Below are positions 1 to 64,000 of a DNA stretch of 64,000 nucleotides, one piece after another. Source of the stretch: Haloquadratum sp. (GTDB lineage Archaea > Halobacteriota > Halobacteria > Halobacteriales > Haloferacaceae); contig JAQCNF010000108.1 of the NCBI GenBank assembly GCA_028275165.1, positions 1-64,000 on the forward strand. The letters are read 5' to 3'. The first letter of the stretch is position 1; each line of letters starts with the position of its first letter. Position numbers and translations under genes: made by a program. Under the pieces are notes generated by a model that saw only the letters and a program-made list of their open reading frames with translations, had not been told where the DNA came from and did no database searches.

Positions 1-626
1 TCATCGACACAGGATTATCTGGAACCGGAGATCAAGTTAGATCAAGTATCCTAGCGAACACAGTAGATGACACGGCGAGCGACGACCTGATTGTTACCGA
101 AACATTCCGACTGTCAGACGGCCTGACGACTGTTGAAACGGTCACCAGTCCAGTCGAAGTAAACGGTACGATCGAGGTAACTGGTCAAACGAACCGCCGT
201 GCTGATGATAATACAATCACAGCTGAGCTTCTTGACCAAGGAGATAATTCTGTAACGCTGAGTAGTACTGACCAGTGGGGAACAGACGGTACGTACAGCG
301 TCAATATCTCACTTGATGGAGCCCAGCCCGGTGAGTATGTCGTAGAAGTTGACGATGGTGATAACACTGACCGCGCTTCAGTTGAAGTCGTTGAGCAAGT
401 TGACGAAGAGGAGACTCCAACGACAGCAACACCAGAACCAGACACGTCAACGCCAACGCCGACACCAACACCAGAACCAGACACGCCAACACCAACAGAA
501 GAGCCAGCAGATGACACAGAAACCGACACGCCATCGACAGACGCTGGCACACCTGGATTTGGTATTGTGGTCGCGCTGACTGCACTTATTGCAGCAGCAC
601 TACTGGCCGTCCGGCGTACGAACTAA
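1..626 (+). CDS. Cell-surface glycoprotein with PGF-CTERM anchor (5' partial)
   Basis: The reading frame is open from the window edge (first full codon at 3) to a TAA at 624-626, about 207 residues. The visible part is an extracellular beta-rich region, then a low-complexity linker rich in Thr, Pro and Glu (about 415-540), the type expected to be O-glycosylated. It ends with Pro-Gly-Phe (552-560), a hydrophobic helix and a terminal Arg-Arg pair. That tripartite tail is the PGF-CTERM signal processed by archaeosortase A, so the mature protein should be lipid-anchored in the S-layer or cell surface. The N-terminus lies outside the window, so I cannot say whether it is the S-layer protein itself or another surface protein. 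A T-rich tract follows the stop. Confidence 0.85.
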   Translation, partial: IDTGLSGTGDQVRSSILANTVDDTASDDLIVTETFRLSDGLTTVETVTSPVEVNGTIEVTGQTNRRADDNTITAELLDQGDNSVTLSSTDQWGTDGTYSVNISLDGAQPGEYVVEVDDGDNTDRASVEVVEQVDEEETPTTATPEPDTSTPTPTPTPEPDTPTPTEEPADDTETDTPSTDAGTPGFGIVVALTALIAAALLAVRRTN

Positions 627-650
627 TCGACATCGCACCTCGCGATTCGA

Positions 651-669
651 TCTCTTTTTTTATTTTTTC
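651..669 (+). terminator. T-rich transcription terminator
   Basis: Two runs of T (655-661 and 663-668) lie 25-45 bases after the surface glycoprotein stop codon. Poly-T tracts without a strong hairpin are the usual intrinsic terminators of archaeal RNA polymerase. Confidence 0.6.
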
Positions 670-721
670 TCACCGGTAGCTACAGCACTCGATTGCTAAC
701 ACTGACTGACAGTAGTGTATG

Positions 722-728
722 TTTAATA
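722..728 (+). promoter_or_regulatory. TATA box of leaderless transcript
   Basis: TTTAATA lies 23-29 bases before the ATG at 751, the spacing expected when transcription begins at the start codon. It supports that start. Confidence 0.55.
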
Positions 729-750
729 TCGAGTATCTATTTGATACACT

Positions 751-1110
751 ATGTCGACAGTAACTTCACAGGATTCTACGTTTCAGTTCCCATCCAACAG
801 CGCTGGCTACGTTGCAATCGGTGCAGCGCTTGTCACTGGCGTGGTCCATCTGCTTTTGGCATCACGACTCGGATTAAGCAACACATTTGGCGTCTTATTC
901 ATCTTTAATGGGCTTGGATTCCTTGGTGGGACGGCTATCTTCCTGACACAGTACTGGCGGCGTGAACTGCATCTCGTGGCAGCAGGATACGCTCTCGTGA
1001 CAATTGCGGCATTTTTTGCAACTGGAGCGGCCTGGAGTCCCTTCGCGGTCGTGACAAAGGTTGCAGAAGCGGTGTTTTCTGTCGCAGTGCTCTATCTGTA
1101 CAAACAGTAA
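751..1110 (+). CDS. Small four-helix membrane protein, haloarchaeal, function unknown
   Basis: A 119-residue protein. After a short polar N-terminus of about 18 residues there are four hydrophobic stretches, at roughly residues 20-38, 45-65, 73-92 and 97-115, so it is very probably a four-helix integral membrane protein. I see no catalytic or transport motif. It resembles conserved haloarchaeal proteins known only as DUFs, possibly DUF7475, a label I am unsure of. It stands alone, with its own TATA box, between the surface glycoprotein and a TetR regulator. The start is well supported by promoter spacing. Confidence 0.7.
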   Translation: MSTVTSQDSTFQFPSNSAGYVAIGAALVTGVVHLLLASRLGLSNTFGVLFIFNGLGFLGGTAIFLTQYWRRELHLVAAGYALVTIAAFFATGAAWSPFAVVTKVAEAVFSVAVLYLYKQ

Positions 1111-1298
1111 GACGAATTCAACTACCCACACGCTTCTTGTTGGGTGTGACAGTCTCGCTCTCAAGAACGAAGGATGACAAAACAGCTGCTTGATAGCTAC
1201 ACTGTCATAAGATGGAGCGAGGATGTCAGTGTGTGGTACTAATCACAAGAGGTTACCCAGCTCACACAACAAATCTCTCACGAAGCGAGAACACTCAT

Positions 1299-1898
1299 AT
1301 GGAACATATCTCTCTATTTGAACCCGATGCCACAAAGACCCGCGACACAATTTTACAGGCCACGTATGAGGTGATCTGCGAAGAAGGATACTCAGGAGTG
1401 AGCATCGCACAGATTGCAACTCGAGCCGATATTTCGAAATCAGTTATTTACTATCACTTTGAAAACAAAGATGCAATCGTGCAAGCACTTTTACGAACGG
1501 TGCTTGACCAACTGCTGTGTGAGTTTTTCGAGAACGAAGCAATCGGCCCGCGCGAACGGATGGAGTCATTCTTAGAGTTCGTGTTTGATACGTCGGCTGA
1601 GAGTGACTGTCTTGCGACCGGACCACACTGTCAAGCGTATATCGAACTGCGAACGCAGGCGACTCATGATGATGGGTTTCGGAAAACAATCCAGAATAAT
1701 GAGACCCAGCTACACGACACGATACACTCGTGTTTGAAAGCAGGTATTGAGGATGGACGGTTTCGCATTGAAAACCCACAGGCTACCACCACCGTTCTCG
1801 TGACACTGATTCAAGGAACTCTCTTCAGACGGGCAACAACTGGTGACCCAGACTCTGCCGTCTTGCATGAGTATGCAGAAAATTTGTTGAATCTGTGA
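1299..1898 (+). CDS. TetR/AcrR family transcriptional regulator
   Basis: A 199-residue one-domain repressor. Residues about 10-60 form the TetR DNA-binding domain, including IAQIATRADISKSVIYYHF, the helix-turn-helix plus the YYHF signature. The rest is an all-helical ligand-binding and dimer domain with two Cys residues near position 107-113. An in-frame upstream codon at 1212 would add 29 residues with no family match, so I chose the ATG at 1299. Its target is unknown. The nearest candidates are the upstream membrane protein and the COG1361/RND operon 300 bases downstream, since TetR proteins often control efflux genes; that link is inference. Confidence 0.88.
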   Translation: MEHISLFEPDATKTRDTILQATYEVICEEGYSGVSIAQIATRADISKSVIYYHFENKDAIVQALLRTVLDQLLCEFFENEAIGPRERMESFLEFVFDTSAESDCLATGPHCQAYIELRTQATHDDGFRKTIQNNETQLHDTIHSCLKAGIEDGRFRIENPQATTTVLVTLIQGTLFRRATTGDPDSAVLHEYAENLLNL

Positions 1899-1978
1899 CT
1901 TACCCTGAGATCACCGAGAGAGACCAGCTCAAAGCAACCACGCAACGGCCGCACAGAACCATCTCACCATCTTCAAGC

Positions 1979-2036
1979 TGGAGTCCCCTTCCTCAAGGAG
2001 CGAAGCAAAGCGAAGTGAGTGAGTAGACTGGGGAGG
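1979..2036. repeat. Hairpin element 1, likely IS200/IS605-type end remnant
   Basis: A GC-rich hairpin lies in an otherwise gene-free 313-base gap (1899-2211). It contains GGAGTCCCC, then TCAAGGAGCGAAGC, and closes with GACTGGGGAGG; CCCC pairs with GGGG. Closely similar units occur at 6724-6760 and 42621-42684. The layout resembles right ends of haloarchaeal TnpB-type elements. No transposase is nearby. The remainder of the gap holds only the promoter region of the next operon. Confidence 0.45.
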
Positions 2037-2211
2037 AAACCGTCCACAAGCGGAATACAGAAACAACCTAACTTTTAATTGATCGCAAGAGATTCAGCCA
2101 CCCTCTCTGTAGAACGACCGTTCGATACAAAGGTTGATACCTATCAGACTCCACAAATCAATTAGAAACGTAGCGTTTTGTTTCGTATTCACGATGCTGG
2201 ATGTGTCATCA

Positions 2212-3837
2212 ATGCCTCGAAAATTTTTCACACTGATTGTCGCACTGTGTCTGATGAGTGCCGTTGTTCCAACCACTGTACTTGCTGCTGAGGAACAGGT
2301 CATCGGATCGCCGAATTTGACGGTAAGTTCATCCGATATTGAATTCCGCGCGAGCGAAGATGCAACACTCAATGTCAACGTCATCAATAATGGAGAATTA
2401 CTCGATGGCGGCAGAGTTGAGTTCGAAAACGAAGTGAAGACAGCGAAGAGCGTACAGATATCGATTGACGAAGACGCGATCGACGCGCCAATCGAAGTAA
2501 ATACCGGAACCCAGTCACTGGGCCGCCTCGTCGATGGTGACCAGCGGACTGTCGGATTCGATCTCGAAATAGGTGCTGCTCAACCAGGAACCTACGAAAT
2601 TCCAGTTGAGGTAACCTACCAACATCCGCGTGTAATTGCATACGGTCAGTTTGAAGATACAGACAGACAGAACCGTGAGCAAACAGTCTCGGAGACGATC
2701 GAGATTCGTATTGAGGATCGCCCAGAGTTTGAACTTCGAGCGACGGAGCAGACGACTGTTGTAGCCGGAGATACAAGACAAGTCAGCTACGAATTAGTGA
2801 ACACTGGGACACAGACTGCACGCGATGCCACAGTTCGACTCGAAACCCAAACACCTGGCATCTTCTTCGGGAAGCAAACGAGCCAATCAACGACCACCTC
2901 TGTGTTCGTCTCTGAGCTTTCAGCCGGCGACTCACACGCATTTCGCTTGCAAATGGGCGCTGGTCCAGATGTCGCAGGTGGAACTTATACGGTCGCAGCC
3001 GGGGTTGAATACGAAAATCAAAACGGCGTTGCACGCACATCCGACCCGCTCTCAACAGGAGTGACAGTCGCGTCTGAGCGGAATTTTGCTCTGGAGTCCA
3101 TGTCACTGACTGATTTCAGAGTCGATGAGTCCGAGGCACGAATCGAAGCAACGATTAGCAACGAAGGGCCGGTGCCAGCGAATAATGTTGTCGTCCGCAT
3201 TGGAGAGACGAGTGCTGTGTCGGTCGTTAACGGTGAATCTGCCGTCGGTGACCTCACTGTTGGAGACAGTGCTCCGGTTTCATTTACTGTTGCGATTCCG
3301 AATGAGGCAGAGCCAGGTTCAATCTCGATGCCATTCAGCGTCGAGTATGAAAATGCCGATGGAGACATACAGACGCTGTCAACACCACTCCGAAAGCCAC
3401 TTGAAATCAAACCTGAGCAGGATCGATTCGAAGTTGTCGGTGTGAATACGTCGGTCACGCCCGGTGGAACTGCAACACTCACCGTGCAGTTACGCCATAC
3501 TGGGTCTGAGCCGGTCTCAAATGCGAACGCACGCCTGTTTACAAACGACCCACTCTCCTCATCTGATGACGGTGCATTCTTAGGTGAGATTGGACCAGAT
3601 GAGACTGTCACCGCACAGTTCCGTGTGAGTGCCTCAGGCGATGCACTCGCCAAATCATATGGGTCAAGCGTCGAGGTCCGCTATGACGAAGCCGATGGCG
3701 ATACACGGTTCACTGGCTCGCTTTCAACTGGTATCCCAGTCTCTGACAGTGAAGGTGGTGGACTACCACTTCTCCCAGTCGGTATCGGAGCGATTGTACT
3801 CTTAGGCGGTGGCGCGGTGGTCTACCGTCGCTTTTGA
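2212..3837 (+). CDS. Secreted COG1361 (NEW3-type) protein, partner of RND permease
   Basis: A 541-residue exported protein. It begins with Pro-Arg-Lys and a hydrophobic stretch ending near Ala-Glu-Glu, a Sec signal peptide. Several repeated Ig-like beta domains of the COG1361/NEW3 kind follow (motifs such as GTYEIPVEVTY, GTYTVAAGVEYEN and GSISMPFSVEYEN). A C-terminal helix (LPVGIGAIVLLGGGAVVY) then ends in Arg-Arg-Phe, so the protein is anchored on the outer face. Earlier in-frame ATGs at 2134 and 2194 would put the signal peptide inside the chain, so 2212 is chosen. It lies 16 bases before an RND permease. In haloarchaea these two genes recur together, so it probably acts as an accessory substrate-binding or periplasm-like partner; that role is inferred. 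Confidence 0.8.
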   Translation: MPRKFFTLIVALCLMSAVVPTTVLAAEEQVIGSPNLTVSSSDIEFRASEDATLNVNVINNGELLDGGRVEFENEVKTAKSVQISIDEDAIDAPIEVNTGTQSLGRLVDGDQRTVGFDLEIGAAQPGTYEIPVEVTYQHPRVIAYGQFEDTDRQNREQTVSETIEIRIEDRPEFELRATEQTTVVAGDTRQVSYELVNTGTQTARDATVRLETQTPGIFFGKQTSQSTTTSVFVSELSAGDSHAFRLQMGAGPDVAGGTYTVAAGVEYENQNGVARTSDPLSTGVTVASERNFALESMSLTDFRVDESEARIEATISNEGPVPANNVVVRIGETSAVSVVNGESAVGDLTVGDSAPVSFTVAIPNEAEPGSISMPFSVEYENADGDIQTLSTPLRKPLEIKPEQDRFEVVGVNTSVTPGGTATLTVQLRHTGSEPVSNANARLFTNDPLSSSDDGAFLGEIGPDETVTAQFRVSASGDALAKSYGSSVEVRYDEADGDTRFTGSLSTGIPVSDSEGGGLPLLPVGIGAIVLLGGGAVVYRRF

Positions 3838-3853
3838 TCAGGAGACATAAGCT

Positions 3854-6214
3854 ATGAAACGTTCTCGACAGTTCTTTGCACGAATTGGGCGTATCATTCA
3901 GGCACACCCAGTCGCAACAATACTACTCGCAATTGCGCTCATCGGGGTTGCCTTCGTCGGCGCTTCACAGATTGTGTCTGTGACGGGCAACAGTGCCTTC
4001 GTCGGGTCGAACCCAACACTCGACACATTCCAGGAATCATTCGACCGCGATAGTCTTGCGACACTCGTCCGTGGGGAGGTGAGCCACCCTGCGACGATGG
4101 CAGCGATCGACCGCTTCGACCGCCGAATGGAAGAGGTTGAGAATGTAGACACGGTACAGAGTCCGGCCGACCAAGTTCGCGCGGAGTATGGACGGATACC
4201 GGACTCACAGGCCAAGATTGAGCGCGTCATCGGCTCACCTGACCAGACAATTATCTCGATAAGCAGCACGACAGATATCAGTCAACCCGAATCGCGACCG
4301 ATATACGAAGAGGCTGTATCAGAGAAAGAGTGGGCACGGTTCCCAGCCGGCGTCGAAGTGACCGTGACGGGTTCAGCCGCCTTCTCAGCACAACTGAACG
4401 AACTAATCGGACAGAGCACACAACAACTCTTGGGCCTTGCTGTTGGGCTGATGACGGTCGCACTCTTCTTCATATTCCGCGGTGTACGACTCCGTCTACT
4501 CCCGATTGTTGCTGTCTTCGTCGGGGTCATATACACCTTCGGAGCGATTGGATATGCCGGTGTTCCGAACTCAACACTCACGAGCGCTGTCTTCCCAATT
4601 TTGATTGGATTAGGGATTGATTACTCTGTGCAGTTCCACGAGCGGTATGAAGAGGAACTTGAATCGTACCCACCGAAAAAAGCGCTTCCACTCGCACTCG
4701 GTGGAATTGGCCCACCAGTTTCGATTGCAGCGCTCTCTGCAGCTCTTGGCTTCGGGGCGACGTGGGTTTCATCGACGGACACGCCGGCGTTTGTCTGGTT
4801 TGCACAAACGTCGATGTTCGGGATTGGGCTCACCTTCCTCTCGGCAATTATTCTTCTATTGCCGGTATTGACACTTTATGCTCGGTGGCGACGAGGCAAA
4901 GAGCCGTTCTCACTTCGAGACACACTGTTTGGCGATGATACCGACTCAGCTGAGTCAGATGTCACAACCGCAGCAGATGGCGGGAAGCAACAGCAGTCAG
5001 GATCCCGTCGTGACGATGAGACGGCTGCGTCCAGCGAAGATGAAGAGATTGGCAAAATGGGCTATGTGTTAGGCAAGACCACGCGATTTGTCGCAGCGAA
5101 TCCCGCACTCGTGCTACTCGTTGCGATGCTCTTGCTTGGTGGCGGATTAGAGGTCGGCTCTGATCTTGAAACGCTCGCTGATACTGAAGAATTCTTCCCG
5201 CAGGACCTACCCGCATACGTTGATCTCCAACAGTTCCGAACAGTCACTGGTGGCGGGTCAAGCGTCCAGTATGACATGCTCGTCTCTGGGTCGAATTTAC
5301 GCGATCCAGAGACGTTGCAATGGATGGAAACAACGCGGCAGATAGCCGAAGATAAGCCGTTAGTCGAAGGGCTACAGACGCCAGCAACACTCATCAAGCA
5401 GTATAACGGTGGAGAGATCCCTGAAACGCGAACGGGTGTCAACGCCGTGCTGGAGCGCGTCCCCGAGAGTCAGAAGCAAAATTACTACAACAATGGCCAG
5501 GCGCATATCACCGTTATTGGCGAGCGGAATATGAACACAGACGAGTTGCTCGATATGCTTGCAATCATGGAGAGCGTCACTGAATTTTCACAACCACCAT
5601 CTGGCGTGAGCGCACAAATGACGGGGACTGCAGCGGTCTCAACGCCAAGCATCGTTGAGCAAATAAACAGCCGGAATACAACGACCGGGCTTGGACTGTT
5701 AGCCGTGTTCTCTGCGCTATTACTGTATTACCGTGACCTCGTTCGCGCAATCGCGCCGCTCGTCCCGATGGTATTTGTCATCGGATGGCAAAATCTCTAT
5801 ATGGCAGCGCTCAATATCCCAGTCTCCTCATTAGGAGCCTCATTAGGGGCAATGAGTGTTGGAATTGGTGCTGAATATACGATTATTGTCATGGAGCGCT
5901 ATTACGAGGAGGTGGGACAATCGGGTGTCTCTCGACTCGATGCAGTTGAAATCGCTGGCTCTCGGGTTGGAAAAGCAATCACTGTCTCTGGACTCACGAC
6001 CGTCTTTGGCTTCTCTGCGCTGACGCTGTCGCCATTCCCGATTTTGAGTGACTTTGGGTTCCTGACCGTCGGCGTGATTGCACTGACACTCGTCGCTGCA
6101 ATTATGACCCTTCCACCGACACTCGTGTTGTTAGGCCGACTTGAAGATGTGATATCTGGCTATCTTGAGCGCTCTCGAAAAATGCCCGCCGGGAGGTCGA
6201 AGGCCGATGATTGA
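3854..6214 (+). CDS. RND superfamily (MMPL/HAE3-type) permease
   Basis: A 786-residue membrane transporter with the duplicated RND plan. Each half has one N-terminal transmembrane helix, a large extracellular domain and a bundle of five helices. The first half spans about residues 1-350. A highly charged cytoplasmic linker rich in Asp, Ser and Gln lies near residues 355-400, and the second half follows. The helix-4 segments GIGLDYSVQFHERYEEE and GIGAEYTIIVMERYYEE are the repeated motifs typical of archaeal HAE3 and sterol-sensing-domain-like members. The substrate is unknown; relatives are linked to lipid or hydrophobic compound export. The next gene's ATG overlaps its stop, so the three genes 2212-6635 form one operon. 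Confidence 0.88.
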   Translation: MKRSRQFFARIGRIIQAHPVATILLAIALIGVAFVGASQIVSVTGNSAFVGSNPTLDTFQESFDRDSLATLVRGEVSHPATMAAIDRFDRRMEEVENVDTVQSPADQVRAEYGRIPDSQAKIERVIGSPDQTIISISSTTDISQPESRPIYEEAVSEKEWARFPAGVEVTVTGSAAFSAQLNELIGQSTQQLLGLAVGLMTVALFFIFRGVRLRLLPIVAVFVGVIYTFGAIGYAGVPNSTLTSAVFPILIGLGIDYSVQFHERYEEELESYPPKKALPLALGGIGPPVSIAALSAALGFGATWVSSTDTPAFVWFAQTSMFGIGLTFLSAIILLLPVLTLYARWRRGKEPFSLRDTLFGDDTDSAESDVTTAADGGKQQQSGSRRDDETAASSEDEEIGKMGYVLGKTTRFVAANPALVLLVAMLLLGGGLEVGSDLETLADTEEFFPQDLPAYVDLQQFRTVTGGGSSVQYDMLVSGSNLRDPETLQWMETTRQIAEDKPLVEGLQTPATLIKQYNGGEIPETRTGVNAVLERVPESQKQNYYNNGQAHITVIGERNMNTDELLDMLAIMESVTEFSQPPSGVSAQMTGTAAVSTPSIVEQINSRNTTTGLGLLAVFSALLLYYRDLVRAIAPLVPMVFVIGWQNLYMAALNIPVSSLGASLGAMSVGIGAEYTIIVMERYYEEVGQSGVSRLDAVEIAGSRVGKAITVSGLTTVFGFSALTLSPFPILSDFGFLTVGVIALTLVAAIMTLPPTLVLLGRLEDVISGYLERSRKMPAGRSKADD

Positions 6215-6635
6215 ATCAGTTCTGATTCCAGTCGATGGGTCACCACAGTCGAGCGCAGCGGTTGAGTACGCAGGGTCGGTTTTTCCTGACGTAGATGTTC
6301 GTCTACTCACCGTCCTTGATCCAGTCGACGGATTCGCTGGATATGAGAGTTCGACAGAAGGCAACTTCGAGACGCAGGCGCGTGACCGTGCACGAGAAAT
6401 CCTTGAGGCTGAACAACGAAGCTTAGAGGGCGCTGGCATGGCTGACACGCAGATCGAATTAGTCGTCGAAGTTGGCCAGCCAGTCGAGACGATCACAGAA
6501 ATTGCTTCACAAGCCGATGTCGATCAGATCATTATCGGTAGTCACGGTCGGACCGGATTACAGCGAATTATCGTTGGGAGTGTCGCTGAACACGTCATGC
6601 GAGCGGTCTCGATGCCCGTAACGATTGTTCGTTGA
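6207..6635 (+). CDS. Universal stress protein (UspA family)
   Basis: A 142-residue single Usp domain beginning IESVLIPVDGSPQSSAAVEYA. The nucleotide-binding loop GSHGRTGLQRIIVGSVAEHV (G-2x-G-9x-G-S) near residues 110-129 indicates an ATP-binding member. An earlier in-frame codon at 6165 lies inside the permease. The ATG at 6207 overlaps the permease stop and is preceded by GGAGG at 6192-6196, a good ribosome binding site expected for an internal operon gene. It may modulate the transporter or a stress response; this is not shown by the sequence. Confidence 0.93.
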   Translation: MIESVLIPVDGSPQSSAAVEYAGSVFPDVDVRLLTVLDPVDGFAGYESSTEGNFETQARDRAREILEAEQRSLEGAGMADTQIELVVEVGQPVETITEIASQADVDQIIIGSHGRTGLQRIIVGSVAEHVMRAVSMPVTIVR

Positions 6636-6723
6636 GCGCTGAATTTCTAGCTTCGAGCCAACATTTCTTGATGAGCAAATCAGTCTCGTCGATGAGAAGA
6701 GTGACCCAGTCCAATCCGTTCGA

Positions 6724-6760
6724 GTGGAGTCCCTCAACGAGCGAAAGAGGGTGGGGGTAG
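6724..6760. repeat. Hairpin element 2, same family as element 1
   Basis: GTGGAGTCCCTCAACGAGCG followed by a G-rich arm ending GGGGGTAGC. It shares the block GGAGTCCC...TCAA.GAGCGAA with the unit at 1979-2036. It lies in the gap between the universal stress protein and the convergent phosphodiesterase. There is no coding sequence around it. Confidence 0.4.
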
Positions 6761-6873
6761 CTGATTAAGCACTCACGTATCGAGGTGTAGTAAGAATGGG
6801 ACACACACCAGTCTCACGGTAGCAGTGGCGAGGGAACTCACGGCCTCAGTCGTGGTAGGCGCCAGCATCCGCG

Positions 6874-8220
6874 CTATTGCACGAGACTCGCACCGTCGAA
6901 CTCGGCACGCGCATACTCGATATCCATGAGATCCAATATCGTTGGCGCGATATCGTAGAGGTTTGCATCGCGAATCTGCACTGATGGGTCGTCAACATAC
7001 AGCGTTGCATCATCAAAACTATGCATGCCGTTTCGTGGGCCGGTGTCGAAGACATCTTCGCCCCCACCAAATCCAGATTTTAGATCGAAGCCATGATTTG
7101 GAATCACGACTAAGTCAGGAGCGATATCATCGTGACCACCACGGAACGCCTCCTCTTGTTTGACTACCCGCTCTGCGACTGGCGTGCCGTCTGGGCCTTC
7201 TAAGCGCTCGAGTGCATGCTTGAGTTCATCACGCCGGGATTCATACTCAGATTCAGGAACGACGCCATTTGGCTCACGGCCCTCAAGATTGAGATAAAAT
7301 CGCCCAGGAATCAGTGAATACGCCTGTGTGTCATCACTGATATCAGCTAATTCTTCGTGCTCTTCATCCGCATACGAGAGCCAGCCTTCCTCTTCAAGCC
7401 AGGCGTTACAGTGGACCTCGTACTCAAGCGTGGTAAAGCCGTGATCGGATGCAATTACCATCGTCACGTCGTCTGGTAACTGCTCGCGAAGTGCCCCGAT
7501 ATATTCATCAACCGTCTGATAGAATTCGATAAACTCGTCATGATAGGTTCCATCCTCGGTGTAATGTTTGAATAAAAAATGATTGACGCGGTCGGTCGTC
7601 ATAAACACACCAAAGAACAAATCCCAGTCATCGCGCTCGATTATGTTACTGAATGACTCATATCGACGTGCGAGCGTCTCGTTGGCATTTGCAATAAACT
7701 CTGACTTGTCATCATCGTGGCCAAGTTTCGCGTTCACATCAATCCGATAATCACTGGCATCAAGATCGTTCGCGAAGCTATCTGGATATGCAGCCTTGTC
7801 GATGCTCGGCGAGAGAAATCCAGAGACCATCCGTTGGATATTGCGCTGTGGAGGGAACGTCACAGGAACGTTCATCACACTTGCATTCCGGTCAGCGTCG
7901 GTAACGCGATCCCAGAGGCGCGTAGCCTGGACATCACGGCCCATCGGAACGTATGTATCATATGAGCCGATTTCACGGTCTTGAAATCCATAGACACCTG
8001 TCTCACCAGGATTGACTCCCGTTGTCAGTGATGGCCAACATGCCGATGATTCTGGGGGGACGATACTATCGATTGCACCGGCCGCGCCGGCCTCCGCAAT
8101 CTCCGCACAGTGAGGAAAGAGATCAGGGTTCTCACCCAGTAAACGAAACGGCACTCCATCAATACCGACAAACGCGACACGTGGGTCGTCGCCCCCACGC
8201 AACCGGTCGAATAAACCCAT
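6874..8220 (-). CDS. Alkaline-phosphatase-superfamily phosphodiesterase/nucleotide pyrophosphatase
   Basis: A 448-residue protein of the type I phosphodiesterase / nucleotide pyrophosphatase family. Early in the chain is VAFVGIDGVPFRLL (first metal-binding Asp), then PPESSACWPSLTTGVNPGETG, which places a nucleophile in the SxxWPSLTTG motif. The second metal site follows in IASDHGFTTLEYEVHCN and a further His in GMHSFDDATLY. The substrate is probably a phosphodiester or sulfate ester in the cytosol; no signal peptide is present. The open frame continues upstream to 8691, but that part is antisense to the DUF5788 gene, so the start MGLFDRL at 8220 is used. Sharing the intergenic region with a divergent gene supports this. 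Confidence 0.85.
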   Translation of the reverse strand: MGLFDRLRGGDDPRVAFVGIDGVPFRLLGENPDLFPHCAEIAEAGAAGAIDSIVPPESSACWPSLTTGVNPGETGVYGFQDREIGSYDTYVPMGRDVQATRLWDRVTDADRNASVMNVPVTFPPQRNIQRMVSGFLSPSIDKAAYPDSFANDLDASDYRIDVNAKLGHDDDKSEFIANANETLARRYESFSNIIERDDWDLFFGVFMTTDRVNHFLFKHYTEDGTYHDEFIEFYQTVDEYIGALREQLPDDVTMVIASDHGFTTLEYEVHCNAWLEEEGWLSYADEEHEELADISDDTQAYSLIPGRFYLNLEGREPNGVVPESEYESRRDELKHALERLEGPDGTPVAERVVKQEEAFRGGHDDIAPDLVVIPNHGFDLKSGFGGGEDVFDTGPRNGMHSFDDATLYVDDPSVQIRDANLYDIAPTILDLMDIEYARAEFDGASLVQ

Positions 8221-8308
8221 ATTATCGGTATGTCTGGCTGACGCATAAGAACTTTTGTTATCTAAAGAGGCGCTGTACGGAGCGAAGGATGAAAGTAGAT
8301 ACACGCCT

Positions 8309-8761
8309 ATGTACGAAACAGTGCAGGAGTTCGAACGTAAACAATTGTTAGAGCGTATTGATCGTGAAGCTGCCACCGTTGGCGCACAGATACCTGATGA
8401 GATAGAAATCCAAGGCGAGACGATCGAACTCCGCGATTTCGTTTTCGAAATTAAGCGTCGTGATACAGTCCCGTCCGGTGAACGCGACCGCGTCGAGCAG
8501 GCAAAAAAGAATCTCCGACGTGAGCGCCGACATCGACGCGACATAATCGATGCTGGTGAGGTATCATTTGAGCGCGGGGAGGCACTTGCCGAGTCGATCA
8601 TTGGAATCGACCGTGCCTTAGAATCACTTGAGCAACTCAACCCTGCCGACGTCGAACAGGACGCGCGCACGAAAGAGGCGGCCGACACCAAACGGTGGGT
8701 ACGCTTCTTGAAGCAGGCACTTGGTCACGAGGAGGATACCTCTGGGAGGCGGCCTGGCTGA
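8309..8761 (+). CDS. DUF5788 family protein
   Basis: A 150-residue, highly charged, mostly helical cytosolic protein. It is rich in Arg and Glu, with the block FVFEIKRRDTVPSGERDRVEQA typical of haloarchaeal DUF5788. Its function is unknown. The Met at 8309 fits the family start; an earlier in-frame codon at 8255 adds unrelated residues. Its TGA overlaps the ATG of polX by one base, so the two are co-translated. That suggests a link to DNA repair, but no enzymatic motif is visible. Confidence 0.8.
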   Translation: MYETVQEFERKQLLERIDREAATVGAQIPDEIEIQGETIELRDFVFEIKRRDTVPSGERDRVEQAKKNLRRERRHRRDIIDAGEVSFERGEALAESIIGIDRALESLEQLNPADVEQDARTKEAADTKRWVRFLKQALGHEEDTSGRRPG

Positions 8762-10512
8762 TGAGTCGGAATGATGAACTCGCAGATCGATTCGATGAAT
8801 TCGCTGACCGGCTAGAGGCCGATGGCGTCGCATACAAACCAACGACCTATCGACGCGCTGCAGACAATATTCGTGAGTATCAAACCCCAATCGAAGAACT
8901 CGTCGCCGATGGAAAGGATGCGGTTCAGCAGATTGACGGGGTGGGCGATGCAATTGCATCGAAAGCCGTCGAGTACATTGAAACAGGGCATATTGAGGAA
9001 CTGGATGAGCTTCGTGAGTCACTTCCCGTCGAAATCGAGGCACTCACGCGTGTTGAAGGGGTTGGGCCCAAGACGGTCGGCGCCCTCTATGATGCGCTCG
9101 GGATCAGAACACTCGATGAGTTAGCTGAGGCAGCGCACAATGAAGAGATTCGCACGGTCTCGGGATTCGGCCCGAAGACTGAAGAAAATATTCGTGCAAA
9201 TATAGACTTCGCCCGCAGTGCGGATGAACGCGAACGACTGGGTGAAGTCCGACCACTGGCAGACGAGGTGCTGACATATTTGCGTGCGGACGCGGCCGTA
9301 GAGCGCGCAGATGTTGCTGGATCGATACGTCGCTGGCGAGATACGATTGGTGATATCGATGTGTTAGTCGCCACGACCGCCCCAGGTTCAGTAATTGAAT
9401 TCTTCACACGGTGGTCTGCAATTACAGATGTACTTCAAGAGGGTGATTCAAAAGCCAGTGTGCGTGCTCAGGGTGTCCAGATCGACCTCCGCGCAGTCGA
9501 CCCTGCAGAGTTCGGTGCTGCTCTCCAGTACTTCACAGGGAGTAAAGCACACAATGTCGCGCTCCGAAATCGTGCGATTGCACGCGAGCTAAAAATGAAT
9601 GAATATGGTATCTTTGATATCTCAGGAGTAGATGAGACCGCTGAAGGCCAGCGGATTGGTGACCGGATTGCCGGTGAAACAGAGCAGTCGATGTATGATG
9701 CGTTAGAATTACCGTTTATTCCACCCGAGTTACGCGAAGATCGAGGTGAGGTTGAGGCTGCAGTCGATGATGCACTTCCAACGGTGGTTGCTGTCGAGGA
9801 TATATCTGGGGATTTACACACTCACACGAATGCGTCCGATGGCCGCGTGCCATTGAAAACAATGGTTGAGGCAGCTCTCGGCCGCGGCTATGAGTATTAT
9901 GCGGTGACCGACCACGCGACTGGTGCTGGGATGGTTGGCGGTGTTGGGCTGACAGACGATGAGTTACGTGAGCAATACGACACAGTCGCCACACTCAACA
10001 GTGAACTGGATGAGATAGAACTCCTACATGGAGTTGAATCAAATATTACGGCCGACGGTGCAGTTTCGAATAGTGATGCAGTCTTAGAAATGATGGACAT
10101 CGTCGTCGCCTCTCCACATGCTGCACTGAGACAAGGTCGAGATTCCGCAACTGAACGGCTTATCCGCGCGGTCGAGCACCCAGCTGTCGATATCCTGGGT
10201 CACCCGTCCGGTCGGCAGATCAACGCTCGTTCCGGACTTGAACTCGACATGGAGGCGATTGCAACCGCTGCAGCTGATGCAGGGACCGCTCTCGAAATTA
10301 ACTCAAATCCTGTCCGACTTGATCTCAACGCTGAATACGTCCGAACGGCGATCAAGGCTGATGCGACAATTGCAATTAATACTGATGCCCATGGTCCTGA
10401 TGCGCTCTCATACATCCGCTATGGGGTTCATACCGGTCGGCGTGGGTGGTGTACGCCGTCAGATGTATTGAATACCTTTTCAGTTGAGGCGCTTCTTGAA
10501 TTTCTCCATTGA
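8761..10512 (+). CDS. polX: Family X DNA polymerase with PHP domain (PolX)
   Basis: A 583-residue bacterial/archaeal-type PolX. The N-terminal helix-hairpin-helix region (about 1-170, with QIDGVGDAIASKAVEYI and RVEGVGPKTVGALYDALG) binds DNA. The nucleotidyltransferase core follows, with GSIRRWRDTIGDIDVLV carrying two catalytic Asp residues and a third Asp in VQIDLRAVDP. A C-terminal PHP phosphoesterase domain begins at GDLHTHTNASDG and continues through AVTDHA, VVASPHAAL, DILGHPSGR and INTDAHGPDAL, keeping all metal ligands. It should do gap filling with 3'-5' exonuclease or AP-processing activity in base excision repair. It overlaps the upstream DUF5788 gene and the downstream Mut7-C gene, giving a tight three-gene unit. 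Confidence 0.95.
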   Translation: MSRNDELADRFDEFADRLEADGVAYKPTTYRRAADNIREYQTPIEELVADGKDAVQQIDGVGDAIASKAVEYIETGHIEELDELRESLPVEIEALTRVEGVGPKTVGALYDALGIRTLDELAEAAHNEEIRTVSGFGPKTEENIRANIDFARSADERERLGEVRPLADEVLTYLRADAAVERADVAGSIRRWRDTIGDIDVLVATTAPGSVIEFFTRWSAITDVLQEGDSKASVRAQGVQIDLRAVDPAEFGAALQYFTGSKAHNVALRNRAIARELKMNEYGIFDISGVDETAEGQRIGDRIAGETEQSMYDALELPFIPPELREDRGEVEAAVDDALPTVVAVEDISGDLHTHTNASDGRVPLKTMVEAALGRGYEYYAVTDHATGAGMVGGVGLTDDELREQYDTVATLNSELDEIELLHGVESNITADGAVSNSDAVLEMMDIVVASPHAALRQGRDSATERLIRAVEHPAVDILGHPSGRQINARSGLELDMEAIATAAADAGTALEINSNPVRLDLNAEYVRTAIKADATIAINTDAHGPDALSYIRYGVHTGRRGWCTPSDVLNTFSVEALLEFLH

Positions 10513-10988
10513 GTCGAACTCAACTGTTACTTGATGCGATGGCTGGAGATGTCCGGAGCTATCTACGGATGTGTGGCTACGATACGGTATACGTCAATGA
10601 CGACTCAATCGAAGACCTCCCAGGCGCATTGAGCACAGACCCGCCCGATAGCGAGATTGTGAGCGCAGTGGAGGCGACCGGCCGGCGACTCGTTACCCGT
10701 GATTATCAACTTGCACAGCAGTGCTCCAACACAATCACGCTTACAACGACGGAAACGTCTGCCCGGTTGTCTACGTTACAAGACGCTGGGGTATGCTTTA
10801 AAATTGAGTCATCACCGACTTATTGTGGTGTCTGTAATGGCAGCTTAGAGCGAGCCGCTGTGGGCGACGCACCAGCGTACGTTGCTGACTCGATCGACCG
10901 GTGTTGGTCTTGCAATCGTTGTGAGCAGTATTTCTGGAAAGGGAGCCATTGGGAGCAGGTAAAACAGACACTTCATCATATCGACTAG
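10509..10988 (+). CDS. Mut7-C RNase domain protein (DUF82) with zinc ribbon
   Basis: A 159-residue protein. The first part (LLLDAMAGDVRSYLRMCGYDT, then EIVSAVEATGRRLVTRDYQLA) matches the Mut7-C domain, a PIN-like nuclease fold with conserved acidic residues. The C-terminal third holds two Cys pairs, CGVC and CWSCNRC, followed by YFWKGSHW, a zinc ribbon seen in this family. The start is a TTG that overlaps the polX stop by four bases (TTGA), so translation is coupled. It is probably an RNA or DNA nuclease acting with PolX; that partnership is inferred from position. Its stop overlaps the stop of the convergent gene in a shared CTAG. Confidence 0.88.
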   Translation: MSRTQLLLDAMAGDVRSYLRMCGYDTVYVNDDSIEDLPGALSTDPPDSEIVSAVEATGRRLVTRDYQLAQQCSNTITLTTTETSARLSTLQDAGVCFKIESSPTYCGVCNGSLERAAVGDAPAYVADSIDRCWSCNRCEQYFWKGSHWEQVKQTLHHID

Positions 10989-11920
10989 CGAAATGACGGT
11001 CCTGACCCCTGCCGTGGTTCCCACTGCTCACAGGGATCCATATCGTCCATGTATTCATCGTGGGCCGCACAGTACGGCTGGATACCTGTTTCAGTCTGCC
11101 GGTACTCAAACCTGTCACAGGTCCCGCAGTACTCGTCACCCATTGATGGATTGATTCTCGTGGAGTTCCATTCAGGATTTTCGCCTGTCGTCTGTGACGT
11201 CTCTCCGCGCGTTGGCCGTGTTTCGACTTTATCAGGACTCTTTGTCTGCGGGTGCGTCTGTCCTTGTCTGGATCCCTCAGACGGCGTGTGAAGCACCTCA
11301 GTGTGCTCTCCCCCGTCAGAACTCGCCGTTTCAAGCGGGTCAGCACTCGATGGTTTCCCAAAGAGTCCGATTCCACTCAGCCCTGAGGTACTCTCTCGCT
11401 CAATATACTTCGTCTCACCCTTTGTTTGAACATTGATCGTTGCAGTCCCGCCAGGGTTATTTCGGAGTTTGACATTTGCGATTCCAGCAAACAGCGCCCA
11501 GAATGCGGTCAATGCACCGAGAAAGTAGATACCAACCGTGAGAAGCGTCAGGTCGGCCAGGCCTGCCCCGCACGTCGACCCCGACCATCGACATGGGTAT
11601 GCATATCGAAACAGTCCCACGCCCACCATCGCAATCACGGCACCGACCACGGCAGCAATTTTTGTCATTCGTGCAGAGGGAAGCACAGTGAAAACCCCGA
11701 GCAGGACGGCCGGAATTCCACTTCCTGCAAGCACTCCTCCAAACTGGCGTTTCGCGGTCAGTGCGGCGATATCCGTCCCGTATATGACCTCTGTCGTCGC
11801 AACGATAATACCGCTGATAATTAGTAGTGCTCCCAGTAGAAAGAGGATTAGACCGACCAACAACTGCCCGAGGCTCGGCCCAACGCGGTCCGTCGTATAC
11901 GCCTCCGTGAGACTGGGCAT
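10985..11920 (-). CDS. DUF7139-like membrane protein with Cys-rich C-terminal tail
   Basis: A 311-residue protein starting MPSLTEAYTTDRVG. Six hydrophobic helices occupy about residues 15-165, and FRYAYP and NPGGTATINV match a haloarchaeal family I know as DUF7139. A long disordered, Ser/Thr-rich linker follows, and then a C-terminal module with CGTCDRFEYR and later PYCAAHDEYMDDMDPCEQWEP, four Cys able to bind a metal. The upstream frame to 12061 would add 47 residues that look non-family and overlap the next gene, so the start at 11920 is preferred. The function is unknown. The zinc-knuckle-like tail suggests a cytoplasmic binding role. Confidence 0.7.
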   Translation of the reverse strand: MPSLTEAYTTDRVGPSLGQLLVGLILFLLGALLIISGIIVATTEVIYGTDIAALTAKRQFGGVLAGSGIPAVLLGVFTVLPSARMTKIAAVVGAVIAMVGVGLFRYAYPCRWSGSTCGAGLADLTLLTVGIYFLGALTAFWALFAGIANVKLRNNPGGTATINVQTKGETKYIERESTSGLSGIGLFGKPSSADPLETASSDGGEHTEVLHTPSEGSRQGQTHPQTKSPDKVETRPTRGETSQTTGENPEWNSTRINPSMGDEYCGTCDRFEYRQTETGIQPYCAAHDEYMDDMDPCEQWEPRQGSGPSFR

Positions 11921-12026
11921 AATTGGGCATTGAGTTTCGTAGCACAAAACAATTCGTGTGACGCAAGTCGGACAACTCACTGGATAACCCAAAGGTATTA
12001 TTTTGCTGTATCTCGCCTGAGCGTGT

Positions 12027-12326
12027 ATGAGTGATACCACAGAAGACACACCATCGGTCAACCTTGGTGAGCATGTGGCGGTTGAGGGACAGCCGTTAGC
12101 TCGCGTCGCAAGCCGGCTTACCTGGCCGCATGAACGTCAACGGATGATCGAAAAGGAGGGTGAGACCACCATCCGCACGCCCGATGGTCCGCAGAAACTG
12201 GCGACGGCACTTCGCGAAACGCAGACGACGTATTTCGACTCCCGACAAACATTCATGAGCGAGGTTCGCACAGTCATTGGCCAGGGTCCTGTGGCAACAG
12301 ATACCGCAGACTCATCTTCACTGTGA
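12027..12326 (+). CDS. DUF5789 family protein
   Basis: A 99-residue soluble protein. The central block VEGQPLARVASRLTWPHERQ and a charged helix are typical of DUF5789, a small haloarchaeal family sometimes annotated as hypothetical. No catalytic residues are evident. It is divergent from the DUF7139-like gene. The family resemblance is from memory and the function is unknown. Confidence 0.7.
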   Translation: MSDTTEDTPSVNLGEHVAVEGQPLARVASRLTWPHERQRMIEKEGETTIRTPDGPQKLATALRETQTTYFDSRQTFMSEVRTVIGQGPVATDTADSSSL

Positions 12327-12355
12327 ACAGCACCCGCGGTTGATACGGACAGAAA

Positions 12356-12363
12356 TTTTATAT
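12356..12363 (+). promoter_or_regulatory. TATA box of the DUF302 gene
   Basis: TTTTATAT lies 21-28 bases before the ATG at 12384, consistent with a leaderless mRNA. It favours 12384 over the alternative in-frame ATG at 12372. Confidence 0.5.
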
Positions 12364-12383
12364 TCCGCTGCTTGCCATACAAC

Positions 12384-12824
12384 ATGCATCTCCCTGTCGA
12401 CCCAGCAGCGATCACAAAAGGCGATATTGGTGAACAACGAGCCACTCTCGCTATGGATCACGAATCAGCAATCGAGCACGTGCGAGACGTATTTACCGAG
12501 GCTGGCTTTGGCATCCCGGTCGAATTCTCGGTCTCGAGCCTGCTTAATACGAAGGTCGATGCCGGTCGCGACCCATACTACGTTCTGGGTGCGTGCAATC
12601 CAGAAATTGCCGACCGGGCACTCTCCGCAACCGAAGGGCAACTTGGAGGATTGGTGCCATGCAACGTCGTCATCTGGGAAGATAGTCCAAACGAGCAGGT
12701 AGTGTATCATCTGAGTATCATGCGTATTGCACGCTTAGTTGACCTCGCTATCGATGAACAGGAAATGGAGACTATCATCGAAGAGACTGGCGAGCGTGTC
12801 GAAACAGCCTTCGAAATGCTCTAA
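12384..12824 (+). CDS. DUF302 domain protein
   Basis: A 146-residue cytosolic protein of the DUF302 family. Motifs include DVFTEAGFGIPVEFSV and then YYVLGACNPEIADRALSATEG, followed by LVPCNVVIWEDSP, which contains the conserved Cys before a beta strand. DUF302 members are small alpha/beta proteins, probably ligand- or metal-binding, sometimes near stress or redox genes. Here it is a single transcription unit, with its stop just before the convergent transporter. An ATG four codons upstream is possible. Confidence 0.85.
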   Translation: MHLPVDPAAITKGDIGEQRATLAMDHESAIEHVRDVFTEAGFGIPVEFSVSSLLNTKVDAGRDPYYVLGACNPEIADRALSATEGQLGGLVPCNVVIWEDSPNEQVVYHLSIMRIARLVDLAIDEQEMETIIEETGERVETAFEML

Positions 12825-12870
12825 CCCTTATCGCGCTTATCCAGCGTGTGAAATCACCCCAAGCTCTGTT

Positions 12871-13875
12871 TCACACAAAGTCTACGACAACCTCTCGTAG
12901 ATTGAGTCCCTTTTCGACAACATCTCGACGGTAGTGCATGTATACTGCTCCAAGTGGTGGCTGAATAATATATGCCAGTGCGATCGGGAGGATTGCTTCC
13001 GTAGGTGGAAAGCCTGGTGCAGCCACAATCGCAATAGCGATTGAGAGATTTCGCATACTTGTCGCATAAACCAATGAGACGCTTCGCTCAGTATCAAGAA
13101 ACACTCGGCCGACTCCGCTGGCAAGTCCTAAAATAGCCACGTAGAATGCAATGAGCGGTACAATCGCACTCACCGAGGCTAATGGGTCAGCGAGGATGGC
13201 GCGCGAGCGCATGGACATAGCAATAAACACAATCATCATCACTCCTATCGAACTCACCCCGCCAAACAGCGGTTTCAGGCGTTTGAACTCTGGTTCGCTG
13301 TACCGGCGCAACAGTCCAGTTCGTGTGAGAACACCAGCAAGCATGGGAATCAAAACAATGACTGCGAGTTGACGATAGAGCGCCGTCGGGTTGAAGCCGA
13401 CACCACTGCCCACAAGGACCGATAGGTACAATGGAAGGATAGCAATAGCTGCAAGAAGATTGACCGACATCGCGACCAGTGCGGATTCAAGATCACCACC
13501 AGCCAGACCTGTCCAGGCAGCAGTCATCCCCGATGTTGGAATAAGTGCAATAAAGTACAATCCTATTGCAAAAGCAGCAGAGCCAGCAAAAAATATCTCT
13601 GCGAGCCCAATGGCGACCAGTGGCGCCGCTACGAAATTCAATATCAGTGTGAGAATAACTACTGTTGCGTGCTTGCGCACATTCACAATCTCTCGAAGGT
13701 CAATATTGATCATCATTGGATAGATCATCACAAACAGCACAGGCAGAATTGCAGTCTGTAAGATATTTCGAACCCCACTCGCTGCGATTTGTCCGAACGC
13801 TAATCCAGCGAGCAGCGACCCGACGACGACATAAATAAGATTTTGCTTGACCGCTTTGAGTCCCTCCCGAATCAT
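12871..13875 (-). CDS. Bile acid:sodium symporter / ACR3-type permease
   Basis: A 334-residue polytopic membrane protein with about ten helices. It has the BASS/ACR3 arrangement: an early LPVLFVMIYPMM segment, a FVAAPLVAIGLAEIF helix, the conserved IPTSGMTAAWTGLAGGD region, and a second crossover near SLVYATSMRNLSIAIAI. ACR3 arsenite pumps usually keep a conserved Cys in the fourth helix, which I do not find here, so arsenite export is only one possibility. Other BASS members carry organic anions with sodium. No arsR or arsC lies beside it. It is transcribed convergently with DUF302. Confidence 0.75.
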   Translation of the reverse strand: MIREGLKAVKQNLIYVVVGSLLAGLAFGQIAASGVRNILQTAILPVLFVMIYPMMINIDLREIVNVRKHATVVILTLILNFVAAPLVAIGLAEIFFAGSAAFAIGLYFIALIPTSGMTAAWTGLAGGDLESALVAMSVNLLAAIAILPLYLSVLVGSGVGFNPTALYRQLAVIVLIPMLAGVLTRTGLLRRYSEPEFKRLKPLFGGVSSIGVMMIVFIAMSMRSRAILADPLASVSAIVPLIAFYVAILGLASGVGRVFLDTERSVSLVYATSMRNLSIAIAIVAAPGFPPTEAILPIALAYIIQPPLGAVYMHYRRDVVEKGLNLREVVVDFV

Positions 13876-14126
13876 TATGTGTTTATATATTGTACAATAC
13901 TCGAAATTTAATATACCTGACGGCTGACTGACTCTGATACAACTATACTAATTGGAGTAAAACGACAGACCCACCCTTCCGATATCCTCAAATAGTGCTA
14001 CACCACTCACTCGTGATGACTGTCCAATACTCAGTCAAAATCTGAGAGCCTTGCCTGCCGGCCCGCCACCATCGTTGATGCTCGGCGTAGGTGACTGAGC
14101 CCGACAGGCAGGTGAGTGCACACTCC
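13876..14126. other. Gene-free gap with inverted repeat
   Basis: No credible ORF. An inverted repeat (TGCCTG near 14051 with CAGGCA near 14107) encloses about 46 bases, and the segment reads like insertion-sequence debris beside the damaged nre gene. The transporter promoter must lie near 13880-13910, which is AT-rich. Confidence 0.35.
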
Positions 14127-14638
14127 TCAAATAGCGGCCGAAAACGTCAGAGGTGTAGCCGGCTCGCTATCGAAACAGTTGCGAATCGATTCACGAATCT
14201 GCCATACACCGACTGGTGCCCAGTAGGCCTTTGAGACGTGAGCTAAAACGAGTGCCTTGGCTTTTACATCTAAGTGTTCTAACACCCCCAGCCGCACAGC
14301 GTGGTAGGCACTTGCTATCTCCTCAACATATCCACTGCGTCCCTCTCGGCTCTCTGCATCGCTTGCCATGTGAATGCCAGCCTGTGGATCAGGGTTCCAT
14401 ACGCTACCAGGTGCTTTCATTTCAACGAGTTCGTATTCCCACTTGCCCGGGATCAATATGACCCCAAATGCATTCCCAAGGTACTCACTCCGATGGACCT
14501 CAATTTCGTTGATCGGCTGATTATTCGATTTTGAAATGTCTCAACATGTTCGATGACGTCATAGGATTTCTCTTGAGCGAGTCGCCGACGCTCTGCCCGC
14601 TCGTTGCGTGCAATATCGACATACTCGTCCAGGTGCAG
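14127..14638 (-). pseudogene. nre-family DNA repair gene, internally deleted remnant
   Basis: Two pieces of one family are visible on the minus strand. From 14638 downward comes a start-like segment reading LDEYVDIARNERAERRRLAQ, continuing EKSYDVIEHVETFQNR. This matches the N-terminus of archaeal Nre proteins, but its start codon has become CTG. After a frame change at about 14530-14520 the sequence resumes as EVHRSEYLGNAFGVILIPGK, then WEYELVEMKAPGSVWNP and, near the end, YWAPVGVWQIRESIRN, the Nre C-terminal domain. The middle of the usual roughly 400-residue protein is gone. The C-terminal tail, where a PCNA-binding motif normally sits, is cut by TGA at 14127. Nre proteins act in repair with PCNA; this copy should be inactive. 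Family assignment is from memory of conserved motifs. Confidence 0.75.
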
Positions 14639-14680
14639 ATAAAAAATTTAGCACGACACGCAATATGAAGATTCGGTCGG

Positions 14681-15655
14681 CTATCGTGGAATGCCCATCG
14701 CTTCGATTTGCTCCTGATATCGATTTCGAATTGTTACTTCCGTTACCTGTGCAACGTCGGCAACCTCTCGTTGGGTTTTCTTTTCATTACACAACAGCGA
14801 GGCTGCATAAATCGCAGCTGCTGCGTATCCTGTTGGCGACTTTCCAGAGAGCAAGCCTTGTTCGGCCGTCTCTTCAATAATCTCATCAGCCTTTGTCTGA
14901 ACCTCCCGAGACAGGTCAAGTTCTGAGCTGAATCGGGGGACGTATTTCTTTGGATCGACCGGTCTCATCTCAAGTGCGAGTTCTTGAGAAATATATCGAT
15001 AAGTGCGCCCAATCTCCTTGCGCTCGACGCGTGACACCTCTGCGATTTCTTCGAGTGACCGCGGGATGCCCTCCTTTCGACACGCCGTATACAACGCTGC
15101 CGTTGAGACACCCTCGATCGAGCGTCCTCGTATCAGGTCCTCGTTGAGTGCACGCCGATAAATAACGGACGCAACCTCGCGGACAGCCCGCGGGACGCCC
15201 AGTGCCGATGCCATGCGGTCAACCTCTGAGAGCGCGAACTGGAGATTTCGCTCGCCAGCATCTTTGGTTCGGATGCGCTCTTGCCATTTTCGGAGACGGT
15301 GCATCTGAGAGCGCTTCTCTGAGGAGAGCGACCGCCCATAGGCGTCTTTGTCTTTCCAGTCAATCGTCGTCGTGAGCCCCTTATCATGCATCGTTTTTGT
15401 CGTTGGAGCACCGACGCGTGACTTTGACTGACGTTCAGTATGATTGAATGCTCGCCACTCGGGGCCGCGATCTATCTGTTCCTCTTCAACAACGATTCCA
15501 GTTGGTTCATGGATAATTTCGCCGTCACCAGTGCGTACGAGATCTTCTTGATCAATCTCTTCAAGATCGATCGTATCCTCCGACTCGGCCTCGCTTTCGC
15601 CCTGCCATCGTGTCCGTTCAGTGTTCTGTTCCCGCTGGCGGGTGGGGCCTGTCAT
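14681..15655 (-). CDS. tfb: Transcription initiation factor TFB lacking zinc-ribbon cysteines
   Basis: About 324 residues. The B-finger/linker region is intact ([16 protein letters not shown], then [20 protein letters not shown]), followed by two cyclin-like repeats ending in [20 protein letters not shown], whose helix-turn-helix contacts the BRE. It should recruit RNA polymerase to TBP-bound promoters. The N-terminal zinc ribbon is odd. Where CxxC...CxxC normally stands, the sequence reads [20 protein letters not shown], with no Cys. Haloarchaea encode many TFBs and I recall this Cys-less version in others. A GTG at 15685 could add ten residues. I prefer ATG 15655 because TTTAA lies about 30 bases ahead of it. 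Confidence 0.93.
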
Positions 15656-15806
15656 CGCATTTTTATGTTCGTTATCCCGAGTCACTTAAACACTCGGCAA
15701 TCTATCTCCCTGAGCGGTCATATATCCAAACTGCACGCCAGATTAGGTATCATGTTCAAGCGAGGATGACCGAATAGTTCTTTTTCCGCTCGGAGTTACA
15801 CTGTAT

Positions 15807-16406
15807 ATGCCAAGCGTGGACTGTGACCCGACGACTGCTCGCACTCGGCTCGAAAATGCGGGTATCGATATCCAACCAGGCAACACCGAGTATGAGCGCT
15901 GGCGTGCGACACACGAAGCCGGAAATGTGGTTGCATATGAGGATAGTGTCGTTGTGCAAGGTCGCAATCCTGCGACACTACTCGCGCTCATTCGTGAGAG
16001 TAGTGGCGGGCGAGTGCATGTCTACTTCGATGGGGCGAGTCGCGGAAATCCGGGTCCCGCAGCGATTGGCTGGGTGCTAGTCAACAGCAGCGGCATCGTG
16101 ACTGAGGGTGGAGACACAATCAAGAGCACGACAAATAATCGCGCCGAGTACGCAGCACTGACACGTGGGCTTGAGGTCGCAACAGCACACAGTTTCGAGA
16201 AAGTAGATATTCGTGGTGACTCAGAGTTAATTATTAAACAGGTTCGTGGTGAGTATCAGACAAACCAGCCGGCACTTCGTGAGCGACGTATCGAAGTCAG
16301 ACAACTCTTGGAGTCATTCGATGACTACACGCTTGAACATGTTCCTCGGGAGGCGAATAGTCGAGCAGATAAACTTGCAAATAAGGCGCTTGATGCTGCA
16401 GGTTAA
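15807..16406 (+). CDS. rnhA: Ribonuclease HI
   Basis: A 199-residue protein. The first about 67 residues are a haloarchaeal N-terminal extension. The RNase H domain then runs from VHVYFDGASRGNPGPAAIGW (first catalytic Asp), through NNRAEYAAL (Glu) and GDSELIIKQVRGEY (Asp), to HVPREANSRADKLANKAL with the final Asp. All four acidic ligands for two Mg ions are present. It degrades RNA in RNA-DNA hybrids during replication and transcription. It is followed after 9 bases by its usual haloarchaeal operon partner. Confidence 0.96.
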   Translation: MPSVDCDPTTARTRLENAGIDIQPGNTEYERWRATHEAGNVVAYEDSVVVQGRNPATLLALIRESSGGRVHVYFDGASRGNPGPAAIGWVLVNSSGIVTEGGDTIKSTTNNRAEYAALTRGLEVATAHSFEKVDIRGDSELIIKQVRGEYQTNQPALRERRIEVRQLLESFDDYTLEHVPREANSRADKLANKALDAAG

Positions 16407-16415
16407 GTTCGTTCA

Positions 16416-17024
16416 ATGACAGATGAAAACGCACAAACGGAGACGGACGCAGACACAGACACAAACGTAGAGACAGCCGACCCACTCCCTGAGTCTGTGA
16501 TTGAGAGGGCTGTCTCGTTAACTCGTCGTGCACAAGAGACTACTGACTCAAACGCGACAAACGCATATGAGAGTGAGCGCGACAAGTTACTCGCGGAACA
16601 TGGGTATCGCTCGCGCATACGGACATCAGATGATACGCTTGTGCTCTACCCCTCCACATGGATTGAAAATGGTGATCTCGATCTTGAGTCGATCGACGAC
16701 ACCAATCAGGCAGTTGAGCGCTCGCTCGACGGCGTCGACACTGATGCAAGCTGGGAGCATGTTGAGGAACTCAATGCTGAAATCGTTGAGCGGATTCGTG
16801 AAAACTACGCGAACCATCACGTCAAAAACATACGCGCTTTCGCTGACTTTATGGGCAACCACTATCTCAAACAGGTCACAGATGCCACATCTGCGCAGCG
16901 AGACGAGTTTGTAACCGAATATTATCCGCGGAATGTATGGGCGACAGAGACGCAAGCTGCGGCATTAGAGGAGAGCTTAGCATTGCTTGAGGCGGTGACC
17001 GAGGAGCAATCGGGAGTCGAGTGA
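16416..17024 (+). CDS. DUF7108 (rnhA operon) protein
   Basis: A 202-residue acidic protein found next to rnhA in haloarchaea and named for that. The N-terminal about 30 residues are Asp/Thr-rich and probably disordered. The remainder is helical, with LLAEHGYRSRIRTSDDTLVL and a tryptophan-containing stretch. There is no catalytic motif and the function is unknown. The DUF number is from memory. It is in an operon with rnhA and convergent with the PadR gene, 3 bases apart. Confidence 0.8.
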   Translation: MTDENAQTETDADTDTNVETADPLPESVIERAVSLTRRAQETTDSNATNAYESERDKLLAEHGYRSRIRTSDDTLVLYPSTWIENGDLDLESIDDTNQAVERSLDGVDTDASWEHVEELNAEIVERIRENYANHHVKNIRAFADFMGNHYLKQVTDATSAQRDEFVTEYYPRNVWATETQAAALEESLALLEAVTEEQSGVE

Positions 17025-17027
17025 AAA

Positions 17028-17387
17028 TTATATTGCGTCGTCAACGAGCGCCTTGATCTGCGCTGCTCGATCCTCATCGGTGATGGTGTTTGAAAAAACC
17101 CACTCTAAGCGTTCAAGCACGGCCTCATACCCTTGATCAGTCAGCGTGTATTGATTCGTTCGTTTGTCGAGTTCACCCTTTTCTATATATCCTGCCTCAA
17201 CGAGATCGTCGAGATTCGGGTACAGTCGACCGTGATTTACCTCACTATTATAGTAACTTTCGAGATGACGCTTGATTGCGAGTCCATACATCGACTCTCT
17301 TGCTAAGATGACGAGAATATTCTGTTGAAACGCAGTAAGGTCATTCACAGCGATGGTGCCACTCGGGATTGATTGTGAATCTGACAT
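17028..17387 (-). CDS. PadR family transcriptional regulator
   Basis: A 119-residue winged-helix protein. The DNA-binding part is LTAFQQNILVILARESMYGL, then IKRHLESYYNSEVNHGRLYP and NLDDLVEAGYIEKGE, with the wing KRTNQYTLTDQGYEAV. A short C-terminal helix follows for dimerisation. Upstream in-frame codons to 17450 lie in an AT-rich spacer, so MSDSQ at 17387 is the start. Its regulon is not evident. Autoregulation through the spacer 17388-17750 is plausible, because PadR proteins usually repress their own promoter. Confidence 0.87.
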   Translation of the reverse strand: MSDSQSIPSGTIAVNDLTAFQQNILVILARESMYGLAIKRHLESYYNSEVNHGRLYPNLDDLVEAGYIEKGELDKRTNQYTLTDQGYEAVLERLEWVFSNTITDEDRAAQIKALVDDAI

Positions 17388-17750
17388 AGACTCTTTGATA
17401 TTGATGGGTTGATGATATTTAATTCTTTTCAGTATCTGTTCGCATGACAATGCGGGGGTTGTATCGATTTGTTTCAGATTCCTTATTCACATTGATGGAA
17501 TGATTTGTCCATCGATGAGACAACTATTATATGTCTTCAGCTTCCATTTATCGGTTATTTCTGAGATAAATACGTATTACGTATACCGTGATATGAGCGG
17601 AAATCAGACTGTGTGAGTCATTTAGACCATATTTACCAATAACTGAGGTCTATTCGATTCAAATGCAGTGTATTCAGTATAATTGAATTTCTGGTGAGGA
17701 ATGTATCTGAATACGAAAGGCCTTTTTTCCGGATATCGAAAGATGGTATA
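17388..17750. other. AT-rich divergent intergenic region (padR / ppa)
   Basis: A 363-base spacer between divergent genes with no credible ORF. It contains a tandem ACGTAT pair (around 17569-17581), the T-rich segment CCTTTTTTCC and several TATA-like strings. It must hold both promoters and perhaps the PadR operator. I cannot assign individual sites with confidence. Confidence 0.5.
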
Positions 17751-18284
17751 ATGACGAATCTCTGGACAGAGTTGGAGACGGGTCCAAACCCACCGGATGT
17801 TGTAAATGCAGTCGTTGAGTGCCTGAAGGGTGAACGCAACAAATATGAGTACGATAAGGACGTCCCTGGTGTGGTCTTAGACCGCGTTCTACATGCCAAT
17901 GTACACTACCCTTCTGATTATGGATTTCTCCCACAGACGTATTACGACGATGAAGATCCATTTGATATCCTTGTGCTTGTCGAAGATCAAACATTTCCTG
18001 GCTGCATCGTTGAAACCCGGCCGGTTGCACTCATGGAGATGGACGATGATGGAGAAAAAGATGACAAGGTGATTGGTGTCCCAGTTGAAGATCCTCGCTA
18101 TGACCATATCCGCGACGTCTCTGATCTAACCGAGCAAACAAGGGCAGAGATCGCTGAGTTCTTTGAAACCTATAAGAATCTTGAGGCTGGCAAACAAACA
18201 GAAACACTTGGATGGAGCGATGCACAGGCGGCAAAAGATGCGATTGAACACGCGATGAACCTGTATTCAGATACCTTTGAGTAA
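17751..18284 (+). CDS. ppa: Inorganic pyrophosphatase (family I)
   Basis: A 177-residue soluble pyrophosphatase. Signature parts are NKYEYDKDVPGVVLDRVL near residues 28-45, YPSDYGFLPQTYYDDEDPFD (the metal-binding Asp cluster in DDEDPFDILV) and DKVIGVPVEDPRYDHI. It hydrolyses PPi to drive nucleic acid and lipid synthesis in the cytosol. The usual family length is 160-180 residues. The open frame begins at 17694, but the family N-terminus TNLWTELETGPNPP begins at the ATG at 17751. Confidence 0.96.
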   Translation: MTNLWTELETGPNPPDVVNAVVECLKGERNKYEYDKDVPGVVLDRVLHANVHYPSDYGFLPQTYYDDEDPFDILVLVEDQTFPGCIVETRPVALMEMDDDGEKDDKVIGVPVEDPRYDHIRDVSDLTEQTRAEIAEFFETYKNLEAGKQTETLGWSDAQAAKDAIEHAMNLYSDTFE

Positions 18285-18352
18285 TGATATTCCTGTGTCG
18301 ACATGAATCATGATTATGGGTAATATTTTTGCTCTGTATCCCGAACATAATC

Positions 18353-18463
18353 ATGATGGCAGCATCATCCTCACCAATTGGCTTAGATCATCTGACGGTT
18401 ATCCCTGAAAGCGTTCGTCAGGAACGCGACGCTGCAGAACATGAAGAGACTGAAACACGGTAG
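18353..18463 (+). CDS. Possible 36-residue small protein
   Basis: ATG ATG at 18353 opens a 36-codon frame (LDHLTVIPESVRQERDAAEH in its middle) ending in TAG at 18463. A TATA-like TAATATTTTT lies about 25-30 bases upstream, the haloarchaeal leaderless spacing, and the peptide is acidic like its neighbours. No family is recognised. It could be chance; the gap between ppa and the rhomboid gene is only 237 bases. Confidence 0.35.
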   Translation: MMAASSSPIGLDHLTVIPESVRQERDAAEHEETETR

Positions 18464-18521
18464 TGCACACAGAGATATCAAAGGGGAACCGCTTTTACTC
18501 GCCCCTGCACTAGCATAATCA

Positions 18522-19478
18522 ATGGCTACGTGCGATGAGTGTGATAGACACGAGAACTTACCGTACCAATGCCGGCGATGCGGCAACACATTTTGTACGG
18601 AGCATCGTCTCCCGGAAAATCATGACTGCCCTGGGCTCAACGAGTGGGATGAGCCGGCCGCTGTATTTGATAGCGGCTTTGACGACTCAGTCAATAATCC
18701 CGGTGGACGGTCATCAGGTATCCTCCAGCGAGTGGGCGCCCCATTGTCGGGTATATCTCGGCGTCTTCGCGGAACTGGCGGACCGCTCAGTTATTTCCGC
18801 GGAAATCTGAGCTATACCTTCTTAGGAATCATGTGGATCACATTTGCCCTGCAGTTTCTTGTTTTTCCTTTATTTGGTGCTGGCTTTCGGAGTGAGATTT
18901 GGCAAGGAGCGTTTGTTCTCTCACCAGGAAACATTGAGTTCGTATGGACGTGGGTAACGTCTATTTTCGCTCACGGTGGATTTACTCATATCGCATTTAA
19001 CAGCATCGCGCTGTACTTTTTCGGGCCAGTCGTTGAGCGATATCTTGACACTCGTCGATTTACCGCGTTATTCATCGGCGGCGGCATTATTGCTGGCCTC
19101 GCTCAAGTTATGTCAACGCTGTTCACCACTGGCCCGACCGGTGCTGGAGTCTTAGGTGCTTCAGGGGCAATCATGGCTGTGATGGGTGTACTTACTGTCC
19201 TCAATCCGAATCTCACGGTTCGCCTGTACGCGATTATTCCAATGCCGCTGTGGGTACTGACCTTTGGGTTTGCTGGGTTCAGTATCGTTGCTGGCTTTGG
19301 CGTCTCGGCTGGTAGCGGCCTCGCTGGTGGGAATGTTGCTCACCTTGCACATCTTGCAGGACTCGTTATTGGGCTTGCATATGGAGCACACGTGAAAGAT
19401 CGGGTGGGTATTCCGAATCAACTGCAGCTTGGCGGTGGTGGTGGCGGCGGAATGGGCGGTCCTGGCCGCCGGTTCTAG
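18522..19478 (+). CDS. Rhomboid intramembrane serine protease with AN1-type zinc finger
   Basis: A 318-residue protein. The N-terminal AN1 zinc finger has Cys/His ligands in CDECDRHENLPYQCRRCGNT and FCTEHRLPENHDC. A linker follows, then six transmembrane helices of the rhomboid fold. The catalytic Ser is in VLGASGAIMAVMG (GxSG), and the partner His is in GNVAHLAHLAGLVIGL. HGGFTHIAFNSIALYFFGP supplies the conserved His and Asn. The C-terminus is Gly-rich. It cleaves membrane proteins within the bilayer; substrates are unknown. The coupling of an AN1 finger to rhomboid is characteristic of haloarchaea. Endonuclease V begins on the base after its stop. Confidence 0.92.
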   Translation: MATCDECDRHENLPYQCRRCGNTFCTEHRLPENHDCPGLNEWDEPAAVFDSGFDDSVNNPGGRSSGILQRVGAPLSGISRRLRGTGGPLSYFRGNLSYTFLGIMWITFALQFLVFPLFGAGFRSEIWQGAFVLSPGNIEFVWTWVTSIFAHGGFTHIAFNSIALYFFGPVVERYLDTRRFTALFIGGGIIAGLAQVMSTLFTTGPTGAGVLGASGAIMAVMGVLTVLNPNLTVRLYAIIPMPLWVLTFGFAGFSIVAGFGVSAGSGLAGGNVAHLAHLAGLVIGLAYGAHVKDRVGIPNQLQLGGGGGGGMGGPGRRF

Positions 19479-20267
19479 ATGCGTTCTGCGTATCTCCCAG
19501 ACACCGACGCCTCGCAGACAGAGATGAAACATCTCCAGCGCTCGGTGGCAGAGGAGGCCATCTGGACCGATGCTCATTCGTTTGATATCTCTTGTCTTCG
19601 ACTGCGGTCTGATGCACGCACGTGCACGAACTCACCAAATGGTCCTCTTATTGCAGGCATTGATCAGGCCTTCACCGATGAGAAGGTAATCAGTGCGGTT
19701 GTAGTTGGCACAGATGACTGTATTGTCGAAAAACAGTGGGCTGTCAGTGAGTGCTCTATCGCATACATACCGGGTCTATTATCATTTCGTGAGGCACCAT
19801 CGATTTTTGCCGCTCTTGAGAAACTCCAGACACAGCCTGAGTTACTCGTCTGTGACGGAAGTGGCCGTATCCATTACCGACAGGCTGGCCTCGCTACTCA
19901 CGTCGGAGTTGTGATGGACCGGCCAGCAATTGGAGTTGCCAAGAACTTATTGTGCGGATCGCCAGTTGACTCTGTCGAGCGACGACCTGCAGAGTGGCAA
20001 ACTCCGGTCGTGAGTGATGCGTATGTTGAGAATGCCACAACAGGGACCGTGCTTGGTCACGCGTATCAGTCGCGGCAATATGATACTTCCCGACGGATTA
20101 ATCCAGTCTACGTTAGCCCCGGCCATCGAGTCGCCCCTGAGACGGCAACGACATGTATCGCACACCTATGCGATGGGTACAAGCTCCCAGAGCCAACCCG
20201 ACAAGCAGATGCCTTTGCAGCCACGGCAAAACAGCGCTATCTCGATGGACAAGAACCACCATCGTGA
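19479..20267 (+). CDS. nfi: Endonuclease V (deoxyinosine 3' endonuclease)
   Basis: A 262-residue EndoV. Conserved blocks are IAGIDQAFTDEKVISAVVV with the first catalytic Asp, YIPGLLSFREAPSIFAAL with the conserved Glu, and LLVCDGSGRIHYRQAGLATH with another Asp, then VGVVMDRPAIGVAKNLLCG and YVSPGHRVAPETA. It nicks DNA near deaminated adenine. The protein is about 35 residues longer at the N-terminus than bacterial EndoV. It starts directly after the rhomboid stop (TAG-ATG), so it is co-transcribed with that gene although the functions are unrelated. Confidence 0.92.
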   Translation: MRSAYLPDTDASQTEMKHLQRSVAEEAIWTDAHSFDISCLRLRSDARTCTNSPNGPLIAGIDQAFTDEKVISAVVVGTDDCIVEKQWAVSECSIAYIPGLLSFREAPSIFAALEKLQTQPELLVCDGSGRIHYRQAGLATHVGVVMDRPAIGVAKNLLCGSPVDSVERRPAEWQTPVVSDAYVENATTGTVLGHAYQSRQYDTSRRINPVYVSPGHRVAPETATTCIAHLCDGYKLPEPTRQADAFAATAKQRYLDGQEPPS

Positions 20268-20307
20268 TATCTCCTCTCTACATGTCCGGCAGATAGACTG
20301 GCTTTTG

Positions 20308-20315
20308 TTATATTA
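20308..20315 (+). promoter_or_regulatory. TATA box of the SDR gene
   Basis: TTATATTA is 17-24 bases before the ATG at 20332. It supports that start and an independent transcript. Confidence 0.45.
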
Positions 20316-20331
20316 CCGGATTCGTACGTGT

Positions 20332-21186
20332 ATGAGCGAACAGACAGTACTGATCACAGGCTGCTCATCCGGCGTTGGCTATGCAAGCGCACTGTCTTTT
20401 GTCGAAGCTGGGTGGGAGGTATACGCAACAGCGCGAGACAAGGCCGATATCCAGTCACTCGATGAGAGGGGGTGTCACACAGCAACACTGGACATAACAA
20501 ATCAAAATCACATCGAAGAGATACAAGCTCAGATCGGTGATGAACAGGAGCGTCTCGACTGTATTGTTAACAACACTGGCTTTGGGCAGTTCGGTCCAGT
20601 CGAAGACTTCTCACCGGAACAATTCCACCGTCAATTCGCGGTGAACGTATTTGGTCCTCATCGATTAATTCGTGAAATGCTACCGATGATGAGAGAGGCA
20701 GGGACTGGCCGTATTATCAATATTTCGAGTGTCGCTGGTGCTGTTGCATTCCCCGGTGGAGGAGTTTACGCGGGATCGAAAGCTGCGCTTGAGGCGATGA
20801 GCGATGCACTGCGAGGTGAAGTTGAGCCCTATGGGATTGATGTGATTATTATCCAACCAGGCCCAGTCAAAACGAACCCAGAGACACAGACATCCCACAA
20901 TTCAGCAACCGGTGATGCGACAGAGAGCCTATCGAAAACAGAGCAATCCGGCGCGTATTCGACGCTGTATGCAATCCTCACGGATACGCGGCTTATCGGT
21001 GGCGATGGGCTTGGAGCAGTTGATGCTGAGGAAGTCGCAAGCGATGTCTTCCAGGCCGCTTCTGAACCTGATCCACGACCGCGGTATCAATCAGGTCGAT
21101 TAGCCAGTATTGGAGTCTTCGCTCAGTATCTGCCAGCACAGTGGCGGGACAGTCTCTATCGTGTGTTATATGAACGCTCGGACTGA
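20332..21186 (+). CDS. Short-chain dehydrogenase/reductase (SDR)
   Basis: A 284-residue classical SDR. The cofactor motif TGCSSGVGYASALSF is at residues 10-24, NNTGFGQFG is the NNAG equivalent, IINISSVAG carries the catalytic Ser, and YAGSKAALEAMSDALRGEVE holds Tyr-xxx-Lys. Ala-Arg-Asp after the second beta strand suggests NADP preference. The substrate is unknown; the C-terminal segment resembles retinol or steroid-type SDRs. A much earlier in-frame start at 20014 is antisense-free but overlaps the endonuclease V gene, so ATG 20332 is used. Confidence 0.92.
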   Translation: MSEQTVLITGCSSGVGYASALSFVEAGWEVYATARDKADIQSLDERGCHTATLDITNQNHIEEIQAQIGDEQERLDCIVNNTGFGQFGPVEDFSPEQFHRQFAVNVFGPHRLIREMLPMMREAGTGRIINISSVAGAVAFPGGGVYAGSKAALEAMSDALRGEVEPYGIDVIIIQPGPVKTNPETQTSHNSATGDATESLSKTEQSGAYSTLYAILTDTRLIGGDGLGAVDAEEVASDVFQAASEPDPRPRYQSGRLASIGVFAQYLPAQWRDSLYRVLYERSD

Positions 21187-21305
21187 GCAGGAGCATTCCG
21201 GTCAGGTAAGAAACGCTGCCGGTGAATAGAGTGAGTGTCTGAGGGCTCAATAAAGCGACCTCAAGAACAACCTGTCCGTGTCCACGTCTGCGCTTAAGCG
21301 AACCA

Positions 21306-21335
21306 GCGAGGCCTCGGCGTCCTCAGCGGAGTTCA
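21306..21335. repeat. GC-rich imprint ending GGAGTTCA, possible IS end
   Basis: GCGAGGCCTCGGCGTCCTCA followed by GCGGAGTTCA abuts the stop codon of the ArsA gene. A related string starts at 35028. The ending GGAGTTCA also occurs where element 3 meets phzF. This could be a remnant of a TTCAC-targeting element or simply the ArsA terminator region. Confidence 0.3.
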
Positions 21336-22499
21336 CTCTAAACAGCGCGCGACAACTCGAAGTGCATCCTCGCCGCGAACCTCCTCTGCCAGTAGGGGCA
21401 CTCGTTTAATTGAACGCCCTCGGAATAGGTCAGTGGCACGCTGGATTGCCTGCTGCTGGACGTCCCACCGACGCTGACAAAACTCACACGAATCAAGATC
21501 AGGTGAAACGACCCATCGATCATCGACAGAAGCGGTTGTTACCTCATCGAGGTTCTCCATCACCCGATTAATAATCAATGTCTGGACGGGAATTCCATAG
21601 CTGTTGAGACGGTCAACCAGTCGTTCAGATTCGATCACACTCATTTCCTCTGGAATCATCACGACTCGGAAGTCAGTTTTTGTCGGATCTTGGAGCACAC
21701 TACGAAGGCGCTCAATTCGTTCACGCAGTTCATCGAGATCAACTGCTCCCTCATCGACGCTTTCAGCCCCGAACATCCCCTTGACACTTCCCATCAGTCC
21801 AGAGAACTGTTGTTTCATTTTTGCTATCCGGCCTAACATTGAATCCATGACCTCCGGGAGCTGTAACAGCCGGAGGGTATGACCAGTTGGGGCAGTGTCG
21901 ATAATAACGCGCTCGTACCGCTGATCATCGATATATCTAAGCAGTTGCTGCATTGCCGCCGCTTCATCAGCCCCAGGCATTGAATTCGGCCCCATAGCTC
22001 CACCTATGAGTTCTTCAATTCCGCCGAGGTCGCCGAACGGCATTTCCTCGCCCATCGCTGCACCGTCCCCAACTCCCTCGAATGGACTGTGTTCAGAGTC
22101 GATGTCTGTTGGACCTGTATCCCCGCCGAACGGCCCCTCAGTAAGTGAGTCTGGATCAATCTCGACAGCATACAGCGGATATGACTCATCAACACGAATC
22201 GGATCTGCAGGAACATCCACGTTCAGCGTATCCGACAGCGAGTGTGCAGGGTCGGTTGAGATCACCAGTGTTTCTGTTCCGGCTGCAGCTGAAGCGAGTG
22301 CTGTTGATGCTGCCATCGTCGTCTTGCCCACGCCTCCTTTACCACCGTATAGCACGTACTCAGGTGCATCGACGGTATCCGGCAGGTCTGTCACCGCATC
22401 AACGACTTCGACATCGACAGTGGTGTCCTCACTCTCGACAGGCTTGGTATCCGACTCATCGTCGACTGTATCAACAGCGTCGACGTCGATGTGCGACAT
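21333..22499 (-). CDS. ArsA/Get3-type ATPase
   Basis: A 388-residue P-loop ATPase. An acidic, Val/Asp-rich N-terminal extension of about 45 residues precedes the deviant Walker A GGKGGVGKTTMAA. Switch I is STDPAHSLSDTL and the signature is DTAPTGHTLRLLQLPE. A methionine-rich helical subdomain lies in the middle (PFGDLGGIEELIGGAMGP, then a Met/Lys stretch). Near the C-terminus a CEFC pair matches the zinc-binding CxxC of Get3. With no ArsB-like ArsA partner adjacent, a Get3-like role in handling tail-anchored membrane proteins is likelier than arsenite pumping. Confidence 0.9.
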   Translation of the reverse strand: MSHIDVDAVDTVDDESDTKPVESEDTTVDVEVVDAVTDLPDTVDAPEYVLYGGKGGVGKTTMAASTALASAAAGTETLVISTDPAHSLSDTLNVDVPADPIRVDESYPLYAVEIDPDSLTEGPFGGDTGPTDIDSEHSPFEGVGDGAAMGEEMPFGDLGGIEELIGGAMGPNSMPGADEAAAMQQLLRYIDDQRYERVIIDTAPTGHTLRLLQLPEVMDSMLGRIAKMKQQFSGLMGSVKGMFGAESVDEGAVDLDELRERIERLRSVLQDPTKTDFRVVMIPEEMSVIESERLVDRLNSYGIPVQTLIINRVMENLDEVTTASVDDRWVVSPDLDSCEFCQRRWDVQQQAIQRATDLFRGRSIKRVPLLAEEVRGEDALRVVARCLE

Positions 22500-22553
22500 G
22501 GTTTATCTCTGGTGAGCCGGCCTTGTGTACTTCTCGGTCACGCGGTCAAGTCG

Positions 22554-23666
22554 CTAAAAAAATGCGGCCAGTCGGTCGCCTGCTGTTGTTGTTCGGTCGG
22601 TACATAATGAAAATCGCATCCACTCATCATATGAGCTGCCGAATGCTGCTCCGGGCATACCTGCAACCCCGGCCTCATCTATAAGACGCTTGACGTTCCT
22701 GAGTGTGCCGCTAAATCCATCGAATCGTGCCAGGACATAGAACGCCCCCTCAGGTCGTATATATGACGCTCCAGCTGTCTCTAATCCCTCGATAAACGAC
22801 TGGACTCGATGACGAAGCATTGCTCTGGTTTCCTTATAGTAGTTCGAACCCGTCTGTTTGAGTGCGGCGGCTACCGCTGCCTGTGCAGGCCGACTCGCCG
22901 ACACCATCACAAGCATGTGTCTGGTCGCTGCTTGGTCAACGAGGTGGCTTGGAAACACAGCATATCCGATACGGAATCCTGTGATTGCCATTGACTTGGA
23001 GAATGCGGTCGTGACGATGACATTGTCTGCAGCGAGCGTCAGTGCGGTCTTGAACTGTCCAGTGAAATCAAACCGGGCGTACACCTCATCGACAATGAGC
23101 GCAGCATCGACAGTTGAAGCGAACTCAGCAAGCGATTGTAACGACGATTGTCTGTAGACCGCACCGGTCGGATTATTCGGAGTATTGCAAATAACAGCGA
23201 CGGTATCGTTCGTAATCGCTTCCTGCATCGCACCGACGTCAAGATGGCCATCCTTGCGAACAGGGACGCGAGTGACGGTGCCCCCCAGCATTGTCGCCTT
23301 CCCTGGATAATACGGATATACAGGGTCGACGACAACAAATTCTTGTCCGCTGTATGATTCGAGCGCAGTGGCCATTGCGAGGTAATTTGCCTCGGCGGCC
23401 CCATGAGTGATGAGCACACGTGAGATATCGATGGATTGTTGTTCGCATATACTCTCGCGCAGTCGAGTGAGGCCCTCACTCGGTGGATACTGAAATTCAT
23501 CGACATCAGCGTCTGCATACGTTGTGAGCCCTGCCCGAAGTGCACGAGGAGGCTCCCAGTCAGGATTCCCAGACACCATATCAACGACATCACGGTCTGC
23601 TGTCCTCGCGTACTGCATCACCTGATAGAAGAGTGGCTCATCATACTGGTCGGCCGATGAAGACAT
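22554..23666 (-). CDS. PLP-dependent class I aminotransferase
   Basis: A 370-residue fold-type I aminotransferase. Visible are MVSGNPDWEPP at the N-terminus, NTPNNPTGAVY (NPTG motif), IVDEVYARFDF (Asp binding the pyridine nitrogen), TTAFSKSMAITGFRIGYAV with the PLP-binding Lys, and the C-terminal substrate Arg region MRFSLCTDR. It is probably an aspartate- or broad-specificity amino acid transaminase; specificity cannot be read from sequence. It lies 54 bases upstream of the ArsA gene on the same strand and is divergent from cinA. Confidence 0.9.
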   Translation of the reverse strand: MSSSADQYDEPLFYQVMQYARTADRDVVDMVSGNPDWEPPRALRAGLTTYADADVDEFQYPPSEGLTRLRESICEQQSIDISRVLITHGAAEANYLAMATALESYSGQEFVVVDPVYPYYPGKATMLGGTVTRVPVRKDGHLDVGAMQEAITNDTVAVICNTPNNPTGAVYRQSSLQSLAEFASTVDAALIVDEVYARFDFTGQFKTALTLAADNVIVTTAFSKSMAITGFRIGYAVFPSHLVDQAATRHMLVMVSASRPAQAAVAAALKQTGSNYYKETRAMLRHRVQSFIEGLETAGASYIRPEGAFYVLARFDGFSGTLRNVKRLIDEAGVAGMPGAAFGSSYDEWMRFSLCTDRTTTAGDRLAAFF

Positions 23667-23748
23667 ATCACGGCTTGGCCACGCGATTCAGGAATCTCTT
23701 TCGGCTACGAATCGGACATTTATGTGTATCTAACGCAGCAGGGGGTGT

Positions 23749-24264
23749 ATGGATGCGTTCGCAGATGACCCACCGATTGAACAGGACATACAGCCACTGC
23801 TCACTGACCGTGATGAGACGGTCGCCATTGCTGAATCGTGTACCGGCGGACTTATTGGCTCGCTTCTCACCAATGTGAGTGGTGCGTCGGCATACTTCGA
23901 CCGGTCGATTGTGACGTACTCGTATGCAGCAAAACAGACCGCACTTGCTGTTCCGCGTGAACGGCTTGACCGCGATGGAGCCGTCTCATCATCAGTCGCC
24001 AAATCGATGGCAACCGGCGTGCGTGATGTAAGCACAACAACTTGGGGAGTGGCAACAACGGGAGTTGCCGGCCCGACTGGTGGGTCTCCAGAGAAACCGG
24101 TCGGAACTGCTTATATTGGTCTCTCCTATGCTGGTGAGTGGGGATCATCGGAGAGCTATACGACGGCGAGTCACCACAAATTCGAGGGATCACGAATCGA
24201 AATCAAAGAGCAGATTGCCCGCACAGCACTATCGAAACTGTTTGAGGCAATCAAACAGCAGTAA
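23749..24264 (+). CDS. CinA C-terminal family nicotinamide-nucleotide amidase
   Basis: A 171-residue stand-alone CinA C-domain. Key parts are VAIAESCTGGLIGSLLTNV near residues 25-43 (catalytic Ser region), YSYAAKQTAL, and TGVAGPTGGSPEKPVGTAYI with the conserved GPGG-like loop. It deamidates NMN to nicotinate mononucleotide in pyridine nucleotide salvage. Haloarchaea often have this domain separate from the N-terminal ADP-ribose pyrophosphatase domain, so the short length is normal. Confidence 0.92.
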   Translation: MDAFADDPPIEQDIQPLLTDRDETVAIAESCTGGLIGSLLTNVSGASAYFDRSIVTYSYAAKQTALAVPRERLDRDGAVSSSVAKSMATGVRDVSTTTWGVATTGVAGPTGGSPEKPVGTAYIGLSYAGEWGSSESYTTASHHKFEGSRIEIKEQIARTALSKLFEAIKQQ

Positions 24265-24338
24265 AAACAGTTTTCGCCTGCAGATCCCCGCCAGATCTCG
24301 ATACTAATACGTGTGTTCGTGCGATAGCAATATTCACT

Positions 24339-24896
24339 GTGAATAAAGACGGCCACGTGCTCAACGCAGCCTTACTATCGCTCGGAGTGGGTGTCATACT
24401 ATCGCTTGACCCTGCAACACTACAGACGCCTGGCCGAGTTCTCAGGATGGGCCCTGCGAGCCTGCTTGAGGGCTCGATAGTTGATGTGGGGACACAGGTC
24501 GCGCAACTCTCGCTACCGGTTATTTTGGGTGCGCTCTTCCCGGATGTTGATACGGCCTTTGGCCGACATCGAAAGACGCTACACAATCTTCCTGTGTTGA
24601 GTATCTTTCTTGTGTTTCCATACGTATTCGGGAATCTTCATTTCGTTTGGATTGGTGTCGGCACACACTACATTTTGGATGTCGTCGGCTCACGTCGTGG
24701 GATTGCGCTTTTCTACCCACTGTCGTCGACTGAGTATGACATCTCCACAGGGGTGACAACAACGAGTCGTTGGAGTCAGACTGTGACGATCGGAATTACG
24801 GTGGGAGAAATCATCGTGTTATTCGCGATTCACGCTTTTCTCGTTCCGCTTGATGACCCTTCAGTTATTACACAGACGGTGCTTGCCGTGTTCTAA
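24339..24896 (+). CDS. DUF457/YdjM-type membrane-bound metal-dependent hydrolase
   Basis: A 185-residue protein with a GTG start. It has four or five hydrophobic helices and the polar signature expected of this family: KDGHVLNA at the N-terminus, LGALFPDVDTAFGRHRKTLH with the Asp/His cluster, and WIGVGTHYILDVV with GTHYxLD. These match membrane proteins annotated as metal-dependent hydrolases. Activity and substrate are unproven. It ends 4 bases before the convergent PHP gene. Confidence 0.82.
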   Translation: MNKDGHVLNAALLSLGVGVILSLDPATLQTPGRVLRMGPASLLEGSIVDVGTQVAQLSLPVILGALFPDVDTAFGRHRKTLHNLPVLSIFLVFPYVFGNLHFVWIGVGTHYILDVVGSRRGIALFYPLSSTEYDISTGVTTTSRWSQTVTIGITVGEIIVLFAIHAFLVPLDDPSVITQTVLAVF

Positions 24897-24900
24897 GGCA

Positions 24901-25716
24901 TTAATACACACTCGCCTCATCGAATCGGTTATCATACATCTCATGTGATGGGTGCGTGGCTTCTCTCCCCGATAATACGAGCCGATCCACCTTTTGCCAC
25001 GTGTTCTCGTATACGAAATGGCCAAATTCCTTGTATTTCTGCATCATGTGAGCGTATCCGTCGGTTTGTTGAATGCGTCGAGGCGTCATCTTTTGGAAGG
25101 CTGCCACAACTGCAGCCTCAGAGTCAAGTGATTCGTTAAACGCTGTCCATACTGCTCCAACGCTGCCTGGAAGATGTGCATACGATGAACCAAATCCACT
25201 GACGTCGTATGTGGTGTAACATTCCTCAGCTCGCTGATTCGCATACAGTGGTAATTTGTAATTACACCGCTCAACTGCATGGATTGTTGACTCGAACTGC
25301 TGTAGCGACGGTCTGTTGAGACTTACATTTAGAAATAACGGGTGTGGGACGAGAATCGCTGCATCCTGCTTGCGAGCGGCTGAAATCGCTGCTTCAAGTG
25401 TAATAAAGTCGGGAATACCTGTCTTTAGTCCAACCAAGAGAATGTGCTGTCGGTTTCGCCAACTTCCAGTAAACACCTCTCGAGCGGGGATAATAAGCAA
25501 TGTCGAATCAGAATACCGTGTTGCCTGCGACCGCGCATCCTCGATTCGTGTGAAGTGAGGGGCATAAATGAGCACGTCCATTCCGCGACGTTTGGCGTGC
25601 TCGACGACTTTTTCGTTCAGAACTTTGACATGTGCATCAACATAGGTCACACCTGATGGCGATGTCGAAGCCGGCAGTTGGCGTTCATGAAACGATGTTC
25701 CGTCTACTCCGGTCAC
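24901..25716 (-). CDS. PHP domain phosphoesterase-like protein
   Basis: A 271-residue protein resembling the PHP hydrolase family. YVDAHVKVLNEKVVEHAKRR replaces the usual D-x-H-x-H-S entry. VLIYAPHFTRIEDARSQATR, LLIIPAREVFTGSWRNRQHI and AAILVPHPLFLNVSL supply the later metal-site His and Glu residues. PHP-associated haloarchaeal proteins of this form are common. The target may be a phosphodiester or sugar phosphate. It is the last gene in the leftward run ftsZ-secE-spt5-PHP, 51 bases after spt5. Confidence 0.82.
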   Translation of the reverse strand: MTGVDGTSFHERQLPASTSPSGVTYVDAHVKVLNEKVVEHAKRRGMDVLIYAPHFTRIEDARSQATRYSDSTLLIIPAREVFTGSWRNRQHILLVGLKTGIPDFITLEAAISAARKQDAAILVPHPLFLNVSLNRPSLQQFESTIHAVERCNYKLPLYANQRAEECYTTYDVSGFGSSYAHLPGSVGAVWTAFNESLDSEAAVVAAFQKMTPRRIQQTDGYAHMMQKYKEFGHFVYENTWQKVDRLVLSGREATHPSHEMYDNRFDEASVY

Positions 25717-25767
25717 AACTCTCCGTCAGTAGACGATTAAATCCAAGGGCATCATCGCGAGCCGTTA

Positions 25768-26220
25768 CTACCGTTCGTCGCTATCGAGAACACGAATTTG
25801 GTCGCCACGAACCGTAACTGGAATCGGTACAGTTGCTTCATACAGCTCGACCGTAACTTGATCTTTCGTCTCGTCAATCCGTTGTACACGTGCTTTCTCG
25901 CCTTTGAATGGACCAGCGATCAACTCAACGATATCGCCCTCTGCAATCCCTTCAACGTCTGGCGTTGGCGAGAGAAAGTGTTCAACCTCGGCAATCGAAG
26001 ACCGTCCTGCGTCTCCTCCACTCTCAACCAGTCCACGAGCGTGTGGAATTTCTTCCAGCACGCGATTGATTGCTCCATCTGAGTCTGCTTCGACCATGAC
26101 GTAACTGGTGAGTGAGTCGGGCGAGAGGACCGCATGGATATCATCTTCCTCGCGGGTTGCGATCATATCGGCGACGGTTCGCTCTTGACTTGCTGTTGTC
26201 TTGACTGCATAAATCGACAT
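25768..26220 (-). CDS. spt5: Transcription elongation factor Spt5 (NusG-like)
   Basis: A 150-residue archaeal Spt5 with an NGN domain (about 1-85, [20 protein letters not shown]) and a C-terminal KOW domain ([20 protein letters not shown], then [20 protein letters not shown]). It bridges the RNA polymerase clamp with Spt4 to keep elongation processive. The length is normal. It starts one base after the secE stop, a gene pair conserved from bacteria (secE-nusG) to archaea. Confidence 0.95.
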
Positions 26221-26221
26221 G

Positions 26222-26395
26222 TTAGACGCCTCCTGGTATGATCGTCATCACGGCAAACATTACGAACCCGAGAAATCCAACGAGTATGATGCCAGCACCA
26301 GCAATTAATCCAACTTGGGAAAATTCCTCCCAGGAAGGGGTACTGGCCAACTTCAATACCCGGAGATAACTGGTCACATCGTATTTGACATCCAT
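26222..26395 (-). CDS. secE: Protein translocase SecE / Sec61 gamma subunit
   Basis: A 57-residue protein beginning [20 protein letters not shown]. The amphipathic helix carries the conserved PSWEEF motif, followed by one transmembrane helix ([20 protein letters not shown]) and a short hydrophobic end. With SecY and SecG it forms the membrane translocon. It lies between ftsZ1 and spt5, the expected haloarchaeal order, which makes the assignment firm despite its size. Confidence 0.93.
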
Positions 26396-26457
26396 TGTTA
26401 TTTGAATCTATGAAATGTGGCTTTTTGATTGTATTGATACATCCGGGTCACCGAAGT

Positions 26458-27615
26458 TCAGTTCACGAAGTCGATATCATCGCTGGCCTCACCTGTCGGT
26501 TGCGGCGACGAGGTGTCGGTTTCGTTGCTGGCGTCGTTGGTTCCATATATCTGTGGTGACTTCACGCCAGTAACCACGATCATTGTTCGCATTGTCCCAT
26601 CCAGCGTTTCATCGACGGATGTTCCCCAGATAATTCGTGCATCAGGGTCGATTCGTTCATATATTTCTTCGACGACACCCTCGGCCTCTTCGATACTCAT
26701 GTCGGAACCACCGGTGACGTTGACCAACGCTGAGTTGGCACCAGAGATATCAACATCTAACAGCGGTGATCGGAGCGCACTCCGGACCGAATCTGTGGAT
26801 TTTGACTGTGAATCTGATTCACCAAGGCCAATCATGGCGACTCCTCCGCGCTCCATGACTGTCTTCACATCCGCAAAGTCCAAGTTGACGAGTCCTGGCT
26901 TTGTAATGAGCTCAGTGATTCCCTTCACTGAGCGCATCAGCACTTCATCAGACACTTTGAATGCTTGTTTGACCGGTAACTTCCCAACTGATTCAAGCAA
27001 GCGGTCATTCGGCACGACAATTACTGTATCTGCAACGTCGCGTAGTCGCTCAAGACCTGCTTCAGCATTTGTCCGTCGAACTTCCCCCTCAGCGGTAAAT
27101 GGTGTGGTGACGATTGCGATAGTCAGTGCGCCTGCATCCCGAGATGCTTGTGCGACGACTGGTGCCGAGCCAGTTCCTGTCCCACCGCCGAGACCTGCGG
27201 TCACGAACACCATGTCTGACCCATCAATCGCCCCTGCCAGCTCCTCTTTTGATTCGACTGCTGCTTCCTCACCAATTTGTGGGAGTGAGCCAGCACCGCG
27301 CCCCTTTGTCTTTTGCTCACCCATCAGAATTTTTGTATCAGACTCGATCTCGACGAGATGTTGTACATCGGTGTTTGCTGCGACGAGCTGTGCGCCTTGA
27401 ATTCCCTCTTCATACATTCGATCGACTGTATTACCACCCGCTCCGCCACACCCAACGACGGTAATATCTGTCTGTAAATCCTTCAGCACTTCTTGGAGTT
27501 CATCATCGGTCATCGCTCCTGTCGGTGATGTTCCCGCATCATCAGACGTGCCTTCCGGAGATGGTGTCTCCGCCTCTTCTGCTTCATCGATTGCATCGCC
27601 CACGATAGAATCCAT
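26458..27615 (-). CDS. ftsZ1: Cell division protein FtsZ1
   Basis: A 385-residue tubulin-like GTPase. The start is [14 protein letters not shown], the usual haloarchaeal FtsZ1 N-terminus, rather than the codon 24 bases upstream. [16 protein letters not shown] begins the GTPase domain. The tubulin signature [16 protein letters not shown] binds the phosphates, and the T7 loop ([16 protein letters not shown]) supplies catalytic Asp residues. The C-terminal tail is acidic and disordered. FtsZ1 scaffolds the division ring in Halobacteria, recruiting other ring proteins. It heads the leftward run with secE and spt5. Confidence 0.95.
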
Positions 27616-27727
27616 TGTCTGTGGGACCGTACCGAACACAGCTTAATTATCTTTCCCCTTATCAGAGGGTCTGACACGCGTCAGACGCCCTAAATTGGTT
27701 TAATTGGAAAACAGCGAAGAGACACGC

Positions 27728-29095
27728 TCATGAGCCACTCTGCACGTGAAAGCTCACGGTTTCGCTTCGGTGAACAACTGCTGGATCAATCTGTGTCCCA
27801 TCAATCTCGACAGACTCACCAGCTGCCAGCTTCCCGAAGGCTGGGCCCTCAGGAACGCCAACAGTACTAGCTGCGTCTGGATCGAATACGTCCCGCGTGG
27901 CTGTGATTATTTCACCGTCAGATTCGACTGTCTCGTATTTGTGTCTGAGAATATCAATAAACTCACTGCGTATGCTATTGACCGCCGTTGCTGACTCGAC
28001 TGCGATTGCACGTGCCGGGACAGATCCCCCCTGTTCGGTCGTGAATGCTAGCGTGTTGGCATTGATTGCCCCACGTGCAGTCTCGCGGTCGATTCCGACC
28101 ACCTCATCTAATAGCTCTTTGGACAGTGTTTCGATTTCGAGTTCTGGTGAGATGTCTGTCTCGGGACGTGCTGGCGGCCACGAATCGATCCGCTCGCCAA
28201 GTCGCAACCCATCTGAGATCGGACAGAGCTGTGCTTCGAGTGCCTCGATTACAGAGAGATCGACACCTGTGCTGGCGGTGAGCCAGCGCTCACCAACCAC
28301 GCGAATACTCATATCTTCGAGTGTCCGCTTGAGTGTTGGGTGTGTACCCGTAACCAATGCATAGTTAGCGTCCGAACATTTGATTGCCCGACCGAGCACG
28401 TCTTGATTTGCTCGTGGATTACCCAACGCATCGAGGCACCAATCTGCACCGATATGACCAACTGCCCAGTCGGTTCGAGTGAGAATACGCTCGAAGCGCG
28501 GTGCATAGTGGCCCCCACCGAAACCAATGAGCTGTCGCTCGCGCATCGGTGGTGTTGAGCTCAGCTTGAGCACTGCTGTTGCGACCGCAGACGCACCATT
28601 GGTATCTGTCCACTCTGCTTCGCTACTTCCGAGTTCGACAAAGAGTGACGGCACATCGATGCGCGTTGGACCGTGATGTGTACATTCAATGCCAACATCA
28701 TACTCCTCTGGAGCAGCGTCTTGGAGCGTCTTGAACACAACTCGCTGAACATTTGGGCAGGCAGGCGCAAATGAGCGTGGGTCACCGCCATAGTCAGCGT
28801 TCCCGAAATTTCCTGTAAAATGCGCCGTCAGTAATGGACCGGTTTCACCGGAGTGACGCGACAGAAAAATAATAAATTCGGGTGTGCTCGAAAACACTGT
28901 TGCGACATTCTCTAATCTGAGGTGGAGTGAGTCGAACTGTCGTAATTCAAATGAGTCGTGTCGGTAGACTCTCCCTCCGCCAGCGTCTGAGGGTCGAGTG
29001 TCGTCAATGATCGTCTCCCACTCTGTTTGTGCTCTGAGTGCTTCACCGATTGTAGTTGAGGCGATATCAGCGCGACTCTCAACGATTCCAATCAC
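27728..29095 (-). CDS. dtdA: D-aminoacyl-tRNA deacylase (DTD2/GEK1 type)
   Basis: A 455-residue archaeal D-aminoacyl-tRNA deacylase. Conserved parts are IVESRADIASTTIGEAL, FLSRHSGETGPLLTAHFTGN, CTHHGPTRIDVPSLFVELGS and GFGGGHYAPRFERILTRTDW, followed by HIGADWCLDALG. These are the His- and Gly-rich blocks of the zinc-dependent DTD2 family. It frees tRNA from mischarged D-amino acids. The C-terminal about 150 residues are a haloarchaeal extension not found in the compact 270-residue archaeal forms. Its start is divergent in function from, but on the same strand as, the exchanger upstream (51 bases apart). Confidence 0.93.
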   Translation of the reverse strand: MIGIVESRADIASTTIGEALRAQTEWETIIDDTRPSDAGGGRVYRHDSFELRQFDSLHLRLENVATVFSSTPEFIIFLSRHSGETGPLLTAHFTGNFGNADYGGDPRSFAPACPNVQRVVFKTLQDAAPEEYDVGIECTHHGPTRIDVPSLFVELGSSEAEWTDTNGASAVATAVLKLSSTPPMRERQLIGFGGGHYAPRFERILTRTDWAVGHIGADWCLDALGNPRANQDVLGRAIKCSDANYALVTGTHPTLKRTLEDMSIRVVGERWLTASTGVDLSVIEALEAQLCPISDGLRLGERIDSWPPARPETDISPELEIETLSKELLDEVVGIDRETARGAINANTLAFTTEQGGSVPARAIAVESATAVNSIRSEFIDILRHKYETVESDGEIITATRDVFDPDAASTVGVPEGPAFGKLAAGESVEIDGTQIDPAVVHRSETVSFHVQSGS

Positions 29096-29146
29096 GTAGC
29101 AGTATTCAAATGGGTGCCGTTTGAGCGCATCGACTGACAGTACGTC

Positions 29147-30466
29147 TCAGTCGGCTGCCTCATACTCAGGAACTGGATTGCCCGTGACCGTTGCAACCGT
29201 CCGCTGAGCAAGATGTTGAAACTCTGCAACTCGATGCACCAGCAACCATCCCCCGAGGATAATATAGACCACGGAGTATCCAAGCAGCAAGTAGATCGAG
29301 TACGTCTCTGCCAGTGCCTCTGTGTAGGTCTGGATGAGCACAAACTCAGCGGCAACTTGTGAGACGAAGAGGACCAATAGCAGGAGCGCTTCCCGCACGC
29401 TGATTTGGAAATTAACTAACACTGTCAGTGCAAACAAACTCTGTGCAGCAGTCAGCCAGATCTCCGCAGCCTGCTTGAAATCAAATGGAAGCACGCCATA
29501 GCTCCCCAACGAGAGGCTGTAGACAACTGAGAGCGTTCCTATCAGGAGAGTCCACTGATTAAGCTTTGAAGATATGAGCGCGTTAAACGCCGCAGTTGCA
29601 CGGGCTTTATTCACAAGATATGCCGTTACGATAAGCTCTGGACTCTCGGAAGCTAAGGGGGCTATCCACTGAATCATAAAGAACTCCGGGATCCCAAACT
29701 GGAGGCCAAGTTGTTCGAGTCCATGTGCAAACGGCTCAACTGCAGTGACAATGAGAAAAGCCGAGTAACCAAAGAGAGCAAACACGATAGGGATGCGAAC
29801 ATTGAACGCTCGCGCCTGAAAATATGCTGGGACACCTACTTGGCCTTCCTCGTCTTCGACATCGCCGCGAACGATAATTGCGATGTATATGCAGTACAGC
29901 CCGACAAGAACAATAGTGTCAATGATATCGATTCCCCCGCCGAGTGGAACGGCAAACGCGAATATGGTCGCAATAAACAGAAAGAGAATTTCGATGGAGA
30001 TTGAGGGGTCAAGTCGAACAGCATTGTCGAGTAATCTATCACGGTTTACCACCCCATCTGCATGCCGTGAACTGGTGAGTGCCTTATATATCGAGAATAA
30101 TGCGATCCCTGACCATCCAAGCCCGATCAGAATGCGGTTTGCCCCCGTCATATTCGCGACGGCAAGATTTGCTTTTGCGGGATCACCCGCCGCCTGCCAT
30201 GCATACAACGCGTCAACCGCGTACTCGGGTGCCACCGCAAGCACGGCCAAGACAGCTAACGCAAACGCCCGTGGGACATCTTTCTCGGCTGTCTCAGCTC
30301 CCCATGCAAGGAGAAATGAGGCACCCAACACAGCTAGTCCCGCAGTCATCACAGTTGGCAGTGGCGCCAGCGAGTGAGTGACTCCAATGGCCCATAGAAT
30401 GACCCACGGGAGTGTCAGCACAACACCACTACTTACCGCGGTAAGTGGATGACGAAGGCGTATCAT
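29147..30466 (-). CDS. Sodium:calcium/cation exchanger (CaCA-like)
   Basis: A 439-residue membrane protein with about eleven helices and two alpha-repeat-like regions of opposite orientation. The first is LAVAPEYAVDALYAWQAAGD with ANMTGANRILIGLGW; the second is IAPLASESPELIVTAYLVNK with ALISSKLNQWTLLIG. The Glu in APEY and SPEL would coordinate cations, as in NCX-type exchangers. A soluble insert near DVEDEEGQVGV separates the halves. It probably exports Ca or exchanges Na or H across the cell membrane. Ion specificity is not determinable here. Confidence 0.83.
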   Translation of the reverse strand: MIRLRHPLTAVSSGVVLTLPWVILWAIGVTHSLAPLPTVMTAGLAVLGASFLLAWGAETAEKDVPRAFALAVLAVLAVAPEYAVDALYAWQAAGDPAKANLAVANMTGANRILIGLGWSGIALFSIYKALTSSRHADGVVNRDRLLDNAVRLDPSISIEILFLFIATIFAFAVPLGGGIDIIDTIVLVGLYCIYIAIIVRGDVEDEEGQVGVPAYFQARAFNVRIPIVFALFGYSAFLIVTAVEPFAHGLEQLGLQFGIPEFFMIQWIAPLASESPELIVTAYLVNKARATAAFNALISSKLNQWTLLIGTLSVVYSLSLGSYGVLPFDFKQAAEIWLTAAQSLFALTVLVNFQISVREALLLLVLFVSQVAAEFVLIQTYTEALAETYSIYLLLGYSVVYIILGGWLLVHRVAEFQHLAQRTVATVTGNPVPEYEAAD

Positions 30467-30627
30467 AAGTTGATATTCGCTCGGTCAGTGTCCTATTTCT
30501 TCTGATTCACAGCGGATGGAAGCGACTCCTTTAGCGGCGGGAAGAAACCAATAACGCGGTGATAGTCCGCACGTTCTATGATTACCGAGCAGGGCAGGAC
30601 GAGAGAGTGACTTGTACATATCGCGCA

Positions 30628-30633
30628 TTTTAA
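30628..30633 (+). promoter_or_regulatory. TATA box of aroE
   Basis: TTTTAA lies 25-30 bases ahead of the ATG at 30658, fitting a leaderless transcript and favouring this ATG over the out-of-frame one at 30653. Confidence 0.5.
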
Positions 30634-30657
30634 TCTCTCGGCACTTTAGGCCATGGT

Positions 30658-31455
30658 ATGGATGTATATGGTCTCATCGGCAATCCAGTAACCCACTCTC
30701 GTTCACCGCCGATGCACGAAGCAGCTTACGATGCCCGAGATATCACTGCTCGGTATGTTACCTTTGAACCATCCAAGGATGCCGTAGAGGCTGCCATTGA
30801 CGGAGCCGCTGCCCTCGATATTAAGGGACTGAATGTCACAATTCCATTCAAGCAAGCGGTGATGGAGTATATTGATCCTGACCCGCTCGCTGGACGAATC
30901 GGTGCAGTCAATACGATTGACTTTGAGACAGAACCCCCAACCGGATATAATACTGACATCGATGGTGTACAGCGTGCTTTTGATCATCACGACATTGAAC
31001 TGAATGGGACAGAGGCAGTTGTTATCGGGGCAGGCGGCGTCGCACGCGCGGCCGCATTTGCACTCTCCGACGCTGGAGCATCAATACATATCGCCAATCG
31101 AACTGAGCCGAAAGCAACACAACTGGCACAGGCCGTCCCTGGAGCTACTGCAGGCGGGTTACAAACTCGAGACCGAGTTGAGTCAGCTGATATACTGATC
31201 AATGCGACGAGCGTCGGGATGGAATCCACTGAGACGCCAGTCCCTCAGACGCATCTTCACCCTAATCTGGTCGTATTTGATGCTGTTTACACACCGGTAG
31301 AAACGACGCTCCTTCAGCAGGCAGAAGCTGCTGGTGCAACAACGATTGATGGTGCCTGGATGCTCTTGTTTCAAGGCGTAACCGCATTTGAGCATTGGAC
31401 TGGAGAGGCTGCTCCAGTCGAAGTAATGAACGCTGCTCTACGTGAGACGCTTTGA
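30658..31455 (+). CDS. aroE: Shikimate dehydrogenase
   Basis: A 265-residue AroE. The substrate site is formed by [18 protein letters not shown] near the N-terminus, [10 protein letters not shown] (catalytic Lys) and [12 protein letters not shown] (catalytic Asp). The NADP Rossmann loop is [20 protein letters not shown], followed by IANRTEPKA, where Arg favours NADP. It makes shikimate from 3-dehydroshikimate in aromatic amino acid synthesis. The gene after next is a class IV aminotransferase that could feed a chorismate-derived pathway. The HhH gene between has its own TATA box. Confidence 0.96.
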
Positions 31456-31493
31456 GACCGTCTCAGAGGCTAAAACCCCCTTATCACTGTTGC

Positions 31494-31501
31494 TTTTAAA
31501 T
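31494..31501 (+). promoter_or_regulatory. TATA box of the HhH protein gene
   Basis: TTTTAAAT is 25-32 bases upstream of the ATG at 31526. It supports this start over the longer in-frame ORF beginning inside aroE at 31442. Confidence 0.5.
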
Positions 31502-31525
31502 AGAGGAATCGCATATACTGCGGTG

Positions 31526-31930
31526 ATGAGCATCTTGAGCAGTATCACTTCGTTTGTCAACTCAATCTTTGGCTCGACTGAGGCCAAGAGTGAACCAGAC
31601 GGCCCAGAGCCAAAGGTGACAACTGAGAAAGAGGGGGAGTTTGATCGATCAGAGACAGACACCGACTCCGAATCGGTAATCAAAGGGGTAGATGAGACCG
31701 ACTCATCCCTTTCGGAAGAACATCCAGATGACTCCATGGAGGGAACGACCGATTCTGTTGAGGCAATCACAGGAATTGGCCCTGCGTATGCGGACCGTCT
31801 CGCTGATGTTGGTGTCGAAACCACTGATGAACTGGCTGAATCCGATGCTGAATCGCTTGGCGAAGCTATCGACGTGTCGCCAAAACGCGTCACCGACTGG
31901 ATCGAACGCGCACAGCAGACTGAGTTGTAG
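31526..31930 (+). CDS. Helix-hairpin-helix domain protein
   Basis: A 134-residue acidic protein. Residues about 1-70 are a short amphipathic start (SILSSITSFVNSIFGS) and a long, disordered Glu/Asp/Ser-rich stretch. The C-terminal about 60 residues (SVEAITGIGPAYADRLADVG, then VETTDELAESDAESLGEAID) form a HhH pair like those in topoisomerase and PolX tails. It probably binds DNA or protein non-specifically. Its TAG overlaps the GTG of the aminotransferase by one base, so the two are translationally coupled. Confidence 0.8.
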   Translation: MSILSSITSFVNSIFGSTEAKSEPDGPEPKVTTEKEGEFDRSETDTDSESVIKGVDETDSSLSEEHPDDSMEGTTDSVEAITGIGPAYADRLADVGVETTDELAESDAESLGEAIDVSPKRVTDWIERAQQTEL

Positions 31931-32808
31931 TGGCTGATCCTGAACGAACCTATCACGTCAATGGTGAACTATGTCCTGCTTCCGAGGCAACTGTTAGCGT
32001 CCGTGATCGCGGATTCATGTATGGTGATGCGATTTTTGAGACGCTTCGTGCATATGGTGGCGATATTTTCCGATGGGATGAACACGCTGAGCGCCTTCAC
32101 AACTCAGCAGCACGTCTTGAGCTCGAACATGGTCTCAGCAGCGCGACGCTACGTGATCGTATTGATGAAACGCTCACAGCAAACTCGCTTGATGATGCGT
32201 ACGTCAAGTGCTCAATTACGCGAGGTGCTCAACCCGGGAAGTTAACCCCAGACCCCGTGACCGACCCGACCGTCGTCATCCAAGTTGCCTCCTTACCGCG
32301 CGGCGGCATCTCTGGCACTCAACCGTGGGAGGGTCCAGCGACGCTACAAACTGTCAAGACGCGACGAATCCCCGACACCGCGATTCCATCGAATGCAAAA
32401 ACGCATAATTATCTAAATGGAATCTTAGCCCGTCTAGAACTCCGCCCCACAGATGCTGATGAGGCGATCATGCGTGATCAGGAGGGAAATCTGGCCGAGG
32501 GATCGACAGGCAACCTGTTTTTTGTCCGAGACGACTCGCTGTGCACTCCGAGTCTCTCTGGACCCGTTCTTCCGGGGATCACCCGTTCGGTAGTGCTCGA
32601 ACTTGCCGCAGCAGAGGGTATTCCAACACAGGTTGATGCATTCGATATCGATGATCTACATCGCGCTTCTGAGGCGTTCGTGACCAACTCAACATGGGAA
32701 ATCCGACCGGTCGATACTGCCGACGGAATTGCGATTGGCTCAGGACCAGTGACAGCATTGCTGCGGAGACTCTTCTCTGAACTGGTTGAGGAGGAATGCT
32801 ATCGCTAG
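31930..32808 (+). CDS. Class IV aminotransferase (PabC / IlvE-like)
   Basis: A 292-residue fold-type IV PLP enzyme. The GTG start overlaps the preceding stop. VSVRDRGFMYGDAIFETLRA is the family N-terminal signature. TAIPSNAKTHNYLNGILARL carries the PLP Lys, EGSTGNLFFVRDDSL the conserved Glu, and LPGITRSVVLEL follows. Members include aminodeoxychorismate lyase, D-alanine and branched-chain aminotransferases; sequence alone does not separate them. Closeness to aroE hints at p-aminobenzoate or branched-chain synthesis. No pabA or pabB gene is present in the window. Confidence 0.9.
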   Translation: MADPERTYHVNGELCPASEATVSVRDRGFMYGDAIFETLRAYGGDIFRWDEHAERLHNSAARLELEHGLSSATLRDRIDETLTANSLDDAYVKCSITRGAQPGKLTPDPVTDPTVVIQVASLPRGGISGTQPWEGPATLQTVKTRRIPDTAIPSNAKTHNYLNGILARLELRPTDADEAIMRDQEGNLAEGSTGNLFFVRDDSLCTPSLSGPVLPGITRSVVLELAAAEGIPTQVDAFDIDDLHRASEAFVTNSTWEIRPVDTADGIAIGSGPVTALLRRLFSELVEEECYR

Positions 32809-33023
32809 ACCGGTATCAATCATTCAGCACATATCCATTGAATATCATGACTCTGCAAGGCGACAGAGCAGTTTCGGTGAGACTCCTGAATATCGCCTGG
32901 CCGCGGTCACATCGAAATTTGACATCTTTCCTTCCCTGCGAGCCCTCCAATCATGCTCACGGTCAACTCTCTCACTCCCAGTATCGTTCTACGAACTGAT
33001 CAGTTATTTGATATAAGCGTCAT

Positions 33024-33046
33024 GAACCGGTATGTTTGAACGGTTC
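33024..33046. promoter_or_regulatory. Inverted repeat GAACCG / CGGTTC, possible operator
   Basis: A perfect 6-base inverted repeat (33024-33029 and 33041-33046) with 11 bases between the arms lies 18 bases before the Rieske protein ATG at 33064. Its placement across the start region would suit a repressor site. No regulator is adjacent, so this is a candidate only. The rest of the 255-base gap shows no gene. Confidence 0.3.
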
Positions 33047-33063
33047 GATGCCGAATATAATCT

Positions 33064-33486
33064 ATGGATTTGGATTCGGATCGTCGAATTATAGAGGTGG
33101 CACGTCTCTCTGAGAGTGAAACAGCCGTGTTCACAGCGACAGCAGCGGGTGAGACAAGCGAGGGTGTCGTTATGCAACTTAGTGATGGTTCAGTTGTAGC
33201 ATATACGAACTTCTGTCCGCATTGGCAGGACATACGACTCGATCGAGGTGAGAGTGCTCTTGTCAGGGACTCACAGCTGGTCTGTCGCAAGCATGGGGCA
33301 ATGTTCGATACTGATGACGGTGTCTGCACGCACGGCCCATGTGAGGGGGCCGTGCTCGATACATTTGCGACAGCAGTTCACGATGGGAGTGTCTATCTAA
33401 CGAATGACAAATGGGATTCAGTCGAACGCGGTATTGAGGAATCACAAAGCCGTGACCTTTCGACTGATACTCGGATCGGATTCTAA
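33064..33486 (+). CDS. Rieske [2Fe-2S] ferredoxin-like protein
   Basis: A 140-residue soluble protein with the Rieske cluster motifs. The Cys-Pro-His pair is in TNFCPHWQDIRLDRGE (C-x-H), and the second pair is in LVCRKHGAMFDTDDG (C-x2-H). THGPCEGAVLDTF follows, with the typical Gly-Pro-Cys segment. The spacing fits nitrite-reductase small subunit and dioxygenase ferredoxin types. It would transfer electrons in the cytosol to an oxygenase or reductase that is not encoded nearby. The C-terminal about 30 residues are polar and probably disordered. Confidence 0.9.
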   Translation: MDLDSDRRIIEVARLSESETAVFTATAAGETSEGVVMQLSDGSVVAYTNFCPHWQDIRLDRGESALVRDSQLVCRKHGAMFDTDDGVCTHGPCEGAVLDTFATAVHDGSVYLTNDKWDSVERGIEESQSRDLSTDTRIGF

Positions 33487-33500
33487 GAGTAATGTGAGAG

Positions 33501-33575
33501 TAGCGGGAGGTAGATTTGAACTACCGATCTCCGGGTTATGAGCCCGGCGGAATCTCCTGGCTATCCCATCCCGCT
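33501..33575 (-). tRNA. Initiator tRNA-Met (CAT)
   Basis: On the minus strand AGCGGGA (5') pairs with TCCCGCT (3'), giving an A1-T72 pair typical of initiator tRNA. The anticodon CAT (plus-strand ATG 33538-33540) sits in a 7-base loop, with GGGCTCATAACCC holding the three G-C pairs of initiator stems. The T arm reads GGTAGTTCAAATCTACC. The discriminator is A, CCA is not encoded and no intron is seen. A TATA-like CTTAACA lies about 25-30 bases upstream. Confidence 0.95.
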
Positions 33576-33647
33576 ACATCAAGAATTGCCACGGATGACT
33601 GTTAAGAGTTGCGTTTTGACTACTTTTTTTCAATCCACCTGAACTTC

Positions 33648-34100
33648 TCATTCGCTCAGGATGCGCCATGTGAGCACACTCTCAGCGACATAATTGAGCA
33701 TCATTGAGGATGCAATCGCAATCGGAAGCGGAATAACTATCCACAGATCCAACCCGGCGACTGGAACGCTCACTGGGAGTGTACGCAGGAATCGAACGAG
33801 TAAAAATTGTACACCGACACCAACACTCCGAACGAGATTTGATCGTATAAACCGTTTTATCGACGCCATCCATCCCTGTTGACCCCAGTTGGCGAACGTC
33901 CAGCGCTCGTTCACAACAAACATCACAATAATTGCGACCTCTGCGCCGATAAGTTTGGCAAACTCGCTCAGTGTATCAAACACAAAAATCAGAGTGGTTG
34001 AGACACTCATATCGAAGAGAGCTCCCAGCGCACCGACAGATGCAAATTTGCCAAACCGGACACCAGATGCCAACTGAGTCAACGCCTGCCGGCCCATCAC
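33648..34100 (-). CDS. GtrA family membrane protein
   Basis: A 150-residue protein with four transmembrane helices. FGKFASVGALGALFDMSVST and the later VNERWTFANWG (the family's xxxRxWTF) are characteristic, and MLNYVAESVLTWR closes it. GtrA proteins are thought to flip or carry polyprenyl-linked sugars made by a partner glycosyltransferase. The start (GTG at 34100, or ATG at 34097) overlaps the GT2 stop as GTGA. The two genes are one unit. A role in surface polysaccharide or N-glycan assembly follows from that pairing. Confidence 0.9.
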   Translation of the reverse strand: MMGRQALTQLASGVRFGKFASVGALGALFDMSVSTTLIFVFDTLSEFAKLIGAEVAIIVMFVVNERWTFANWGQQGWMASIKRFIRSNLVRSVGVGVQFLLVRFLRTLPVSVPVAGLDLWIVIPLPIAIASSMMLNYVAESVLTWRILSE

Positions 34101-34945
34101 GGCACCTCAACACCGTCTGGTGTACCCCGACGGTCAATTACTTCCGTTGGCGTTAGCCGATCAACTAAGGCTGGTCGAGTCGGCCGGGTCATTGCCAATA
34201 ACCGGTCTAATCGCCGTTCGCGAATGATATTGGCTCGGTGATGTGCTGCCACTAAAGCTCGGGCGAGCCTCATTGATGTTCGTATCGGTGAGACGGTTGA
34301 GCCCGGTCGATCGTCCCAGTGCACTGGGACTTCCTGTATCGTATACTCAAAGGCTGCAGCCACTGCAATCACTTCGATATCCCATGCAAACCCAGCCTCA
34401 TATAGATATGGGCGAATCTGCTGCCATACCTCTGCGCTGAACGCTTTTGCCCCACACTGATAGTCGAACAACTCTGTGTCGAGTACTCGACGGACTGTCC
34501 ATGCAAAGATGTCTCCAAGATGCCGACGAGCGAATGTTTGGTGTGTAGCAACCGTTGCCTCTGGATGGCGCCGCGAGCCGGTTGCAATATGAGTCTCTCC
34601 CGTGCGAACCCGGTCGATGATATCGTTGACAGATGATGCTGGAGTGCTCCCGTCAGCATCTGCAAATGCGAGAACGTCGACCGCCTCACAGAGTGCTTCG
34701 AATCCTGCGGTAAGTGCTGCCCCTTTACCGCGGCGCTCGGAGACCGTAGCAACGGTCACACAGTCGGGGAGTAGCCCCTCCTCTAATGCCTCTATACACG
34801 ATTGACGAGTTATTGGGGTGGGGTCATCAAGCTCGATTCGGATGTGGTCTGGGTTTATCTCGGCAACGAGCGCTTCGACGTATGACTGTAATCGCTCGAG
34901 AGAAGGCCGAAACGCAGGTATGACAATCCCGAGAGACTCACTCAT
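34097..34945 (-). CDS. Family 2 glycosyltransferase (polyprenyl-phosphate sugar type)
   Basis: A 282-residue GT-A fold enzyme. GIVIPAFRPSLERL starts the nucleotide-sugar domain. RRGKGAALTAGFE and FADADGSTPASSV (DxD-type metal site) follow, and YQCGAKAFSAEVWQQI with FAWDIEVIA match dolichyl-phosphate glucose/mannose synthases. HWDDRPGSTVSPIRTS, the typical VPVxWxxxxGSxV end, fits too. It has no C-terminal membrane helices of its own. GtrA, encoded by the overlapping next gene, probably supplies the membrane part. Confidence 0.92.
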   Translation of the reverse strand: MSESLGIVIPAFRPSLERLQSYVEALVAEINPDHIRIELDDPTPITRQSCIEALEEGLLPDCVTVATVSERRGKGAALTAGFEALCEAVDVLAFADADGSTPASSVNDIIDRVRTGETHIATGSRRHPEATVATHQTFARRHLGDIFAWTVRRVLDTELFDYQCGAKAFSAEVWQQIRPYLYEAGFAWDIEVIAVAAAFEYTIQEVPVHWDDRPGSTVSPIRTSMRLARALVAAHHRANIIRERRLDRLLAMTRPTRPALVDRLTPTEVIDRRGTPDGVEVP

Positions 34946-35968
34946 CGACGGAAGTAGGCAATACGTTCGTAAAAAACCAATCGTAATGTATCGATATTTC
35001 TATCTTCCAGCGACTGATCGCGAGCAAGCGAAGCCTCGCAGCCTTAGCCGTGGGCCGAATATGCACTACTGAGACCGCGAACCACCAATCAATATCCTCC
35101 TCATTATCATGAGTAATTCTTCTCATACCGAGCGTCGACGGCGAGCGCCAGCACACCAGCTTCAAGAGAAACACCTAACTCGACACTACACAAGCGACGC
35201 GATGACTCTGTTCGTCACCGTCACCACTTGTGGCCTATCACAGCGTTTGGCCGTGCCCAGCTGAGGCGTCGCTCTCCCAGATTGAGTATCATCAGAACCC
35301 CTCATCGGACTTAGAAACACGACGAACACGACGCTTCAAACGGCCGCGATGCCAGCGTGGGCGGCAAACGGGGTCGCCAGGCCCTTCTCGTCAACGAAAG
35401 CGCCCGAACTGAAGACGTATCGTCCATGCGGTACGTACCTGGAAGTCGTGGACGTGGACGTTATCAATATACAGCGAGGGCTGACAGGTGCGTCAGCAAG
35501 CGTAACCGACGCGTTAAACTCTCGTTCAACAGGCCCCGTTCCCTCTGCCTCATACGTTGTGCGTGCAGCTTTCGTGGTTTCTATCGCGCTTCTGGAGGTC
35601 GCTGCCAGTGATGCCCAGAAGGTGACCGTCTGCCGGTGGGGCAGGCCGAGTGCCTCGGGGCTTGATCTTGAGGCAATTCACGCAGACGCGAGTCAAATCG
35701 ACTCTTACACACCGGTTGAATTCGCTAGTGACCAGGACATCAACGTGTGTCATTCGTATGAGCGTAATCATGTCTTCCCCCACGCAGGAATCAGCGACGC
35801 TGCCGGAGTGCAGAATCGACCGGTGCCCCGGAAGTCGGTGGCGAGGACACGGGAGATTGCCGAATCGGAGCCTCAGCGACGTCGATCTCCGCGGCACGGT
35901 CCTCTCTCCCAACGCATCTGTGAGTACATCGACGACCGTGGCTCAGACAAGCGAGTCTGCACGGCCGG
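34946..35968. other. 1-kb gene-free stretch, GC-rich from about 35250, with IS-like debris
   Basis: No frame here gives a recognisable protein. Open frames exist only because the sequence is GC-rich, and they look like antisense or chance reading. GCGAAGCCTCGCAGCCTTAG at 35028 resembles the imprint at 21306. A strong hairpin at 35651-35675 (TGCCTCGGGG...TGAGGCA) shares GAGTGCCTCGGGGC with 55218-55231. The composition differs sharply from the AT-richer genome and continues into the nucleoside hydrolase gene, which suggests acquired DNA with a decayed mobile element. Confidence 0.5.
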
Positions 35969-36904
35969 TCACGACTCGATGGTGAGTGACTGGAGTGCAT
36001 CAACGAGTTCTGCCTGGAACACTGACGCGTCGATATCGACAGCCACCTCCGCGTTGGGCTCGCGGTCAGTCCGGGGGCGGTCATCACACGCCAGCGCACC
36101 CCGATGCGAGCCGTAGGTTTCGACCTCAGCGGGATACGACTCGAACTCAAGTACGTCCGCAAGTTGATCGATGCCGACGGTGGCGTCGTGGACCTTCGGC
36201 GGGGTCCCCTCGTCTAGCGCGTCGTCGACATTCTCAGGGGCGGCGTACGCCAGCCACGATGCAAGCGTCCGAAGCGGCTCGTCGCTGCTTGCCCACTCAC
36301 GGATCGTGTCGGACGGCACCGTCGTGTGATTTGTCACGTCGAGGCCGACCAGTTTCGGACCCGCCTGTCGGACGACCCGGCGTGCTGCCTCAGGGTCAGC
36401 GTAGAAGTTGTACTCTGCTGTGGGCGAGGCGTTGCCAGTCACAAACGCGGCTCCCCCCATCACCTGCAGGTCGTCAAGTAGCTCCGGCAGTTCAGGCTCA
36501 AGCGCCAACGCCAGCGCGACATTCGTCAGCGGACCGACGGCCAGTAGCGTCAGTTCGCCTGGGTTGGCGCGCGCCCGCTCAACGATGACGTTCGCCCCAG
36601 CGGTCGCTACTGGATCAGCCGTTGGCTCCGGTGGTTGTGTGTGAAGTCCACGGGGACCATGGACGTGTGACGCCGTCTCCAGTTCGCGAACTAGCGGCGC
36701 GTCCGCACCTGGCGCGACTGGGACATCGGTCTCGCCGAGCCACTCGAGTATCGCGCGGGCGTTTCGGGTTGTGTGCTCAAGCCCGACGTTGCCAGCCACA
36801 GTTGTCACGGCTTCGATGTCGAGTCGCTCCGTCGCGGCGGCCAGCGCGATTAACACCGCGTCGTCGTTTCCGGGGTCGACGTCGATGAGTACTGAGGAAG
36901 CCAT
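35969..36904 (-). CDS. Inosine/uridine-preferring nucleoside hydrolase
   Basis: A 311-residue IUNH-family enzyme. LIDVDPGNDDAVLIALAAA holds the Asp cluster that binds Ca and the ribose. ASHVHGPRGLH, LLAVGPLTNVALAL, VMGGAAFVTGNASPTAEYNF (metal and ribose contacts) and VGLDVTNHTTVP follow in the expected order. It splits ribonucleosides into base and ribose in salvage. GC is about 62% in lines I counted by hand, against roughly 50% in the flanks. The codon third positions are GC-rich, so it was probably gained from a higher-GC haloarchaeon. The start is ATG 36904; an upstream in-frame codon at 37015 adds non-family residues. Confidence 0.92.
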   Translation of the reverse strand: MASSVLIDVDPGNDDAVLIALAAATERLDIEAVTTVAGNVGLEHTTRNARAILEWLGETDVPVAPGADAPLVRELETASHVHGPRGLHTQPPEPTADPVATAGANVIVERARANPGELTLLAVGPLTNVALALALEPELPELLDDLQVMGGAAFVTGNASPTAEYNFYADPEAARRVVRQAGPKLVGLDVTNHTTVPSDTIREWASSDEPLRTLASWLAYAAPENVDDALDEGTPPKVHDATVGIDQLADVLEFESYPAEVETYGSHRGALACDDRPRTDREPNAEVAVDIDASVFQAELVDALQSLTIES

Positions 36905-37177
36905 GAAACGCGGTTTGGGACTTGAGGGAATAAATATCTGGGTTGCAACCCGACTTGCGCAATGGCGAGACGACAACAGCACCGCACCCTCAAAACCTCC
37001 TCTGTGTGTATACAAAGTCAGTGTGACTGTATTTCATCGCTATTTTTTCCCCTTGTCGCACCTCTGTGTAATAATCTATACCCAAGTTGTCGAGCTTCAT
37101 TCACAGCCGCCCCGACAGCCGACACGATCACCAAACGGCATAGATATCAGGGTCCTCCATCAGACAATGAATAACGC
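36905..37177. other. Divergent intergenic region
   Basis: A 273-base spacer between the nucleoside hydrolase and the DUF2298 gene. The GC-rich composition falls off within the first 60 bases. It contains TATTTTTTCC and other AT-rich strings that may hold the promoters. No ORF or RNA gene is recognisable. Confidence 0.4.
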
Positions 37178-39493
37178 ATGGAGTATCTGCTCATCGCGCG
37201 TTGGGTGTTGGTGTATGTTGTTCTTTTTCTCCTCACAGCTCCAATCACAGCGCGACTATCACGACATATTAGCGGATATGGGGTCGGATTTGCACTCCCG
37301 CTCGGATTTGTTATCCTCAGTGTTCCGGCGTACTGGGTGGGGCAATGGCGGTGGGGGCCACTCGCCTATCTCGTTGGACTTGGCACACTGCTCACGCTTA
37401 GTAGCATCGCGCTGTGTGAGTGGGAACCCTTGCGAGACTTGCGAGTCGATCGCCATCCAGCGAGTCGTATTGATGGAATCTATCTGATTGAATTATTTTC
37501 GGTATTCCTGCTCGGATTCGGATGTATCCTCCTCATACGGAGCTACGACCCTGGTGTCATTCCTGTTGGCGGCGAGAAGTTTCTTGACTTTGGATTGTTA
37601 CAAACATTGTCTCGGTCGGCAGTACTTCCTCCGATGGACTTCTGGTTTGCTGGTGAGCGCGTTCAGTACTACTATGGTGGGCATCTTACCACGACAATTT
37701 TGGGTTGGTTGACGAGCACGCCACCACGATATGCGTATAACCTTTCGTTAGCTGGATTTTTTGGCGCACTTCTTGCTGCTGTGTATGAATTGGCAGGACT
37801 CATCTGGGCAACTGCTGGCGGGAATCGCCGCTTGGCTGGGGGGCTCGCTGTCTATTTCGTTGGTTGGGCAAGTAACCTATACACACCGACTCGCCTCACT
37901 CTCCAAGTGCTTCCAACGTCAATTCAGCGTCCGATCATCAACACTGTTGCCAGCCAGACGGGAGTCTCATCGTCGGAGCTACGTGATACTTCTTCCTCGT
38001 TTTATTATTGGGATGCTTCCCGAGTGATTGAGGGAACGATCAACGAGTTTCCACTCTTTGCCTGGCTCAATGGAGACCTCCACGCACATATGCTAGGACA
38101 GCCGATACTTGTCCTTGCTATGGCGGTCGGATTTATTTACTACTGCACGCCACCAGACAACAGACGTGATCGACAAGTACTCATCTTCGTCATCATACCT
38201 GTTGTCGCAGGCTGGCAAGCGATTCAAAATACCTGGAGCTTTCCAAGTGTCCTCGCAATTGGAGTGCTGACCGTCTTTTTTGCCCCATCAGCCCCACGCA
38301 GTCTTTTCCGGACGCCGGCGAGCACACCACAGTCATCAGCTCAATCTCAGGGCTCTTTCTTCGATGTACTGCGACGAATGAGTTGGGTTGGCGTGGTGGC
38401 TGTTTGTATAACAATTATCGCTGTCATTGTCGCGCTACCGTTCGTTTCGGGTCCGGCGACAGGCGGTGGGAGTCGTAGTCTCGCGCTCCTTCCACCGTCT
38501 ATGCGCAGTAGTCTTGGCGCATTTCTTCTCGTTCATGGATTGTTTATGCTAATCCTGTGGACTCTTTTGTTTCGAGAGAGTCGGTGGGTGTTTGTCTGTA
38601 TCGCTGCGGCCGGTGCGATACTCGGGAGCCTGCTGTCAATTCCTGCGGCTGTTGCGGTCGTTCCACTTCTCGTCGGCAGTGGCTGGATGGTATGGACCCG
38701 ACGCGAATTTGGGTACATAGGAGTACTGCTTATTGGTGGAACAGGATTGCTATTGCTTGTCGAGCTCGTCTACGTGAACGAACAGGCAGGGCCTGGACGG
38801 ATGAACACCGTATTCAAAACATACGCACAGGTGTGGCTCTTTCTTGCCATTTCCTCTGGAGTGGCACTCTCGAAGATTCGACGTCGTCTTACAAGCACCC
38901 GCTGGACTCAGACGCTTGGTGTGATCATCATCGTTGGTGTGGTTATTTTGAGTGGTCTTTATGGGGGGTTCGCCGTCGGTGCGCATTTGGACAGCGGTCC
39001 GCCACCCGGGGGGCCAACTCTTGATGCGACAGCGTTTGTTGACCAGCGACATCCTGAGAGTGCTGAGGCAATCGAATGGATTGATCAGCGGCCGGGCCAA
39101 CCAGTGCTTCTCGAAGCGCCAGGCACTACCCGGTATGGCGTCTCAGATACACGCTCACGGGCGATGTATAGTTGGAGTGGTAATCCTGCCTCAAGCCTCA
39201 CGGGCGTCCCAACTGTTGCGGGGTGGGCACACGAAGTCGGGTATCGTGGGCAAGATGCCTATCGTGCTCGTGTGACTGATGTCGATACCATGTATACGGG
39301 TACAACCGGTGAGCGAGCCCGACTTCTACACAAATACAATGTATCATATATCTGGGTTGGGCCCAGTGAAAAAGCGCGATATGAGCAACTCAATATGTCA
39401 ATGGATGGAGTTCGACTTGCACATCAATCAGGAGCAGTGCGCATTTATTCGGTATCCACGGCAAGCTTGCCTCGTTCAGCTTCCGCTGGCTGA
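37178..39493 (+). CDS. DUF2298 large membrane protein
   Basis: A 771-residue polytopic protein with about eighteen hydrophobic helices and a soluble C-terminal domain of about 150 residues. DUF2298 hallmarks are PVGGEKFLDFGLLQTL, LPPMDFWFAGERVQYYYGGH, INEFPLFAWLNGDLHAHMLG and AGPGRMNTVFKTYAQVWLFL. These look like a GT-C-type glycosyltransferase plan (acidic and His residues on the first loops). The exact reaction is unknown. A surface glycan or lipid-linked sugar role is suggested by the GT2/GtrA pair 2.2 kb away. It overlaps the convergent HAH_0734 gene by 18 bases. Confidence 0.88.
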   Translation: MEYLLIARWVLVYVVLFLLTAPITARLSRHISGYGVGFALPLGFVILSVPAYWVGQWRWGPLAYLVGLGTLLTLSSIALCEWEPLRDLRVDRHPASRIDGIYLIELFSVFLLGFGCILLIRSYDPGVIPVGGEKFLDFGLLQTLSRSAVLPPMDFWFAGERVQYYYGGHLTTTILGWLTSTPPRYAYNLSLAGFFGALLAAVYELAGLIWATAGGNRRLAGGLAVYFVGWASNLYTPTRLTLQVLPTSIQRPIINTVASQTGVSSSELRDTSSSFYYWDASRVIEGTINEFPLFAWLNGDLHAHMLGQPILVLAMAVGFIYYCTPPDNRRDRQVLIFVIIPVVAGWQAIQNTWSFPSVLAIGVLTVFFAPSAPRSLFRTPASTPQSSAQSQGSFFDVLRRMSWVGVVAVCITIIAVIVALPFVSGPATGGGSRSLALLPPSMRSSLGAFLLVHGLFMLILWTLLFRESRWVFVCIAAAGAILGSLLSIPAAVAVVPLLVGSGWMVWTRREFGYIGVLLIGGTGLLLLVELVYVNEQAGPGRMNTVFKTYAQVWLFLAISSGVALSKIRRRLTSTRWTQTLGVIIIVGVVILSGLYGGFAVGAHLDSGPPPGGPTLDATAFVDQRHPESAEAIEWIDQRPGQPVLLEAPGTTRYGVSDTRSRAMYSWSGNPASSLTGVPTVAGWAHEVGYRGQDAYRARVTDVDTMYTGTTGERARLLHKYNVSYIWVGPSEKARYEQLNMSMDGVRLAHQSGAVRIYSVSTASLPRSASAG

Positions 39494-39733
39494 TTTCACC
39501 GTGACTGCGGTGCCATCGATGGCTTCGACGTCCAGGAAGTGGGGGACGTATTGTCGTTTCTCAAATATTTCTCGCTCGTCATCGGTCCCCACGGTACACC
39601 ACAATTGAGGCGTGTCTGGACCGTGATAATCGCCCTGTCGGTCGATAGAGAAACAAATCAACTCCTCGCCCTCAACCTCAATTACTGCATCGCGGTGAAT
39701 TCCAGGATCCCCCGTAATAATGAGTTTCTTCAT
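39476..39733 (-). CDS. HAH_0734 family small protein
   Basis: An 85-residue protein beginning KKLIITGDPGIHRDAVIEVE. It matches a short haloarchaeal family named after a Haloarcula locus and found beside rpl44e. It is rich in beta strands and acidic residues, with YHGPDTPQLWCTVGTDDE in the middle. The function is unknown. Its position next to the L44e/S27e/aIF2-alpha operon suggests a translation-related role. It is divergent from rpl44e with about 110 bases between. Confidence 0.8.
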   Translation of the reverse strand: MKKLIITGDPGIHRDAVIEVEGEELICFSIDRQGDYHGPDTPQLWCTVGTDDEREIFEKRQYVPHFLDVEAIDGTAVTVKSASGS

Positions 39734-39841
39734 GAATCTGATTGTAACAGTGAGTGCTTAATCGCTTCGAATAAGCATATAGATGGCGAACCAAACGGGT
39801 TTTAACTGTCAGCAGTTGATTTTTGTGCAAGGTAGATACTT

Positions 39842-40123
39842 ATGGAAATGCCACGTCGATTCAATACGTACTGTCCAAACTGCGACAGTCACAACGAACA
39901 TGAAGTAGAAAAAGTACGGTCTGGCCGTTCAACCGGCATGAAGTGGAACGCGCGTCAGACACGGCGCAATAAATCAACGATCGGAAACGCCGGCAAGTTC
40001 TCAAAGGTCCCCGGTGGTGATAAGCCGACAAAGAAGACACACCTGAAATATATCTGCTCAGGCTGTGGCAAAGCGCATATGCGTGAGGGATGGCGTGCTG
40101 GTCGCCTCCGATTTCAGGAGTAA
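39842..40123 (+). CDS. rpl44e: 50S ribosomal protein L44e
   Basis: A 93-residue zinc-binding large-subunit protein. [20 protein letters not shown] and later [20 protein letters not shown] provide two Cys pairs (CPNC, CSGC). The central basic region binds rRNA near the E site. TTTTAAC about 40 bases upstream and GGTAG near the start suggest a short leader. It is followed two bases later by S27e. Confidence 0.97.
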
Positions 40124-40125
40124 TC

Positions 40126-40317
40126 ATGGCGGGGAACTTCTATCAAATTCGTTGTGCAGATTGCGAGAACGAACAGGTCGCGTTCGGAAAGGCATCAACA
40201 GAAATTCATTGTGCAGTCTGTGGAACGACACTTGCGACGCCGACTGGTGGTGACGCGGAATTCCACTGTGAGGTTATCGAGACTGTTGAGCGTCGCCCAT
40301 CTGAAGCGCAAGTGTAA
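40126..40317 (+). CDS. rps27e: 30S ribosomal protein S27e
   Basis: A 63-residue zinc-ribbon protein, [20 protein letters not shown] followed by [14 protein letters not shown], giving the two Cys pairs. The length is normal for archaeal S27e. It starts two bases after the L44e stop, with AGGAG in the upstream codons as the ribosome binding site. It is the second gene of the rpl44e-rps27e-aif2a operon. Confidence 0.96.
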
Positions 40318-40343
40318 CTTATCGCGCTCACATAGTATCGCGT

Positions 40344-41147
40344 ATGAAATACAGAGGCTGGCCAGATACTGGTGAACTGGTCGTTGGAGAGGTAGATGAA
40401 ATTGCTGATTTTGGAGTGTTCGTTGACCTTGATGAGTATCAGGAGAAACGTGGACTCTGCCATATTAGTGAGGTTGCCAGTGGGTGGATTAAGAATGTCC
40501 GTGACCATGTCCGCGAAGGGCAGACTGTTGTTGCCAAAGTGCTCGACGTCGATAAGAGCGCACAACAGATTGATCTCTCGGTCAAAGACGTCAATGAGCA
40601 TCAACGAAAGGAAACGATTCAAAAGTGGAAAAATGAGCAAAAGGCGGACAACTGGATGGAGATCGCCTTCGGTGAAGAAATCGATGATGAGCGCTACAGC
40701 GCGGTCGCAAACGCGCTGTTGACCGAGTTTGAGAGTCTGTATGATGGCTTTGAACAGGCAGCGATTCACGGGCACGAGGCGCTTGAGCCAGTCACCCTTG
40801 ATGATGCTGAGATCGATGCGATTGTTGAGACTGCGCGACAGAACGTCTCGGTCCCATACGTTACAGTGACCGGCTATGTCGATCTCTCTTGTCCAAGCGG
40901 AGCAGGCGTCGATGAGATCAAATCAGCACTCAGAGCAGCCGAAGGGGATGCTGAATCGATTAGTGACGAGATAGATCTTGAAGTCACATACGTTGGTGCA
41001 CCTGAGTATCGGATTCGCGTACAAGCTCCAGATTATCAAACAGCAGAGAGTGCTCTTGAGACTGCTGCGGCACGTGCTGATGACTCGCTCGTGGCAGATG
41101 GCGGGACAGTTCAATACCATCGTGACCGCCGCACCGAAGACGAGTAG
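40344..41147 (+). CDS. aif2a: Translation initiation factor aIF2 alpha
   Basis: A 267-residue factor with an N-terminal S1/OB domain ([20 protein letters not shown], ending [12 protein letters not shown]), a middle helical domain and a C-terminal alpha/beta domain that contacts the gamma subunit ([20 protein letters not shown]). With beta and gamma it delivers Met-tRNAi to the small subunit. The initiator tRNA gene lies 6.8 kb upstream. It is in an operon with ribosomal proteins before it and nop10 eight bases after. Confidence 0.97.
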
Positions 41148-41155
41148 ACAACACG

Positions 41156-41338
41156 ATGCGCTCTGATATCCAACGGTGTGCAGAGTGGAAATCGACCCAC
41201 GATCGACCAATTTACACTCTCGACGATACGTGTCCCGACTGCGGAGCCACGACCGAGAACGTCACGCCGCCGCCATTCGATCCAGAAGACACTCACGGTC
41301 AGTACCGACGCGCTCTTAAAGAGCGCGCTCGGGAATGA
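41156..41338 (+). CDS. nop10: H/ACA RNP protein Nop10
   Basis: A 60-residue component of the H/ACA pseudouridylation complex. RPIYTLDDTCPDCGATTENV and FDPEDTHGQYRRALKERARE match the family. The zinc ribbon is incomplete: the second Cys of the first pair is Trp (RCAEW instead of CxxC), a change I recall from other haloarchaea. It stabilises the Cbf5 catalytic subunit. The eight-base gap before it and four-base gap after it show an operon with aif2a and the PAC2 gene. Confidence 0.93.
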   Translation: MRSDIQRCAEWKSTHDRPIYTLDDTCPDCGATTENVTPPPFDPEDTHGQYRRALKERARE

Positions 41339-41342
41339 GGGT

Positions 41343-42101
41343 ATGGATTCTATTGAAGTCGAAACTGTTGCTGAGGCTGATCTCCAGGAACCAGTCCTCA
41401 TAGAAGGGCTTCCAGGTGTAGGCCACGTCGGCAAGTTAGCGGCCGAACATCTGATTGAAGAGTTCAATTCAAAGCTCATCACACGGGTGTATGCTGAAGA
41501 GTTTCCCCCACAGGTAAGCGTTGATGAGAGTGGTGTCACAGAGTTGGCACACGCATCTTTTTATGCTGTTGAAGCTGACGCCAGCGACTTACTCGTCCTT
41601 ACCGGGGATCACCAAGCACAGTCACATGCTGGTCATTATCAGCTCACAGATACGTTCTTAGATATCGCCTCCTCAGCGGGCGCGGATTCGATCTATGCAC
41701 TGGGCGGAGTTCCGACGGGCGAGTTAGTTGAAGAACCTGACGTCTTAGGCGCAGTCACAGGAGAGGCACAGACAGAGGGGCTCATCGATGCAGGTGTCGA
41801 ATTCCGCGATGGTGAACCCGCAGGTGGGATTGTTGGTGTCAGTGGATTGTTACTCGGACTCGGTGGTCGTCAAGGATATTCAGCTGCCTGTTTGATGGGC
41901 GAAACGAGCGGCTATCTCGTTGATCCGACCAGTGCACAGGTTGTACTCGAAGTGCTCGAGTCTGTACTCGGCTTCGAAGTTGAGTATGAATCACTCGAAG
42001 AGCGCGCTGAAGAAATGAAAGAAGTCGTCGAGAAGCTACAGCAGATGCAGGGCCAGCAACAGGGGCTCCCGGCCGATGATGACCTTCGCTACATTGGATA
42101 A
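41343..42101 (+). CDS. PAC2 family proteasome assembly chaperone-like protein
   Basis: A 252-residue protein of the PAC2 family. VLIEGLPGVGHVGKLAAEHL is the N-terminal signature, followed by LITRVYAEEFPPQVSVDESG and LVLTGDHQAQSHAGHYQLTD. IYALGGVPTGELVEEP and GIVGVSGLLLGLGGRQGYSA come next. The C-terminus is an acidic helix with a Gln-rich end (QQMQGQQQGLP). Archaeal PAC2 proteins resemble PbaB, which helps 20S proteasome maturation. The in-frame codon at 41178 lies inside nop10, so ATG 41343 is the start. Confidence 0.9.
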   Translation: MDSIEVETVAEADLQEPVLIEGLPGVGHVGKLAAEHLIEEFNSKLITRVYAEEFPPQVSVDESGVTELAHASFYAVEADASDLLVLTGDHQAQSHAGHYQLTDTFLDIASSAGADSIYALGGVPTGELVEEPDVLGAVTGEAQTEGLIDAGVEFRDGEPAGGIVGVSGLLLGLGGRQGYSAACLMGETSGYLVDPTSAQVVLEVLESVLGFEVEYESLEERAEEMKEVVEKLQQMQGQQQGLPADDDLRYIG

Positions 42102-42620
42102 CCGAATCAGCTAATGATTGTTAGCACCGTAATTTCCTGTATTCGAAATCGAACACGTCAACTGGCGCTTCGAGCCTGATGCATAGTGCGAGCGCATACC
42201 CGCGTTCTTAGGCCCGGGAGGAGGTCAAGAGTGCAGGTTCGCACAGCAATACTAGTCAGATTGTCAACGACTGCGAATATATCATGCGTGTTACTCAAGA
42301 TAACACCCCCGCCGAATGGCTCTCGATTTATTGGATATATGATAGTGTTGACAGCCGCCTCTATACTCCTCAGGCGACAGCCACGCTCGTCGTGTGACAG
42401 ATGCGAAATCCCACAGCCTGATATGGTTGGCTTTTGATCTAACCACTCTACTGGGTGTTTTAGCGCGTGGGTTTCATCCAGGGGAGATGAGATAAATAAT
42501 TCAGGTCAGTATTATGATTGATGACTGCAGAGGTGTTCCCTCCAACCACATCTGTGCGACTTACTCGCCTCGCTCATGATCCTGCTTTTTGAACTGGAGG
42601 TCTCATTTTTCACAGTTCAC
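42102..42620. other. Gene-free stretch between convergent genes
   Basis: About 520 bases with no convincing ORF or RNA gene. A GTGC/GCAC hairpin lies near 42233-42246. The segment around 42190-42250 superficially resembles half of a tRNA but lacks a matching acceptor stem. The stretch ends in TTCAC at 42616-42620 immediately before hairpin element 3. It is probably decayed sequence; I cannot identify its source. Confidence 0.4.
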
Positions 42621-42684
42621 AGGCGCTCAGTCCCAGCCCCCGTCCGCAAGGAGCGAGCAACGCGAGCGAGTAGGGCAAGGGGAG
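42621..42684. repeat. Hairpin element 3, bounded by TTCAC and TTCAT
   Basis: A 64-base GC-rich unit beginning AGGCGCTCAGTCCC and ending AGGGCAAGGGGAG, with GCAAGGAGCGAGCAACGCGA in the centre. It shares the AGTCCC...CAAGGAGCGA...GAGTAG...GGGGAG order with elements 1 and 2. TTCAC precedes it and TTCAT follows. The latter TCA is the stop codon of phzF on the minus strand. IS200/IS605-type elements insert next to such short T-rich targets, so this may be a solo end. Confidence 0.45.
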
Positions 42685-42685
42685 T

Positions 42686-43612
42686 TCATATGATCTCATC
42701 ATTATCGTCGCTTGGGACGACAATCGTCCCTTGGAGAGTAGTCACCACTTGCCCACCGACAGCCATAGAATCACCTACTGTTACGGTAAGATGCGATGGT
42801 GTCCCTGCGAAGTGGCTGGCCTCGATAGTCATCGTTCCTGGCAGTGAGTCAACCGCTTCTGCCATCTGAAGATACGCTGCACATCCAACTGCTGCGACTG
42901 GAGCGGCGACTAATTCAGTTCCTTCAGCATCGAACCACCGAGCATGCAGCGTGCTATGAGCCGCGATTGTATCGAAGGTAAATAGACAGCAGCCATCGGT
43001 TTCGTACTGCTGGCAGAGTTTGCTAATTCCTGTCGACTGTATTCCCGGTGTTCGTAATGACTCCAGAAATACGACGGGAATATGTAAAAATGACTTTTCT
43101 GCCTGTGTGACTCCTGGCGATAGAGACCGACCAACCTCAGAAAGAGCCTCCGCTGGGAGCGATAGTTGCGTAGCGACGGCAGCATAGTCAATTTCGGCGA
43201 AAGATGCCTCTGGGGTGTCCATCTGAACCGACAGGCCACTATCGGCATTGCAATTGATTCTCCGTGAGTCTGATTCGGAGCCAGTGTCCGATCCACTTTC
43301 TGTCTCAGAGTATAATACTGCTTGTTCGCCGGGTTTGAGTGCGTATGCTGCGACGGCAAGCGCGGCCGCATCCCCTCGTTCGTTCTCTGTATCGACCCAG
43401 TCCCATCTAATCTGGTCAGGACTGCTTTCGTTCGAAGTGATAAATGCAGTTTCGATGCCTCCGAGTTCTCGCACAATTGTCTGCTGTTGGGCCTCGGTCA
43501 GACACGCTGCCTCAGGCACAACTCCGACTGTGAGACCGCCATATGGCTCCCTGCTAAAGACATCTGTGAGTTGAACTGTAACCGTATCATCTATCGAAGT
43601 AAAGTCGCTCAT
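42686..43612 (-). CDS. PhzF family isomerase/epimerase
   Basis: A 308-residue protein with the duplicated PhzF/DapF fold. The N-terminal half contains QLTDVFSREPYGGLTVGVVP and ELGGIETAFITSNES, with the catalytic Glu in IET. The C-terminal half has ARWFDAEGTELVAAPVAAVG and CAAYLQMAE. Members isomerise small acidic or aromatic compounds; the substrate is unknown in archaea. A Ser/Glu/Asp-rich insertion near residues 105-120 is a halophilic loop. It stands alone, with 20 bases between its start and the stop of scpA. Confidence 0.85.
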   Translation of the reverse strand: MSDFTSIDDTVTVQLTDVFSREPYGGLTVGVVPEAACLTEAQQQTIVRELGGIETAFITSNESSPDQIRWDWVDTENERGDAAALAVAAYALKPGEQAVLYSETESGSDTGSESDSRRINCNADSGLSVQMDTPEASFAEIDYAAVATQLSLPAEALSEVGRSLSPGVTQAEKSFLHIPVVFLESLRTPGIQSTGISKLCQQYETDGCCLFTFDTIAAHSTLHARWFDAEGTELVAAPVAAVGCAAYLQMAEAVDSLPGTMTIEASHFAGTPSHLTVTVGDSMAVGGQVVTTLQGTIVVPSDDNDEII

Positions 43613-43632
43613 TTTAGCATGGATATGTCGTC

Positions 43633-44571
43633 TTAATCATTTTTTGTCTGTCCCGATTCAACGCTCTCACTCTCACTCTTCGCCGAATGATGGTTGTCAG
43701 GGCGCTGAATCCAGAGGTCGCCAAACAGGGAATCCTGCTGAAGACAAACTGCACTCCGATGGGAAAGAAACAGTACCGAGAGATAGCTCGTCACACGTGT
43801 CTCTGTTATCTGTGCTATCTCAGCAAACAGCACCTCATGCCTTCCCTTTGTGAAGTGTTGTTCGAGTACATCGTGAACCCGATCAATCGATGCTTCAATG
43901 TCTTCTCCATGTGTTGTTTTCGTGACTTCAGCAGCACGTGGCTCCGCAGTCTCTCGAAACTCGTCCGTCGCCCGATAATCGAGCGTCTGTGTCCCGCGCT
44001 GATATCCCTCTGGTGAGCCCGAAGTATCGTACTCCCGACGACGCTTCCACCAATTCTGACGCTCGGCTTCGCGCAATTCACGAACGAGTTCATTGAGCGT
44101 TTCAGGCGACCCCCGTGCGTGCTTTCGCTCAAGCCGTCGGTCCATCTCTGCCTCAAGTGCATCAACCGGGTCGAATCCTGATTCTGCAGGTGGTGTATCA
44201 CCTGCTATTCCGCCATTATCGAGTGCTGCTTCCCACGGTGCTCTCTTCTCCTCCGTGCTCTCTCCCTCGGCTGGTTCCAACAGTGCGTCACTCTTCATAC
44301 GTAATAGCACAGCCGCATAAAACAGTGCTCGACCAGATGACCGAAGGTCTGCGTTATCAAGTCGGGAGAGAAACGCGTCTGTCGCGTCGACGATATCGAT
44401 ATCCCACGGGTCTATTTCTCCTTCTTCGGCGAGTTGTACCAGTAGCTCAACTGGTTCGACGTTGGTGTCATCTTCGGTGTAGCCAGGTGGAGCCCCGTCT
44501 GGAGGTGGTGAATGATGATCTCCAGACGTGGTATCCTTGACGCTCGGAGTTGACCCACCAGGATCAGTCAT
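43633..44571 (-). CDS. scpA: Segregation and condensation protein ScpA
   Basis: A 312-residue kleisin. After a disordered Pro/Asp-rich N-terminus of about 40 residues comes the kleisin signature VELLVQLAEEGEIDPWDIDI with VDATDAFLSRLDNADLRSSG. A helical middle follows, then a C-terminal winged helix around VLFAEIAQITETRVTSYLSV. It closes the SMC ring in chromosome compaction. Its ATG overlaps the smc stop in an 8-base ATGACTGA, so translation is coupled. The usual scpB is not present after it. Confidence 0.92.
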   Translation of the reverse strand: MTDPGGSTPSVKDTTSGDHHSPPPDGAPPGYTEDDTNVEPVELLVQLAEEGEIDPWDIDIVDATDAFLSRLDNADLRSSGRALFYAAVLLRMKSDALLEPAEGESTEEKRAPWEAALDNGGIAGDTPPAESGFDPVDALEAEMDRRLERKHARGSPETLNELVRELREAERQNWWKRRREYDTSGSPEGYQRGTQTLDYRATDEFRETAEPRAAEVTKTTHGEDIEASIDRVHDVLEQHFTKGRHEVLFAEIAQITETRVTSYLSVLFLSHRSAVCLQQDSLFGDLWIQRPDNHHSAKSESESVESGQTKND

Positions 44572-47500
44572 CCGCGGTAGCCCTGTCTGTATCGGCATCT
44601 CCAAGCTGGATACCGGTCACTGCACTCACGTTGTCCCCTTGCATCGTAACACCTACTGCCCGCTCGGAGCGCTCAAGCAGTGCCGAGCGATGTGAGACGA
44701 CCACAAACTGCGCATCTGAAGCCAGATTGTCGACCATTTCACCGACACGCTCGGCATTTGCGGCATCAAGAAATGCATCGACCTCATCAAGTGCATAAAA
44801 CGGAGCTGGCTTGTGTCTTTGAATTGCAAAAATAAATGCAAGTGCAGTCAGCGATTTTTCCCCGCCTGACATAGCTGCTAAGCGCTGAATCGGCTTGTCT
44901 CCCGGTTGTGCTTTCATCGTGAGACCTGCATCAAACGGGTCGTCTGGGTTTTCGAGATGGAGTTCTCCCGTCCCGTCAGAGAGGCGCTCAAAAATGTCAG
45001 TAAAGTTTGTATTGATTGCCTCATACGCTCGCATGAACGTCTCCTTCTTTTGAGCTTCAAACTGCTCGATTCGCTTCTCAATCGCTGAACGTTCTTCGAC
45101 GAGGATATCCCGACGCTCCTTGAGCTCGGCTAACGCATCTGCAACGCTATCGTATTCGTCTATAGCTAACATATTGACCGGCTCCAGTGCGCTCATTTCC
45201 GTATTTAAACGCTCAATTTCAGCTTCGACCGTCTCGTGTTCTGGAATTGCTGTCGGGTCGTAATCACCGACCTCAGCTTCCAGTGTAGATATCTCATGAT
45301 TCAATTCTTCAATCTTTTCTGTAATCGAATCGAATCGACTTTGCCGACGCTCAAGTGTTTCCTGCGCTTCAGTCTGTCTCTCCTTGACAGCCGTGAGTGC
45401 CTCCTGAAGTCCTTGCCGTTCGCCTTTTAGCTCAGTCAACTCAGATTCAAGCTCTTCAATCGCGGTATATTTGCTCTCTAATCTCGACTCTCGACGCTCA
45501 ATCGCTGCCTCGTTATATTCGATCGTCTCTTCAGCATCTGCTTTCCGTGTCTGTGCATTTTCGATTGTCGACTCCAACTCCTCGATTGCGTCCTCAGCAT
45601 ATTCCTTCTTCAAACGCAGTTCACTCACGCGTCCGTCCAAGTCGTTCATCTGTGACTGCTTTGAGGCGATCTCTTCAGAGAGCCGATCAGCCTCTGTGGT
45701 CAGTTCTGGGATTGCTGAATCGGCCAACTCGGTTTCAAGTGTCTCAATCTTCTGAGTAACAGTCTCTATATCCCGATCGAGTTCAGTAAGCTCAGTGTCC
45801 AACTCTTGCATCTCCTCATCAACAGATGCACGCTTGCGACGAAGACGATCAATCGTCTCTTCAGCAGATTCAATCTCAGACTTCACATCGTCAATACGCT
45901 CATTGACCCGGGAGATCTTCGCTTCAATCTCTCGACGACGATCGCGAGCACTGGTCAGACGGTCGCGTGCGTCGTCAATATCGCCCTCAAGATCACGAAT
46001 CACGTCTTGGAGTTGTTGACGATCGTCCTCGAGCGAGGCGATTTCGGTGGCAATCCGCTCTAACCGTCCATTGCCGCTTTTCGAGAAGGAGAATCGAGTT
46101 CCGCTTCCCGACCCACCAGTCATCGCTCCAGAGCGCTCTACTAGATCGCCATCAAGCGTGACCATTCGATAATCGCCCATCAGAGAGCGGGCAGTTTCCA
46201 TTGATTCGACAACGAGCGTTGACCCAAGCACATATGAAAAAATACCAGCATACTGTGTATCGTACTCAACGAGATTGCGCGCGAAGTCCACGACGCCTGG
46301 CCGGTTTGGCAATCGTGACAGCCCCCGATCATCCATCTTCGTAATGGGTAAGAATGTCGCACGACCTGCATTTCGCTGTTTCAGATACTCGATACACGTC
46401 GACCCGACTTCATCATCATCTACAACAACCTGTGCTAATCGCGAACCCGCAGCGGTTTCACAGGCAGTTGCGTATTCACTCGTTACTGTTCCGAGCTGTC
46501 CAACTGTGCCGTGAACGCCCTTTCGATCTGCACGAAGAATCGTCGTCACCGCCCGCGGCCACGAGACATCGCCATCATCACTCGCACGGGCCTCGAGTGA
46601 GGCGTACTCAGACTGCTTGGCCTGTATCTGCTCTTTTATTGCCTCCAACTCATCCAACTTGGCCTGTTTGTCGTGCCTCAGCTTTTCGACCGCATCTTTG
46701 ATTGTCTGTAGGTTGGTGGCTGCGGTCTCTCTTTCTGCCTGTAGGTCAGACAGCTCCGTCTCGAGATCCGGTAATAATTCACGTTTGTGTTCGATTGTCT
46801 CCTCGGCCTCTGTAATCGAACTTGCTCGTCGTCGTGTCTCATCAAGCAGGCGATCCTTTTTGCGTTGACAGTCGTTTCTGGCTGTTTTGAGCGTTTCCCG
46901 ACGCTGCTTAGCAGTCGCCAGTTCGGACTTAAGCTCGTCATATTCAGTATCAACCTCGGCTATCTCTGCTTCAACCTCGGCTAACTCTGATTCTAACCGA
47001 TTAAGATCCGACTGTGTTGATGCCTTTTCGACCTTGACCGACCGAATATCGTCAGTTAGTTGCTCGACTGTTTCCTGTTTCTGATCTAACTTGACAAAAG
47101 CCTCGCGGCGTTCGTCTTCGGCTGCTGCAATTCGCTCCTGTGCAGTCGTAATTGCATTCTCGTGGCGATCAATTTCGCCCTTGATCTCCTCTATTTCAGC
47201 TTTAATGCGTAACTGCTCATCTTCGCCTTTCCGCTCGATTTCTGTGGTGAGATCGCGTAATTCTGCCTCGAGTCGACTCGTGTGACGACGACGCTGCTCA
47301 ACTGTTGATGTGGCTTCCTCAACCGCCGCTCTCATTTCGTCTGCCTTCTCTTCGGCCTCGTTCAACGAGTGTCGTTTCTCTTCCAACTCAGCTGCTTTGA
47401 GATATCCCTCGTATTTAGCACGCTCTTGCTTGAGTTCTTGATACGCAAGGGCTGTTTCACGCTCATCTTCAAGTTGTGCCAATCTATCTGTCTTCTCTTC

Positions 47501-48151
47501 GATGCGGAGATCTGCCTCTTCAATCCGCTCTTCGACTGCATCCAGCTCAACGAACGCATCGTCTTTTTTTGCATCAAATTCTGCCACACCCGCGATTTCA
47601 TCGATAATCCCCCGTCGCTGATATGGGGTCATATTGATGATCTCAGTCACATCTCCTTGCATCACTACATTGTACCCCTCAGGTGTGATACCTGCCTGTG
47701 CGAGGAGATCCTGTATATCTGATAAGTTGCAGGACCGGCCGTTCAAGTAATAATATGAATAATAATTATCCGATGTCTGTTTGACACGCCGCTTGACGCG
47801 TATGTTCTCGACTGAGCCGACTGATTCTGTCCCAGCCGCATTGACGACCTGTGTCCGATCTAATGTCTTTTCCTGATTATCGAGGACAACCGTGACGGTC
47901 GCTTCTCGTGGACCACTCGTGTCACCGTCGCTTTCGCCTGCATGGCCAGGATTATAGATGAGGTCAGTGAGCTTCTCAGCGCGTATTCCTCGCGTTCGAG
48001 CAAGTCCAAGTGCAAATAAGACAGCGTCAATAATATTCGATTTCCCAGATCCATTTGGCCCCGTTATGACCGTGAAGTCCTGGTAAAACGGAATTTCTGT
48101 CGGGCGACCAAAGCTCTTGAATCCATCCAGAATGACTGTTTTAATATGCAT
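44564..48151 (-). CDS. smc: Chromosome segregation protein SMC
   Basis: A 1195-residue SMC ATPase. The N-terminal Walker A is VITGPNGSGKSNIIDAVLF near residues 28-46, with the Q-loop at YNVVMQGDVTEIINM. Two coiled-coil arms (about 170-500 and 680-1020, rich in Glu, Lys and Ala) flank a hinge (about 520-660, with HGTVGQLGTVTSEYATACET and GAMTGGSGSGTRFSF). The C-terminal head has the signature AMSGGEKSLTALAFIFAIQ and Walker B APFYALDEVDAFLDAANAER. It organises and separates chromosomes with ScpA, encoded by the overlapping next gene. Length and all motifs are normal. Confidence 0.97.
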   Translation of the reverse strand: MHIKTVILDGFKSFGRPTEIPFYQDFTVITGPNGSGKSNIIDAVLFALGLARTRGIRAEKLTDLIYNPGHAGESDGDTSGPREATVTVVLDNQEKTLDRTQVVNAAGTESVGSVENIRVKRRVKQTSDNYYSYYYLNGRSCNLSDIQDLLAQAGITPEGYNVVMQGDVTEIINMTPYQRRGIIDEIAGVAEFDAKKDDAFVELDAVEERIEEADLRIEEKTDRLAQLEDERETALAYQELKQERAKYEGYLKAAELEEKRHSLNEAEEKADEMRAAVEEATSTVEQRRRHTSRLEAELRDLTTEIERKGEDEQLRIKAEIEEIKGEIDRHENAITTAQERIAAAEDERREAFVKLDQKQETVEQLTDDIRSVKVEKASTQSDLNRLESELAEVEAEIAEVDTEYDELKSELATAKQRRETLKTARNDCQRKKDRLLDETRRRASSITEAEETIEHKRELLPDLETELSDLQAERETAATNLQTIKDAVEKLRHDKQAKLDELEAIKEQIQAKQSEYASLEARASDDGDVSWPRAVTTILRADRKGVHGTVGQLGTVTSEYATACETAAGSRLAQVVVDDDEVGSTCIEYLKQRNAGRATFLPITKMDDRGLSRLPNRPGVVDFARNLVEYDTQYAGIFSYVLGSTLVVESMETARSLMGDYRMVTLDGDLVERSGAMTGGSGSGTRFSFSKSGNGRLERIATEIASLEDDRQQLQDVIRDLEGDIDDARDRLTSARDRRREIEAKISRVNERIDDVKSEIESAEETIDRLRRKRASVDEEMQELDTELTELDRDIETVTQKIETLETELADSAIPELTTEADRLSEEIASKQSQMNDLDGRVSELRLKKEYAEDAIEELESTIENAQTRKADAEETIEYNEAAIERRESRLESKYTAIEELESELTELKGERQGLQEALTAVKERQTEAQETLERRQSRFDSITEKIEELNHEISTLEAEVGDYDPTAIPEHETVEAEIERLNTEMSALEPVNMLAIDEYDSVADALAELKERRDILVEERSAIEKRIEQFEAQKKETFMRAYEAINTNFTDIFERLSDGTGELHLENPDDPFDAGLTMKAQPGDKPIQRLAAMSGGEKSLTALAFIFAIQRHKPAPFYALDEVDAFLDAANAERVGEMVDNLASDAQFVVVSHRSALLERSERAVGVTMQGDNVSAVTGIQLGDADTDRATADD

Positions 48152-48172
48152 AAGGGGCCTGTGACGCCGGAT

Positions 48173-48502
48173 TCAGGCGATAATAATATCTGACTCGGAA
48201 TCCGACTCTGATTCCGATGACGCGTCACCGTCTGCCGGTCTGTCCTCATCGGGTTTATATCCATCTGAGTCGGTATGAGCCGCTGTCTGATGTGGCTGCT
48301 CACTCGATGCAGATTCTGCTTGGTTATCGTCACTCGAATTTCGGTTTCCGAGCGACCGATCTCCACCCGTCAGGTCGACATCGACGTGTCTCTCTAAGAG
48401 TCGAACGCGCTCTTTTGTCTCAACGAGTTCTTCAGTCAACCCATTTACTGCTGCTTGGAGGTCACTCACCTGTGCTTCAAGCTCCTCAATTCGATTACTC
48501 AT
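48173..48502 (-). CDS. Short coiled-coil protein upstream of smc
   Basis: A 109-residue protein. Residues 1-45 are a predicted coiled coil (IEELEAQVSDLQAAVNGLTE, then LVETKERVRLLERHVDV). The remainder is disordered and extremely acidic and Ser-rich, ending SSESESDSESDIIIA. Haloarchaeal genomes often carry such a gene directly before smc, annotated as DUF7518 or bZIP-like; I am unsure of the label. With 21 bases to smc it is the first gene of the smc-scpA operon. A helper role in condensin function is inference. ATG 48502 is chosen over 48547 because the coiled coil begins there. Confidence 0.75.
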   Translation of the reverse strand: MSNRIEELEAQVSDLQAAVNGLTEELVETKERVRLLERHVDVDLTGGDRSLGNRNSSDDNQAESASSEQPHQTAAHTDSDGYKPDEDRPADGDASSESESDSESDIIIA

Positions 48503-48626
48503 ACGCGTAATACGGTAGACGCAGACACATAAGCGTGCGTCAGACACCTGTCAACTTTTACAGACAAGAAGACAGGACAACCACTCGCGTGTTGTATTGC
48601 ACCAAACTGCATCAAATCCCGTCATG

Positions 48627-48633
48627 TTTTAAT
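48627..48633 (+). promoter_or_regulatory. TATA box of gatB
   Basis: TTTTAAT lies 24-30 bases ahead of the ATG at 48657, the leaderless spacing seen elsewhere in the window. Confidence 0.5.
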
Positions 48634-48656
48634 TCTTTAGTATCGAACGGCAGCTA

Positions 48657-50144
48657 ATGACTGCGAGTGCACTTGCCCAAGACGACCTGGCAGCTGTCAT
48701 TGGGCTGGAGGTTCACATTCAACTTGAAACCGACACGAAGATTTTCTGTGGGTGCTCAACGACAGCGGAGGCAGATGAGTCGCCAAACAGTCGAACCTGC
48801 CCAGTTTGTCTGGGCCTTCCTGGGGCACTCCCAGTGATAAATGAAGAGGCAGTCAGAGCCGCTGTCAAGGTGGGCAAAGCACTCTCTGCAGAGATCCCTG
48901 AGCAGACGCAGTTCCACCGAAAAAATTATTATTACCCTGATTTGCCAAAAAATTTCCAAATCACCCAGTATGATGCCCCAATCTGCGCGGATGGTTATCT
49001 CGAGATTGACGTGGCTGATCGCAGCCGTGAAATCACAGTTCGCCGAGCACACTTAGAAGAGGACCCTGGCAGTCTGCAACACGAGGGTGGAAACATAGAG
49101 ACAGCAGACTATACGCTCGTCAATTACAATCGGGCTGGAACACCGCTCATGGAGATCGTCACTGAACCAGATTTCCGCAGTCCACAAGAAACACGTGCGT
49201 TTCTGAACAAGCTTGAGGAGGTACTGGAATACCTCGGTGTGTTCGATGCAACGCGTGATGGGTCGCTTCGAATCGACGCGAATATTTCGATTGTCCCGGA
49301 GAATGAGTTTGAACAGGATGAGACGATACCTGACGATGTCTTAGCAGCGGCGAACCGAACTGAGGTAAAGAATATATCTAGTCATAAAGGTGCTGAGCAG
49401 GCACTTGCCTACGAGGTTACTCGACAAAAAAATGCCGTCCGCCGAGATCGAACGATCGAGCAAGAGACCCGTCACTGGGATGAAGCCCGCGGAATTACTG
49501 TCTCGATGCGCTCGAAGGAAGAAGAAAAGGACTACCGCTACTTTCCAGAGGCTGATCTGCCTCCACTCGCGGTGAGAGACTGGCAATCTGAGATTGAAAT
49601 CCCCGAACTCCCAGCAGCACGCCGTGAGCGATTTCAACGCGAGTACCATCTTGATGCGGAATCAGCAGCCAAGCTCACATCACGCAAAGCCGTTGCGGAC
49701 TTCTATGAGACCGTCGCTGACCAGTTCGACCCCGGATTTGCGGCAACCTGGGTGGCTGATACTCTCTTGGGAGAACTCAATTATCGGGATCTCTCTGTTG
49801 ATGCTATCGCCAGTCGTCGCGATGATTTTCTCAGTGTGATCGAGTTGGTCGATGCAGGTGAGATAACCGCAAAAAATGCTGAGGAAGTCGTGCTACGCGA
49901 AATGCTCGACACCGGGGCAGACCCAACGCGAGTGATCGAAAAAAATGACCTCGGCACGGCCGACACGGATGAGGTGGCCGCAGCCGTTGATTCAGTGATT
50001 GCCGAGAATGAGGACGCTGTCGAAGATTATCACGCCGGCGAAGACGGAGCACTGAATTTCTTGATTGGACAGGTGATGCAGAAGACCGGAGGGAGTGCTG
50101 ACCCAGATATCGTCAATCAGCAGTTGCGCGAGGCACTCAGTTGA
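48657..50144 (+). CDS. gatB: Asp-tRNA(Asn)/Glu-tRNA(Gln) amidotransferase subunit B
   Basis: A 495-residue GatB. VIGLEVHIQLETDTKIFCGC starts the cradle domain. Zinc ligands occur in CGCSTTA and in SRTCPVCLGLPGALPV, and GTPLMEIVTEPDFRSPQE is the family signature. DYRYFPEADLPPLAV and the C-terminal YqeY-like tail (NFLIGQVMQKTGGSADPDIV) complete it. With GatA and GatC it converts misacylated tRNA to Asn- or Gln-tRNA. GatA and GatC are not in the window. The nearby AspRS (53858) could supply Asp-tRNA(Asn) if non-discriminating. Confidence 0.96.
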   Translation: MTASALAQDDLAAVIGLEVHIQLETDTKIFCGCSTTAEADESPNSRTCPVCLGLPGALPVINEEAVRAAVKVGKALSAEIPEQTQFHRKNYYYPDLPKNFQITQYDAPICADGYLEIDVADRSREITVRRAHLEEDPGSLQHEGGNIETADYTLVNYNRAGTPLMEIVTEPDFRSPQETRAFLNKLEEVLEYLGVFDATRDGSLRIDANISIVPENEFEQDETIPDDVLAAANRTEVKNISSHKGAEQALAYEVTRQKNAVRRDRTIEQETRHWDEARGITVSMRSKEEEKDYRYFPEADLPPLAVRDWQSEIEIPELPAARRERFQREYHLDAESAAKLTSRKAVADFYETVADQFDPGFAATWVADTLLGELNYRDLSVDAIASRRDDFLSVIELVDAGEITAKNAEEVVLREMLDTGADPTRVIEKNDLGTADTDEVAAAVDSVIAENEDAVEDYHAGEDGALNFLIGQVMQKTGGSADPDIVNQQLREALS

Positions 50145-50267
50145 GTCGCTCACTCGCCGCCTTAATTAGTGCAGACACAATATCTGTTGCAGTGAGTTGA
50201 CGCCTCTCGTGTGGAAAAGTACCTTTTCTCGAAAGACTTAGGATAACATACTGTTTCTGAGTCTACA

Positions 50268-52796
50268 ATGAGTAGCGGTACAGCCCTTATCGTCACTGAG
50301 AAGGACAATGCGGCGCGTCGTATCGCAGAGATTCTGAGTGATGATTCGGCTACGACTGATCAGGTTGGCGGAGTCAATATCTACACGTGGGGTGGTAACC
50401 GAGTGATTGGACTCTCTGGACATGTGGTTGGCGTTGATTTTCCACCGGAATACAACAGTTGGCGCGATGTTGAGCCAATCGAGCTGATTGATGCACCAAT
50501 TGAGAAACACCCGACACAAACGCAAATCGTCTCAGCACTCCGACGTCTCGCTGGAGAGGCCCGTCAGGTGACTATCGCAACTGATTATGACCGCGAAGGC
50601 GAGCTTATCGGAAAAGAGGCATACGAGCTTGTCAGAGATGTGAATGATGATGTGCCAGTTGACCGGGTCAGATTCTCATCAATCACTGATCGTGAGGTGA
50701 CTGAGGCATTCAATAGCCCCGATGATATCGACTTTGATTTGGCGGCTGCTGGAGAAGCACGACAGATCATTGATCTGATTTGGGGAGCAGCACTCACGCG
50801 GTATCTATCACTCTCTGCAAGCCAGTTGGGTGAAGATTTCATCTCTGTGGGCCGTGTACAGGGACCGACTCTCAAATTAATTGTCGACCGTGAGCGAGAG
50901 ATTGAGGCATTCGAACCTGACACATACTGGGAACTGTTTGCAGACCTTTCGACTGAGTCAGAGAGAGAATCAGACTCGGTATTTGAAGCGCAGTATTTTT
51001 ATCTTGATGATGAGAAAAACGAAGCCGAGCGAGTCTGGGATGAAGCGAGTGCTGAGGCTGCCTTTGAGACGATTCAAACCGAGGAAACTGCAACAGTCGT
51101 GTCAGTTACCCGACGACAGCAGAGTGACACTCCTCCTTCTCCATTTAATACGACACAGTACATCCGAGCGGCCAGTTCACAGGGTTACTCCGCACAGCGA
51201 GCTATGAGTCTCGCTGAAACTCTCTACACGGCGGGATATATCACCTACCCTCGTACCGATAACACCGTATATCCCGATGATCTTGATCCTGAGACACTCC
51301 TCGAATCGCTCGCTGAGGGTCAAGAATTCGGTGACGACGCAGCCTCACTTCTCGAAGCAGACGAGATGACTCTAACCAGTGGTGATGAGGAGACAACTGA
51401 TCATCCACCGATTCACCCAACTGGGGAACTGCCCACTGCAGCTGAACTAAGTGATGATGAATGGGAGATATATGAACTGGTCGTCCGTCGATTCCTGGCG
51501 ACTGTCGCAGATCCAGCAGTATGGGAGCGGCTTCGAGTTGTAGTTGACATCGACACAGACGTTGCACTGAAAGCGAACGGGAAGCGCATGCTCGAATCGG
51601 GATACCACGATGTGTACCCATACTTTGAGACGAATGAGTCGATTATTCCCAATGTAACTGAAGGCGAGACGCTGAGTATCACGGACGAGCAAATCGAGGA
51701 GAAACAGACTCAACCTCCACGCCGATACGGCCAGTCCCGATTAATCGAGACGATGGAAAAACAAGGCTTGGGAACCAAGGCTACTCGGCACACGACGATT
51801 GAGAAGTTGTACGATCGGGACTATATCGAACGCGACCCACCGCGTCCGACTCAACTCGCACAGGCAGTCGTCGAAGCAAGTGAGAGATTCGCCGATCGCA
51901 TCGTCAGCGACGAGATGACTGCTCAACTCGAAGCCGATATGCAAGCAATTGCTCAAGGAGAGATCTCATTATCTGAAGTCACCAACGAGTCTCGGAAAAT
52001 GTTGACGTCCGTATTCAAGAATCTCATGAAAGCAGATGCGGACATTGGTGAGCACCTCCGGAAGTCACTCAAAGATGACAAAACAGCTGGCGAGTGCCCC
52101 GACTGTGGAGATGGCCTCGTCGTTCGCGAGAGTCGTCAGGGCTCATACTTCCTGGGGTGCGATGGGTATCCAGATTGCGAGTATACACTCCCACTACCAT
52201 CGGTTGGCAAGCCATCTGTGCTCTCAAAAACGTGCGCTGAGCATGGATTACATGAGATCAAGATGCTTGCAGGGCGGAAAACCTTCATTCACGGGTGTCC
52301 GCTGTGTCAGGCTGAGGCAGCCGATGCACAAGATGATATCACAATTGGGGCGTGCCCAGAGTGTGGGAACACACACGACGGTGAACTGGCAATTAAGCAG
52401 CTTCGCTCAGGCTCGAAACTCGTCGGGTGTGTACGATACCCCGACTGCGAGTATTCATTGCCACTGCCACGGCAGGGAGCAATCTCGGTGACCGATGGGC
52501 AGTGTAGCGAACACGACCTCCCCGAACTGCAGATTGTCTATGAGGAAGCCGATCGTGAGCCATGGGAACTTGGCTGTCCGATCTGTAATTATCGTGAGTA
52601 TCAGGCCGAAAAGGCCGACAGCGGATCTGATCTTGAAACTGTCGATGGGATTGGGGAGAAAAACGCAGAGAAACTCAAAGATATTGGAGTCGATAGCGTG
52701 ACCGCGCTCAAAGCTGCTGAACCTGATCGACTTGCCAGTGAGGTAGATGGAGTTGGTCTCAAGACAATCCAGAAGTGGCAAGCCAGTGCAAACTGA
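50268..52796 (+). CDS. topA: DNA topoisomerase I (type IA)
   Basis: An 842-residue type IA enzyme. The Toprim domain begins LIVTEKDNAARRIAEILS and has ATDYDREGELIGKEAYELV with the acidic triad. The catalytic Tyr is residue 327 in AGYITYPRTDNTVYP. Domains II-IV follow with KQGLGTKATRHTTIEKL. The C-terminus carries zinc fingers of the topA type (CPDCGDGLVVRESRQGSYFL, then GCDGYPDCEYTLPLP, with a second copy near residue 705) and a terminal helix-hairpin-helix (LETVDGIGEKNAEKLKDIGV). It relaxes negative supercoils. The HhH tail is a haloarchaeal addition resembling that of the 31526 protein. Confidence 0.96.
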   Translation: MSSGTALIVTEKDNAARRIAEILSDDSATTDQVGGVNIYTWGGNRVIGLSGHVVGVDFPPEYNSWRDVEPIELIDAPIEKHPTQTQIVSALRRLAGEARQVTIATDYDREGELIGKEAYELVRDVNDDVPVDRVRFSSITDREVTEAFNSPDDIDFDLAAAGEARQIIDLIWGAALTRYLSLSASQLGEDFISVGRVQGPTLKLIVDREREIEAFEPDTYWELFADLSTESERESDSVFEAQYFYLDDEKNEAERVWDEASAEAAFETIQTEETATVVSVTRRQQSDTPPSPFNTTQYIRAASSQGYSAQRAMSLAETLYTAGYITYPRTDNTVYPDDLDPETLLESLAEGQEFGDDAASLLEADEMTLTSGDEETTDHPPIHPTGELPTAAELSDDEWEIYELVVRRFLATVADPAVWERLRVVVDIDTDVALKANGKRMLESGYHDVYPYFETNESIIPNVTEGETLSITDEQIEEKQTQPPRRYGQSRLIETMEKQGLGTKATRHTTIEKLYDRDYIERDPPRPTQLAQAVVEASERFADRIVSDEMTAQLEADMQAIAQGEISLSEVTNESRKMLTSVFKNLMKADADIGEHLRKSLKDDKTAGECPDCGDGLVVRESRQGSYFLGCDGYPDCEYTLPLPSVGKPSVLSKTCAEHGLHEIKMLAGRKTFIHGCPLCQAEAADAQDDITIGACPECGNTHDGELAIKQLRSGSKLVGCVRYPDCEYSLPLPRQGAISVTDGQCSEHDLPELQIVYEEADREPWELGCPICNYREYQAEKADSGSDLETVDGIGEKNAEKLKDIGVDSVTALKAAEPDRLASEVDGVGLKTIQKWQASAN

Positions 52797-52831
52797 GTGG
52801 ACGGCCTAATGGAGTTAGATTATTCGCGTTC

Positions 52832-52838
52832 TTTTTAA
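52832..52838 (+). promoter_or_regulatory. TATA box of the GGGP synthase gene
   Basis: TTTTTAA is 25-31 bases before ATG 52863. It supports that start rather than the in-frame GTG at 52857. Confidence 0.45.
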
Positions 52839-52862
52839 GCCTGCCCAGGGGACAGTGTGTTA

Positions 52863-53573
52863 ATGACCGGGCCTTGGACGGACTGGGATCACGTGCTGAA
52901 AGTCGACCCGGACAAACCGCTTGCTGGTGACGAAACGTTCGCCGAGGTCTGCCAGACTGGCACGGACGCGATCGAAATTGGTGGGACGCTCGATATTACC
53001 ACAGAGAAGATGCAGCGAGTGATCGATGCCTGTGCACGGTATGATGTCCCACTCTATCAGGAACCGTCAAATCCGGCTGTCGTTGTTGATTCGCCCGCAC
53101 TCGATGGATATCTAATCCCGACAGTGTTCAATGCAGACTCCTCGTTTTGGGTAACAGGAGCACACAAAGAGTGGGTTCGGATCGATGGCCCACTCGATTG
53201 GAATCGGACGATAACAGAGGCATATATTGTCCTGAATCCGGACGCCTCTGTCGCTAAACTTACTGATGCCGATACGAACCAGACGGCCGACGACGTGCAC
53301 TCATTTGCAGCCGTCGCCGAGAAGATGTTTGGGCAAGAGATTGTCTATATCGAGTATTCAGGGATGTTCGGCGACCCAGATAAAGTTGAAGCGGCGAGTG
53401 ATGCGCTTCATCAGGCGACGCTGTTTTATGGTGGTGGTATCAGCGGCTATGAGACTGCTTATGAGATGGGGCAAGTCGCCGACACAATCGTCGTCGGAGA
53501 CTTGCTCCATGAAGAGGGTGTCAGCGCGATACGTGAAACAGTCGCAGGTGTCAAAGACGCTCATCAAGAGTAG
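52863..53573 (+). CDS. Phosphoglycerol geranylgeranyltransferase (GGGP synthase)
   Basis: A 236-residue TIM-barrel enzyme of the PcrB/GGGPS family. It begins [20 protein letters not shown]. Conserved parts are [50 protein letters not shown] (phosphate and prenyl contacts) and [16 protein letters not shown], with the C-terminal phosphate-binding loop [10 protein letters not shown]. It joins geranylgeranyl diphosphate to sn-glycerol-1-phosphate, the first committed step of archaeal ether lipids. The gene is a single unit after topA. Confidence 0.95.
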
Positions 53574-53710
53574 CCAAGGAGTGTCGTTGGCCACTTTTGC
53601 AGGACATTAGGGCAGTGAGTAAGCAAGCGCAGGAGAATACTTTCGATCTCGTCGGGGGTCTCCGCCGTTCGCCACAGATATCACTGTGTCTGAGACAGAG
53701 TGTGTTGAGA

Positions 53711-53815
53711 CTATTTTTTCGGGCTGCATCGGTCGATGGCCTCGTGAACCCACCACAGAGCAGTCGCCTCAACCGCCCGTACACCGTATTTGAGAGCGGT
53801 CTGTAATGCTGCCAT
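53711..53815 (-). CDS. Possible 34-residue small protein
   Basis: A short minus-strand frame, beginning [20 protein letters not shown] and ending in two Lys and TAG at 53711, lies in the 284-base gap before aspS. It is hydrophobic-amphipathic and could be a tiny membrane-associated peptide. A TTTAAA lies upstream, but only about 13-18 bases away and probably serves aspS. No family is recognised, so chance is the likelier explanation. The rest of the gap is featureless. Confidence 0.25.
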
Positions 53816-53827
53816 CCAAATCGACCA

Positions 53828-53834
53828 TTTAAAA
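53828..53834 (+). promoter_or_regulatory. TATA box of aspS
   Basis: TTTAAAA lies 24-30 bases ahead of ATG 53858 but only 15-21 ahead of the in-frame ATG 53849. This favours the former as the leaderless start. Confidence 0.5.
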
Positions 53835-53857
53835 CTCCGCCGCTGAATATGAAGTAT

Positions 53858-55162
53858 ATGGACGGACGAACGCTCGCATCGGCCGTAGGGCCGGGTGAGA
53901 CCGTGACGGTCGCTGGTTGGGTGCATGAAATTCGTGACCTCGGCGGAATCGCATTCGTTATTATTCGCGACCGCAGTGGCAAAATTCAGGTGAAGTTTGA
54001 GGAGGATGAAATGGAGGCTGACCTTGTTGAGCGTGGCTTGGGTGTGACGCGCGAGAGCGTCGTTCGGGTCGAGGGAGAAGCATTCGAGGAACCACGGGCC
54101 CCAACAAACGTCGAAATCGTTCCAAGCGAATTAGAGACAGTCGCTCCTGCAGAGCCAGAACTGCCGCTCGATCCATCAGGGAAGGTAGATGCAGAGCTTC
54201 CAACACGACTCGATAACCGAACACTTGATCTTCGAAAGGATGAGGTACATGCGGTCTTCCAGATCCGTGCAACTATTCTATCATCTACCCGTGCAGCCTT
54301 TGATGACCTCGGGTGTACGGAGATCAACACTCCAAAAATCGTGGCGACGGGAACAGAGGGTGGAACAGAGCTATTCCCAATCACCTACTTTGGTGAGGAA
54401 GCGTTCATGAACCAGTCACCTCAACTGTTCAAGCAACTCATGGTTGGGTCAGGTCTCGAGCGTGTATTCGAGATTGGCCCAATCTTCAGGGCCGAAGAGC
54501 ACAACACACCGCGGCATCTGAACGAGGCAACTTCAATCGACTTTGAGTCTGCATTTTACGACCACACTGAAGCGATGGATGCCTGCGAGCACGTCATAAA
54601 GCGTGCGTATGCGGGCGTCGAAGAATCCTGTCATCAAGAACTCGAAACGCTCGGGTTGGCTGAAGATTTCACCGTCCCAACTGATGAGTTCCCACGAATC
54701 ACATATCAGGAGGCTATCGAGCGCATCAATGCAACGGGTGAGCTTGAATCCCAATTGGTGTGGGGTGATGACCTCCCGACCGAAGGTGAGCGTGCACTTG
54801 GCAGCGATGTTGGCAGCCATTACTTTATCATGGACTGGCCTTCAGAAATTAAGCCGTTTTATATCAAGGATTATGATGATGACTCTACTCTTTCGACTGG
54901 ATTCGATATGCTACACCCTCGGATGGAGTTGGTTTCTGGCGGCCAACGTGAACACCGATATGAACACCTCGTCGCCGGATTTGAGGCACAGGGACTCAAC
55001 CCAGACCAGTTTGAGTACTATACAAAGATGTTTAAATATGGGATGCCGCCTCATGCTGGGTGGGCAATCGGTGGTGAGCGGCTCCTCATGACGATGCTCG
55101 GATTGGATAATATTCGCGAAGCCGTTCTGTTCCCTCGAGACCGGCAGCGACTCAGTCCGTGA
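53858..55162 (+). CDS. aspS: Aspartyl-tRNA synthetase (archaeal type)
   Basis: A 434-residue class IIb synthetase. The N-terminal OB fold binds the anticodon ([20 protein letters not shown]). The catalytic domain has [20 protein letters not shown] (flipping loop), motif 2 [20 protein letters not shown] and motif 3 [20 protein letters not shown]. The chain ends [14 protein letters not shown]. The short archaeal/eukaryal form lacks the bacterial GAD insert. Whether it also charges tRNA-Asn is not certain; the presence of gatB makes that possible. Confidence 0.96.
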
Positions 55163-55570
55163 ACACATCAAATACATAGCACCCCTTTAGCAGCGCCGTT
55201 TGAAACATAACCAAGGTGAGTGCCTCGGGGCGAAAATCTGTGGCGTAGTGATGAGAGTTGAAGATTCTCGAACCATTTGAGAGGGTGGAGGGCCATGCGA
55301 GCATGATGCATCCCACCGTACAGTGCAGTTGCGAGGAATGCGACTCCTCTCAGAAACCCGCGTCCCTGACGTGGTGAGCTGAACGCTGCCAGGCTGTCGG
55401 GGCGGCCAGTCCTCAGGAGCGGACTGGGCGTTCGGGTGTCAACTCCAGCCAACCGATTCCGAGAAGGGCGAAGGCGAATGAACTTCGCCTATGATGGCAC
55501 GCCACGGCCTACGCTGGGATGTACAGTCGAAAGGGTGAAGCTTTGGGCTCATTCATCAGATACTCGATAT
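55163..55570. other. Gene-free structured region, possible ncRNA or IS remnant
   Basis: A 408-base gap with unusually many hairpins: CCGCGTC/GACGTGG near 55360, CCAGTCC/GGACTGG near 55411-55432 and GGCGAAG/CTTCGCC near 55468-55490. GAGTGCCTCGGGGC at 55218-55231 also occurs at 35648-35661 in the GC-rich island. Open frames on either strand resemble no family. RNase P, SRP and tRNA signatures are absent. The region reads as either a decayed TnpB-type element end or an uncharacterised structured RNA. Confidence 0.4.
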
Positions 55571-56413
55571 ATGACTCAACTCATGTCTACAAGCGTCTTT
55601 GTTCCTGGCCACGTTACCGGGTTTTTTACTGTCAACTCTGCTGAGGAGCGCGCACGTACCGGATCGCGGGGAGCTGGCGTTACGCTGACCGATGGCGTGA
55701 ATGTCACCGTCCGTCCAGATGACGGCGGATCCACACTCCGAGTAAATGAGGCGGTAACGTCTGTCGAGGCAGTCGAATACGTGCTTGAAGAACTCGCTGC
55801 ACCGCCAGTGTTCATCGAAGCGGAAACACCGCTCCCACTGGGAGCTGGATTTGGTGTTTCAGGAGCGCTCGCATTGGGCACTGCAATGGCGGTTACGCGC
55901 GAGTTTACACTTGATCGGACACTCAATGAGTGTATCACGATTGCTCACAAAGCAGAAGTTCGCGCTGGAACTGGGCTCGGCGATGTCGTTGCACAAGCAC
56001 ATGGGGGCATTTCCATACGGGCTGAACCCGGTGCACCAGCATATAATACGCTCGATACAGTGCTGGGCTGTCCACGCGTTGAATACTGCGTGTTCGGATC
56101 TCGATCGACTGAGACTGTGCTCGCTGGTGATACGCAACCACTCAACGCAGCAGGTGAAAGGGCATTAGAACAGTTGCAGACACACCCGACGCCATCACAG
56201 TTCATGAAATCAGCTCGTGCGTTCGCCCGTGAGACATCACTGGCAAGTGCGACCGTGTCCTCAGCAATTGAAGCAGTGGCCGAAGGAGGCGATGTGGCGA
56301 CAATGGCCATGCTCGGTGAGACAGTGTTTTGCTTCGGGGAGGGACTCTCACAAGCTGGGTATGACCCAACAGTCTCGACCGTCACACCAAGTGGTGCCGC
56401 TCTTGAGGAGTGA
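55571..56413 (+). CDS. Pantoate kinase
   Basis: A 280-residue GHMP-superfamily kinase, the archaeal PoK. SVFVPGHVTGFFTVNSAEER opens the chain, with GSRGAGVTLTDG next. The GHMP glycine loop is TPLPLGAGFGVSGALALGTA (P-x3-G-x-G-x-S-G). GLGDVVAQAHGGISIR completes the substrate pocket. It makes 4-phosphopantoate, the first half of the archaeal route to 4'-phosphopantothenate. The following gene encodes the second enzyme. The start may be 55571 or 55583; both keep the family N-terminus. Codons upstream to 55436 lie in the structured gap and are not used. Confidence 0.9.
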   Translation: MTQLMSTSVFVPGHVTGFFTVNSAEERARTGSRGAGVTLTDGVNVTVRPDDGGSTLRVNEAVTSVEAVEYVLEELAAPPVFIEAETPLPLGAGFGVSGALALGTAMAVTREFTLDRTLNECITIAHKAEVRAGTGLGDVVAQAHGGISIRAEPGAPAYNTLDTVLGCPRVEYCVFGSRSTETVLAGDTQPLNAAGERALEQLQTHPTPSQFMKSARAFARETSLASATVSSAIEAVAEGGDVATMAMLGETVFCFGEGLSQAGYDPTVSTVTPSGAALEE

Positions 56414-56460
56414 TGAATCAAAGCTGACGGCTTTTTATCTACCCGTTCCTATGCCGAGGT

Positions 56461-57210
56461 ATGACTGAGCATAACGTCCCTGAGAGCCACCCCCGACACG
56501 ATTCGCTGCTCACACGACATCGAATTGAGGCGGGAGTCGAACAGGGACTAACTAGTAAGCAAGGACTCATCGCAGAGGGCCGTGGCGAAGCATTCGATTA
56601 TCTCTTGGGTGAAGAAACGATTCCCTCAGCGGCTGCAGCAGAGCGTGTCGCCGCTGCTTATTTGGTGAGTGCTGATGCCCCTGTCCTCTCTGTCAATGGG
56701 AATGTAGCCGCGCTTGTCCCCGATGAGGTGGTCACACTCGCAGAGACCGTCGATGCGACTCTTGAGGTGAACCTTTTTAATCGAACGCCCGAGCGGGTAA
56801 GTTCGATAATTAAGCATCTCGAAGCCCACGGAGCAGCAAATGTGTTAGGAGCAGACCCGACAGCACACATCCCAGGACTTGAGCATGACCGCGGCAAAGT
56901 AGCCGCTGATGGTATCGCAACAGCAGATGTGGTCGTCGTCCCATTAGAGGATGGTGACCGCGCGGATGCACTTGCTGAGGCTGGGAAAACAGAGATTGTT
57001 ATCGATCTGAATCCACTGTCGCGCTCGGCACAGGCAGCAGCGGTTCCGATCATAGACAATATCATTCGAGCAATTCCAGCGATCACCGCTGCTGCTCACG
57101 ATCTGCTCTCGACGAGCAATGAGATGTGCTCGTATCTAATCGAGGATTTTGATCCAGAGCAGGCACGCCACGATGCAGAGAGAAGAATCCGAAACGGTGT
57201 GAGCTCCTGA
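56461..57210 (+). CDS. 4-phosphopantoate--beta-alanine ligase (phosphopantothenate synthetase)
   Basis: A 249-residue archaeal PPS. HPRHDSLLTRHRIEAGVEQG, then GLIAEGRGEAFDYLLGE, SVNGNVAALVPDEVVTLAE, NLFNRTPERV and VLGADPTAHIPGLEHDRGKV are the conserved blocks of the family. It joins phosphopantoate and beta-alanine with ATP, replacing bacterial PanC/PanK order in CoA synthesis. It lies 47 bases after pantoate kinase, so the two steps are encoded together. It converges with the next gene, 3 bases apart. Confidence 0.95.
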   Translation: MTEHNVPESHPRHDSLLTRHRIEAGVEQGLTSKQGLIAEGRGEAFDYLLGEETIPSAAAAERVAAAYLVSADAPVLSVNGNVAALVPDEVVTLAETVDATLEVNLFNRTPERVSSIIKHLEAHGAANVLGADPTAHIPGLEHDRGKVAADGIATADVVVVPLEDGDRADALAEAGKTEIVIDLNPLSRSAQAAAVPIIDNIIRAIPAITAAAHDLLSTSNEMCSYLIEDFDPEQARHDAERRIRNGVSS

Positions 57211-57213
57211 CGA

Positions 57214-58209
57214 TTAGTCGTCAGCGAGCGCGCGCTGGTCGGTCAGTGCCGGTGGTAACTCTGCAGACAATCGATCGCGATCATGTGGCTCAGCAAAGTC
57301 AAGATCCGGTCCAGTCGCAACCAGCCGCTTTGGATTCAGGTGATCATGTGACATGTAGTAGTGCCGCTTGATATGATCCATATTGACTGTCTCGGCAACA
57401 CCTGGAAGTTGATAGATCTCTTTGGTATAGTTCCAGAGATTTGGATACTCGTGGATCGCCTGTCGATTGCATTTGAAGTGGGTGTGATAGACTGCATCGA
57501 AGCGAACGAGTGTTACGAACATCGCGATGTCCGCCTCGGTTAAGCGATCTCCAGCGAGGAAGCGCTGTTCATCGAGAACCGACTCATAATGATCGAGCGC
57601 GTCGAACACTTCTCCGACAGCGTCATTATAGGCTTCCTGTGAATCTGCGAAGCCAGCACGATAGACTCCATTATTTATTGGGTCATAGATTGCATCGATG
57701 AGCGAATCAACCTCATTTTGCATATCGGCTGGAACAAGCTCGACGCCTGTCGACCCCTCAAACTCGGTGTTAAGCATCCGCATTATCTCACGCGATTCGT
57801 TGTTAACGATAGTTTCTTGCTCGCGGTCCCATAGGACAGGGACAGTAACTCGCCCGGTAAACTCCGAATCTGCTTTGGCGTATATTTCGCGCAGGTAGTC
57901 CGCATCGTACAGCGGGTCAGGATATTCATCTGAGAATTCCCAGCCATCTTCGTATCGAACGGGTTCGACGACAGAAATCGAAATCTCATCAGTCAGTCCG
58001 CTTAACTGTCGTGTCATTGCCACTCGATGCGCCCATGGACACGCACGTGAAATATACACGTGATACCGACCGCTTGTGGCTGGATACGTAGCGTCATCGT
58101 CAGCCTTGATTTGGTCACGGAATGTTGTTGTTTGTCGGTCGAATTCACCATCGTCGTTCGTCGCCTCAAACGCGTCAGTCCGCCATTCACCGTCAACCAG
58201 CATATTCAT
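57214..58209 (-). CDS. Glutathionyl-hydroquinone reductase-like GST family protein
   Basis: A 331-residue protein of the YqjG/ECM4 family. The thioredoxin-like domain carries the catalytic Cys in YISRACPWAHRVAMTR (CPWA). VPVLWDREQETIVNNESREI is the cis-Pro and E-S substrate-binding region. A long helical domain follows (FLAGDRLTEADIAMFVTLVR, then VRFDAVYHTHFKCN). Bacterial relatives reduce glutathionyl-hydroquinones. Haloarchaea use gamma-glutamylcysteine, so the natural thiol is probably that. Met 3 (58203) is an alternative start. Confidence 0.92.
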   Translation of the reverse strand: MNMLVDGEWRTDAFEATNDDGEFDRQTTTFRDQIKADDDATYPATSGRYHVYISRACPWAHRVAMTRQLSGLTDEISISVVEPVRYEDGWEFSDEYPDPLYDADYLREIYAKADSEFTGRVTVPVLWDREQETIVNNESREIMRMLNTEFEGSTGVELVPADMQNEVDSLIDAIYDPINNGVYRAGFADSQEAYNDAVGEVFDALDHYESVLDEQRFLAGDRLTEADIAMFVTLVRFDAVYHTHFKCNRQAIHEYPNLWNYTKEIYQLPGVAETVNMDHIKRHYYMSHDHLNPKRLVATGPDLDFAEPHDRDRLSAELPPALTDQRALADD

Positions 58210-58321
58210 GCGCGCTCACCACTGTTGAAACTCGTTTTTTCCATATCCATTTTAATGTCGGCAACTGCCTAAGTGATTCGCCGCTGTCCAATGACTCTAC
58301 ACACCCGATTGCGAACATTCT

Positions 58322-58342
58322 TAGTAGTCGCTAATATTACTA
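58322..58342. promoter_or_regulatory. Inverted repeat TAGTA / TACTA before thi4, candidate ThiR operator
   Basis: TAGTA (58322-58326) and TACTA (58338-58342) form a perfect inverted repeat with 11 bases between, ending 6 bases before the thi4 ATG. A site in this place would block a leaderless promoter. ThiR, encoded next door, is the obvious candidate binder, but the ThiR box is not something I can confirm from one site. Confidence 0.3.
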
Positions 58343-58348
58343 GCTCAT

Positions 58349-59278
58349 ATGGAAGAATTCGACGAATTCGCAGATGTAAGTGAGGCACAAGTCACCCGAG
58401 CAATCGCCAAAAACTGGAGTGACGAGTTTCTCAATCGTGTCGATACTGAGGTAATTATCGTTGGCGGTGGTCCCTCTGGGCTGGTAACAGCAAAAGAACT
58501 GGCTGAGCGAGGCGTCGATGTAACAATCGTTGAAAAGAACAACTACCTTGGTGGCGGCTTCTGGCTCGGGGGCTTTTTGATGAATAAAGTGACTGTCCGT
58601 GACCCTGCACAGTCTGTCTTGGATGAGTTTGGTGTTCCATACGAGGAATCAGATGAAGCTGAAGGACTGTACATAGCCAACGGCCCACACGCTGTCTCTG
58701 CGCTGATCGAATCTGCCTGTGCTGCGGGCGCCGAAGTGCAGAATATGACTGAGTTTACTGACGTCGTGCTTCGAGAAAATGATCGAGTTGGCGGCATTGT
58801 ACTCAACTGGACACCAGTTCATGCCTTGCCTCGTGAACTGACCTGTGTCGACCCAGTTGCGATTGAGGCTGATGTCGTCGTTGACTCGACAGGCCATGAC
58901 GCAGTAGTGATTTCGAAGTTAGCCGAGCGAGGGAGTCTCTCGGCACCTGGGATCGAGCACGCAGCAGAGAACACGACAGGAATGGATCAGACAGCAGAAG
59001 ACGAATACGGTGCACCAGGACATGACTCACCAGGACACGATTCGATGTGGGTGAGTGAGTCTGAGGGGCAGATTGTCGATCACACTGATATGGTCCACCC
59101 CGGCGTTGTCGCGACTGGAATGGCAGTGGCAACGGTCGAAGGACTCCCTCGAATGGGCCCAACATTCGGTGCGATGCTTCTTTCGGGCAAGCGTGGTGCA
59201 CAAGCATGTCTTGACGAACTCAATCGGGACGCGCGTAGTATCGACTTCACTGCTTCAGCTCGTCCGGCGGACGATTAA
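58349..59278 (+). CDS. thi4: Thiazole synthase Thi4 (Cys-containing, suicide type)
   Basis: A 309-residue Thi4. The dinucleotide-binding motif [20 protein letters not shown] is at about residues 36-55. [20 protein letters not shown] and the C-terminal [20 protein letters not shown] with [19 protein letters not shown] are conserved. Cys166 in [13 protein letters not shown] aligns with the sulfur-donating Cys of yeast Thi4 and of the Haloferax enzyme, so it probably gives up its own sulfur and works once. Methanogen Thi4s have His there and use sulfide. It makes the thiamine thiazole. Its stop overlaps the stop of thiR by four bases on the other strand. Confidence 0.95.
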
Positions 59279-60174
59279 CTCAGCGGACGGACTGCGTCGA
59301 CTGCCGCGGGAGCTTGCCGTGCAAAAATGTAAATAATTGCCTCGATACCATACCCGCCCGTGTGATAACAGACGAAAGGCGGTGAGTACGGTTCATTATT
59401 GAGTGTCTGCGTGAGCGACTCCTCTGGTGAGTCTGGCTCAAACTGATAGCAAGGATGGCCACTTGTTTCGAGTGTCGACACCAGTGACTCGTCGTATCGA
59501 ATGTTCACTGCCGCGCGAACGCCACGATTCCTCTGGTGGACTGCTAACAGAAGTGAAGCGACGTGCTCGCTCACTCCAAATTCGGGGTCGCCTGGCACCG
59601 TCGTTCGACCCTTTACATCGAATATTCGCCCTGGAACGCCAACGACATCATTGATCGTCTTCGCCGTCGGCAAGCATTCAACGAGATTTGATCCAACATG
59701 TGGAATCAATCCTGCAAAACCACTGAGATTGGTGAGCTGTCGGAGCGCACGACGAACCGATGCACGGACACGCTCACTCGTTCGAAGGGTGCTTTCAGGA
59801 TCGTGTAAATTCACATATCCCTCGTGATCAGCCAACTCTGGCATGGCGGCCTCATGTAATTGCGCGATCAGTCCGCCTTCTTCGAGTTGTCGAATCAGAA
59901 CTTCCGCTTCGACGAGCGCTTGCACCTGGGAGATATCACCCGTCTGTAGCCCATCAGCTATCCGTTCGACCACCTCAGTTACTGTTTCGCTCTGCATTAC
60001 TTCTTCACGGCGCTTGATCTCTCCGTGGGCGTATTTTGAGACTGCACTCTGACTGATTCCTAATGCCGTGGCCACCTCATGTTGTGTAAGCCCTCGTTCG
60101 CGCAGTGCCTCTGCCAACATTGAGCGAAATGTCGGTAGAAACTCTTCGACGACAATTTCTTCAACGAATTTCAC
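59275..60174 (-). CDS. thiR: Thiamine biosynthesis regulator ThiR (HTH-ThiN)
   Basis: A 299-residue repressor. The N-terminal Xre-type helix-turn-helix is [20 protein letters not shown], followed by [15 protein letters not shown] helical linker leads to a ThiN domain (about 125-299, with [20 protein letters not shown] and [20 protein letters not shown]). ThiN normally makes thiamine phosphate, but fused to an HTH it senses it. In archaea this protein controls thiamine genes, and its neighbour is thi4, whose end it overlaps. The GTG start overlaps the dcd stop (GTGA), so dcd and thiR are one transcript. Confidence 0.93.
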
Positions 60175-62042
60175 TCTCCATCACCATTATCATCGAACTC
60201 TGGGTCTGAGCCAATGCGTGAAGCCTGTGGGCCGCGCTGACCCTGATATTTCGATCCTCGCGCTGCCCCATACGGCCGATTTGATTCTGATTTTAATTCA
60301 GTGAACACGAGTTGAGAAACCCGCATTCCTGGTGTCAGCGCCACTGGTGCAGTTCCAAGATTCGATAGCTCTAATGTAATTTGGCCTTCGTACCCTGGGT
60401 CAACAATTCCGGCTGTGTTTGACAGGAACACTCCACCAGTCCCTCCAAGGAAGTTTTCGATCACTCGCCCATTTGGCTGAACCTCAAGATCGTACGTTGG
60501 TTCGATACGCTCTGTATCTCGTACGCTGACGACACGGTCAAACTGAATGTCGCTCGAAACGATACGATCTAATCGATCTGTATCGATACCCGCATGCTGG
60601 TATACCTCTTGTAGTGTTTTGAGCGTTGATTGTGTCATCTCCGGGTGATTCATCGTTTCGATTGCTTTGAGTCTGGATTCTGGAAGATCAGCCCTCTCGG
60701 TTATACTGTGTCGGTCCAATCCTGCCTGATGACGGTATTCGGCGAGTAGATGCCCTGGTGTTGGGATTCTTTTTTCCGGCGGTGCTGGATGGACACGTAC
60801 ACAGTAGCCTCGTGAGACCGTTTCTGAGTCATCGATTGAGCCATATCGACCGAGCCGAGTCGCCAGATAACATATTTTACTCGCCAGCTGCTTCGTCTTG
60901 GTCATGACTGTACCCGTCAGTGACCTGCTTGCGAGGAGACCCTGCAGAACTCCCTGAATGACCGCATCGTCCCAGTTCCACACACACGACGGCATCTGTG
61001 CTCCTGTTTCGCCTCGACACAGCTGTTGAAGTAATTCATCAACAAGTGGCGAGCGAATATCTATACCAGTGACCGTTTCGGCGATGACCGGTTTCTCACA
61101 TCCATGTCCAACATGTTCCAGCGGGGTTCCTACCTGGGGGACGGTGTGTTGGTCTGCCATCTGATTGCGGATCCAGACACCAACCAGCCGGCCGAAGGCG
61201 GGAGTGAGTGTAAGTTGTGATGGTAACCACTCGTCCCCTCGGTTGAGAAGAACCGCTGCTGTTGATTTTGATTCTGACGCAGCCCCATCGGTGGCAACAG
61301 GCGCAGTTCGCGTCGAGCCTGCAAACACTGACCGAAGATCGAGGGAACTCTCTGCGTGGTGAGGCGCTGGCATCGATCCAGGCACTGCAACTAGCCGATT
61401 CTGTGTGTTCTCACTGCGCACCCGGTCAATCTTTCCAGATGCATCCAAGCTAAACAGATTATGATCTCGAGTCACGTGAACCGAGCGTCCAGAAGCCAAA
61501 GTTATTTCAAAAATACGCCGAGTAGGATTTTTGATATAATTTGAAATCCGGTGTGTCCGAACAGTGAGTGTCTGCGGGTGAAACGAGACCGCATGGGCAG
61601 GATCTTCGTTCTCGACAATATCACCAATTGGGTGAAACCCAAATCCTGACTGTGGCGTCCATACGAACACTTCTTCGTCAGCTGGCAAAGATGCATGGAT
61701 CACCACAGCCAGTCGACCGAGCGACGAACGTCCCTCAACGGTTGCTAATAGGTCTGCCGGAATCTCGACGCGCTCTTTCGTAGTCCCCAAGACAAAATCA
61801 CTCGGGTGAAGAATGAATTCCTCTCCTTCAGGAACGTGTCTTTCTGTAACATATTCTGACACTTCGGACTCACGGTTCGGATGAATACAGGATATATTCG
61901 TCCGCTGAAACTCAAGAAACTCCTCGCCAAGACGTAAATCGATACTTGCCGGTTGGACTTGCATGTCTATATCATCAATCGGGGTGACGACTAGCTCACC
62001 GGATTCCAAGCGGGCGAGAATGTCCTCGTCTGAAAGAATCAT
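60171..62042 (-). CDS. dcd: dCTP deaminase with intein
   Basis: A 623-codon frame whose mature product would be about 198 residues, the normal Dcd length. The N-extein (1-117) has [35 protein letters not shown] and [15 protein letters not shown]. The C-extein (543-623) resumes [20 protein letters not shown] with the catalytic Glu in TLEL, then [18 protein letters not shown]. Joined, they rebuild the active-site motif [10 protein letters not shown]. The enzyme deaminates dCTP to dUTP, possibly also hydrolysing it to dUMP, for dTTP synthesis. The start at 62042 fits the family; the frame continues to 62066. It is co-transcribed with thiR. Confidence 0.95.
60417..61691 (-). mobile_element. Intein in dcd, about 425 residues, with decayed homing endonuclease
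   Basis: Codons 118-542 interrupt Dcd between Ala117 and Thr543. Block A is [20 protein letters not shown] (Ser at position 1), block B is [16 protein letters not shown] with the TxxH motif, and the C-terminal blocks are IEPTYDLEV and [13 protein letters not shown]. The penultimate residue is Ser rather than the usual His, and the first extein residue after it is Thr. The middle has LAGLIDADG-like spacing ([12 protein letters not shown] and [14 protein letters not shown]), but the acidic residues of both active-site motifs are gone, so the endonuclease should be dead. An HTH-like stretch ([20 protein letters not shown]) precedes the splicing end. Confidence 0.92.
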
Positions 62043-62125
62043 ACTCGGCGTAGCGAGGCGGAGCAACCTAAAAGCACCCGTCTATGATGCGAGGACATTT
62101 CAGGGCCACCCACGGATTTTGAGGT

Positions 62126-62464
62126 ATGAAACAGGCCATCATCGCTCGAACTGATGTTCAAATGGGGCGTGGAAAACTAGCCGCACAGGTAGCGCATGCA
62201 GCGGTCGCCGCAGCGGATGCCGCCGCCAGTGAGATACGTCAACAGTGGAAGCAAGCGGGACAGAAAAAAATCGTTTTGCAAATTAGCAGCAAAGAAGATG
62301 TGTTCACGCACGTAGAACGTGCAGAGCGCGATGGACTTCCGACCGCCGTCATTCGTGATGCAGGTCACACCCAGATAGAACCAGAAACAATAACATGTGC
62401 GGGAATTGGGCCTGGACCTGACGCTGATGTCGATCAGATTACTGGCGACCTCTCCCTGTATTGA
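62126..62464 (+). CDS. pth2: Peptidyl-tRNA hydrolase 2
   Basis: A 112-residue archaeal/eukaryal Pth2. KQAIIARTDVQMGRGKLAAQ with VAHAAVAAADAA is the N-terminal catalytic region (Lys, Gln and His of the family). KIVLQISSKEDV, GLPTAVIRDAGHTQIEPETI and TCAGIGPGPDADVD with ITGDLSLY complete the fold. It recycles peptidyl-tRNA that drops off ribosomes. The length is normal. truD follows after 32 bases, probably in the same operon. Confidence 0.97.
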   Translation: MKQAIIARTDVQMGRGKLAAQVAHAAVAAADAAASEIRQQWKQAGQKKIVLQISSKEDVFTHVERAERDGLPTAVIRDAGHTQIEPETITCAGIGPGPDADVDQITGDLSLY

Positions 62465-62496
62465 ACTTATGAACGTATCGCTTCTTCTCCTCGTGT

Positions 62497-63864
62497 ATGC
62501 GTGAAGCACCTCCAGCAGACCAGGCGATTGGCCAACGCTTTTATCTGAGTGAAACACCCGGCACAGGGGGCACTCTTCGTGAACAGCCGTCAGATTTTCG
62601 AGTCGAAGAAATCGAAACGATCGATCCTGTTGCGGTGTCAGCCGATGAGGAGTCATATCCACACTTACTCATCCGAGCAACACTTACTGAGTGGGATACG
62701 AATGATTTCGTCCAAGCACTCTCTGATCAGTTGGATATAAGTCGTGAACGAGTTGCTTGGGCTGGAACAAAAGATAAACACGCGGTCACGACACAACTAT
62801 TCTCGATCAGAAAACTACAGCCCACAGATATTCCGACACTCTCGAACGTGGAAATCAACGTCGTAGGCCGATACGGCCGACGCCTGCATTTTGGTGACCT
62901 CGCTGGGAATCGATTTCGCATCCGTGTCCAGGGCGCTAACCAGAGAGAGCGCGTCTTTGATATTACGCGCGAACTCGCATGCGACACCTCGGCAGACCAG
63001 TCTCAATCGGAACCAGCGACAATTGCTATCGCAAACTCATTTGGTCATCAACGCTTCGGTAGCCGCCGGCCGGTGACACACGTTGTTGGTCGTCACGCAG
63101 TCGCCGGGGAGTGGCGAAAAGCTGTGCTTGCATACATTGGGAACCCACACCCAAATGAACCACCAGAAACACAGGACGCGCGTGCAATTGTCGAACGCAC
63201 GGCAACGAAAGCGAACCCTGACTGGCAAGCAGCGCTTGACGCGATACCGGGGTATCTTCGGTTTGAGCGCTCTATTATCCATTATCTTGTGGAACACGAG
63301 CCGACAACTCCGACAGAATGGCGAGCAGCGCTCTGTGTACTCCCCCGGAATCTTCAACAACTCTTCGTGAATGCAGTACAATCGGTATTATTTAACCGCT
63401 TAATTAGCCGGCGATTATCAGATGATCTTCCAATTGAGACGCCTGTCACTGGTGATCGGATATGTTTTCTCGACCGTGATACACCAGGCACCCTCTACAA
63501 ACCAGCCGTTGACCGTCGACAAGAGGTCACCGACTCACGAACGGAGATCATGCGCAAGCATTGTCGGCGGGGCCGGGCGTTCGTGATTGCACCCTTGTTC
63601 GGAACTGAAACTACACTCGCCGATGGGATACCAGGGAAGATCGAGCGCTCAGTTCTCTCTGAGGAAGGAATCGAATGCGAATCATTTGCCGGAGAAGGGG
63701 CGTTTGATTCAGCCGGCACCTATCGGGCGATAATGCTTCGCACACAATTGTCTGTCGAGATGAATGACCCTGACTCGTACACGCTTTCCTTCGCGCTTCC
63801 ATCTGGGAGCTACGCAACAAGTGTTATGCGAGAATATCTCAAGGTAGACCCGCATCAGTTGTAA
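62497..63864 (+). CDS. truD: tRNA pseudouridine(13) synthase TruD
   Basis: A 455-residue TruD. The catalytic Asp is in VAWAGTKDKHAVTTQLFSIR (residues about 87-106). GDLAGNRFRIRVQG and IANSFGHQRFGSRRPVTHVV (NxFGxQRFG motif) are conserved, as is LPRNLQQLFVNAVQSVLFNR. The inserted TRUD domain lies in the C-terminal half, ending near SFALPSGSYATSVMREYLKV. It converts U13 to pseudouridine in tRNAs. The archaeal form is longer than the 349-residue E. coli enzyme, as expected. Confidence 0.96.
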   Translation: MREAPPADQAIGQRFYLSETPGTGGTLREQPSDFRVEEIETIDPVAVSADEESYPHLLIRATLTEWDTNDFVQALSDQLDISRERVAWAGTKDKHAVTTQLFSIRKLQPTDIPTLSNVEINVVGRYGRRLHFGDLAGNRFRIRVQGANQRERVFDITRELACDTSADQSQSEPATIAIANSFGHQRFGSRRPVTHVVGRHAVAGEWRKAVLAYIGNPHPNEPPETQDARAIVERTATKANPDWQAALDAIPGYLRFERSIIHYLVEHEPTTPTEWRAALCVLPRNLQQLFVNAVQSVLFNRLISRRLSDDLPIETPVTGDRICFLDRDTPGTLYKPAVDRRQEVTDSRTEIMRKHCRRGRAFVIAPLFGTETTLADGIPGKIERSVLSEEGIECESFAGEGAFDSAGTYRAIMLRTQLSVEMNDPDSYTLSFALPSGSYATSVMREYLKVDPHQL

Positions 63865-63865
63865 A

Positions 63866-64000
63866 TCACGTTGGGTCAACTGAACCGGGTCGAGAATCTG
63901 TGAGTCTCATCATCACGTCGCAGATCTCTCTTCGCCCTCGGCATTCACCGTGCATTCTGCACCCGACCCGCCTCAACGACCCCCTATCGGATCTCAGATC
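63866..64000 (-). CDS. Possible C-terminal end of a gene entering from the right (partial)
   Basis: On the minus strand a frame is open from the window edge to TGA at 63866-63868, 44 codons, ending ICDVMMRLTDSRPGSVDPT. It would converge with truD two bases away, as many genes here do. The visible residues match no family I recognise and the length is too short to judge coding quality. Confidence 0.3.
   Translation of the reverse strand, partial: DLRSDRGSLRRVGCRMHGECRGRREICDVMMRLTDSRPGSVDPT

Follow-up and report, generated by a model that had tools for sequence, protein, structure and literature searches.

Three short units of similar sequence lie in the 64,000 nucleotides analysed here (the window, positions 1-64000 of contig C15 in genome G000), and the question is what these units are and which elements they come from. 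An earlier note, made from the letters alone, had described them as solo hairpins resembling IS200/IS605-type right ends, and had offered orphan omega-RNA-like scaffolds, mobilisable miniature elements or scars as possible origins. In our reading the three units are very probably transposase-free, ends-only derivatives of tnpB-carrying IS200/IS605 elements, of the kind called palindrome-associated transposable elements (PATEs), which are now decayed. The correct label is 'ends': one left end, one decayed fusion and one probable fusion of a left with a right end. The coordinates are given in Table 1.

Table 1. Positions of the three units and of adjoining or separately annotated features in the window (bit scores: covariance model R1).
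Feature	Start	End	Strand	Description
Target pentamer relic of unit 1	1963	1967	+	CTCAC; TTCAA in the empty site of the congener G001 (alignment with G001:C1:790.5-791.0k)
Unit 1, apparent left-end-only element of 111 bp	1968	2078	+	59.0 bits; absent from G001
Unit 1, palindrome core	1976	2040		
Unit 1, terminal TTTTAA	2073	2078		
Unit 2, decayed fusion of 51 bp	6715	6765	+	13.0 bits; left-end left arm TTCGAGTGGAGTCCC, right-end right arm GGGTGGGGGTAGCTGAT
tRNA (Rfam)	33501	33575	-	
Unit 3, probable fused ends-only element	42606	42689	+	49.2 bits; left limit approximate; left-end left arm CAGGCGCTCAG, right-end right arm GGGGAGTTCAT (left part by eye)
PhzF-family gene	42686	43612	-	TGA stop is the TCA at 42686-42688

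The G000 assembly comprises 3.1 Mb in 194 contigs and is 72.9% complete, and the GC content of the window is 51-54% in steps of 8 kb. An exact-pattern search of genome contigs with the core returned 16 stretches, whose names are presumably all haloarchaeal (Haloterrigena, Halorussus, Natronoglomus, Halonotius, Natronomonas, Halobacterium, Halovivax, Natribaculum and Haladaptatus). By resemblance, the window genome would be haloarchaeal as well.

The repeated letters which had led to the grouping of the units are present at 1979-2036 and 42621-42684. In the unit at 6724, GGAGTCCC, TCAA and GAGCGA are found and GAGTAG is absent; the sequence reads GAGCGAAAGAGGGTGGGGGTAG. To search for the units we built R1, a covariance model of 65 positions and 12 pairs, from 26 related sequences. 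The three window units were kept out of its training, so the detection test is not circular. With the filters off, R1 found unit 1 with E 2.4e-16 and unit 3 with E 2.9e-13 in the 64-kb window and unit 2 as the third-best match with E 0.082, where all E-values are rough because the calibration was short. Below unit 2 there are 13 weaker matches, the best of which, fourth overall, follows close behind with 10.7 bits. Units 1 and 3 are real and well beyond chance, and unit 2 is a degraded third. Rfam models at their gathering thresholds have no match at the three units, and their sole match in the window is one tRNA.

That the single units are strong hairpins was not confirmed. Folded alone, the three units are no better than shuffles either as RNA (z -0.12, 0.10 and 0.91) or as DNA (z -0.05, -1.39 and -0.15), and single-sequence folding was rejected as a proof of hairpins. 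Ends adjacent to tnpB fold somewhat better as DNA (z -2.47 for L040, -1.59 for L007 and -1.06 for L052). The palindrome is instead backed by covariation in the family. Across the 26 sequences there are two-sided changes in 8 of the 12 pairs, and the covariation score is 0.419, compared with 0.142 for the mean of the shuffles (0 of 500; at most 0.117 for slid versions of the structure), all of these scores being inflated by the relatedness of the sequences and by a structure derived from the same sequences.

R1 has at least 71 matches in G000 at E <= 0.01, counted among the 150 candidates scored out of 1106; this genome also supplied 4 of the 26 sequences used to train the model. A covariance search for further copies, which the earlier note had proposed as a check, has thereby returned both many copies and their link to insertion sequence ends. 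Nine of the 71 copies are found in a right-end context, with a TnpB zinc ribbon upstream on the same strand at a distance of 133-249 bp (six of them at 162-183 bp). For another nine, in a left-end context, the zinc ribbon lies downstream on the same strand at a distance of 0.5-2 kb; of these nine copies three are ambiguous (C110:12001, C110:11851 and C151:69220). Of the remaining copies, six have some other TnpB within 2.5 kb and 47 have none within that distance. As a control, TnpB on the opposite strand falls into the right-end range for one and into the left-end range for two of the same 71 copies.

The TnpB loci were scanned for ends on both strands. Intact elements carry the palindrome twice, upstream of tnpB as the left end and past the zinc ribbon as the right end, which mostly lies 160-185 bp past the zinc ribbon and finishes with TTCAC, TTTAC or TTGAC. 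One example with the full order is found on contig C117, where a left end at 1442 is followed by a TnpB zinc ribbon at 2628-2825 and a right end at 2987 finishing TTCAC. The tnpB between these two ends is an open reading frame of 383 aa, and Pfam annotates OrfB_IS605 and a TNB domain in this protein and in a 396-aa relative. The proposed resemblance to IS200/IS605-type ends is borne out here, as G000 itself has an open tnpB with such an end on either side. On plasmid PL131 of Natronomonas pharaonis, a match of unit 3 precedes an annotated TnpB by about 80 bp, which is the left-end position. Units 1 and 3 belong to this family of ends around tnpB, and the membership of unit 2 is weaker.

Left ends occur in two forms, GGCGCT(A/C)AGCCCCCGTCC... 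with GGGCGGGGATACAGCGCC and TTCGAGGTGGAGTCCCC... with GGGGAGGAAACC, and right ends read GGAAGCCC(C)ACCC... with GGGTGGGGTAGTTCAC, TTTAC or TTGAC. Judged from these sequences, left and right ends share a common core (CTCAAGGAGCGA...GAGTAG) and differ in their outer arms, and for this reason not every such hairpin should be taken for a right end or a guide RNA.

G000 has at least 125 TnpB zinc-ribbon matches in its 3.1 Mb (150 of 205 candidates scored; some broken genes are counted twice, once for each piece). Of these matches 105 exceed the family cut-off and many are in short or broken frames, compared to 17 TnpA matches. Three of the TnpA matches, on C104, C108 and C48, are near full length (119-121 of 121 positions) and free of stops.

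We typed the arms of the palindromes in two ways. Hand-made rules, written after the sequences had been seen and applied to 70 of the 71 G000 copies, gave 27 left/left, 22 right/right, 11 left/right, no right/left and 10 unclear copies. Because of the way these rules were made, a 4-mer classifier was additionally trained on 26 copies of known context. In leave-one-out runs it assigned 23 of 24 left arms (two copies had no anchor) and all 26 right arms correctly. Applied to 56 copies, which are unit 2 and 55 of the 70 outside training, it gave 16 left/left, 16 right/right, 7 left/right and 3 right/left copies, and 14 with at least one unclear arm. By eye, two of the three right/left copies look mis-anchored, and two of the 11 hand-typed fusions sit in a left-end context. 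Fusions of a left arm with a right arm are common in G000. The asymmetry that is expected from core deletion is clear by the hand rules and is only suggested by the classifier.

Unit 1 is flanked by CTCAC and TTTTAA, where G001 has TTTCAA once. With boundaries set manually on the alignment, G001 runs CCATTTCAAGTGGTC and the window runs CCATCTCAC, then the 111 bp, then TTGATC. Most relatives have TTCAA or TTCAG at the target-pentamer position. The flanks may be either a target with a target-like terminal oligonucleotide, as is described in the part of PMC3119063 used here, or a short duplication. The relatives of unit 1 in G009, G045 and G001 (copy A) are followed after 29-74 bp by TnpB frames of 396-398 aa, and a TnpB match comes after the G032 relative too. 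Both arms of unit 1 are of the left-end type, on which the hand rules and the classifier agree. Unit 1 is thus a left end without a tnpB.

The left arm of unit 2 is the one found in the unit 1 family, and the right arm GTAGCTGAT resembles by eye the right end of that family, GTAGTTGAC. The classifier values are +13.0 for the left arm (left-end type) and -7.8 for the right arm (right-end type). G001 has a 51-bp gap at this position, the placement of which is soft. R1 with default filters found nothing at E <= 1 in 14 loci representing 12 distinct places, namely the G001 sites of units 1 and 2, each taken twice, and ten relatives beside the neighbour gene of unit 2. In the congeners G009, G011 and G013 the intergenic region cannot be aligned to that of unit 2 and has no recognisable unit.

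By eye, the left part of unit 3 agrees with left ends as far as about 42606, and the last bases of the unit, AGTTCAT, match right ends. The hand rules type it as left/right, and the classifier values of 1.6 and 1.5 assign its arms to neither type; a left-end/right-end fusion is probable from these matches. The TTCAC and TTCAT that had been reported around this unit are indeed found at 42616-42620 and 42685-42689, and the left TTCAC is probably not a target site because by eye it aligns inside the left end of relatives (GTTTACAGGCGCT, C166:13429). Likewise, the CAGTCCC variant is present and by eye results from extra bases compared to the family (CAGCCCCCG). DNA matches to unit 3 come from Natronomonas, Natribaculum and relatives, and among the examined matches that reach the final bases, those of G019, G033 and Natribaculum have the same mixed form; tblastn detected no TnpB in these three loci (3.1, 3.1 and 6.1 kb). 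G001 is 95% identical over 601 bp, with 32 differences, three of them within 42606-42690. Among the 60 genomes besides G000, the flanks match only G001, which has unit 3, so no empty site is found. The terminal TTCAT of unit 3 contains the stop codon of a PhzF-family host gene, which is now closed by an end element.

The absence of tnpA and tnpB near the units, which had been noted from the letters, was confirmed. On contig C15 neither PF07282 (150 candidates scored out of 205) nor PF01797 (all 34 candidates scored) has a match, and tblastn with four TnpB proteins revealed none in the window, the best E being 0.09. Without a tnpB near any unit, none is located just 3' of tnpB like an IS200/IS605 right end. 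Unit 1, being a left end, cannot keep the designation as a right end, which fits units 2 and 3 at best by half: only their right arms are right-end-like, and their left arms look left-end-like.

This typing also bears on the idea that the units are orphan omega-RNA scaffolds. In that case their transcripts would serve a TnpB acting in trans, and the bases that follow the right end would be the guide. Unit 3 retains a right-end-like terminus that would suit such a role. The cited parts of two papers describe omega RNA with a right-end hairpin expressed in Halobacterium salinarum (PMC12558985) and a strongly expressed PATE in a Halorubrum virus-host system (PMC10544981). Against this, no guide would follow unit 1, as it is a left end, and where a right end has its upstream part, units 1 and 2 (by the classifier) and unit 3 (by eye) have left-end sequence. 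Some of the stem pairs are broken in the R1 alignments, and a search of G000 with one right end and its upstream segment gave no place on C15 among the 27 of 67 candidates scored. A guide-RNA function of the three units appears unlikely from their arms, and we consider the scaffold explanation very improbable.

Two other G000 copies, C121:15510-15696 and C24:14273-14430 (both on the plus strand; L101 and L100), are right-end copies with 93% identity over about 160 bp. They share the stretch upstream of the right end and differ further upstream, and tblastn of the 3-kb loci gave no convincing tnpB (best E 0.09-0.12). They are candidate right-end mini-elements or candidate orphan guide-RNA scaffolds and come nearer to the earlier note's idea than the window units do.

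The units could also be miniature elements that are still mobile, inserted recently by TnpA acting in trans, instead of scars. The empty site of unit 1 in G001, the near full-length and stop-free TnpA genes of G000 and two G001 copies at different places, A and B, with no difference between them along 108 bp (from TTTCAAC to TTTTAACA), would agree with this. The wear of the units speaks against it: the identity of unit 1 with the G001 copies is only 79% and 4 of its 12 stem pairs are broken, unit 3 has 2 of 12 broken as well as extra bases (both manual counts on the R1 alignment), and unit 2 is shortened. We hold present mobility to be improbable, and the options of scars or of once mobilisable miniature elements are the ones supported.

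The right boundary of unit 1 is that of copy B in G001 (C1:1394292-1394385), which has no tnpB of its own downstream. The right end of the parent family finishes TTGAC in G009, G032 and G045 and is masked in G001. By sequence, the two left-end-only copies share a right boundary unlike the right end of the parent. Unit 1 and copy B might represent a mobile mini-element consisting of the left end alone, with the internal TTTTAA as a surrogate right end; in the parent, TTTTAA lies just upstream of tnpB and could be a tnpB promoter box. If true, left ends of IS200/IS605 elements could move with no right end and spread without carrying tnpB. This reading is weakened by the location of copy B inside an old tnpB remnant, at a site that is not a clean insertion. 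In G001 the 94-bp left-end element lies between TTTCAAC-like repeats, and the orthologous site in G000 (C120:18977-19480) is not empty, having about 500 bp between two TTTCAAC. Relative to copy B, an N-terminal TnpB remnant in this stretch (tblastn E 6e-10) is on the opposite strand; the corresponding zinc ribbon, at C120:19486-19614, is inside the flank common to both genomes, and in the G001 flank the TnpB trace is faint (tblastn E 0.006). The flanks of copy B match many other places too, and copy B lies in a patch of old mobile DNA. Either part of an old tnpB copy gave way to it, or the DNA between the two repeats was first deleted and copy B inserted afterwards; the latter two-step history is as likely as any. 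With n = 2 copies a left-end-only mini-element is possible, and that the two are a mobile form of this kind is rather doubtful.

Across genomes, R1 has matches at E <= 0.01 in 52 of 60 genomes (G000 included), with 1 to at least 87 matches per genome (up to 87 candidates scored in each). The eight genomes without a match include G014, a nearly complete congener. Such swings in copy number fit a mobile family. They also bear on whether the units are terminators or other regulatory hairpins of the host which merely resemble transposon ends. All three units are located at or between gene ends, and unit 2 lies between convergent genes of the Usp and phosphodiesterase families, as terminators might. 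Congeners differ in the presence of the units, copies are found at tnpB ends in mostly fixed orientation, and the range from 0 to at least 87 copies among the 60 genomes is that of a mobile family; host hairpins are an extremely improbable explanation.

We return to ends-only derivatives of tnpB elements as the preferred explanation. An intact parent would have had a similar imperfect palindrome at both ends. Its middle may have been lost when these two palindromes, being similar, recombined, or through a deletion of another kind; alternatively, a bare end may have transposed. The product would be a gene-free unit of about 50-110 bp. In the past, such a unit could have been mobilised as a single strand by a Y1 TnpA encoded elsewhere and inserted at TTCA-type targets. 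At present, with stem pairs lost, the units are most likely inert scars. Some observations count against this explanation. Unit 3 is also present in G001 (95%), where an empty site would have demonstrated insertion; for unit 2 the match is weak (E 0.08) and the gap softly placed; the window units fold unremarkably as single copies; and the reciprocal right/left combination, which core deletion does not predict, was counted 0 times versus 11 by hand and 3 versus 7 by the classifier. On this explanation, the short 'solo hairpins' seen in haloarchaeal genomes would be what TnpB transposons have left behind. All three units are new copies of a known kind, and ordinary apart from the possible left-end-only class with its two copies.

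PATEs were described in Haloquadratum walsbyi (PMC3119063). According to the sections of that paper drawn on here, they have no inverted repeats, possess near-terminal palindromes like IS605-type elements and occur in 177 and 194 copies in two strains. The same sections report deletions of the core between the two palindromes, terminal-only versions of HqIRS46 and ISHwa23 with a length of 52 bp, and six strain-specific insertions of ISHwa23, all of the 52-bp form, which its authors regard as a hint of mobility. The window units compare well with this. They are transposase-free, and at 51-111 bp too short for a transposase, with near-terminal IS605-like palindromes that are tied to tnpB ends, strongly in units 1 and 3 and weakly in unit 2. 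They have about the same length of 50-110 bp, their genome has many decayed tnpB genes, and strain-specific presence is found for units 1 and 2, which are absent from G001, unit 3 being present in both genomes. Haloquadratum as reported has a heavy load of tnpB genes together with their decay, and G000 is alike. The likeness to the HqIRS families is one of kind, taken from the descriptions in that part of PMC3119063. Unlike the PATEs described there, unit 1 is apparently a left end alone, and its TTTTAA is not the right end of the parent. HqIRS71, by its description in the same text, is non-coding and similar to an extended IS605-type end segment; it resembles in kind the C24 and C121 copies, which are not among the three window units. 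A further example is the IS605 element of Halanaerobium hydrogeniformans, for which the passages used of PMC7290912 report one ends-only copy. Like the fusions found here, by its description this copy lacks the middle of the element, and its left-end hairpin directly adjoins a right end; unlike the window units, it is bacterial and keeps 58 nt of tnpB.
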